Below, one piece after another: positions 1 through 32,673 of a DNA stretch of 32,673 nt (position 1 is its first letter; each line of letters starts with the position of its first letter). Under the pieces are notes generated by a model. The model had not been told where the DNA came from. It saw only the letters and a program-made list of their open reading frames with translations, and ran no database searches. The DNA is from Pseudomonadota bacterium (GTDB lineage: Bacteria; Pseudomonadota; Gammaproteobacteria; Pseudomonadales; Moraxellaceae), in assembly GCA_021804485.1 (NCBI GenBank), contig JAJZHM010000013.1, positions 1-32,673 on the forward strand, in the 5' to 3' direction. The translations under genes were made by a program, and so were the position numbers.

Positions 1-618
1 CTAGTCAAAGCATTACGATCGGAAGCTCCCGGAGTGGTGCTGGATTTTCTGACCCCATCGGATGTCTCAGCACAAGACCTTGAACAAGGCAAAGTTGATT
101 TGGCTATCAACCGGTTCGTGGACCTTCCTCAGTCTTTTCATCAAATCATGGTCTGGAAAGATTCATTTTCCTGTCTTTTGCACCGAGAGTCACCTTTTGC
201 GCAGCGTCTTAGCCTGAAAAACTACCTCTCAGCCAATCACATCTGGGTCAGCAAAACAGGGATGGGGATGGGGTTTGGCATGGATCCTGACAAATCAGGA
301 GGGCTGGGCTGGATTGATCAGGCACTTGAACGTATCGGCCAGAGACGCCGTATCGTGATCTTTACACGTCATTATCAGATGCCAGCCATGCTCAGTCTTA
401 ACAAGGATCTTATTGCAACCTTGCCGACGCGTGTTGCCCGTTTGCAGGCAGAAAATCCAATGCTGCTGATCATGCCACCACCTTTTTTTATTCCCGAATT
501 TGACCTGAAGATGGCATGGAGTCCCCAACTGCATAGCAATGCAGCTCATCGCTGGCTGCGACAATTGATTCTCTTCGTAGCCCGACGCATGCTCAAGGAT
601 GAGCCTAGTGAATCCTGA
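1..618 (+). CDS. LysR-family transcriptional regulator, C-terminal part (gene starts before the window)
   Basis: The reading frame is open from base 1 to the TGA at 616-618, so only the last 205 residues are present. The text resembles the effector-binding (periplasmic-binding-protein-like) half of LysR regulators: it begins inside LVKALRSEAPGVVLDF, typical of the first strand and helix of that domain, and continues with DLEQGKVDLAINRF and the FSCLLHRESPFA segment that usually lines the ligand cleft. The N-terminal winged helix-turn-helix lies outside the window. The protein would act in the cytoplasm as a DNA-binding activator or repressor; the ligand is unknown. It is co-oriented with glcB, 75 bases upstream, so control of glcB is possible, but LysR regulators more often control divergent genes. 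Family assignment is fairly sure; the target is not. Confidence 0.8.
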   Translation, partial: LVKALRSEAPGVVLDFLTPSDVSAQDLEQGKVDLAINRFVDLPQSFHQIMVWKDSFSCLLHRESPFAQRLSLKNYLSANHIWVSKTGMGMGFGMDPDKSGGLGWIDQALERIGQRRRIVIFTRHYQMPAMLSLNKDLIATLPTRVARLQAENPMLLIMPPPFFIPEFDLKMAWSPQLHSNAAHRWLRQLILFVARRMLKDEPSES

Positions 619-629
619 TGGTGATTTTT

Positions 630-659
630 TTGCCAGTATGCTGCGGAATTCGCTAGACT
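630..659 (+). promoter_or_regulatory. candidate sigma70 promoter of glcB
   Basis: TTGCCA (630-635) and TAGACT (654-659) are separated by 18 bases in the short gap between the LysR gene and glcB. The putative start point would be about 25-30 bases before the glcB ATG, and a GAGG ribosome binding site follows. Assigned by eye only. Confidence 0.35.
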
Positions 660-693
660 AGCCGTTTCACTGATCGTACGAGGCGTTTACTTC

Positions 694-2862
694 ATGTCGA
701 CCTATATTCGCATTGGACAACTGGATATTCATGAATCACTGCATCGCCTGCTGGTTGAGGATGTTCTGGCTGGTTTACAGATAGACCCGGCTTCTTTTTT
801 TGGGAAATTCGAACAGATTATTGCCGATTTGATGCCAAAGAACCGTGCCTTGCTGCAGCGGCGCGATGATTTGCAGGCCCGTATTGATGCCTGGTACAAG
901 GAACATCGGCAGTACAGCATGGATGAGTACGTTTCTTTCCTGAAGTCGATTGGCTACCTGGTGGAAGAAGGTACTGATTTTCAGGTTGATCCGCAGAACA
1001 TCGATCAGGAAATCACGACAATCGCTGGACCACAGCTGGTTGTTCCTGTCAAAAACGCCCGCTATGCCCTAAATGCAGCTAATGCCCGCTGGGGTTCGCT
1101 GTACGATGCCCTTTATGGCAGTGACGCCTTGCCAGAAACGGATGGCGCCGAAAAAGGCAAGGGATACAACCCAGTTCGTGGCGCCAAAGTCATTGAGTTT
1201 GCCCGTACCTTCCTCGACGAGGCCGTTCCTCTGAGTTCAGGAAGTCATAAAAATGCAGTGCTTTATCATGTTGTTGAGAAGCAATTAAAGGTTCGATTGC
1301 AGGACGGTACAGAAGCTGATCTGCGTGCTCCGCAGTGTTTTGCGGGTTATCTCGGCAGTACTTCAGCTCCAGACAGTATTCTGTTGCGACATAACAACCT
1401 CCATATCGAAATCCAGGTGGATGCAAACCACCCGATTGGCAAAACCGATACGGCCCATATCAAGGATCTGTGTATTGAATCAGCAATAACAACCATTCAG
1501 GATTGTGAAGATTCAGTGGCAGCGGTCGACGGTGAAGACAAGACCGAAGTTTACCGCAACTGGCTTGGACTGATGCGCGGTACCCTGACCGAACGCTTCA
1601 GCAAGGGTGATCAGGTTGTGCATCGAGACATGCATGCGGATCGTATCTTTACAGCGCCAGATGGTTCAACACTGACCCTTCATGGACGTTCCCTGCTGCT
1701 GGTTCGTAATGTTGGCCATCTGATGACAACTCCTGCTGTTCTTTTTAAGGGCGAAGAAATCCCGGAAGGTATTCTGGATGCGATGGTTACCGTAACCATT
1801 GCCCTTTATGACTTGCGTGGCCTGACCCAGCGCAAGAACAGCCGTACAGGATCCATCTATATCGTCAAACCGAAGATGCACGGCCCGGAAGAAGTTGCTT
1901 TTGCGGGTGAACTGTTTGGTCGTGTTGAACAAGCACTTGATTTGCCGGCGTACACCCTAAAAATGGGTATCATGGACGAAGAACGACGAACAACCGTCAA
2001 TCTTAAGGAATGTATCCGCCAGGCACAGCATCGTGTCATGTTCATCAATACCGGATTCCTTGATCGTACCGGAGATGAAATCCATACATCCATGGAAGCA
2101 GGTCCCATGGTGCGCAAGGAAGACATGCGCAAGCTACCCTGGATCAGTGCCTATGAAAACTGGAACGTTGACGTGGGACTGGCCTGTGGTCTGCAGGGAA
2201 AAGCCCAGATCGGCAAGGGCATGTGGGCCAAACCTGACCTGATGCGCGAGATGCTTGAGAGCAAGCTGGCGCATCCCATGGCTGGTGCCAATACGGCTTG
2301 GGTACCATCACCCACCGGTGCCACGCTGCATGCGCTGCACTACCACAAGGTTCTTGTTCAGCAGCGTCAAGAAGAACTCAAGACACGTGCCAAGGCAAAA
2401 CTAACCGATATCCTGACGGTTCCTGTTGAGGGTAATGCACAGTGGAGCACCGAAGAAATCAAGCAGGAACTTGATAACAACTGTCAGGGCATCCTGGGCT
2501 ATGTGGTACGCTGGATTGACCAAGGGGTTGGTTGTTCCAAGGTTCCGGACATTCACAACATCGGATTGATGGAGGACCGGGCAACATTGCGTATTTCCAG
2601 TCAACATGTTGCCAATTGGCTTTATCACGGCATCTGCACCCAAGATCAGGTTGATGAAGCCCTGCAGCGCATGGCTGCTGTAGTAGATCAGCAGAATGCC
2701 TCTGATCCACTTTACCAGCCGATGGCACCTCATTTTGGGTCCAGCGTTGCCTTTGCTGCAGCCCGTGCACTGATCCTTGAAGGACGTGCGCAGCCTAATG
2801 GCTACACGGAGCCTATCCTGCACCGCATGCGTCGGGAAGCCAAGGCACAGCACGGACGTTAA
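694..2862 (+). CDS. glcB: malate synthase G
   Basis: Condenses glyoxylate and acetyl-CoA to malate and CoA in the cytoplasm, as the second step of the glyoxylate shunt and the outlet for glycolate. The 722-residue length matches the monomeric G-type enzyme (about 723 in E. coli) rather than the shorter A type. Recognisable family blocks run in order: the N-terminal clasp, the [18 protein letters not shown] segment, [17 protein letters not shown] with its acidic residues, [36 protein letters not shown] in the barrel core, and [20 protein letters not shown]. The ATG at 694 is preceded by a GAGG ribosome binding site. No isocitrate lyase gene is in the window. The upstream LysR gene is in the same direction. 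The identity is very sure. Confidence 0.97.
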
Positions 2863-2867
2863 CCTTA

Positions 2868-2889
2868 AGGAGTTGGCATGCCAACTCCT
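2868..2889. repeat. perfect 22-base palindrome after glcB
   Basis: The 11-base arm AGGAGTTGGCA is followed directly by its exact reverse complement TGCCAACTCCT, six bases after the glcB stop codon. No T tract follows, so it is not a standard intrinsic terminator. Part of the arm, within TTAAGGAGTTGG (2865-2876), recurs at 2992-3003 just ahead of the next gene. It could be an RNA hairpin protecting the glcB 3' end or a protein-binding dyad. Confidence 0.6.
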
Positions 2890-3010
2890 GCCAACTCTGC
2901 GTTGTGAACTGCGACCCAGAGATTGTGTAACGGTATGTAGCTATCGCTTGTTTATCCGCTTCGGCGACCTCATAGTGGTTAAGAACAACAGTTAAGGAGT
3001 TGGTACGCAC

Positions 3011-3940
3011 ATGATTGTACGTCGTTTGATCGGTACATTAGGTCTGGCCACCATTCTGGTGTTCAGCCACACTGCTGAGGCGCGTATTGGATATTCAAGC
3101 CATAGCAGTTATCCAAGTCACAGTTACTCGGGAAGCAGCTATGGTTCAGGGTCGAGGCTGGGAGGAGGCTCGGCGTACGGCATGCAGCGTCCTGACGTTG
3201 CCAACCGGCTGCGCTATGGAAATTCCACAGCACCTTCCTATGCCCAGCAACCCTATTATGGTGGCATGGCCAATACCCAGCAAAACCGTTTTGGCTGGGG
3301 ACACATGGCTGCTGCAGCGACTGCTGGAGGGCTGGCTGGTTATCTGTTTGGCCATCATGGTGGCTATGGTTACGGTGGTGGGTACGGCGGCTATGGTGGC
3401 TATGGAGGAGGGTTTGGTTTCGGGTCCCTGATCCTTTTTGCCGGACTGATCTGGTTTGTGATCTATCTCGTTCGTCGGGCACGCAACAGCGATATGGTTC
3501 CTCGGGCACCTTATGTTGATCAAGGTCAGACAGGCACCTGGGGAAACCCTCAGTGGAGTCCAGGACAAAATTCCGGTGGCGGAGCTTTTGGTTCAGCACC
3601 CGGAAGCAGCTATATGGGAGGCGCCGTGTGGAACGAAGACTCTGAGCGGATATTTCGTGATTTACAGCAGATCAACAATCAGCGTGATGAAGCTGGATTG
3701 CGCCAGTTTTGCACGGCAGCACTGGCGAATGAACTAGCTCCGAACATGGGCGGAAGCACCCAGATCATTGCCCTACGTAGTGAAGTGGTGGATCAGCAGG
3801 ATGGTATGGTAAGCGTGCGTTATCAGGGAACGGTTATGGAAGACGGGCGTCACCCTGAACAGGTTGATGAACTGTGGAACTTTGTACGTAACCCTGGATC
3901 AGGACGTCCGTGGTTGCTGGCGGGTATTCAGCCGCTCTGA
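3011..3940 (+). CDS. Tim44-domain protein, exported and membrane-anchored, Gly/Tyr/Ser-rich
   Basis: A 309-residue protein. An N-terminal signal sequence ends near HTAEARIG. Then comes a low-complexity stretch rich in Ser, Tyr and Gly (about residues 25-140, including the GYGGGYGGYGGYGGG run), one strong hydrophobic segment (about 138-155, SLILFAGLIWFVIYLV) followed by arginines, and a C-terminal Tim44-like domain (about 208-309, from SERIFRDLQQINNQRDEAGL to PWLLAGIQPL). Bacterial proteins with this architecture are usually annotated 'Tim44-like domain / import inner membrane translocase subunit'. Their role in bacteria is not settled, and the mitochondrial import function should not be transferred. 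The ATG is preceded by AAGGAG at 2994-2999, about 11 bases away. It appears to be transcribed alone. Confidence 0.82.
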   Translation: MIVRRLIGTLGLATILVFSHTAEARIGYSSHSSYPSHSYSGSSYGSGSRLGGGSAYGMQRPDVANRLRYGNSTAPSYAQQPYYGGMANTQQNRFGWGHMAAAATAGGLAGYLFGHHGGYGYGGGYGGYGGYGGGFGFGSLILFAGLIWFVIYLVRRARNSDMVPRAPYVDQGQTGTWGNPQWSPGQNSGGGAFGSAPGSSYMGGAVWNEDSERIFRDLQQINNQRDEAGLRQFCTAALANELAPNMGGSTQIIALRSEVVDQQDGMVSVRYQGTVMEDGRHPEQVDELWNFVRNPGSGRPWLLAGIQPL

Positions 3941-3951
3941 TCAACCTATTG

Positions 3952-3987
3952 CCCGGATCCTGCCAGAAACAACGCAGGATATCCGGG
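3952..3987 (+). terminator. hairpin after the Tim44-domain gene, possible weak terminator
   Basis: CCCGGATCCTGC (3952-3963) pairs with GCAGGATATCCGGG (3974-3987) with a two-base bulge and a ten-base loop. It begins 12 bases after the stop codon, but no run of T follows. It could end transcription weakly or stabilise the mRNA end. Confidence 0.35.
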
Positions 3988-4071
3988 TAACTGGCTTTGC
4001 AGAGAGTTTACTAAGATCAAGAAGACCACACAGGCCATTGCCATTTTGGGCAAGTCTGATTGCCGCATCCG

Positions 4072-4292
4072 TAGCACACGCAATCCCGAGTTCAAGACCA
4101 AGGTGGCTCTTGCTGCCTTTGATGTCTTTGGAGGTGGGGTGGGTCGGCTGCCGCCCCTGTGGTTCTGGCGTCATTGAACGCCAATATCGACAACGGTCCA
4201 TGGGCAACGGAACAAAAGACGCAACATTCATGGAACGATCAGTGTGCCTTTTCCTCCAGCTGCGAAATGCTGATGGACTTACGCCAGCCTGA
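4072..4292 (+). pseudogene. decayed IS3-family transposase fragments
   Basis: Two short stretches in different frames read like conserved parts of an IS3-type element. At 4079-4117 the translation RNPEFKTKVALAA matches the N-terminal helix-turn-helix start of OrfA proteins. In another frame, 4197-4292 gives SMGNGTKDATFMERSV, which resembles the block around the catalytic glutamate of OrfB (SM..GN..DNA..MER). It ends LRNADGLTPA then a stop, like the usual C-terminal LGGLTPAEF motif. Everything between these blocks is missing: about 220 bases remain of a normal 1.2-1.4 kb element. No terminal inverted repeats were found. The rest of the 363-base gap 3941-4303 holds only the hairpin at 3952-3987. 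The call rests on short motif resemblance. Confidence 0.5.
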
Positions 4293-4446
4293 GTACAGAA
4301 TGCTCAAATTGCCGCTGTAACTCCAACCAGAATACTTCTGAATATCGACGATACATGCTCAGTTCGTAATGTCTGAATACCATTGAAGACATCCAGAAGA
4401 TTACTTGGTTCCAAATTCAGAAAACAGAACGCCCTATTCTGACCGC

Positions 4447-4705
4447 TTACAGGCCAAGCTCGCTGTGTGAGCAGTTGCAACACAGCGTCATCCGGTTTGC
4501 GGTAAATCAAAACCAGGTCGGGCTTGACGTGACAATATCGGTGATCCTTCCAGTTGCCGGTCAGCGCGTGGTCGCGATGTTTCTCGGCTAGCGGCAGGTC
4601 ATTCGCCTGAGCTGTGATGATGGCCATGAAATCGCTCGCAAGCGTCTGCCGATGTGTACCCTTTACTTCGCGCTTGAACTGGCCGGTTTGCTCAATCGTC
4701 CGCAT
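4447..4705 (-). pseudogene. yafQ: YafQ/RelE-type mRNA-interferase toxin gene, apparently frameshifted near the 3' end
   Basis: From the ATG at 4703-4705 the protein begins MRTIEQTGQFKREVKG and continues through DHALTGNWKDHRYCHVKPDL and VLIYRKPDDAVLQL, clear YafQ-family text (ribosome-associated endoribonuclease toxins of about 90 residues). After LQL the frame goes wrong (LTQRAWPVSG...) and stays open to 4304 with no resemblance to the family. The next frame gives SHSELGL then TAA at 4447-4449, the expected family ending, so roughly 10-13 bases coding for a short stretch such as VRLG appear to be lost. Compared with relatives I also suspect a four-residue gap near FKREVKG. The missing end normally includes catalytic residues, so the toxin is probably inactive. 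It overlaps the antitoxin gene by 14 bases. Confidence 0.72.
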
Positions 4706-4955
4706 TCAGGTCTGCCATTAAATCCTTGACGGTAGCAAACGACTTCAAGCCGCCACGGCGCGCTTCCTTCATTGCCTCGATGGTGACGGCGTTCGGCACC
4801 AGTGGCTCGAACGGCAACGCCTTTTCGCGGGCAACGCGGGTCAGCATGATGCGGAAGGCGTCGGACACAGTTAATCCCATCGCCGCCAGCACGGCAGTCG
4901 CTTCTTCTTTGATGTGCTCGTCGATACGGGCACGAACTACAGCATTCGCGGACAT
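4692..4955 (-). CDS. dinJ: RelB/DinJ-family antitoxin
   Basis: An 87-residue protein with the ribbon-helix-helix N-terminus of DinJ/RelB antitoxins: MSANAVVRARIDEHIKEEA, then VLAAMGLTVSDAFRIMLTRVAREKALPFEP. The C-terminal tail (GGLKSFATVKDLMADLNADD) is the flexible toxin-neutralising part. In family members the dimer binds the toxin and, with it, represses its own promoter. The ATG at 4953-4955 has a good GGAGGG ribosome binding site about 7 bases upstream. The gene overlaps the yafQ-like toxin gene by 14 bases, the usual arrangement. The antitoxin looks intact although the toxin gene appears broken. It sits beside transposase debris, consistent with an acquired module. Confidence 0.85.
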   Translation of the reverse strand: MSANAVVRARIDEHIKEEATAVLAAMGLTVSDAFRIMLTRVAREKALPFEPLVPNAVTIEAMKEARRGGLKSFATVKDLMADLNADD

Positions 4956-5159
4956 GATTTGACCCTCCTGATTGATGAGCTACATTGTGGCCCAATTTTG
5001 CCGAGAATGCAGCCTGCACAAGTCATACAATTTCACAACGAGTGCTTGGACGCCAAGACCCAAGGCAGTAAGTTTGCTCGTAAGGATCTGCGCGGGGGAG
5101 GCATGGCAACCGCTGTCCTTATCTCAATCCAATAACGAACTGAAACTTAGGAGATTATC

Positions 5160-5801
5160 TTAAAGGTGGCTCGATTGTTTCATGGCCCAGACGACTGCCT
5201 CTACCCGGGAACGAAGTCCAAGTTTGTGCAGCAGGTTCTTGACATGAATCTTGACGGTGCCTTCTGTGATACCAAGCTTGCTGCCAATCACCTTATTGCT
5301 GTAGCCTGCCACCATCATGCTCAGCACTTCACGTTCCCGTACAGTGAGTGCTGTAGATGGTTCGGCGGCAGGCAAACGTAAACTTCGGGCAAGGACTGGA
5401 GTCAATGCGCTGCTGATCACAATATCGCCCTGCAGAATTTCACGAATATTCTGGATCAACTCTTCCGGTTCGATATCCTTGAGAATATAGCCATCGGCAC
5501 CTTGTTTGAGGGCCTGACGCAGATTTTGCTCGTCATCCGAAACGGTGTACATCATGATTTTGTGCCGGAATCCTGCACTACGCAGTTTTTTCAGGGTTTC
5601 AATACCATTGCACTGTGGCATGTTACTATCAAGGATGATCAGATCGGGGTTAGCTGATTCAATCTGTTGAAGGGCTTCGATACCGTTAGCAGCCTCGCCG
5701 GTAACCTGTAAATCCATTTGGAGTTCAAGAAGTTGCCGCAGGCCGCGCCTCATCAACGGATGATCATCAACAAGAAGGATTCGGTGAATGCTAGGGCTCA
5801 T
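5160..5801 (-). CDS. narL: nitrate/nitrite response regulator NarL
   Basis: A 213-residue NarL/FixJ-type response regulator. The receiver domain (about 5-125) shows the acidic pair in ILLVDDHP, the phosphorylated Asp58 in LIILDSNMP and the conserved lysine in GADGYILKD. The C-terminal LuxR-type helix-turn-helix (about 150-210) contains LTVREREVLSMMVAGYSNKVIGSK and GTVKIHVKNLLHKL. I chose the ATG at 5799-5801 because it has GGGAG nine bases upstream and begins MSPSIHRILLVDD. It starts immediately after the narX stop (5803-5805), so the two genes are translationally linked. When phosphorylated by NarX, NarL should activate the divergent nar operon at heptamer sites. Confidence 0.93.
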   Translation of the reverse strand: MSPSIHRILLVDDHPLMRRGLRQLLELQMDLQVTGEAANGIEALQQIESANPDLIILDSNMPQCNGIETLKKLRSAGFRHKIMMYTVSDDEQNLRQALKQGADGYILKDIEPEELIQNIREILQGDIVISSALTPVLARSLRLPAAEPSTALTVREREVLSMMVAGYSNKVIGSKLGITEGTVKIHVKNLLHKLGLRSRVEAVVWAMKQSSHL

Positions 5802-5802
5802 G

Positions 5803-7578
5803 TCATATGACTCCCTGTCTGCCATGATGCCAAGTCGGCACAAAAACAAGATGCACCCGGGTTCCCCTGGACTCCCTCGGCGCAATCATGAATATGCCTC
5901 CTAGGCTGCTGGCCCGTTCATGCATGATGGCAATGCCATGATGCTGGTGCTGATCAAAAGGTTCCTGAACACCAATACCGTCATCGTCGATCGACAGTTC
6001 CACCTGATCATCTCGGTAGTGAAGATGAACAGCGACCTGCTGGGCTTGCGCATGACGGACACAGTTGGAAAGAGCCTCCCGACAGATTTGCAGGATATGA
6101 ATCTGTTCGCTTGCCGAGATGGGGTAGGGTGCTTCATCCATATACAGAGCCATCCTGAATTCCCCCTTATGGGCAAATTCATCAGCTGTTTCCTGCATGG
6201 CCTGGGCAAAATCACCATTCTTGATCTGTAAACGAAAGGTACTGAGCAGTTCCCGCAAATGCCGGTAAGCATTACTCACGCCATCCTTGAGCTCAGCGAC
6301 CACCTCACTAAATTGAACGGGTGATTCCTGACGTTCCAGCAGTGTCTGCAAGCGACTGACCTGAAGTTTCATATAGGATAAAGACTGCGCGAGCGAATCA
6401 TGCAGTTCTCGAGCAATAGTGGTTCGTTCCTTAAGTAGAAGCATATGGTGGTCTCGTTCTCGCTGCCGCTCAAATGAAAGAGCTGTACCAACCAAATCAG
6501 TAAAAGCCTGCATCAACTCATTTTCCCAAGATAGTATCTCCTGTTCAGGCCAGTAAGCCCTCAATTCACCGATGACCTGATTACAGCCGTAGATAGAATA
6601 GGCCCTCAAATGGTTGGTCAAGTTCAGTGGGAGTATCGACACATTGATACCCGTTTCTTCAGTGGGCAGGTGCTCCGCGCACAAATCCGTGGATTGTTGC
6701 AGAAACAGGGTCAGTTGCAAGCCACTCCAGAAGGACTCAAACTCCTTGATCATACGGATCAGCTCAGGCAGATGACCTTGCCCAAGAGCAACACTCCGGC
6801 TGCACTGGTTGAGATGGGTAAGTATGCGGTTGGCACGCTCAAGATTCCGGGTTTTTCGGGCAATAAGTTCTTCGAGATTTCGATGAGAAAGATCAATGGT
6901 ATCAGCCATGGCGTTAAAGGCCGCTGCCATTTGCCCCAATTCATCAGGTGCTGCGTAACCAACACGGACAGAATGCTCTCCGGCGCGAAATAGGTGGGTT
7001 GCACGGACAATTTCCTTCAGGGGGCTCAGGACATCCGTTTCGAGTTGATACAGACCAACGGCAAGAATGATTAGTGTCGCCAGCAATGCCACAATCTGGA
7101 TGTGTTGCTGCAATTGCTGCATATGTTCGCTTTCTCGCTGCAAAAGGCTGGTAAAAACATCAATCTTGTGGACAAAAAGATCTGCAGAACGGAGGAACTG
7201 ATTAAGGTGACCCGTCTGTAACTCAGGTTCCAGCACTGTTTGCCAGTCATGTTGCAACGCCAGATAACTCAAGGATGTCCCGGAATCAGCATGCCACTGA
7301 ACATCTTCACGAATGACAATGCTTTGCAGGCGTTCACCAAGTTCGTCACCCATGGTCTTGATAAACTGTTGACGATTACCTTCTGCAATCTTCCAGCAAA
7401 TTTGGTAGGTTGCCATCCGCAACGAACCCGACAGATTGATAGCAGCCGCATCATGCTCACTGATCCATGCAATAAATCCGGAACTCAGCGTACTGATCAG
7501 GGCGAGCAGAGTGATCATACTGACAGCAAGCCACGCTCTGGCCGGTAATGACTGTTTAAACGGCATCCACATGTTCAT
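5803..7578 (-). CDS. narX: nitrate/nitrite sensor histidine kinase NarX
   Basis: A 591-residue inner-membrane sensor kinase. TM1 lies at about 15-38. It is followed by the nitrate-binding P-box, whose AAAINLSGSLRMATYQI segment matches the family. TM2 is at about 160-178, then a HAMP linker (VLSPLKEIVRATHLFRAGEH...), a cysteine-containing central module and a HisKA_3/HPK7 core. The phosphorylated histidine is His393 in TTIARELHDSLAQSLSYMKL. The ATP-binding part has ICREALSNCVRHAQA (N box), SIDDDGIGV (G1) and HHGIAIMHERASSLGG (G2). AGGG sits four bases before the chosen ATG and ten before the next in-frame ATG (third codon); either may serve. It is expected to sense nitrate in the periplasm and phosphorylate NarL, encoded immediately downstream. 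Confidence 0.94.
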   Translation of the reverse strand: MNMWMPFKQSLPARAWLAVSMITLLALISTLSSGFIAWISEHDAAAINLSGSLRMATYQICWKIAEGNRQQFIKTMGDELGERLQSIVIREDVQWHADSGTSLSYLALQHDWQTVLEPELQTGHLNQFLRSADLFVHKIDVFTSLLQRESEHMQQLQQHIQIVALLATLIILAVGLYQLETDVLSPLKEIVRATHLFRAGEHSVRVGYAAPDELGQMAAAFNAMADTIDLSHRNLEELIARKTRNLERANRILTHLNQCSRSVALGQGHLPELIRMIKEFESFWSGLQLTLFLQQSTDLCAEHLPTEETGINVSILPLNLTNHLRAYSIYGCNQVIGELRAYWPEQEILSWENELMQAFTDLVGTALSFERQRERDHHMLLLKERTTIARELHDSLAQSLSYMKLQVSRLQTLLERQESPVQFSEVVAELKDGVSNAYRHLRELLSTFRLQIKNGDFAQAMQETADEFAHKGEFRMALYMDEAPYPISASEQIHILQICREALSNCVRHAQAQQVAVHLHYRDDQVELSIDDDGIGVQEPFDQHQHHGIAIMHERASSLGGIFMIAPRESRGTRVHLVFVPTWHHGRQGVI

Positions 7579-7630
7579 CTATCCCTAAAGAGTTGCAACA
7601 GAGTTCATTCTGGGTGACTTATTCCGGGCT

Positions 7631-7649
7631 AACATATTAATAATATGTT
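7631..7649. promoter_or_regulatory. 19-base perfect dyad in the narX-narK1 intergenic region
   Basis: AACATATTA, one central base, then its exact reverse complement TAATATGTT. It lies 53 bases before the narX start. The AT-rich arms also contain possible -10 elements for narX. It does not match the FNR or NarL consensus, so it may bind another regulator or simply be the narX core promoter. Confidence 0.4.
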
Positions 7650-7677
7650 TTTTATGCTTATTTTTCCTGAAATGACA

Positions 7678-7693
7678 TACCTCCAAAGTAATA
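7678..7693. promoter_or_regulatory. candidate NarL 7-2-7 site
   Basis: TACCTCC-AA-AGTAATA fits the inverted heptamer arrangement (consensus TACYYMT, two-base spacer) with about 6/7 and 5/7 matches. It is centred about 53 bases upstream of the FNR-like box. NarL sites upstream of FNR boxes are the known layout of nar promoters. Match quality is moderate. Confidence 0.4.
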
Positions 7694-7731
7694 GGATGGT
7701 CATTTTTGCCAATTATAGACTTATTTCAACC

Positions 7732-7745
7732 TTGATCCGGGTCAA
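7732..7745. promoter_or_regulatory. FNR/Anr-type binding site for the narK1 promoter
   Basis: TTGATCCGGGTCAA matches the FNR consensus TTGAT-N4-ATCAA with one mismatch. Its centre is about 65 bases before the narK1 ATG. A class II activator position (-41.5) would put transcription start near 7780, with TAGTTT (about 7768-7773) as a plausible -10 element. This predicts oxygen-repressed expression. Confidence 0.72.
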
Positions 7746-7803
7746 CTTTTTCCGCCTCTGACTTGATTAGTTTCACGGTATCGAAGTGAGTTGGTAGCAA
7801 GTC

Positions 7804-9084
7804 ATGATTTCTGAAACCTCCAGAAAATACGGAATTCTTGCCGTCAGTACCTTTGCTTTTACAATCTGCTTCATGATCTGGATGATGTTTGCCGTACTTG
7901 GCATCCCCATAAAACAGATGCTGCACCTCAATGGTGCCCAATTTGGTCTGCTTGCATCCATGCCGGTATTGTCCGGTTCCTTGGCGCGTCTTCCGCTCGG
8001 CATGCTTACCGATCGTTTTGGAGGTCGTCCGGTCTTTTTCGTGCTGATGCTGATCTGTATTCCAGCCGTGTTCATGTTGCGCTATGCCCACACCTACAGC
8101 CAGTTCCTACAACTTGGATTTATTACTGGATTACTTGGCGGCTCCTTTTCGGTAGGCATTGCTTATGTTTCACACTGGTTTGACCGATCGCAACAAGGCT
8201 TTGCCATGGGTATCTTTGGCGCTGGCAACTCAGGAGCTGCCTTGACAAAACTGATAGCACCCATCCTGATTCTGACTTGGGGGTGGCAAAGTGTGCCAGT
8301 CATTTATGCGCTGATTCTGAGCGTTACAGCCGCAATATTTGGGTTGATTGCCCAAGCCGAGCCCAGACATGTCAAACAAAACCTTTCGGGTTCAACCCTG
8401 ACACTTCGCCTGATACTCAGTCCACGCGTACTGCGATATTGCCAGTACTACTCGATTGTCTTTGGCGGCTATGTGGCTCTGGCACTCTGGCTGACCGAAT
8501 ATTACATCGCCCAGTATGGATTCAGCATTCAAGGTGCAGCCCTGCTGGCAGCCTGCTTCTCCCTGCCGGGAGGCATCTTGCGTGCCGTAGGTGGATGGAT
8601 ATCGGATCGCTGTGGGGCACACAGTGTTACATGGTGGGTGATGTGGGTAAGCTGGCTTTGTCTGTTTGTGCTGTCCTATCCACCCACTGATCTGGTCATC
8701 CACGGCACAACGGGTGTACTTGCCCTGCATATTGAACTTCATGTGGTGCTGTTCACCGTGTTGATGCTGATGGTCGGTGTGGCCTTTGCCTTCGGCAAGG
8801 CTTCGGTCTTCAAGTACATTGCCGATGATTACCCGGAAGATATGGGTATTGTATCCGGGATTGTCGGGTTGGCCGGTGGCTTAGGTGGCTTTGCACTGCC
8901 GATTCTTTTTGGCTGGCTCCAGGATCTAACCCGGATCCGCAGTTCCTGCTTCATGCTGTTGTTTGCCATTGTATCGGTTTCCCTGATCGCTCTTTATTTT
9001 AGTGAAATTCGTCACACACCACTGCTTGGCCAAATGGGTGTCCATCCTTACCCAACTCAACCTGTTCCAACGACGGAGGAATAA
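7804..9084 (+). CDS. narK1: nitrate transporter NarK1 (major facilitator superfamily)
   Basis: A 426-residue inner-membrane MFS protein with about 12 hydrophobic segments, of the NarK1 type (nitrate/proton symporter-like subgroup, about 430 residues in Pseudomonas). Typical features are the loop motif GMLTDRFGGRP between the second and third segments, and the glycine-rich nitrate signatures GNSGAALTKLIAP in the first half and GIVSGIVGLAGGLGGFALP in the second. It is the first gene of the nar operon, downstream of the FNR-like box. Known NarK1 proteins bring nitrate into the cytoplasm, where the NarG active site lies. It is followed after three bases by narK2. Confidence 0.9.
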   Translation: MISETSRKYGILAVSTFAFTICFMIWMMFAVLGIPIKQMLHLNGAQFGLLASMPVLSGSLARLPLGMLTDRFGGRPVFFVLMLICIPAVFMLRYAHTYSQFLQLGFITGLLGGSFSVGIAYVSHWFDRSQQGFAMGIFGAGNSGAALTKLIAPILILTWGWQSVPVIYALILSVTAAIFGLIAQAEPRHVKQNLSGSTLTLRLILSPRVLRYCQYYSIVFGGYVALALWLTEYYIAQYGFSIQGAALLAACFSLPGGILRAVGGWISDRCGAHSVTWWVMWVSWLCLFVLSYPPTDLVIHGTTGVLALHIELHVVLFTVLMLMVGVAFAFGKASVFKYIADDYPEDMGIVSGIVGLAGGLGGFALPILFGWLQDLTRIRSSCFMLLFAIVSVSLIALYFSEIRHTPLLGQMGVHPYPTQPVPTTEE

Positions 9085-9087
9085 TCC

Positions 9088-10491
9088 ATGACCATCAACA
9101 TGGAAGGTATTGATCTTGCTGCACCGACTGGACCTGTACTTTCGAACTGGCAACCCGAAAATGAGGAATTCTGGCAGATGTACGGGAAATCGATTGCCAA
9201 CCGCAACCTGTGGATTTCCATTCCGGCCCTGTTGCTGGCTTTCGCTGTATGGATGGTCTGGAGTGCGGTAACCGTGCGTCTGAACAGTGTTGGATTCCAT
9301 TTCAGTGTCAACCAACTGTTCTGGCTGACCGCTCTTCCAGGCCTGTCCGGAGCAACACTACGAATTTTTTATGCCTTTATCGTTCCTATTGTTGGAGGAA
9401 GACGCTGGACGACGTTCAGTACAGCATCACTATTGCTGCCAGCGTTGTGGATGGGTCTGGCGGTGCAGAATATCCATACGACCTATGCTGAATTTGTACT
9501 GATTGCTCTGCTTTGTGGATTTGGAGGCGGAAACTTTGCCTCAAGCATGGCCAACATCAGTTTCTTCTTTCCCAAAAAATATCAGGGTACGGCTCTTGGC
9601 CTCAATGCTGGTCTAGGCAACCTTGGGGTCTCGGTCGTGCAATTTTTTGTTCCGGTTGTTGTGACCAGCAGTCTGCTTGGGGGATTAGCTGGCGCACCCC
9701 AACTCCTCAAAAGTGGTCAACATCTCTGGTTGCAAAATGCAGCCTTCGTCTGGGTACCACCCATCGCTCTGATTACAATTCTGTCCTGGTTACGCATGAA
9801 TGACATTCATAGTGCACGCTCATCATTTCGGGAACAATCCATCATTTTCAGCAGAAAACACAACTGGCTAATGTGCTGGTTATATACCGCCACCTTTGGC
9901 TCCTTCATTGGCTACGCAGCGGCATTTCCCATGCTTGCAAAAATGGAATTTCCTGCAATCGATCCTCTGCGCTATGCATTTCTCGGCCCCTTGCTCGGTG
10001 CTCTGGCACGCCCCATGGGTGGATGGATTGCGGATCGACTGGGTGGGGCACGGGTGACGTTCTGGAACTTCATGATCATGACTGCTGCAGTGATCGGGGT
10101 TCTGAGTGCATTACCCCATGACGGAGGACAAGGAAACTTTGGCCGTTTTCTCGGGATGTTCCTTGTTCTCTTTATCACCACGGGTATAGGCAACGGTTCA
10201 ACCTTCCGGATGATTCCAGCCATATTCCGCATACTCAGTGACCGCAGAACTCCTCAGGCATCCGTTGAAGAACGTCAGCGTAATGCTGCACGAGAATCTG
10301 CTGCGGTTCTGGGATTCAGCTCGGCAGTAGCTGCCTTTGGTGCTTTTTTTATTCCGAAATCTTTTGGAACTTCCATCAACCTGACTGGAAGTCCTGAAAT
10401 GGCATTCATGATGTTCATCGTATTTTATCTGAGCTGCATAGCCGTCACTTGGTGGTGGTACGCCAGACCGCATGCAAAAACTCCTTGTTAA
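9088..10491 (+). CDS. narK2: nitrate/nitrite antiporter NarK2 (major facilitator superfamily)
   Basis: A 467-residue MFS transporter whose N-terminal cytoplasmic extension (LSNWQPENEEFWQMYGKSIANRNLWIS) is typical of NarK2/NarU-type nitrate/nitrite exchangers. Nitrate signatures are GFGGGNFASSMANISFFFPK in the first half and the GIGNGSTFRMIPAIF segment in the second. GGWIADRLGGARVTF is the MFS loop motif. It should export nitrite in exchange for nitrate. The ATG follows a GGAGGAATAATCC ribosome site, and the three-base gap from narK1 makes co-translation likely. Tandem narK1-narK2 genes are known in denitrifiers such as Pseudomonas, where both are needed for full anaerobic growth on nitrate. 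Confidence 0.92.
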   Translation: MTINMEGIDLAAPTGPVLSNWQPENEEFWQMYGKSIANRNLWISIPALLLAFAVWMVWSAVTVRLNSVGFHFSVNQLFWLTALPGLSGATLRIFYAFIVPIVGGRRWTTFSTASLLLPALWMGLAVQNIHTTYAEFVLIALLCGFGGGNFASSMANISFFFPKKYQGTALGLNAGLGNLGVSVVQFFVPVVVTSSLLGGLAGAPQLLKSGQHLWLQNAAFVWVPPIALITILSWLRMNDIHSARSSFREQSIIFSRKHNWLMCWLYTATFGSFIGYAAAFPMLAKMEFPAIDPLRYAFLGPLLGALARPMGGWIADRLGGARVTFWNFMIMTAAVIGVLSALPHDGGQGNFGRFLGMFLVLFITTGIGNGSTFRMIPAIFRILSDRRTPQASVEERQRNAARESAAVLGFSSAVAAFGAFFIPKSFGTSINLTGSPEMAFMMFIVFYLSCIAVTWWWYARPHAKTPC

Positions 10492-10538
10492 TTGCAGCCT
10501 CACCCAACCTTTCGAGTCATGTAACCGAGGATCAATTC

Positions 10539-13500
10539 ATGAGCAACGTACTGGATACCTTGCGATTTTTTCGAAGAAAGACGGGAACTTTTGCTCAGCA
10601 GCATGGTGAAACCCGTCAGGAATCCCGTACCTGGGAAGATGCATATCGCGCCCGCTGGCAGCATGACAAAGTGGTGCGATCGACCCATGGAGTCAACTGT
10701 ACCGGCTCATGTTCCTGGAAGATCTATGTTAAAAATGGCCTCATTACTTGGGAGACCCAGCAAACCGATTATCCGCGCACACGTCCTGATCTGCCGAACC
10801 ATGAACCCAGAGGATGTCAGCGTGGTGCCAGCTACAGCTGGTATATCTACAGTGCTAACCGTCTGAAGTATCCCAAGGTACGCACGCATCTGCTGCGGCT
10901 CTGGCGCGAGGCACGCACGCATCTGGACCCAGTTCAGGCATGGGCCCATATCGTTGAAAGCAGCACCATATCAAGATCCTACAAGGAAAAACGGGGTCTT
11001 GGTGGCTTTGTCCGAGTGGATTGGGATGAGGTCAATGAAATGATCGCCGCGGCTAATGTCCACACAGTACGTCAGTATGGCCCGGATCGGGTGGTTGGGT
11101 TTTCACCCATTCCAGCCATGTCCATGGTGAGTTATGCGGCCGGATCACGCTATCTGTCGCTCATCGGGGGGGTATGTCTTAGCTTTTATGACTGGTACTG
11201 TGACTTGCCTCCTGCATCCCCGATGATCTGGGGCGAGCAAACCGATGTCCCTGAATCAGCAGACTGGTATAACTCCGGCTACATTATTGCTTGGGGATCG
11301 AACGTCCCACAGACCCGAACACCCGATGCGCACTTCTTCACGGAAGTACGATACAAGGGCACCAAAACAGTAGCCATCACTCCCGATTATTCCGAGGTAG
11401 CCAAACTAACCGATTTGTGGATCCACCCAAAGCAGGGAACGGATGCAGCCCTGGCTCAGGCATTTTGTCACGTCATCTTCAAGGAATTTCATCTGGAGAA
11501 TCCCCGCAGCTACGCAACCGATTATCTAAGGCGCTATACCGACATGCCCATGCTGGTCCTCATGGAAGAACACAAGGAATGCCTGCGACCCACGCGGTTC
11601 CTGCGTGCCAGTGACCTTGATGATGACCTTGGACAGACCAATAATCCCGAGTGGAAAACCATCGCTTATGATGCCAGAAGCGGGGATCTGGTGTCTGCCT
11701 TGGGTTCCATCGGCTACCGTTGGGGTGAAAGCGGCAAATGGAATCTTGAGCAGCGTGAGGGACTGCATGGGCATGACATCGAACTGCAACTTTCGCTGCT
11801 CGGTTTTGGCCATAATGTCGTCGATGTTGCATTTCCTTATTTTGGTGGCCAGGCACATCCGTATTTTACGCCGATGGAACTGGATGAAATCCAGATCAGG
11901 AAAGTACCCTCTCGGGCAATTACCTGCCGGAATGGCCATACCTTAAGAGTCTGCAGTGTCTATGATCTTTATGCCGCTGGTCTTGGCATCGATCGTGGTC
12001 TCGGTGGCAATTACGTCAGTGCGGATTACAACAATGCACAATGCGCGGGAACACCGGCCTGGCAGGAAGCCATCACCGGGGTTGATCGCCATCTAGTGAT
12101 CCGGATTGCGCGGGAATTTGCCGATAATGCCGATAAGACCCGGGGACGCTCGATGATCATTGTCGGCGCTGCCCTGAACCACTGGTTCCATATGGACATG
12201 AATTACCGTGGACTGATCAACATGCTCATGCTTTGTGGCTGCATTGGACAAAGCGGCGGTGGCTGGGCACATTATGTCGGTCAGGAAAAACTGCGGCCGC
12301 AATGTGGCTGGTTGCCCCTGGCCTTCGGGCTGGACTGGAGTCGGCCTTCACGGCAGATGAATGGAACCAGTTTCTTTTACAACCATTCATCGCAGTGGCG
12401 CCACGAGAAGATGAATGTGCATGAGATCCTGTCTCCGTTGGTGGACAAGCACAGCTATCCGAAACACATGCTCGATTACAATGTTCGGGCAGAGCGGGGG
12501 GGCTGGCTCCCGAGTGCACCACAACTGAACCGCAATCCTTTGCAGATCTGCAAGGATGCCCGCAAGACTGGCCTTGAGCCGGTGGACTATACGCTGAAGT
12601 CCCTGCAGGACGGTTCACTGCGGTTTGCCTGTGAACAGCCGGATCATCCTGACAATTTCCCCCGGATCATGTTTGTCTGGCGCTCCAACCTTCTTGGCTC
12701 CTCTGGAAAAGGGCATGAGTACATGCTCAAGTATCTGCTTGGCGCCTCCCGTCATGGGGTAATGAATGAAGATACGGGCAAAAGGCTGGATCTGATCCCG
12801 CAAGAGATTGACTGGCAACCCGAAGGTGCGACCGGCAAGCTGGATCTGGTTGTAACTCTTGACTTCAGGATGTCTTCAACCTGTGTCTATTCCGATATTG
12901 TCCTGCCGACGGCTACCTGGTACGAGAAGGATGATATGAATACTTCCGATATGCATCCGTTCATTCATCCTCTATCCGCAGCCATTGACCCAGCCTGGGA
13001 AGCACGGTCTGACTGGAACATCTTTAAGGGGATTGCCCAGCGTTTTTCTGAACTGTGCACGGGGTATCTGGGTACAGAAGAAGATCTGGTCACTGTTCCC
13101 ATGCTGCATGATACCGTCAGTGAGCTTGCCCAGCCCTTCGGCGGACAGGACTGGAAAACTGCCGGTGAACCTCCTATTCCAGGAAAAAATGCTCCACAGA
13201 TGATGGTGGTGCAACGCGATTACCCCAACACTTTTAAAAAGTTTACCGCACTAGGTCCGTTGCTGGACAGACTTGGCAATGGTGGCAAGGGCGTCCAGTG
13301 GAATACAGTCGATGAAGTTGAGTTTCTCAAGGATCTCAACCATCGTGTTGCCGAACCAGGCATAAGTCAAGGCCGGCCTTGCATTGATACCGCCATTGAT
13401 GCAGCCGAAGTCATTCTCAGTCTTGCCCCTGAAACCAATGGCCATGTCGCAGTCAAGGCCTGGGAATCGCTGTCCCGAATCACCGGGCGTGACCACAGGC

Positions 13501-14303
13501 ATCTGGCAGAAGGCAAGGCGCATGAGTCAATCCGTTTTCGTGACCTTCAGGCCCAGCCGCGCAAGATCATCTCTAGTCCGACCTGGTCAGGACTTGAGGA
13601 TGAACATGTCAGTTACAACGCTGGCTACACCAATGTGCATGAACTGATTCCATGGAGGACCATCACCGGTCGTCAGCAATTCTATCAGGATCACCCCTGG
13701 ATGCAGGCCTTTGGCGAGCAACTGATGAGTTACCGCCCCCCGGTCCAGACCCGCTCCATCACCGACGTCCAGAACCGCAAAGGAAATGGCAACCCGGAAA
13801 TCGTCCTCAACTGGATCACTCCGCATCAGAAGTGGGGGATTCACAGCACGTACACCGATAACCTGCTCATGCTGACTCTGAGCCGGGGTGGACCCATTGT
13901 CTGGATTTCTGAAGAAGATGCGCAGAAGGCTGGCATTGAGGACAACGACTGGATCGAATGTTTCAATGCCAATGGCGCCCTGACGGCACGTGCCGTAGTC
14001 TCGCAACGGGTCAAATCCGGCATGGTCATGATGTACCACGCCCAAGAACGCATTATCAATGTACCGGGCAGTGAGACGACCGGAACACGGGGTGGGCATC
14101 ACAATTCCGTAACCCGTATCCTGCTCAAGCCTACACACATGATCGGCGGCTATGCCCAGCAGTCCTGGGGTTTCAATTACTACGGCACCGTTGGCTGCAA
14201 CCGAGACGAGTTCGTCGTGGTACGCAAAATGAACAAAGTAGACTGGCTCGATGGTTCAGATAATGACGATCTGCCCCAACCTTTGCCTCGCACCCTCAAA
14301 TAA
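10539..14303 (+). CDS. narG: respiratory nitrate reductase alpha subunit NarG
   Basis: The catalytic subunit, reducing nitrate to nitrite on the cytoplasmic face of the inner membrane with Mo-bisMGD and the FS0 [4Fe-4S] cluster. With the ATG at 10539 (GAGG nine bases upstream) the protein has 1254 residues, close to E. coli NarG. His50, Cys54, Cys58 and Cys93 fall at the positions of the FS0 ligands, and Asp222 in SFYDWYCDLPPASP corresponds to the aspartate ligand of Mo. An open in-frame extension back to 10449 overlaps narK2 and lacks family similarity, so I reject it. The conserved N-terminus, without an Arg-Arg export motif of the TorA type, fits a cytoplasm-facing enzyme assembled with help from NarJ. 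It lies 47 bases after narK2. Confidence 0.98.
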   Translation: MSNVLDTLRFFRRKTGTFAQQHGETRQESRTWEDAYRARWQHDKVVRSTHGVNCTGSCSWKIYVKNGLITWETQQTDYPRTRPDLPNHEPRGCQRGASYSWYIYSANRLKYPKVRTHLLRLWREARTHLDPVQAWAHIVESSTISRSYKEKRGLGGFVRVDWDEVNEMIAAANVHTVRQYGPDRVVGFSPIPAMSMVSYAAGSRYLSLIGGVCLSFYDWYCDLPPASPMIWGEQTDVPESADWYNSGYIIAWGSNVPQTRTPDAHFFTEVRYKGTKTVAITPDYSEVAKLTDLWIHPKQGTDAALAQAFCHVIFKEFHLENPRSYATDYLRRYTDMPMLVLMEEHKECLRPTRFLRASDLDDDLGQTNNPEWKTIAYDARSGDLVSALGSIGYRWGESGKWNLEQREGLHGHDIELQLSLLGFGHNVVDVAFPYFGGQAHPYFTPMELDEIQIRKVPSRAITCRNGHTLRVCSVYDLYAAGLGIDRGLGGNYVSADYNNAQCAGTPAWQEAITGVDRHLVIRIAREFADNADKTRGRSMIIVGAALNHWFHMDMNYRGLINMLMLCGCIGQSGGGWAHYVGQEKLRPQCGWLPLAFGLDWSRPSRQMNGTSFFYNHSSQWRHEKMNVHEILSPLVDKHSYPKHMLDYNVRAERGGWLPSAPQLNRNPLQICKDARKTGLEPVDYTLKSLQDGSLRFACEQPDHPDNFPRIMFVWRSNLLGSSGKGHEYMLKYLLGASRHGVMNEDTGKRLDLIPQEIDWQPEGATGKLDLVVTLDFRMSSTCVYSDIVLPTATWYEKDDMNTSDMHPFIHPLSAAIDPAWEARSDWNIFKGIAQRFSELCTGYLGTEEDLVTVPMLHDTVSELAQPFGGQDWKTAGEPPIPGKNAPQMMVVQRDYPNTFKKFTALGPLLDRLGNGGKGVQWNTVDEVEFLKDLNHRVAEPGISQGRPCIDTAIDAAEVILSLAPETNGHVAVKAWESLSRITGRDHRHLAEGKAHESIRFRDLQAQPRKIISSPTWSGLEDEHVSYNAGYTNVHELIPWRTITGRQQFYQDHPWMQAFGEQLMSYRPPVQTRSITDVQNRKGNGNPEIVLNWITPHQKWGIHSTYTDNLLMLTLSRGGPIVWISEEDAQKAGIEDNDWIECFNANGALTARAVVSQRVKSGMVMMYHAQERIINVPGSETTGTRGGHHNSVTRILLKPTHMIGGYAQQSWGFNYYGTVGCNRDEFVVVRKMNKVDWLDGSDNDDLPQPLPRTLK

Positions 14304-14313
14304 GGAGCAGAAC

Positions 14314-15858
14314 GTGAAAATTCGATCGCAAGTCGGCATGGTCCTCAATCTGGACAAATGTATTGGCTGCCATACCTGTTCAGTAACATGCAAAAACGTA
14401 TGGACCAGTCGTGAGGGTGTGGAATATGCCTGGTTTAACAATGTGGAAACAAAACCTGGAGTTGGCTATCCGCATGAATGGGAAAACCAGGAACGCTGGA
14501 AAGGTGGCTGGATTCGACATGAAGATGGCTCAATCACACCCCGTATTGGAGGAAAATTCCGGGTACTGGCGAATATTTTTGCCAATCCCGACCTCCCTGA
14601 AATCGACGACTACTACGAACCCTTCGATTTTGATTACCAGCATCTGCATACCGCCCCGGAAGTAGCACATCAACCTGTGGCACGTCCCCGTTCCGCCCTG
14701 ACCGGTCAACGTATGGAAAAGATTAATGGCGGACCGAACTGGGAAGAAATTCTGGGCAGTGAATTCTCCAAGCGCCGCAAGGATGCCAATTTTGAGAACG
14801 TTCAGGCCGACATGTACGGTGCCTATGAACATACCTTCATGATGTATCTGCCCCGATTATGTGAACACTGCCTCAATCCTGCATGTGTGGCTTCCTGCCC
14901 AAGCGGCGCCATCTACAAGCGCGAAGAAGATGGCATCGTCCTAATTGATCAGGATAAGTGCCGCGGCTGGCGCATGTGCATCAGTGGTTGTCCCTATAAA
15001 AAAATCTATTTCAACTGGAAAAGTGGCAAATCTGAAAAGTGCATTTTCTGTTACCCACGCATTGAGGCCGGAATGCCTACCGTCTGCTCAGAAACCTGTG
15101 TTGGCCGTATCCGCTATCTGGGCGTACTGCTTTACGATGCCGACCGCATTCACGAGGTAGCCAGTACCCTGAAGGAAACTGATCTTTACAAGGAACAGCT
15201 CTCTGTGTTTCTGAACCCGCACGACCCTGAGGTCATTGCCCAGGCCCGCAAAGATGGCATTGATGAGTCCACATTGACTGCGGCCCGAAATTCACCGGTC
15301 TATAAACTGGCCATGGACTGGAAACTGGCACTACCGCTTCATCCTGAATACCGGACTCTGCCAATGGTCTGGTATGTGCCACCCCTGTCACCTATTCAGA
15401 ATGCGGCGGCCAAGGGAGACATGGGGATGCAAGGGGTCCTACCGGATGTCGATAGCCTGAGGATTCCCATGCGCTATCTCGCCAACCTGCTGACCGCTGG
15501 CGATGAGGAACCTGTACGTATGGCACTGAAGCGGCTGCTGGCGATGCGTTACTTCAAGCGTGCCCAGCACGTCGATGGGATTGAAGACCTGTCTGTGCTG
15601 GATGAAGTTGGACTTAGTCTAGCCCAAGTTGAAGAGATGTACCGCTATCTGGCCATTGCTAATTATGAAGACCGCTTTGTTATTCCCAGTGCACACCGCG
15701 AAGAGGCGTTGAGTGATGCCTTTGCAGAACGTGGCGGCTGTGGATTCAGTTTCGGAAATGGTTGTAGTGGGGAAGGGGATGCTCACCTGTTTGGCGCACG
15801 CAAGACCAATCAGCGCAACATCATCCGGACGGTCCAACTCGGTGGAGATCAATCATGA
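14314..15858 (+). CDS. narH: respiratory nitrate reductase beta subunit NarH
   Basis: A 514-residue iron-sulfur electron-transfer subunit linking NarI haems to NarG. Cysteine motifs are CIGCHTCSVTCKN, LCEHCLNPACVASCPSG, CRGWRMCISGCPYKK, and CIFCYPRIEAGMPTVCSETC. The tryptophan in CRGWRMC replaces one cysteine and marks the [3Fe-4S] cluster, as in E. coli. The start is the GTG at 14314, ten bases after the narG stop; it is preceded by AAGGAG at 14302-14307 and gives the family start (M/V)KIRSQVGMVLNLDKC. An upstream ATG at 14251 lies inside narG and is unlikely. The last bases overlap the narJ start. Confidence 0.98.
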   Translation: MKIRSQVGMVLNLDKCIGCHTCSVTCKNVWTSREGVEYAWFNNVETKPGVGYPHEWENQERWKGGWIRHEDGSITPRIGGKFRVLANIFANPDLPEIDDYYEPFDFDYQHLHTAPEVAHQPVARPRSALTGQRMEKINGGPNWEEILGSEFSKRRKDANFENVQADMYGAYEHTFMMYLPRLCEHCLNPACVASCPSGAIYKREEDGIVLIDQDKCRGWRMCISGCPYKKIYFNWKSGKSEKCIFCYPRIEAGMPTVCSETCVGRIRYLGVLLYDADRIHEVASTLKETDLYKEQLSVFLNPHDPEVIAQARKDGIDESTLTAARNSPVYKLAMDWKLALPLHPEYRTLPMVWYVPPLSPIQNAAAKGDMGMQGVLPDVDSLRIPMRYLANLLTAGDEEPVRMALKRLLAMRYFKRAQHVDGIEDLSVLDEVGLSLAQVEEMYRYLAIANYEDRFVIPSAHREEALSDAFAERGGCGFSFGNGCSGEGDAHLFGARKTNQRNIIRTVQLGGDQS

Positions 15859-16583
15859 ACCCGCTCAGCCTGATATCCATGCTTCTTGATTACCCTACCG
15901 AAGCACTCAGAACTTACGTCAAAACGAACCGGCTGGTGCAGTACTCGCCAACTGCTCTGATTCAGGAACTTGAACAACTTTTTAGCAGGCTTGAGCAGGA
16001 AGATCTGCTGGCGGTTCAGGAGTCCTGGGAAAACACCTTTGATCAGGGACGGCAAAGCTCCCTGCTTATTTACGAACATGTCCACGGTGAATCACGCGAC
16101 CGTGGACAGGCTATGGTCGATCTGCTCAGTCAGTATGAGGCAGATGGATTTGAGTTCTGCGGACGGGAATTACCTGATTATCTCCCTGTTTATCTTGAAT
16201 ATCTATCCTGTCTTAACGCTGAAGCAATACAACATGGCCTTAAGGCCGTCGAGCCTGTCCTTATCCGCATCGGACAGCAATTAAACCAAGTGCAGTCCCC
16301 ATACCGAGTCTGTTTTGAATGGCTTCTCGTCCTGGCCGGCGTCGCCAAAGTGGAGTTCAAGGATCAACCTGATCCGACTCCACAAGTGTCCATGAGGGAA
16401 CTTCTGGAACGTCTTGATACCGAATGGGCTGAAGCTGATGCCTTTTCAGCGCCTGATGCTACAGCATCCTGCCGCCCAAACCAGCCACCCACTCTGGATG
16501 TTCCGGTGCATTGGGTTGGATTTCAGAACACATCCATACCCATCACCCCAATGAGCATAACTCACAGCAAACAGGAGCCCTGA
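15855..16583 (+). CDS. narJ: nitrate reductase assembly chaperone NarJ
   Basis: A 242-residue member of the TorD/NarJ chaperone family, needed for insertion of the molybdenum cofactor into NarG and for membrane targeting, but not part of the final enzyme. Family features are the start LISMLLDYPTEAL, SLLIYEHVHGESRDRGQAMVDLL in the middle, then ELPDYLPVYLEYLS. The ATG overlaps the narH stop in ATGA, so translation is coupled. The stop is followed directly by the narI ATG. The C-terminal tail (about 200-242) is variable, proline-rich and unlike the core, which is normal for the family. Confidence 0.94.
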   Translation: MNPLSLISMLLDYPTEALRTYVKTNRLVQYSPTALIQELEQLFSRLEQEDLLAVQESWENTFDQGRQSSLLIYEHVHGESRDRGQAMVDLLSQYEADGFEFCGRELPDYLPVYLEYLSCLNAEAIQHGLKAVEPVLIRIGQQLNQVQSPYRVCFEWLLVLAGVAKVEFKDQPDPTPQVSMRELLERLDTEWAEADAFSAPDATASCRPNQPPTLDVPVHWVGFQNTSIPITPMSITHSKQEP

Positions 16584-17276
16584 ATGAACAACCTTAGCCT
16601 GTCTAATCCAGATTTTCTGCTTTTTGGTATTTATCCCTATCTGGCGCTGACGATCTGTCTGCTGGGGTCCTGGGTCCGATACGATCTGGCACCCTATACC
16701 TGGAAAGCACAATCCAGCCAGTTGCTGCGCCGAGGGCAAATGCGCCTTGCAAGTAATATGTTTCATATCGGAATTATCTTCGTTCTCTGCGGTCATTTTG
16801 TGGGATTGTTGACGCCGCATGTCTTATACGAACACCTGATCAGTGCTCCGCAAAAGCAGATGCTGGCAATGGTATCGGGTGGGGGATTTGGGTTGATTTG
16901 TCTTGTTGGATTACTCATGCTTCTTTGTCGTCGGCTCATGGATGCACGTGTCCGGGCTAGCTCTGGCATTTCCGACACTGCCATTCTCTTTGTCTTGCTG
17001 ACCCAGTTACTGCTGGGACTTTCGACCATCATCGTCTCTTCACAGCATCTGGATGGCTCGGAAATGCTGCTGCTTGCAAATTGGGCACAAGCGCTTGCAA
17101 GCTTTCATCCCCAAATGGCAACCCAGTATGTCGTTCCCGTCCCTATCCTGTTCAAAGTGCATATTTTGCTTGGACTGAGCCTGTTCATCCTGTTTCCATT
17201 TACCCGTTTGGTCCATATCGCCAGTGTTCCTGTCTGGTACTTCGGGCGCAAATACCAGATTGTTCGCCAGCGTTGA
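16584..17276 (+). CDS. narI: respiratory nitrate reductase gamma subunit NarI (cytochrome b)
   Basis: A 230-residue integral membrane protein with five hydrophobic helices that oxidises quinol and passes electrons through two b haems to NarH. His61/His71 and His193/His211 keep the exact spacings (10 and 18) of the four haem ligands of E. coli NarI (56/66 and 187/205). Other family text: FGIYPYLALTICLLGSWVRY at the N-terminus and FTRLVHIASVPVWYFGRKYQ at the C-terminus. It starts at the base after the narJ stop and is followed after nine bases by the ppiC-type gene. Confidence 0.97.
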   Translation: MNNLSLSNPDFLLFGIYPYLALTICLLGSWVRYDLAPYTWKAQSSQLLRRGQMRLASNMFHIGIIFVLCGHFVGLLTPHVLYEHLISAPQKQMLAMVSGGGFGLICLVGLLMLLCRRLMDARVRASSGISDTAILFVLLTQLLLGLSTIIVSSQHLDGSEMLLLANWAQALASFHPQMATQYVVPVPILFKVHILLGLSLFILFPFTRLVHIASVPVWYFGRKYQIVRQR

Positions 17277-17285
17277 GGTAACGAC

Positions 17286-18080
17286 ATGCACGCGCAATCA
17301 ACGGACCGTATCAAGGTAATCGGCATCGAAGTAAACGGCATCCTGATCGAACCTGAGGATATTGCCCGCGAGATGCAATATCAGCCAGCTGCTGATCAGC
17401 ATCTAGCCTGGAAGCGTTCAGCACAGGCCCTTCTGGTCCGACAAGTTCTGTTGCAAAAGGCCCATCAATGCGACCTTATCCCACAGCAGCAACCCGGCTT
17501 GGATGCTGATGAGGCACTCATCCAGGCACTCCTTGCAAAGGAATGCATGATTGCCGATCCTGACGAGTCGGCGGTGCGCCAGCACTACGAAACTCATATT
17601 AATCGCTACCGGACGTATCCGCTTATTGTGGTGCGTCATATCGTCCTGATCTGCACCGATCTGCATATCGAATCCGAACGAGACCGGCTGATGCTGCAGG
17701 CACAGGAATTAATCCTGCAACATGCATCCGGCAAAGCTTTCGAGGATCTGGCCCGTCAGCATTCGGCTTGTCCAACCGCGACACAGGGCGGACTGATAGG
17801 TCCGATTAAGCCTGGCATGATGCCCATCAACTTCGAACGAACCCTACGCAATCACCCCACTGGTCTGGTTGCTGAACCTATCTGGACTCATGCTGGTTTG
17901 CACCTGGTCCATATCGATGAACGAATTGATGGCGAACGGTTGCCATTTGAACAGGTACGCGAACACATTCACACCCGGCTACGCCAACAGCAAGGACACA
18001 AACGTGTTGCCAACTACATTGGCGAACAGATCGCAGCGGCACGCATCAGGAACATCCCATTCTCAGAGCCAAAGTCATGA
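17286..18080 (+). CDS. PpiC/parvulin-type peptidyl-prolyl isomerase of the nar operon
   Basis: A 264-residue protein. After an N-terminal helical region (about 1-105) it has a parvulin domain (about 115-225): YPLIVVRHIVLICTD, GKAFEDLARQHSACPTATQGGLIGPIKPGMM and GLVAEPIWTHAGLHLVHIDER, the usual parvulin core. No signal peptide is visible, so it should act in the cytoplasm, in contrast to SurA/PpiD. It resembles NifM-type accessory isomerases. P. aeruginosa has a PpiC-type gene in the same place between narI and moaA1, so a role in folding or maturation of the nitrate reductase is likely but inferred from context. The stop overlaps the moaA start. Confidence 0.88.
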   Translation: MHAQSTDRIKVIGIEVNGILIEPEDIAREMQYQPAADQHLAWKRSAQALLVRQVLLQKAHQCDLIPQQQPGLDADEALIQALLAKECMIADPDESAVRQHYETHINRYRTYPLIVVRHIVLICTDLHIESERDRLMLQAQELILQHASGKAFEDLARQHSACPTATQGGLIGPIKPGMMPINFERTLRNHPTGLVAEPIWTHAGLHLVHIDERIDGERLPFEQVREHIHTRLRQQQGHKRVANYIGEQIAAARIRNIPFSEPKS

Positions 18081-19075
18081 TGAATCCACAAACACTCAGC
18101 GATAATTTTGGCCGAAACATTGACTATCTGCGCATATCGGTAACGGATCGCTGCGATTTGCGCTGTGTGTACTGCATGCCGGCGAAGATGCGTTTTACCC
18201 CACGATCAGAGGTTCTGTCGATTGAAGAAATTCTGCGACTTGGTCACATCTTTACGTCCCTCGGAGTCCGTAAAATTCGGATCACAGGAGGTGAGCCGCT
18301 CGTCCGTGAAGGCATTGACAAGCTATGTTTGGGGTTGTCTCGGATGAACAGTCTTCGGGAACTGGTCCTGACGACCAATGGCTCACGACTGCAGCAATGG
18401 GCCAAACCTCTGGCAGATTCAGGTGTACAACGACTGAATATCAGTCTCGATAGCCTGAGACCGGAACGATTTCGGGCCATGACTCGGGTAGGCAATCTAA
18501 TGGATGTACTTAAGGGTATTGAGACGGCCCAGCAGGCCGGATTTGAACGCATCAAACTCAACAGTATTGTGATGAAAGGATGGAATGATGATGAAGTGCT
18601 TGATTTGGTTCAATTTGCGGTAAATGAAGGTGTCGATCTCAGCTTTATTGAAGAAATGCCAATGGGCGCAGTCGAAGGAAACCGAGTTATCCGGCAGATG
18701 AGCAATGATGTCATCCGTAAAATCATTGCCACCCGCTACACGCTGATAGATTCCCTGGAACAGAGTGGAGGGCCATCACGCTATGTCCGTATGGCTCAGT
18801 ACCCAAAGCTGCGTATTGGCTTCATCAGTCCACACTCAAACCCGTTTTGTGCTCAGTGCAATCGGGTTCGACTCACGGCGACTGGACGGCTACTGCTGTG
18901 CCTGGCTCATGAACAGTCCATCGATCTGCGCCAGAAACTTCGAACACCCGGACAGAGTGACAGTCTGCTCCAGGCGGCTATCCAAGATTCCATGCAACTG
19001 AAACCACGCAGCCATCTCTTTTCGACAACGGAAGAAGTAGTCAGCTGGCGAAACATGAATGCTACAGGAGGGTAG
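18077..19075 (+). CDS. moaA: GTP 3',8-cyclase MoaA (molybdopterin biosynthesis)
   Basis: A radical SAM enzyme that, with MoaC, turns GTP into cyclic pyranopterin monophosphate, the first step of molybdenum cofactor synthesis. The 332-residue protein has the CxxxCxxC radical-SAM motif at Cys26/30/33 (CDLRCVYC), RITGGEPLVR, TTNGSRL, LNISLDSL, the C-terminal cluster motif CAQCNRVRLTATGRLLLC and the double glycine at the very end. The ATG overlaps the ppiC stop; a second ATG at 18080 is also possible. Its place in the nar operon supplies cofactor when the Mo enzyme is made, as with P. aeruginosa moaA1. A second moaA elsewhere is likely. Confidence 0.96.
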   Translation: MMNPQTLSDNFGRNIDYLRISVTDRCDLRCVYCMPAKMRFTPRSEVLSIEEILRLGHIFTSLGVRKIRITGGEPLVREGIDKLCLGLSRMNSLRELVLTTNGSRLQQWAKPLADSGVQRLNISLDSLRPERFRAMTRVGNLMDVLKGIETAQQAGFERIKLNSIVMKGWNDDEVLDLVQFAVNEGVDLSFIEEMPMGAVEGNRVIRQMSNDVIRKIIATRYTLIDSLEQSGGPSRYVRMAQYPKLRIGFISPHSNPFCAQCNRVRLTATGRLLLCLAHEQSIDLRQKLRTPGQSDSLLQAAIQDSMQLKPRSHLFSTTEEVVSWRNMNATGG

Positions 19076-19122
19076 CAGCTCAACATCATGCAATAACATA
19101 CATGTCATCAAGGGAGCATAAA

Positions 19123-20394
19123 ATGAATACAGCACTCAAAAGCAATACATTAGCATGGGTCATCCGTTCACTGATTGTATGTGGGACAATAGTGGGGGAT
19201 GCTCATGCCGATGTTCTAACCGATGCACTTGCACAAGGTCATGCCTACGCCGATCTGCGCTACCGAATGGAGTCCGTCAGTCAGGATAACAGCTTTAAGG
19301 ATGCACGGGCATCGACCGCACGGTTGCAGGCCGGCTATGAATCCGGTGCCATAGATGGATTTTTTGCCAATGCCGGGGTACAGAGCGTCGGGGTCGTCGG
19401 TCAGGACTTTTATAACAGCACCCGCAACGGCCTAAGTTCTTATGCCACAGTTGCTGACCCGGCCATGACCGAAGTCGACCAGCTCTTCTTGGGTTATCGC
19501 GGCCTGCCCGACACCCAGATCCGCTACGGCAGACAACGGCTTCAGCTCGACAACGAACGCTACATTGGCAATGTCGGCTGGCGACAGATCGAACAGACCT
19601 ACGATGCAACCAGTATGGTCAATCAGAGCATTCCTCATACGACCATTACCGCAGCCTATCTATACCGGGTACACCGGGTGTTTGGCGATGCAGCCGGAAC
19701 ACCACCGGGGGTCTTTCAATCCCGTTCACCGCTGCTAAATATCGCCTATACTGGGCTAGCGCACAACAAGCTGGTTGCCTACAGTTATCTGATCGATCTG
19801 CAGAACATCGCGTCGACACAGTTACCAGCCTACGAATCAACTCGAAACAATGGGCTGCGTCTGACCGGCAGCGCAGGACTTGGCTCTCAGGGATTAACAC
19901 TGAACTACACCGCCGAAGCTGCGTTACAGAGTAACGGTCTGCAGAATCCACAACACGATTTGATCCACTATAACCATTATCAACTGGGCTTAAAGGATGA
20001 CGGGTATCAATGGTTGCTGGCTCGTGAACAACTGGGTAGTAACGGACAGCACGCATTCCAAACACCTCTGGCAACACTGCATGCCTTTAACGGTTGGGCC
20101 GACATGTTCCTGCAAACTCCGGTCAATGGTTTGATTGATCAATACACCTCACTTAGTGCCACCATTGCACAAGCTCCTGTTTCGGTCATTTACCACGATT
20201 TCCGGTCCGATCAGGGCGATGTACGGTACGGCACAGAAATTGACACACAAGTCACCTACAACTTTGCCAGTCATTATGTGGTCGGTGCAGCATTAGGTGC
20301 CTACCACAGCATCAATACGCTTAGGGCAACACCCTATGCCCCAGCGACCCCTTCGACAACAAAAGGATGGATATGGATGGAAGCAAAAATCTGA
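19123..20394 (+). CDS. outer-membrane porin / alginate-export-like beta-barrel at the end of the nar operon
   Basis: A 423-residue protein from the ATG at 19123, chosen because GGGAG lies about eight bases upstream. A signal peptide (about 1-31) ends near GDAHA. The mature part is rich in alternating polar/hydrophobic strands and aromatic residues, with motifs such as AYADLRYRMESVSQDNSFKD, LFLGYRGLPDTQIRYGRQR and DNERYIGNVGWRQIEQTYDA. The last two are typical of alginate-export/OprE-like porins ('..RYGRQ.l.ldneRfvG.vgwRqn.qtfDa'). The barrel ends in a charged residue plus Ile rather than Phe. It begins 47 bases after moaA with no obvious terminator between, and a hairpin terminator follows, so it is probably co-transcribed with nar. 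The substrate is unknown; nitrate or nitrite passage is only a suggestion. Confidence 0.75.
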   Translation: MNTALKSNTLAWVIRSLIVCGTIVGDAHADVLTDALAQGHAYADLRYRMESVSQDNSFKDARASTARLQAGYESGAIDGFFANAGVQSVGVVGQDFYNSTRNGLSSYATVADPAMTEVDQLFLGYRGLPDTQIRYGRQRLQLDNERYIGNVGWRQIEQTYDATSMVNQSIPHTTITAAYLYRVHRVFGDAAGTPPGVFQSRSPLLNIAYTGLAHNKLVAYSYLIDLQNIASTQLPAYESTRNNGLRLTGSAGLGSQGLTLNYTAEAALQSNGLQNPQHDLIHYNHYQLGLKDDGYQWLLAREQLGSNGQHAFQTPLATLHAFNGWADMFLQTPVNGLIDQYTSLSATIAQAPVSVIYHDFRSDQGDVRYGTEIDTQVTYNFASHYVVGAALGAYHSINTLRATPYAPATPSTTKGWIWMEAKI

Positions 20395-20397
20395 GCC

Positions 20398-20425
20398 AAA
20401 ACAGGCATCTGAACCACCTGTTTTT
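20398..20425 (+). terminator. intrinsic terminator at the end of the nar-porin unit
   Basis: AAAACAGG (20398-20405) pairs with CCTGTTTT (20417-20424) around an 11-base loop, and the run of five T ends the structure. It begins a few bases after the porin stop. The A tract on the left may let it serve the convergent gene at 20581-21849 too. Confidence 0.7.
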
Positions 20426-20580
20426 GCGCGATGGGCGGCTCCTGTCAATGGCCATCCAATTTATAATTGGGTGGAGGGGGGTGCGCCCAGCGCGTAGCGG
20501 CGGTTAGTTTTCAAGTCGTGCCTGTGAACGGAGAATCCAAGGTATCGATCACAGAAAATGGCTGAGCGACCATACATATT

Positions 20581-21849
20581 TCAGAGATAACTGAGAGCAG
20601 AAGTATTTTGCGCTAATGTGGCGACCACAATGCCTTCAGCGAGGGTATTATGGTCATCCTCGGGGTGCGTGAATGATCCAATACTCCAGGATTGAGGTTG
20701 TTGGTTGATGTGACGGATCAAGAATTGATGGGTTTGTACATCAGGGGGTGTCACAAACCAAAAACTATCTGAGTGATCAAGTTGAAGCGGGGCAATCTTT
20801 TGAGATTCAGTGAAGCCAACCACATAAATCGATGATATGTTGGCAGGATCCAGGTACAGGCGAAGTCGATACTCTTTGGCCAGCATCAATAATTCTTCTC
20901 CTAAGATGCAACGATGCAGGCGGATCATGCCTTTTGGGAATGCATGTACTTCGCCCAAATGATAAACGGGTACATCAGAGACTGCTTGGTGTGAGCCTTC
21001 ACCAACATCCAACATTTGTTGGAATACCGACCAAGCTAATTTTATTTCTGCTTCTTGTTTCGATTGAGATTTTTCTTTAGTAGCGAACTGTGTGGGTCTT
21101 TCAAGCGTACCTGTTACTTTGGGAAGAATTAACTCCGTGGTATCCACTTGCATGTGTTGCCGTAACCAATCCATCCAGTCCGAAAAGTGATCCGGGCGGG
21201 CTTGCAGTACTATTTCATCATCTTTGGTTTTATGGACGATCAGTTTGGGATCGAGTCGCATGCCCCAAAATTCATTAGCTGCCGATAAAGGATCACTCTT
21301 AACCCCAAGCTTTATCAATAGCTCACTATAACGCATTGGAATATAGCCAAAAGTCTTCGGTGTACGAATCTGTCTGATTTCTTCGCGAGCCATAGCGAAC
21401 ATGTTTGCAGACAAAGAAAGCATAATCGTTAATTGATTGCTCTTTAGACACATTCGCACCACATCACGATCAGGGATATCTGCCGTCATCAGCAATTCTG
21501 CTTCTAGATGGCCTAGGTCAAAAAGCTGAAAGGCACTCAAAAGTGCCCTGAATTTCTTGGGCGATGTAACTTCCCATACATACAAACCCGGCTGGAGCGT
21601 CAGTTTGATTGATTTACACAATTCAGGGCGAGTTGGGAACGAATCAATCCCCATCCATTTAAGAAATTCGATATAGCGTTCTTTCCCTAAAGTAAGTCGG
21701 CCTGCCAGAACACCAAAGAGGTTTACGCGATTGCATTTGAACGCCTGCGCCAATTTGGCAATCGAGAGTGGTGATAGATCAACGAGTGATCGCACCCAAG
21801 TGACATCTGTGTCATAAATCTGTGTATCACTGTTCATACTACACGCCAT
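20581..21849 (-). CDS. unrecognised 422-residue protein with possible N-terminal helix-turn-helix
   Basis: I do not recognise this family. Residues about 27-70 (LSPLSIAKLAQAFKCNRVNLFGVLAGRLTLGKERYIEFLKWMGI) look like an XRE-type helix-turn-helix: helix, sharp turn, recognition-like helix with a GR.TL wing. The rest appears globular and soluble, with a basic/Gln-rich linker near 255-270 (ATKEKSQSKQEAE). No signal peptide or membrane segment is seen. The start is uncertain: ATG at 21849 or, four codons later, at 21837; neither has a clear ribosome binding site. The gene stands alone, convergent with the nar porin, and its codon use looks more AT-rich than its neighbours, so acquisition is possible. 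A DNA-binding regulator is the best guess, with low confidence in function. Confidence 0.7.
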   Translation of the reverse strand: MACSMNSDTQIYDTDVTWVRSLVDLSPLSIAKLAQAFKCNRVNLFGVLAGRLTLGKERYIEFLKWMGIDSFPTRPELCKSIKLTLQPGLYVWEVTSPKKFRALLSAFQLFDLGHLEAELLMTADIPDRDVVRMCLKSNQLTIMLSLSANMFAMAREEIRQIRTPKTFGYIPMRYSELLIKLGVKSDPLSAANEFWGMRLDPKLIVHKTKDDEIVLQARPDHFSDWMDWLRQHMQVDTTELILPKVTGTLERPTQFATKEKSQSKQEAEIKLAWSVFQQMLDVGEGSHQAVSDVPVYHLGEVHAFPKGMIRLHRCILGEELLMLAKEYRLRLYLDPANISSIYVVGFTESQKIAPLQLDHSDSFWFVTPPDVQTHQFLIRHINQQPQSWSIGSFTHPEDDHNTLAEGIVVATLAQNTSALSYL

Positions 21850-22008
21850 AAAAAAATTGCGTTTTAAATGTTAGCATAGAACTGGGATCGGGTCTTGCCA
21901 TTCGACATCGAGGCAGGAAACGTGTCTTCGGTCAGCAATCTGTGAAATGTGTTCTGATAATTTATATATTTTCTATGGCACCAGTGCTTTCATTTAACAT
22001 AATATACA

Positions 22009-22410
22009 TTATACGAACTCATAGATCCAGATTACATGCTCTGACTTCACGGGTATTCCTTGATGTCTTATTTGCTTGTTTGGGATTATTTGCTTTGAAC
22101 ATGATGACTGCAGTGCCTGGGACACGCTCTGCAAGGTCGTACATTGATCCGAAGCGAAGTTAAGCGCTTTCGAAAAAGTGTCCTGAGTCAATGGGACTTG
22201 ATGATCCTGCATGTACAGATGCGCCATCAAGGTAAATGCTTCATCTTGATCGTGGTGATCGTCAAGAAGTCTGTACAATGCCGATCGTGCCGCCTGACGG
22301 TATCCTTACCCAAGTGCAATCCTTCCAAGCCCCAGCAAAGCACTAAGATCATGATCATTTACAGACAATATGGAGGGTTTTAGCGTAGGTGAATAGGATG
22401 GGTTGCATAT
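22009..22410 (-). pseudogene. remnant of a TPR-like protein gene with an in-frame stop
   Basis: The minus strand reads DLSALLGLGRIALG, then TAA (22306-22308), then in the same frame GYRQAARSALYRLLDD, DQDEAFTLMAHLYMQD and TFSKALNFA, ending at 22009. The LGRIALG.GYRQAA segment is typical of a tetratricopeptide repeat, where the stop would replace a glutamine (one base from CAA). The frame is closed upstream by TGA at 22411-22413. A TTG at 22276-22278 could start an 89-residue product from the 3' part, but no strong ribosome site supports it. I read this as a decayed, truncated gene. The rest of the gap 21850-22459 is AT-rich and shows nothing else I can support. Confidence 0.45.
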
Positions 22411-22459
22411 TCAGAATCGTAAATGTGTACTAGAATTCGAGGTACGCGATCTTCTGTGG

Positions 22460-24121
22460 ATGTCCTTTGTGTCCTTCTCCGAATCAAAAAAAAGCCTTAG
22501 GCTTCTTTTACAGTGGCGAGTAACAGCCATTACCGTACTGCTTGGAATTCTGGCTCTTGGCATAGGTTTTCGTGTCGTCTATCAGCATTCACGCGAGGCC
22601 TCTTTTGCTGAGATCGATCAGAACTTTCTGGCGATTCGAGACACCGCCTCGATTGCTGTTTATACTAAAAACAAGGTTCTGGCTGATGAAGCGGTTCATG
22701 TTCTTATTAATAATCCATTGATTTGTAATGCTAAAATTCAAGATGATCAAGATGTCTTCAGACGAATTGCCTTAAAAAGCGAACATTGCAGTCAGCAGAA
22801 GCTCTATAAAGTCCCCTCACCTTTTGCCTCTGATCAACAGATCGGTCAGATTCAAGTAGGAATTAATCAGTCTCTTGTTGAGGACCGTGCACTTCGAACT
22901 GCCCGCCTCATTTCAATTATGATGCTGCTAGTTTTGCTTGGCTCCAGTGTTTCACTGGCACTTGCCAGTCAATCGCTATTGACTCGCCCCCTCACGGAAC
23001 TTGCTCATACCATTCATTCGCTCAAGCCAGGTACATCGCTGCGCCTGCACGTCCCCAAAGTGCATGATGCCACTGAGCTTGGAGCACTGGTTTCAGACAT
23101 CAACCGCCTGCTCAAAACGGTTGAAGATACCTTACAGGAAGAGCGTACTCTTCGAACCTTTATTCACGCGCTGCAACAGCAGTATCAGTCGATCTTCGAC
23201 CAGGCTCGTACCGGTATTGCTTTAATTGATGAGACCGGACGATGCATGCTGGCGAACCCGGCGTTTGCACAGATGCTCTATCTGGATTTTCATCCTGAAG
23301 GTCCGTTCTGTATGCCCCCCCAATGGCTAAACAAATATTTCAATTCAGAAAGTCCCTTGGTTTCGCTCATGGAGCGTGCACGAAGCAGCATGGAAATCCA
23401 TTCAAAGGACATCGCCTTAAAATCATCAGATGATGATCCCATCTGGCTTAATGTGTCTGTTTCAACCCATATCACGGAGGACCCATCTATTCATGCTTTG
23501 ACACCTTACCGTATGCTTGAATGTATTCTTATCGACATATCAGAACGCAAGCGTGAAGAGGAAGAACATCGTTTCAAGGCCAAGCATGATCAATTGACGG
23601 GTTTAATGAACCGTGCGGGTGGTGAGACAGCCATTCTTGATCACCTGCGCAGTCACCTTGAACCACCTCGTGGTGCCATTTTGGTCATGGATCTGGATCG
23701 ATTTAAGGAAATCAACGATACCTATGGCCATGCCTTGGGTGATGTTGTTCTTATTAAAACAGCTGAACGTCTTAAAGAAGTGCTGCGCTCTATTGACGTT
23801 GTCGCCCGAATGGGGGGCGATGAATTTCTAATCGGCCTGTTTCACATGGATGCCATCAGTGCCATTCCCGTGATTCTTGATCGACTCCTCGCCTCTCTGA
23901 CATCGCCTATCAAGCTCAATGATGGAATCGAAGATTGGGTGGGTGCATCCATCGGTGTCTGTGTGATTCCTGAATCTGATTCTTATGAACTGGCAACCTT
24001 GCTCAAATTGGCTGATGAAGCAATGTACCGGGTCAAACGCGCCGGAAAATGTGGGTACTGCATTCATAATCATTCCTCATATTCAGAGGTTTATCTCTAT
24101 CAGAGGAATAATCACCATTAA
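22460..24121 (+). CDS. membrane diguanylate cyclase: periplasmic sensor-HAMP-PAS-GGDEF
   Basis: Makes cyclic di-GMP from two GTP at the cytoplasmic membrane. Order (553 residues from the ATG at 22460): TM1 (about 19-40, ITVLLGILALGIGFRVVY), a periplasmic region of about 100 residues resembling CHASE8-type sensors (SFAEIDQNFLAIRDTASIAVYTKNKVLADEAVHVL), TM2 (about 150-172), HAMP (about 173-225), a PAS domain (about 240-365, YQSIFDQARTGIALIDETGRC) and GGDEF. The active-site motif is intact (MGGDEF), and RSID five residues before it is a canonical inhibitory-site RxxD. A TTG start at 22403 with AGGA upstream would add 19 residues; no strong ribosome site decides. The porin gene follows after one base, so the two are likely one transcript. 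The periplasmic part presumably receives an envelope signal. Confidence 0.9.
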   Translation: MSFVSFSESKKSLRLLLQWRVTAITVLLGILALGIGFRVVYQHSREASFAEIDQNFLAIRDTASIAVYTKNKVLADEAVHVLINNPLICNAKIQDDQDVFRRIALKSEHCSQQKLYKVPSPFASDQQIGQIQVGINQSLVEDRALRTARLISIMMLLVLLGSSVSLALASQSLLTRPLTELAHTIHSLKPGTSLRLHVPKVHDATELGALVSDINRLLKTVEDTLQEERTLRTFIHALQQQYQSIFDQARTGIALIDETGRCMLANPAFAQMLYLDFHPEGPFCMPPQWLNKYFNSESPLVSLMERARSSMEIHSKDIALKSSDDDPIWLNVSVSTHITEDPSIHALTPYRMLECILIDISERKREEEEHRFKAKHDQLTGLMNRAGGETAILDHLRSHLEPPRGAILVMDLDRFKEINDTYGHALGDVVLIKTAERLKEVLRSIDVVARMGGDEFLIGLFHMDAISAIPVILDRLLASLTSPIKLNDGIEDWVGASIGVCVIPESDSYELATLLKLADEAMYRVKRAGKCGYCIHNHSSYSEVYLYQRNNHH

Positions 24122-24122
24122 A

Positions 24123-25433
24123 ATGGACTTTTTTTGTAAACTCTACAGCATTTTATTGCTCACAATGCTGACGAATACAAGCTCATGGGCTGATGATTTT
24201 CTTCCTGCTTCTGTAAGTATTCATGGATTTTCAACGCTGGGTGTCGCCTGGCTCAATCAGCCCGGCGTTGTTTTGCAACGTGATTTGGGCAATCAACTGG
24301 GTATCACGCAAAAAGGCAACCCTTTGGATGCCGACTCGCGCCTAGGCCTTCAAGTCAACTGGCAGATCAATCCCCATTGGTCGACAACGGTCCAGGCGGT
24401 TGATGCTCCTCGTGTTGTGCAGAATGCCAACAACGTCTTTCCTTGGGCTTTTATAAAATATCAGGTCAGTAATGACATCTATCTGCGTGCAGGCAGGATT
24501 GGAGTTTATTCCTTTGCCTTGTCTGACCAGCGTAATGTCGGTTATGTGTATCCTTGGGTACGTCCTCCTGAAGAGTTTTATGGATTTATGCCCATGTACT
24601 CGATGACTGGAGTTGATTCAGGGTGGCATCATGATTTTGATCTTGACCGGAGTATTGATGTACGTGCATTTCTTGCCCGCTCTGAATCCGACTATTCATC
24701 GGCTTCGGGAACAGGAACGGAATCATTTACTTTAAAATTATCCCCCTTGCTGGGGGGCAATATCGTTGTGAATCTGGGCAACCTCATAGCCCGCCTTTCC
24801 TACGTAACGACAAAAATTGACTCGACCTTTCCTGGACTTGATTCGGTCGTGCAACTCTCCCAACAACTTCTGCCGGTATACCCTACGCTGGCTGAACTGC
24901 CAGGAGCAGCCGATTTCTACAATACACGCATGTCTTTTTATGACGCCAGTATGAACTATGATAATGGGCATATCATGGCGCTGGCAGAAGTAGCCTATAC
25001 CGATTTCCAGAGCCATTTTAAACCAAGTATGGAAACAGGCTATCTGACGCTTGGTTACCATTGCTCCTCCAAGATTTTGCCTTACCTGACCTACTCGCGT
25101 GTTCGACCTGCACGCAGTACCTTTCAGATCAGCCCAAGTGCCATGCCTGCGGGCATGGACTACCTGCCTGCCAAAATATCTGCGGCCTATGCAGAAGGAG
25201 CCTCTATCCAAAATATTTTCAATGCATATTATTTTGCCGCGCTACAAGAGAATCAGCAGACTTTAAGTTTTGGTGTACGCTGGGACTTTTATCCACGCAT
25301 GGATCTTAAAGCCCAGATCGATCGCACCCGGGTCTTTAGTGGTGGATATCTGCTCTGGCAAATACCTTCAAACAGCACTATTGATCCATCCGGAGTTACG
25401 ATTTGGTCCTTGGCATGGGATACGGTGTTCTGA
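24123..25433 (+). CDS. outer-membrane porin, copy 1 of a duplicated porin/binding-protein module
   Basis: A 436-residue protein with a signal peptide (MDFFCKLYSILLLTMLTNTSSWA, cut before DDFLP) and a beta-barrel text rich in Tyr/Trp/Asn turns. Blocks include VSIHGFSTLGVAWLNQPGVV, DSRLGLQVNWQINPHWSTTV, AFIKYQVSNDIYLRAGRIG and YPWVRPPEEFYGFMPMYSMTG. It ends WSLAWDTVF with the terminal Phe typical of barrel proteins recognised by the BAM complex. The general type is a trimeric-porin-like barrel of unknown substrate. The ATG is one base after the diguanylate cyclase stop, with a GAGGAA some 15 bases upstream. The binding-protein-like gene begins three bases after the stop. A close paralogue follows at 25998. 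Confidence 0.85.
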   Translation: MDFFCKLYSILLLTMLTNTSSWADDFLPASVSIHGFSTLGVAWLNQPGVVLQRDLGNQLGITQKGNPLDADSRLGLQVNWQINPHWSTTVQAVDAPRVVQNANNVFPWAFIKYQVSNDIYLRAGRIGVYSFALSDQRNVGYVYPWVRPPEEFYGFMPMYSMTGVDSGWHHDFDLDRSIDVRAFLARSESDYSSASGTGTESFTLKLSPLLGGNIVVNLGNLIARLSYVTTKIDSTFPGLDSVVQLSQQLLPVYPTLAELPGAADFYNTRMSFYDASMNYDNGHIMALAEVAYTDFQSHFKPSMETGYLTLGYHCSSKILPYLTYSRVRPARSTFQISPSAMPAGMDYLPAKISAAYAEGASIQNIFNAYYFAALQENQQTLSFGVRWDFYPRMDLKAQIDRTRVFSGGYLLWQIPSNSTIDPSGVTIWSLAWDTVF

Positions 25434-25435
25434 TC

Positions 25436-25891
25436 ATGAAAACATCCATCCTTAATCGCCTGCTCCTAACCTTCATGTCCTCATTAATTCTATTCAGTTC
25501 AGCGCAACCCACTCATCATGACCTTGTCGTTATTGTCAACGCACACAGCCCCTTGTCACATCTCAGCCGTGATGAAATTGCCCAGATCTATACCGCACGC
25601 ATAAGTCTTCTGGCTGATGGAACTCGTCCAGTCGCCCTTGATCTGCAGAATAATCCGGATGTTCGGTATCAATTCTACGCGGACCTCCTGCATACCAGTC
25701 CGGAACGGTTTGATGCGTTTTGGGCTCGCCTGCTCTTTACGGGCTTAGCAACACCACCTAAGCGACTTAATCAAGAAGCTACAGTTATGGAGCAAGTCCT
25801 GCAGAATGATCATGCGATCGGTTTTGTCACCGATGACTTTGCTCATTCCGATCGGTTGCACATTCTCATGCGCTGGCCAATCACCCATTAA
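25436..25891 (+). CDS. small periplasmic binding-protein-like (PstS-type fold) protein, copy 1
   Basis: A 151-residue exported protein. The signal peptide is about 24 residues (MKTSILNRLLLTFMSSLILF...). It is followed by VIVNAHSPLSHLSRDEIAQIYTARISLLADGTRPVALDLQ and, near the end, VLQNDHAIGFVTDD. These match the small proteins annotated 'phosphate ABC transporter substrate-binding protein' or PBP-like domain; at 150 residues they are less than half of true PstS, and no ABC transporter genes are here. The ATG sits in TGATCATG right after the porin stop, implying translational coupling. It may bind a ligand entering through the porin and report to the cyclase periplasmic domain; this is inference. 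Confidence 0.8.
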   Translation: MKTSILNRLLLTFMSSLILFSSAQPTHHDLVVIVNAHSPLSHLSRDEIAQIYTARISLLADGTRPVALDLQNNPDVRYQFYADLLHTSPERFDAFWARLLFTGLATPPKRLNQEATVMEQVLQNDHAIGFVTDDFAHSDRLHILMRWPITH

Positions 25892-25997
25892 TACCGCCGA
25901 TCGATTTAAGCTCGGCATGAACTCAAAACACAATTGTGATTTAGAAGCACTGGCATCTATCAAAATCTGAACTAGAATTTGTTCAGTTGAAATTACT

Positions 25998-27395
25998 GTG
26001 TATTTGCTCTGGCTCATGATTTTTTTATTAACGCATTTATTACAAGTTCTTAAAAATCACGCTGAACGCCAGCAGCGATTTCGTTTTCTGTCGCTTGTCC
26101 TGTTTTGTTTTGTTTTTCCAAGTTCTTGGGCTGACTCACTCTTGCCTGATTCGTTGAGTATTCACGGATTTTCAACGCTGGGTACGGCATGGCTTAATGA
26201 GCCGGGTGTTGTTCTTGAGCGTGATTTAGGGAATCAACTGGGAATTTCCCAAAAAGGTAACCCTTTGGATGCCGATTCGCGACTGGGTATTCAGGCTGAC
26301 TGGCAGATCAATGCACGTTGGTCCACCACGATTCAGGCCGTTGAAGCTCCTCGTGTTGTCCAGAACGCCAATAATGCAATCCCTTGGGCTTTTGTGAAAT
26401 ACCAGATTAACAATGACACCTACCTGCGCGCTGGACGTATGGGTGTTTATGCATTTGCTCTTTCAGACCAACGCAATGTTGGCTACGTCTACCCTTGGGT
26501 CCGCCCGCCGGAAGAGTTTTACGGATTTATGCCGATTTACTCAATGACCGGTGTGGATTCAGGCTGGCACCATGATTTTAATTTTGAACGAAGCATTGAT
26601 GTTCGCGCATTTGTTGCCCGCTCGGATTCAAGCTATTTTTTGCCCGACTCAGTCACGGGAACCGATTCATTTACCCTGAAGTTATCTCCCTTGCTGGGAA
26701 GTACCATTGTCATGAATCAGGGGAATCTTACAGCACGCCTCGCCTATATGACCATGAAAGTCGGCTCGACGTTCCCAGGTTTGGAATCGGTGCTTCAGCA
26801 ATCTCAGCAGGTTGTCCCTGTGTACCCCTCCTTGGCAGGCCTGCCCGGACAAGCCGATATTCTTAATTCACGGGTATCCTTTTATGACAGCAGCATGAAC
26901 TATGATAATGGGCATATCATGTTTATGGCGGAAGCGGCCTATACGGATTTCCAAAGTCACTTCAAGCCAAGCATGGAAACCGGGTATCTAACCATTGGTT
27001 ATCACGTCTCACCCAAAGTTTTGCCTTATCTGACCTACGCACGTGTTCGACCTGCACGCAGTACCTTCTTTGTCAATTCAAGTGCTCCACCCGCTGGACT
27101 GGCTTATTTACCTCCTTCATCACCACTGCGTCCCCAAGCAACTGCTGCCTATGCTGAAGGATCTTATCTGAAGAATGCCTTTAACTCATACTATTTTGGC
27201 GTACTCCAGGAAAATCAGCAGACTTTAAGTCTTGGTGTACGTTGGGACTTTTATCCACGCATGGATCTTAAAGCCCAGGTTGATCGTACGCGGGTCTTTG
27301 ATGGGGGATATCAACTTTGGCAAATACCTGCGAACAGTTTCGTTGACCCCTCGGGTGTGACGGTCTGGTCGTTGGCATGGGATACGGTGTTTTGA
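25998..27395 (+). CDS. outer-membrane porin, copy 2 of the duplicated module
   Basis: A paralogue of the porin at 24123-25433, with the same blocks (LSIHGFSTLGTAWLNEPGVV, AFVKYQINNDTYLRAGRMG, YPWVRPPEEFYGFMPIYSMTG) and the same ending WSLAWDTVF. The signal sequence is unusual: the hydrophobic core FLSLVLFCFVFPSSWA before DSLLPD is preceded by a long N-region containing HAERQQRFR. The start is therefore uncertain: GTG at 25998 (465 residues) or ATG at 26016 (459), neither with a clear ribosome site. The 106-base gap after copy 1 of the binding protein holds no strong terminator, so transcription may read through from the cyclase. The substrate is unknown. Confidence 0.83.
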   Translation: MYLLWLMIFLLTHLLQVLKNHAERQQRFRFLSLVLFCFVFPSSWADSLLPDSLSIHGFSTLGTAWLNEPGVVLERDLGNQLGISQKGNPLDADSRLGIQADWQINARWSTTIQAVEAPRVVQNANNAIPWAFVKYQINNDTYLRAGRMGVYAFALSDQRNVGYVYPWVRPPEEFYGFMPIYSMTGVDSGWHHDFNFERSIDVRAFVARSDSSYFLPDSVTGTDSFTLKLSPLLGSTIVMNQGNLTARLAYMTMKVGSTFPGLESVLQQSQQVVPVYPSLAGLPGQADILNSRVSFYDSSMNYDNGHIMFMAEAAYTDFQSHFKPSMETGYLTIGYHVSPKVLPYLTYARVRPARSTFFVNSSAPPAGLAYLPPSSPLRPQATAAYAEGSYLKNAFNSYYFGVLQENQQTLSLGVRWDFYPRMDLKAQVDRTRVFDGGYQLWQIPANSFVDPSGVTVWSLAWDTVF

Positions 27396-27397
27396 TC

Positions 27398-27859
27398 ATG
27401 AAAACATCCATCCTAAACCGCCTGCTGAATGTTTTGATCCTGACTTGGATGCTCACATTGGTTCTGTTCAGTAATGCAGAACCGGAACATCATGATATCG
27501 TGGTCATTGTCAACGCCCACAGCCCATTAACACATCTCAGTCGTGATGAGATTGCTCAAGTCTATACTGCACGCATGAGTCTGCTCGCTGATGGAACACG
27601 CCCCGTTGCCCTTGACCTGCAGAATAATCCCAATATACGCAATCACTTCTACGCTAATCTTCTCCATACAAGCTCAGAACGATTTGATGCTTTTTGGGCG
27701 CGCCTGCTCTTCACAGGACTAGCCACACCACCCAAGCTTCTGAGCAGCCAAGACCAGGTCGTCAATGAAGTACTGCAGAATGACCACGCTATTGGTTTTG
27801 TAACCGATGACCACGTTAAATCGCCGAACATCCATGTACTGGCGCGCTGGCCGCAATAA
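27398..27859 (+). CDS. small periplasmic binding-protein-like (PstS-type fold) protein, copy 2
   Basis: A 153-residue exported paralogue of the protein at 25436-25891. It starts with the same MKTSILNRLL and has VIVNAHSPLTHLSRDEIAQVYTARMSLLADGTRP, LDLQNNPNIRNHFYANLLHT, FDAFWARLLFTGLATPPK and NDHAIGFVTDD. The ATG lies in the same TGATCATG context after the porin stop. Differences from copy 1 cluster after TPPK and at the C-terminus (HVKSPNIHVLARWPQ versus FAHSDRLHILMRWPITH), which might change partner or ligand. No dedicated ABC transporter components are nearby. Confidence 0.8.
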   Translation: MKTSILNRLLNVLILTWMLTLVLFSNAEPEHHDIVVIVNAHSPLTHLSRDEIAQVYTARMSLLADGTRPVALDLQNNPNIRNHFYANLLHTSSERFDAFWARLLFTGLATPPKLLSSQDQVVNEVLQNDHAIGFVTDDHVKSPNIHVLARWPQ

Positions 27860-27897
27860 AGGATTGCTGGCTCTAACAAACCACTGCATTAAATACC

Positions 27898-28047
27898 TTA
27901 GCTTGCTGTGTTATTCGCCTTTAGTGGCAGAATTTCTGCGCGAACCGTTTTTGCAAGGCCCATGAACGGTGTTGATGTAGCAGCTTGATAATCCCAATGA
28001 GCAACAAGACGGCCCGATTCTGTGCGAGACCAGCGGATTTTGATCAT
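27898..28047 (-). CDS. 49-residue small protein of unknown function
   Basis: ATG at 28045-28047 to TAA at 27898-27900. The start MIKIRWSRTESGRLVAHWDY is preceded by GGGAGG five bases before the ATG, one of the best ribosome binding sites in the window. The protein is basic at the N-terminus with two Trp residues and has no membrane segment or signal. I do not recognise the family. It is downstream of the DUF1285 gene on the same strand (129 bases away) and convergent with the second binding-protein-like gene. The support is the ribosome site and protein-like composition. Confidence 0.6.
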   Translation of the reverse strand: MIKIRWSRTESGRLVAHWDYQAATSTPFMGLAKTVRAEILPLKANNTAS

Positions 28048-28176
28048 AGTAACCTCCCAAAAGGTGCAACCAGACCATCAAAGCATTTCTGCTTCTCTAA
28101 ATTGAGCATACACCTATTCAGCCATCAAGCAAATCTGGAAGACACAATCTGCGAGATTACGCACAAAAAATGCATT

Positions 28177-28743
28177 TCAAACAGTTCCAAGGCTCCAGTT
28201 CGTGCTTCCGCTTTGGAGCATATACTTGTCGCCTTGTGGGGTTGAGCACAACGAGACCCACTCAACCATTCGATAAAAGGCATTACGATGAATGCGTGCA
28301 TGCAATCCAGCACGTATGAGAATATAGGGTGATGGCTCACCTGTGACAGGGTCTGTTGTCAGCCATAAGGGATGATCCTGATCTACAATCACTTCATCTT
28401 CAGTAGCTGTGCGCACATGCAACCATGGAGGAAGGCCGTCCTGATGATCGACCTGTTCCACATCAACAACCAGCAATGGAGCGTCCTCAACCATAATGGT
28501 AACTTTCTCGACAGGAGTTACCAGAACATAGGAGCCGTCCTCTTCCAGACGCAGGATTCGGGAAAAGAGTCGCACCATATTGGCCCGTTCGATCTTTCGG
28601 CCTTCATGCCACCAACTGCCATCCCTGCGGATCACAAGATTCATGGTACCGCAATGTTTAGGGTGCCATAAATGAACGGGCGGGTAGCCAGCAGGATTAA
28701 TGCCGGAGTGCTGTTCAGCAAGTTTCATGAAATTTTCAGACAT
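28177..28743 (-). CDS. DUF1285 family protein
   Basis: A 188-residue cytoplasmic protein matching the DUF1285 family. The conserved start PPVHLWHPKHCGTMNLVIRRDGSWWHEG is followed by RIERANMVRLFSRILR-like text, EDGSYVLVTPVEKVTIMVEDAPLLVVDVE, and TDPVTGEPSPYILIRAGLHARIHRNAFYRMVEW. The family is common in Proteobacteria and its biochemical role is unknown. The ATG at 28743 has GAGG about seven bases upstream. It is divergent from the ETF-ubiquinone oxidoreductase gene, with a shared 138-base regulatory region. Confidence 0.88.
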   Translation of the reverse strand: MSENFMKLAEQHSGINPAGYPPVHLWHPKHCGTMNLVIRRDGSWWHEGRKIERANMVRLFSRILRLEEDGSYVLVTPVEKVTIMVEDAPLLVVDVEQVDHQDGLPPWLHVRTATEDEVIVDQDHPLWLTTDPVTGEPSPYILIRAGLHARIHRNAFYRMVEWVSLCSTPQGDKYMLQSGSTNWSLGTV

Positions 28744-28792
28744 AAGAACCTCGCCGTAGAGAATATGGGAATCATAGGCTCAAAAAAAAGGG

Positions 28793-28806
28793 TGACCTGT
28801 CGGTCA
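28793..28806. promoter_or_regulatory. TetR-type operator-like palindrome
   Basis: TGACC-TGTC-GGTCA; read on the minus strand this is TTGACCGACAGGTCA, close to operators of several TetR-family regulators. It lies between DUF1285 and the ETF-QO gene, just upstream of the candidate -35 element at 28812. The regulator is not in the window. Confidence 0.4.
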
Positions 28807-28811
28807 AGCAA

Positions 28812-28840
28812 TTGGTTTATGACAACAATATTCATATACT
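28812..28840 (+). promoter_or_regulatory. candidate sigma70 promoter of the ETF-QO gene
   Basis: TTGGTT (28812-28817), 17 bases, TATACT (28835-28840). The predicted start point is about 35 bases before the GTG start. Good -10 element, weaker -35. Confidence 0.5.
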
Positions 28841-28881
28841 AGGCAACGATTCGCCCAGTTTAGCAAATAAGGAGTACCTCG

Positions 28882-30531
28882 GTGGAAAGAGAATCGATGG
28901 AGTTTGATGTCGTCATCGTCGGTGGCGGCCCCGCAGGACTTTCTGCAGCAATCCGTCTTCGTCAACTCAGTCAGGAGTCAGGCCAGGATATTTCTGTTTG
29001 TGTCGTGGAGAAAGGCTCGGAATTTGGAGCACATATCCTTTCTGGAGCCGTACTTGAACCAAGGGCTTTAAATGAACTTTTTCCTGACTGGAAGAACCTT
29101 AAGGCTCCGTTGCATACACCTGTGACCCAGGATGAGGTTCTGTTTCTTCTTAATGCAGAAAAATCCATTACCCCACCGGCATGGTCCATTCCGAAACCGA
29201 TGCATAATGAGGGCAATTACATTGTTAGTCTTGGGAATGTTGTGCGCTGGCTGGCAGAACAGGCTGAAGCCCTTGAGGTCAACCTGTTTCCAGGCTTTGC
29301 AGCAAGCAGCATCCTTTACGATGAAGATGGTGCCGTCAAAGGTGTTTTAACGGGCGACATGGGCGTTGGTCGTGATGGCCAGCCGAAGTCCTCATTTACC
29401 CCCGGTTATGAGTTGCATGCCAAATACACCATTTTTGCTGAAGGTTGCCGCGGTCATCTTGGCAAGGAACTGATTCGTCGCTTTGATCTCGATAAGGATT
29501 CAGATTGCCAGCATTACGGCATTGGCATCAAAGAACTCTGGGATATTAATCCGGGCAAACACAAACCGGGTCTGGTGATTCATGGTGCCGGCTGGCCACT
29601 CACCGAATCGGGCAGCACCGGTGGATTTTTCCTGTACCATGCCGAAAATAATCAGGTTGCTCTTGGCTTGATCACCGACCTGTCCTACCACAACCCTTAT
29701 ATGTCTCCGTTTGATGAGATGCAGCGCTGGAAACAGCACCCTGCTATTCGAGCCTGTCTTGAAGGCGGCAAACGTGTTGCTTACGGTGCTCGTGCCATTG
29801 TCAAAGGGGGCCTGAACTCCCTCCCCAAAACCAGTTTCCCAGGCGGCTGTCTGGTTGGTGATGATGCTGGATTCCTGAATTTTTCGAAAATTAAGGGCAC
29901 GCATACCGCCATGAAGTCGGGCATGCTCTGTGCCGAGGCTATCACCAAACAGCTGATGAGTAGCCACCCTGCCCGTACTCCGGATTATGATTTGGAATTC
30001 AAGGCCTCTTGGCTTTATGATGAGCTTTATCGTTCAAGAAACTTTGGGCCCGCCATGCATCGTATGGGAACATTCATGGGTGCTGCCTTTAATTTTGTTG
30101 ACCAAAATCTGTTTGCAGGCAAGATTCCGGTTACCCTGCATGATACAACACCAGATTACGCAACGCTTGATCTGGCCAGCCAGAGCAAGGTGATTGCCTA
30201 TCCCAAGCCTGACGGAAAAATCAGTTTCGATAAATTATCTTCGGTCTTTCTGTCCAATACCAACCATGAAGAAGATCAACCCTGCCATCTAACCCTGCGT
30301 AATGCGGATGTTCCCATCAAGAAGAATCTACCTCTTTTTGCAGAACCAGCACAACGCTACTGCCCTGCAGGGGTGTATGAAGTGATTCAAGAAGCGGATG
30401 GACACAACCGTTTTCAAATTAACGCCCAGAACTGTGTCCACTGCAAAACCTGCGATATCAAGGACCCTGCCCAGAATATCAACTGGATCGTTCCAGAAGG
30501 TGGCGGAGGCCCGAATTACCCGAATATGTAA
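28882..30531 (+). CDS. electron transfer flavoprotein-ubiquinone oxidoreductase
   Basis: A membrane-associated flavoprotein that passes electrons from reduced ETF (fatty-acid and amino-acid dehydrogenations) to ubiquinone. The 549-residue protein has the FAD-binding VVIVGGGPAGLSAAIRLRQL (residues 10-29), GAHILSGAVLEPRAL, GAGWPLTESGSTGGFFLYH, the second FAD region GGCLVGDDAGFLNFSKIKGT, and a C-terminal [4Fe-4S] part with RYCPAGVYE and NCVHCKTCDIKDP. The start is GTG at 28882, with AAGGAG seven bases away; family members in Pseudomonas/Acinetobacter also begin MERE.MEFDVVIVG. Transcribed alone, with an intrinsic terminator after it. The ETF alpha/beta genes are not in the window. Confidence 0.97.
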   Translation: MERESMEFDVVIVGGGPAGLSAAIRLRQLSQESGQDISVCVVEKGSEFGAHILSGAVLEPRALNELFPDWKNLKAPLHTPVTQDEVLFLLNAEKSITPPAWSIPKPMHNEGNYIVSLGNVVRWLAEQAEALEVNLFPGFAASSILYDEDGAVKGVLTGDMGVGRDGQPKSSFTPGYELHAKYTIFAEGCRGHLGKELIRRFDLDKDSDCQHYGIGIKELWDINPGKHKPGLVIHGAGWPLTESGSTGGFFLYHAENNQVALGLITDLSYHNPYMSPFDEMQRWKQHPAIRACLEGGKRVAYGARAIVKGGLNSLPKTSFPGGCLVGDDAGFLNFSKIKGTHTAMKSGMLCAEAITKQLMSSHPARTPDYDLEFKASWLYDELYRSRNFGPAMHRMGTFMGAAFNFVDQNLFAGKIPVTLHDTTPDYATLDLASQSKVIAYPKPDGKISFDKLSSVFLSNTNHEEDQPCHLTLRNADVPIKKNLPLFAEPAQRYCPAGVYEVIQEADGHNRFQINAQNCVHCKTCDIKDPAQNINWIVPEGGGGPNYPNM

Positions 30532-30545
30532 CACGCCACCACATG

Positions 30546-30577
30546 AGAGGGTCGCCCAAAGCGGCCCTCTTTATCTT
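30546..30577 (+). terminator. intrinsic terminator after the ETF-QO gene
   Basis: AGAGGGTCGC (30546-30555) pairs with GCGGCCCTCT (30561-30570) through ten pairs including one G-T wobble, with a five-base loop, followed by the T-rich TTATCTT. Confidence 0.82.
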
Positions 30578-30689
30578 CATGCAGAAAACAGATTAATATT
30601 CTATAGTTCTCTGTAGATGTCGTATTGAAAACGCCTCTCATTAACCCTAGGTTGTATTGCATGTCGCGCAGATTACCCGGAGGCCATCC

Positions 30690-32303
30690 ATGTCGCTGAA
30701 ATCAAAGCTGTGGTTCATGTATCTGCTCACAATCACATTTTTGGGCATGGTTACAATGCTTTTGCTTGGGCAACACCGTGATATCCTGCTTAAAGATCGA
30801 AAACTTGAAACCCAATATTTGGTCGATGCTGCGGTCAGCACCTTGTCGATGTATCAGACCGAGGTTCAGCATGGATCTTTAACGCTTGCCCAAGCGCAGC
30901 AACAAGCGGCTCATGTGATCGGGGCGATGCGCTACGATGGCAACAATTACCTCTGGATCAATGATGCCCATTACCGGATGGTTATGCATCCGATCAAACC
31001 GGAACTGAATGGTCAAAGTTGTAGCCATTTAGTTTTTTGTCAAAAAGAGGTTAAGGTTCTCGGTCAGCCTGAACAAGCAGGGTTTATCGAATACACTTGG
31101 CCCAAGCCTGGCATGGACGAACCTCAGCCCAAGATTTCGTATGTCAAATTATTCAAACCTTGGGGATGGATTGTGGGGACCGGAACCTATGTTGATGATG
31201 TAAATCACCTTTATACTCAGTATGTGCTGACATATGGGACTGGGGTACTTTTCTTTGCCGGATTGATCGGTTTTCTGAAGTTTCTGATTATCCGTAATGC
31301 GACAGGGCGTTTGGAACTCTTTGGAAGTATCATACAACGCATCGGAGCCGAACGTGATCTTAGCGTCCGTGTCCCTGAACGGGGGCACGATGAAATCAAT
31401 GTCATGGGCATCCAGCTCAATGTTATGCTCTCGCATCTCAACGCTGCTTTTGTGGTCGTTGTGCAACGCGCCCAGGAGCTTTCCTTAGCAGCGCAGCAAT
31501 TGATCGTGGCAACTAAATCCATTTTGAACAGTACCCATGAACAACAGGATGCTGCCGCTGCCATGGCTGCAGCTGTGGAGGAAGTCACTGTCAGTATCGG
31601 TCACATTGCCGAGCATGCTGAATCCGCCCAAACCATGGCACAACAATCCGGTAAACAGGCAACTGAGGGAGGCGGTGTCATTCAGGATGTTGTTGGTGAC
31701 GTTCGTCAGATCGCTGTGGTCATTGACTCCCTTTCCTCTGTTCTTGAAGAACTTGGTCAAGCCTCAGGAAAAGTATCCTCCGTCATCCACGTGATTGGTG
31801 ATGTTGCAGATCAAACCAATCTGCTTGCCCTGAATGCCGCCATTGAGGCTGCACGCGCGGGTGATCAGGGACGAGGCTTTGCTGTTGTCGCTGAAGAAGT
31901 TCGTCATCTGGCACAAAGAACCAGTCAGTCAACCCAGGAAATTGCCCAGATTGTCCAATCGATCCAGGGAGGCGCTAGTAAGTCATCCATCAGCATGCAT
32001 GATGTCAATACCCATGTCAGTCAGGGTGTGCTGCGCGCCAATCAGGCTGGCTCTGCCATTGAACAGATAACCCATGGTGCCCAGACGGTTGTTGCTGCTG
32101 TCGAAGAAATTTCTTTGGCACTCAAGGAACAAACCATGGCCAGTCAGGATATGGCCAAGAATGTTGAACTGATAGCCCGCATGACAGAAATGAACTTCGC
32201 GGCTGTCGAGCAGGTATCAACCACTGCACAACGTCTTGGTGAACTGGCCGATGAACTCACCGCCATGGCTCGACAATTTCAACTTTCTTCGACCGGTTCT
32301 TAA
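30690..32303 (+). CDS. methyl-accepting chemotaxis protein with a single-cache sensor domain
   Basis: A 537-residue transmembrane chemoreceptor. Start at ATG 30690, with GGAGG six bases upstream; an in-frame ATG at 30657 lacks such a site. Order: TM1 (about 8-30), a periplasmic sCache_2-type domain (about 35-175) with [20 protein letters not shown] and [18 protein letters not shown]2 (about 185-208), HAMP (about 210-262), and the cytoplasmic four-helix bundle. The hairpin tip [20 protein letters not shown] contacts CheA/CheW. Two cysteines occur in the sensor (QSCSHLVFC). No C-terminal CheR-binding pentapeptide is present. sCache receptors often bind small carboxylates; the ligand here is unknown. 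Implies a motile or twitching organism. Confidence 0.94.
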
Positions 32304-32635
32304 TGTTGGCTGTATTTCCCGACTTACAGCCGACGGAGTATTCTCAACTCTTGAAAGGTAAACGTATCTGGCTGTGTGTTGCCCTGATCCTGATTCTGTG
32401 CGGACAGACCATTCTGGCTGTCCGGCATCATCACTTCGCCGAGATTCAAACCTCGCACCATTGCTTGGCTTGTGAGCTCACGGATCAACTAAGCGGAGGT
32501 ACGCAGGTTGCCTCGTTTGCGCTTTCTGCTCCACTTCACTATCTGCTTAACCATCTTCCCGTGTTGATCCTGTCGAACCCGATTGATCGCATCCCTTTCC
32601 TCAATCCTCACGCCCACGCCCCTCCTCTGCAATAA
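32303..32635 (+). CDS. small His/Cys-containing membrane protein, possibly DUF2946-like
   Basis: A 110-residue protein. Its ATG shares one base with the chemoreceptor stop (TAATG), suggesting translational coupling. One hydrophobic helix (about 22-40, IWLCVALILILCGQTILAV) is followed by RHHHFAEIQTSHHCLACEL, a cluster of histidines plus CxxC that could hold a metal, a second hydrophobic stretch (about 68-92) and the tail NPHAHAPPLQ. Small proteins of this kind, often called DUF2946, tend to lie next to TonB-dependent metal receptors; I cannot confirm the family by eye, and the next gene is outside the window. Confidence 0.6.
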   Translation: MLAVFPDLQPTEYSQLLKGKRIWLCVALILILCGQTILAVRHHHFAEIQTSHHCLACELTDQLSGGTQVASFALSAPLHYLLNHLPVLILSNPIDRIPFLNPHAHAPPLQ

Positions 32636-32673
32636 ACCAAAATAAATCCAGTTTGTTATCGAGTTGATCTGCA

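What the first reader, a model, noticed from the sequence alone, without database searches (positions are those of the whole stretch)
22460..27859. Diguanylate cyclase followed by two porin + mini-binding-protein modules: possible envelope-to-c-di-GMP sensing unit
Seen: a periplasmic-sensor/HAMP/PAS/GGDEF cyclase with intact active and inhibitory sites, then porin-PBP-porin-PBP, all one direction, with gaps of 1 and 3 bases and 2 bases within modules. Known: YfiR-type periplasmic proteins can control the CHASE8-type cyclase YfiN; the small PBP-like proteins have no ABC partner here. Inference: the porin admits a ligand, the binding protein senses it and sets cyclase activity. Duplication with divergence near the binding-protein C-terminus suggests two ligands or two affinities.
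Basis: partly seen in the sequence, partly recalled or inferred. Interest (0 to 1): 0.62.

Follow-up and report, generated by a model that had tools for sequence, protein, structure and literature searches.

The report
VpvABC-type biofilm-signal sensing operon, doubled
This stretch encodes a known kind of three-part envelope sensor, an outer-membrane pore, a small periplasmic protein and an enzyme that makes the biofilm messenger c-di-GMP, here in an unusual gene order with the first two parts duplicated.

Summary
One co-directional block (22460-27859) encodes a HAMP-PAS-GGDEF cyclase and two porin plus mini-binding-protein pairs. The linkage is conserved: 12 of 12 strong cyclase relatives outside the family sit beside porin and binding protein, as do 21 of 29 Vibrio-genus loci examined, in several gene orders. 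The system is of the VpvABC type of Vibrio cholerae. The window is a new variant of a known kind: order C-A-B-A-B, with a tandemly duplicated A-B pair under purifying selection. Two further points: the binding protein is a single PstS-type lobe, not a two-lobed clamshell; and the cyclase's periplasmic domain is distantly CHASE8-like, the type in YfiN, whose partner YfiR is also a single lobe. The same sensor domain also carries kinase or GGDEF-EAL outputs beside the same pair. Ligand, sign of control and complex formation remain untested; the phosphate/anion and two-ligand ideas have no support.

The parts
22460..24121 (+). VpvC-type diguanylate cyclase: TM, periplasmic CHASE8-like domain (about residues 47-137), TM, HAMP, PAS, GGDEF with I-site RSID
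24123..25433 (+). VpvA-type porin, copy 1
25436..25891 (+). VpvB-type single-lobe periplasmic binding protein, copy 1
25892..26015 (+). 124-base gap between the two modules; one weak promoter-like match at 25950-25978, with promoter-like matches at chance level in the region
26016..27395 (+). VpvA-type porin, copy 2 (ATG 26016)
27398..27859 (+). VpvB-type single-lobe periplasmic binding protein, copy 2

Best explanation
The block is a VpvABC-type three-part envelope-to-c-di-GMP sensor in order C-A-B-A'-B'. Shown: the domains, the homologies, the conserved linkage, the correlated divergence of the three proteins, and a tandem duplication under purifying selection. Inferred: the porin (VpvA) lets a small molecule into the periplasm, or itself reports on the outer membrane. 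The single-lobe binding protein (VpvB) binds that molecule, or docks unliganded, on the CHASE8-like periplasmic domain of the cyclase (VpvC). The change passes through TM2, HAMP and PAS and alters GGDEF dimer activity. By analogy with V. cholerae, the net effect of A and B is probably to raise c-di-GMP. The two A-B copies probably serve the one cyclase.
For: Linkage: 12 of 12 strong sensor-domain hits outside the family lie beside porin and PBP, against 0 of 17 fetched weaker hits, of 59 listed. Other class-level hits: 6 of 9. Named loci: 68 of 80 with a same-strand sensor and 3 of 80 with an opposite-strand one (biased set). Vibrio: 21 of 29 loci examined, of 35 matches in 29 of 118 genomes; Trp at residue 240 in five of them (L228, L235, L240, L242, L243), the position of the published VpvC W240R. 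Order varies (62 ABC, 3 BAC, 1 ABABC, 2 in which only B-C met the distance rule and the porin follows C), yet the genes stay together. All three kinds of window protein match the named trios (e.g. Undibacterium pigrum DGC E=4e-67, porin 7e-44, PBP 1e-24). Distance matrices of the three proteins correlate over 43 trios (r 0.57-0.70; 0 of 2000 permutations as high each). dN/dS between the copies is 0.10 and 0.115. Published model.
Against: No binding, expression or activity data for this organism. Many porin-PBP pairs have no VpvC-type protein beside them: 17 of 20 loci fetched for porin or PBP hits (some on short contigs), 10 of 10 further loci, and a clade of 27 PBPs with none linked. G436 has the sensor domain (E=6.8e-42) without partners. 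The own genome has a second VpvC with no partner in the 13 kb fetched (G000:C55). In one V. cholerae strain deletion of vpvABC changed neither c-di-GMP nor phase variation. Correlated divergence may partly reflect species history and joint transfer. No complex was modelled.
Confidence: 0.72

Rival explanations
1. Porin and binding protein are a solute-capture or uptake pair that happens to share a transcript with the cyclase; the cyclase senses its signal directly.
For: Porin-PBP pairs without a cyclase are common (74 of 90 PBP matches have a porin nearby; 27-member clade with no linked sensor). Trebino et al. also report vpvAB without vpvC. A second VpvC in G000 stands alone.
Against: Sensor-linked PBPs cluster on the tree (8 label changes against a shuffled mean of 28.8). 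The sensor domain recurs with kinase or GGDEF-EAL outputs beside the same pair. Gene order is permuted while adjacency persists. A single lobe cannot form a clamshell, and no ABC partner was seen in the flanking genes scanned.
Confidence: 0.15
2. VpvB is a YfiR-like repressor lobe: it holds the cyclase off and is released by the porin or by an envelope signal, as YfiB releases YfiR from YfiN.
For: Single-lobe fold in both (YfiR fold from PMC4655355, passages). The VpvC periplasmic domain is distantly CHASE8-like (hhalign 77.7%, E=1.9e-5).
Against: No sequence relation between VpvB and YfiR (hhalign probability 0.06%). The outer-membrane part is a porin, not an OmpA-like lipoprotein. In V. [quoted passage not shown]
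Confidence: 0.2
3. The second module is a decaying duplicate with no role.
For: The two window PBPs are sisters and the trio of congener G001 has one pair, so the duplication may be recent.
Against: Both copies are open and under purifying selection (dN/dS 0.10 and 0.115, with near-saturated pS). A separate tandem duplication exists in G284 (L080, the same contig as L147).
Confidence: 0.1

Closest known systems
VpvABC of Vibrio cholerae (vpvC is VC2454; VC2452 and VC2453 for the others recalled)
   Same: Porin, periplasmic binding protein and membrane diguanylate cyclase in one operon, with HAMP then GGDEF. Five Vibrio-genus relatives of the window cyclase carry Trp240, the W240R site.
   Different: Order is C-A-B-A-B instead of A-B-C, the A-B pair is duplicated, and a PAS domain sits between HAMP and GGDEF (published V. 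cholerae VpvC: HAMP 174-228, GGDEF 230-411; PMC12051071, passages).
YfiBNR (TpbB) of Pseudomonas aeruginosa
   Same: Outer-membrane part, periplasmic part with the fold of one PBP lobe, and a cyclase with a CHASE8 (recalled) / HAMP / GGDEF layout.
   Different: YfiR is DUF4154 and VpvB is a PstS-type lobe with no sequence relation. YfiB is an OmpA-like lipoprotein, not a porin.
NspS-MbaA of Vibrio cholerae
   Same: A periplasmic binding protein controls a membrane c-di-GMP enzyme (start of the abstract of PMC5646818 in the listing; the enzyme part recalled).
   Different: NspS is a full two-lobed polyamine binder and has no known porin partner (both recalled); the window PBP is one lobe.
PstS phosphate-binding proteins
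   Same: Fold of one lobe (VIA Z 12.9 to 4gd5, rmsd 2.2, 110 residues).
   Different: The other lobe is missing, and no ABC transporter was seen in the flanking genes scanned.

Membership tests
VpvABC-type system | Porin, binding protein and VpvC-type cyclase genes adjacent on one strand (any order) | tested here: met
   the order itself varies among relatives
VpvABC-type system | All three proteins homologous to those of trios in Grimontia, Shewanella and Undibacterium, genera for which the paper reports vpvABC | tested here: met
   BLASTP of the window proteins against L159, L190, L208; genera named
VpvABC-type system | Direct homology to the V. cholerae VpvA, VpvB and VpvC sequences | tested here: inconclusive
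   No named V. cholerae record was compared. Proxy: 21 of 29 Vibrio-genus loci examined are trios, five with Trp at residue 240 counted from the first start codon
VpvABC-type system | GGDEF cyclase with intact active motif and HAMP after the second TM | tested here: met
   (HAMP below Pfam cut-off: 18.7 of 25 bits)
VpvABC-type system | A and B influence c-di-GMP output | not testable with these tools
   Reported for V. cholerae only
YfiBNR | YfiR / DUF4154 periplasmic protein | tested here: not met
   DUF4154 not among the families matched by 20 mini-PBPs; hhalign probability 0.06%; no DUF4154 match in G000 at E<=0.001
YfiBNR | CHASE8 periplasmic domain in the cyclase | tested here: inconclusive
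   No CHASE8 match in G000 at E<=0.001; 2 of 16 relatives match, best E=4.3e-4; hhalign 77.7%, E=1.9e-5
YfiBNR | OmpA-like lipoprotein YfiB | tested here: not met
   No OmpA-like Pfam match to either window porin at E<=0.1
PstS / ABC phosphate binding protein | Two-lobed binding protein | tested here: not met
   151 aa precursor, one lobe aligned to PstS

The most novel reading that the evidence does not exclude
VpvABC and YfiBNR are two versions of one design: a CHASE8-like periplasmic domain gated by a single binding-protein lobe, the lobe having been recruited twice from different binding-protein families and tied to an outer-membrane partner. The porin-plus-lobe cassette is a plug-in sensor for several outputs (GGDEF, GGDEF-EAL, histidine kinase), and the window doubles the cassette on one cyclase.
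Probability: 0.4. Interest if true: 0.6.

Novelty: new variant of a known kind. Interest (0 to 1): 0.35.

Why it matters
The comparative data here find the module in several proteobacterial lineages and in Desulfuromonas. They show that it survives changes of gene order and of output domain. They also suggest a concrete structural idea: a lone PstS-type lobe docking on a CHASE8-like sensor, parallel to YfiR on YfiN. That gives a direct experiment for what VpvB does.

Tried and rejected
Phosphate sensing by a PstS-like site: S-G-T (recalled as part of the PstS site) is absent from 89 of 90 binding proteins; in L031 it lies at the start of the mature part, not at the aligned place. Phosphate sensing is therefore not claimed, but another site is not excluded. 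A Gly-Ser difference between linked and solo PBPs was looked for and was not clean (12 of 27 against 14 of 63 rows); dropped. Homology of VpvB with YfiR: no signal. Riboswitch or other Rfam RNA in the window: none at gathering score. Promoter-like sites at chance level (10 against 9.8), terminator-like sites somewhat above (10 against 5.9, sd 2.8). Foldseek of the whole cyclase showed PAS/GGDEF and other multidomain signalling matches in the 50 rows printed, so the periplasmic fold was not tested that way. YfiR was not among the 50 rows; that excludes nothing. Paper searches: the listings already held PMC12456836, which I did not recognise there. VpvABC came to me by recall, then. For the single-lobe nature of VpvB, one search found only two papers holding VpvB with cholerae; I saw passages of both and no mention of it there. 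Subscription journals, including the 2007 source paper (Beyhan and Yildiz), were not seen.

Weak points: the cut between 'strong' and 'weaker' hits was set after seeing the gap (7e-23 to 3.4e-17), and only 17 of 59 weaker rows were fetched. The named-locus set was seeded with sensor-linked PBPs and keeps the best 80 of 445, so 68 of 80 is not a frequency in nature. HK and EAL labels rest on short motifs. In L131 the cyclase is cut by the contig end, and in L135 the PBP is read as two ORFs; both were counted as trios. pS of about 0.65 makes dS rough. On the tree, window_27377 is labelled unlinked only because of my 2.5-kb rule. Residue 240 is counted from the first start codon. The PDB sequence match of 4q8r is 5.4e-7 for the whole sequence, but its best single stretch has only 0.0025. 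hhalign at 77.7% on one pair is suggestive, not proof.
Full report
What is there. The window is a whole contig of the genome G000. Five + strand genes lie between minus-strand neighbours: a diguanylate cyclase (22460-24121), porin (24123-25433), mini binding protein (25436-25891), second porin (26016-27395) and second mini binding protein (27398-27859). Gaps are 1, 2, 124 and 2 bases. The cyclase has GGDEF (E=2.6e-39), PAS and a sub-threshold HAMP; GGDEF is preceded by the RxxD site. Neither porin has a Pfam or NCBIfam match over a curated cut-off. Of five porins from related trios scanned, one passes Porin_4 (Undibacterium, E=2.4e-9) and one matches it weakly.

The binding protein is one lobe. 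The AlphaFold2 model of copy 1 has mean pLDDT 90. Best matches are PstS-type phosphate binders: Foldseek 1twy E=1e-5; VIA-align 4gd5 Z 12.9, rmsd 2.2 A, 110 aligned of 243 residues. Sequence profiles agree (4q8r E=5.4e-7 for the whole sequence; best single stretch 0.0025). A 151-residue precursor that covers one lobe cannot be a clamshell binder by itself.

Linkage. A profile of the cyclase's periplasmic/HAMP half (A1) was run on 293 genomes of the order, giving 73 matches. Besides two in G000, 12 are strong (E<=7e-23), and all 12 lie beside porin and binding protein. Of the 59 weaker matches 17 were fetched and 0 of 17 have the partners. In 369 genomes of the class there were nine further matches: six with partners (one of them with the cyclase cut by the contig end, one with the binding protein read as two ORFs), one strong histidine-kinase match (G436) without, and two weak ones without. 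Three relatives found through their porins (G001, G004, G019) also have the trio. Among 80 named loci retrieved with sensor-linked binding proteins (best 80 of 445, so biased), 78 have the porin next to the binding protein, 68 a same-strand sensor protein, 3 one on the other strand and 9 none. The trios include Enterovibrio, Grimontia, Vibrio, Shewanella, Pseudoalteromonas, Nitrosomonas, Undibacterium, Methylomonas, Desulfuromonas and a Magnetococcales MAG. Orders are 62 A-B-C, 3 B-A-C, 1 A-B-A-B-C, and 2 in which only B-C met the distance rule and the porin follows the cyclase. No C-A-B order is in that set; the window and its congener G001 have it.

Pairs without a cyclase are the commoner state near the window's genome: 17 of 20 loci fetched for porin or binding-protein hits (some contigs are short) and 10 of 10 further ones lack a VpvC-type gene beside them. 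In 20 genomes, 74 of 90 binding-protein matches have a porin match on the same strand within 1.2 kb.

Outputs vary. Of the 68 same-strand sensors, 59 carry GGDEF, one GGDEF plus EAL, three a kinase motif, and five are cut or unassigned (motif-based for EAL and kinase). At class level L132 is GGDEF-EAL, and L135 and L136 carry a kinase motif.

Identity of the system. PMC12456836 (passages, first part of the discussion and one methods section read) describes VpvABC of V. cholerae as a predicted three-component module. [quoted passage not shown] The paper reports vpvABC in Grimontia, Halopseudomonas, Shewanella, Undibacterium and Aquincola, and vpvAB alone more widely. Three of those genera are in my list. 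In 118 Vibrio-genus genomes, 29 have a match, 35 matches in all. Of 29 loci examined, 21 are trios and 8 are not. In 16 of the 21 the cyclase has 409-430 residues. Five have Trp at residue 240 counted from the first start codon, the site of the published W240R. I did not compare a named V. cholerae sequence.

Trees. Of 90 binding proteins (53 labelled linked), 27 form a clade with no linked sensor (99/84), and the window copies lie outside it with linked ones. Linked labels need 8 changes against a shuffled mean of 28.8 (0 of 500 as low). Sensor and binding-protein trees agree on several groups, for example window genus + G004/G019 + Methylomonas and one unnamed proteobacterium (98/96, 98/90). 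Distances of the three proteins correlate over 43 trios (r=0.70, 0.57, 0.64; 0 of 2000 permutations each). Species history and joint transfer contribute to this.

The own genome. G000 has seven binding-protein and six porin matches. Four of the binding proteins fall outside the solo clade (the two window copies, C27 and C173). A second VpvC (C55) has no partner within the 13 kb fetched and groups with those of G004/G019 (96/78). The C173 binding protein has no porin beside it, groups with theirs (91/78), and sits beside a gene whose product is 80-81% identical to the one next to their trios. This looks like a second trio that was split; function in trans is possible but untested.

The duplication. 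The two window binding proteins are sisters (99/96). Identity is 327/434 and 114/149; dN/dS is 0.10 and 0.115 with near-saturated pS. A second, separate tandem duplication is in G284.

Parallel with YfiBNR. YfiR's fold is that of one lobe of a binding protein (PMC4655355, passages). The VpvC periplasmic profile matches a CHASE8 profile over 74 columns (hhalign 77.7%, E=1.9e-5); two unrelated comparisons gave 0.1% and 0.9%. VpvB and YfiR show no sequence relation (0.06%). So the two systems look alike in design. By the tests run, the window is not a YfiBNR member.

What is not shown. No ligand, no sign of control, no complex, no transcript. Against a strong role, the paper says VpvA and VpvB matter less than VpvC. 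PMC8754643 (passages) reports no change of c-di-GMP or phase variation on deleting vpvABC in one strain, though mutating a VpsT site in its promoter lowered c-di-GMP by 40%.

Noticed in passing
G000:C55 (L078:5023-6660) and G000:C173 (L028:7268-7882): A second VpvC and a lone VpvB in the same genome appear to be the separated remains of a trio kept together in G004 and G019.
   Followed up: partly
L109:4764-12667: A solo-clade PBP and porin lie beside a response-regulator GGDEF-EAL protein and a hybrid histidine kinase on the same strand (read by eye), a different sensor neighbour.
   Followed up: partly
L189, L203, L238, L241, L242: The porin gene next to the cyclase is read as two ORFs in these loci (V. 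mytili, Paraglaciecola MAG, three Vibrio-genus genomes); broken genes or assembly errors.
   Followed up: no
L265:6789-8905: Congener G001 carries a CHASE8 cyclase next to a DUF4154 (YfiR-like) gene, while G000 has neither DUF4154 nor CHASE8 matches.
   Followed up: partly
window:19120-20394: Outer-membrane protein with an Alginate_exp match (E=4.8e-7); it was not among the porin-family matches of G000.
   Followed up: no
window:20581-21849: 422-aa minus-strand ORF upstream of the cyclase with no Pfam or NCBIfam match at E<=0.1.
   Followed up: no
window cyclase residues 89 and 110: Two cysteines in the periplasmic domain, invariant in the four members of alignment A1; a possible disulfide.
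   Followed up: no
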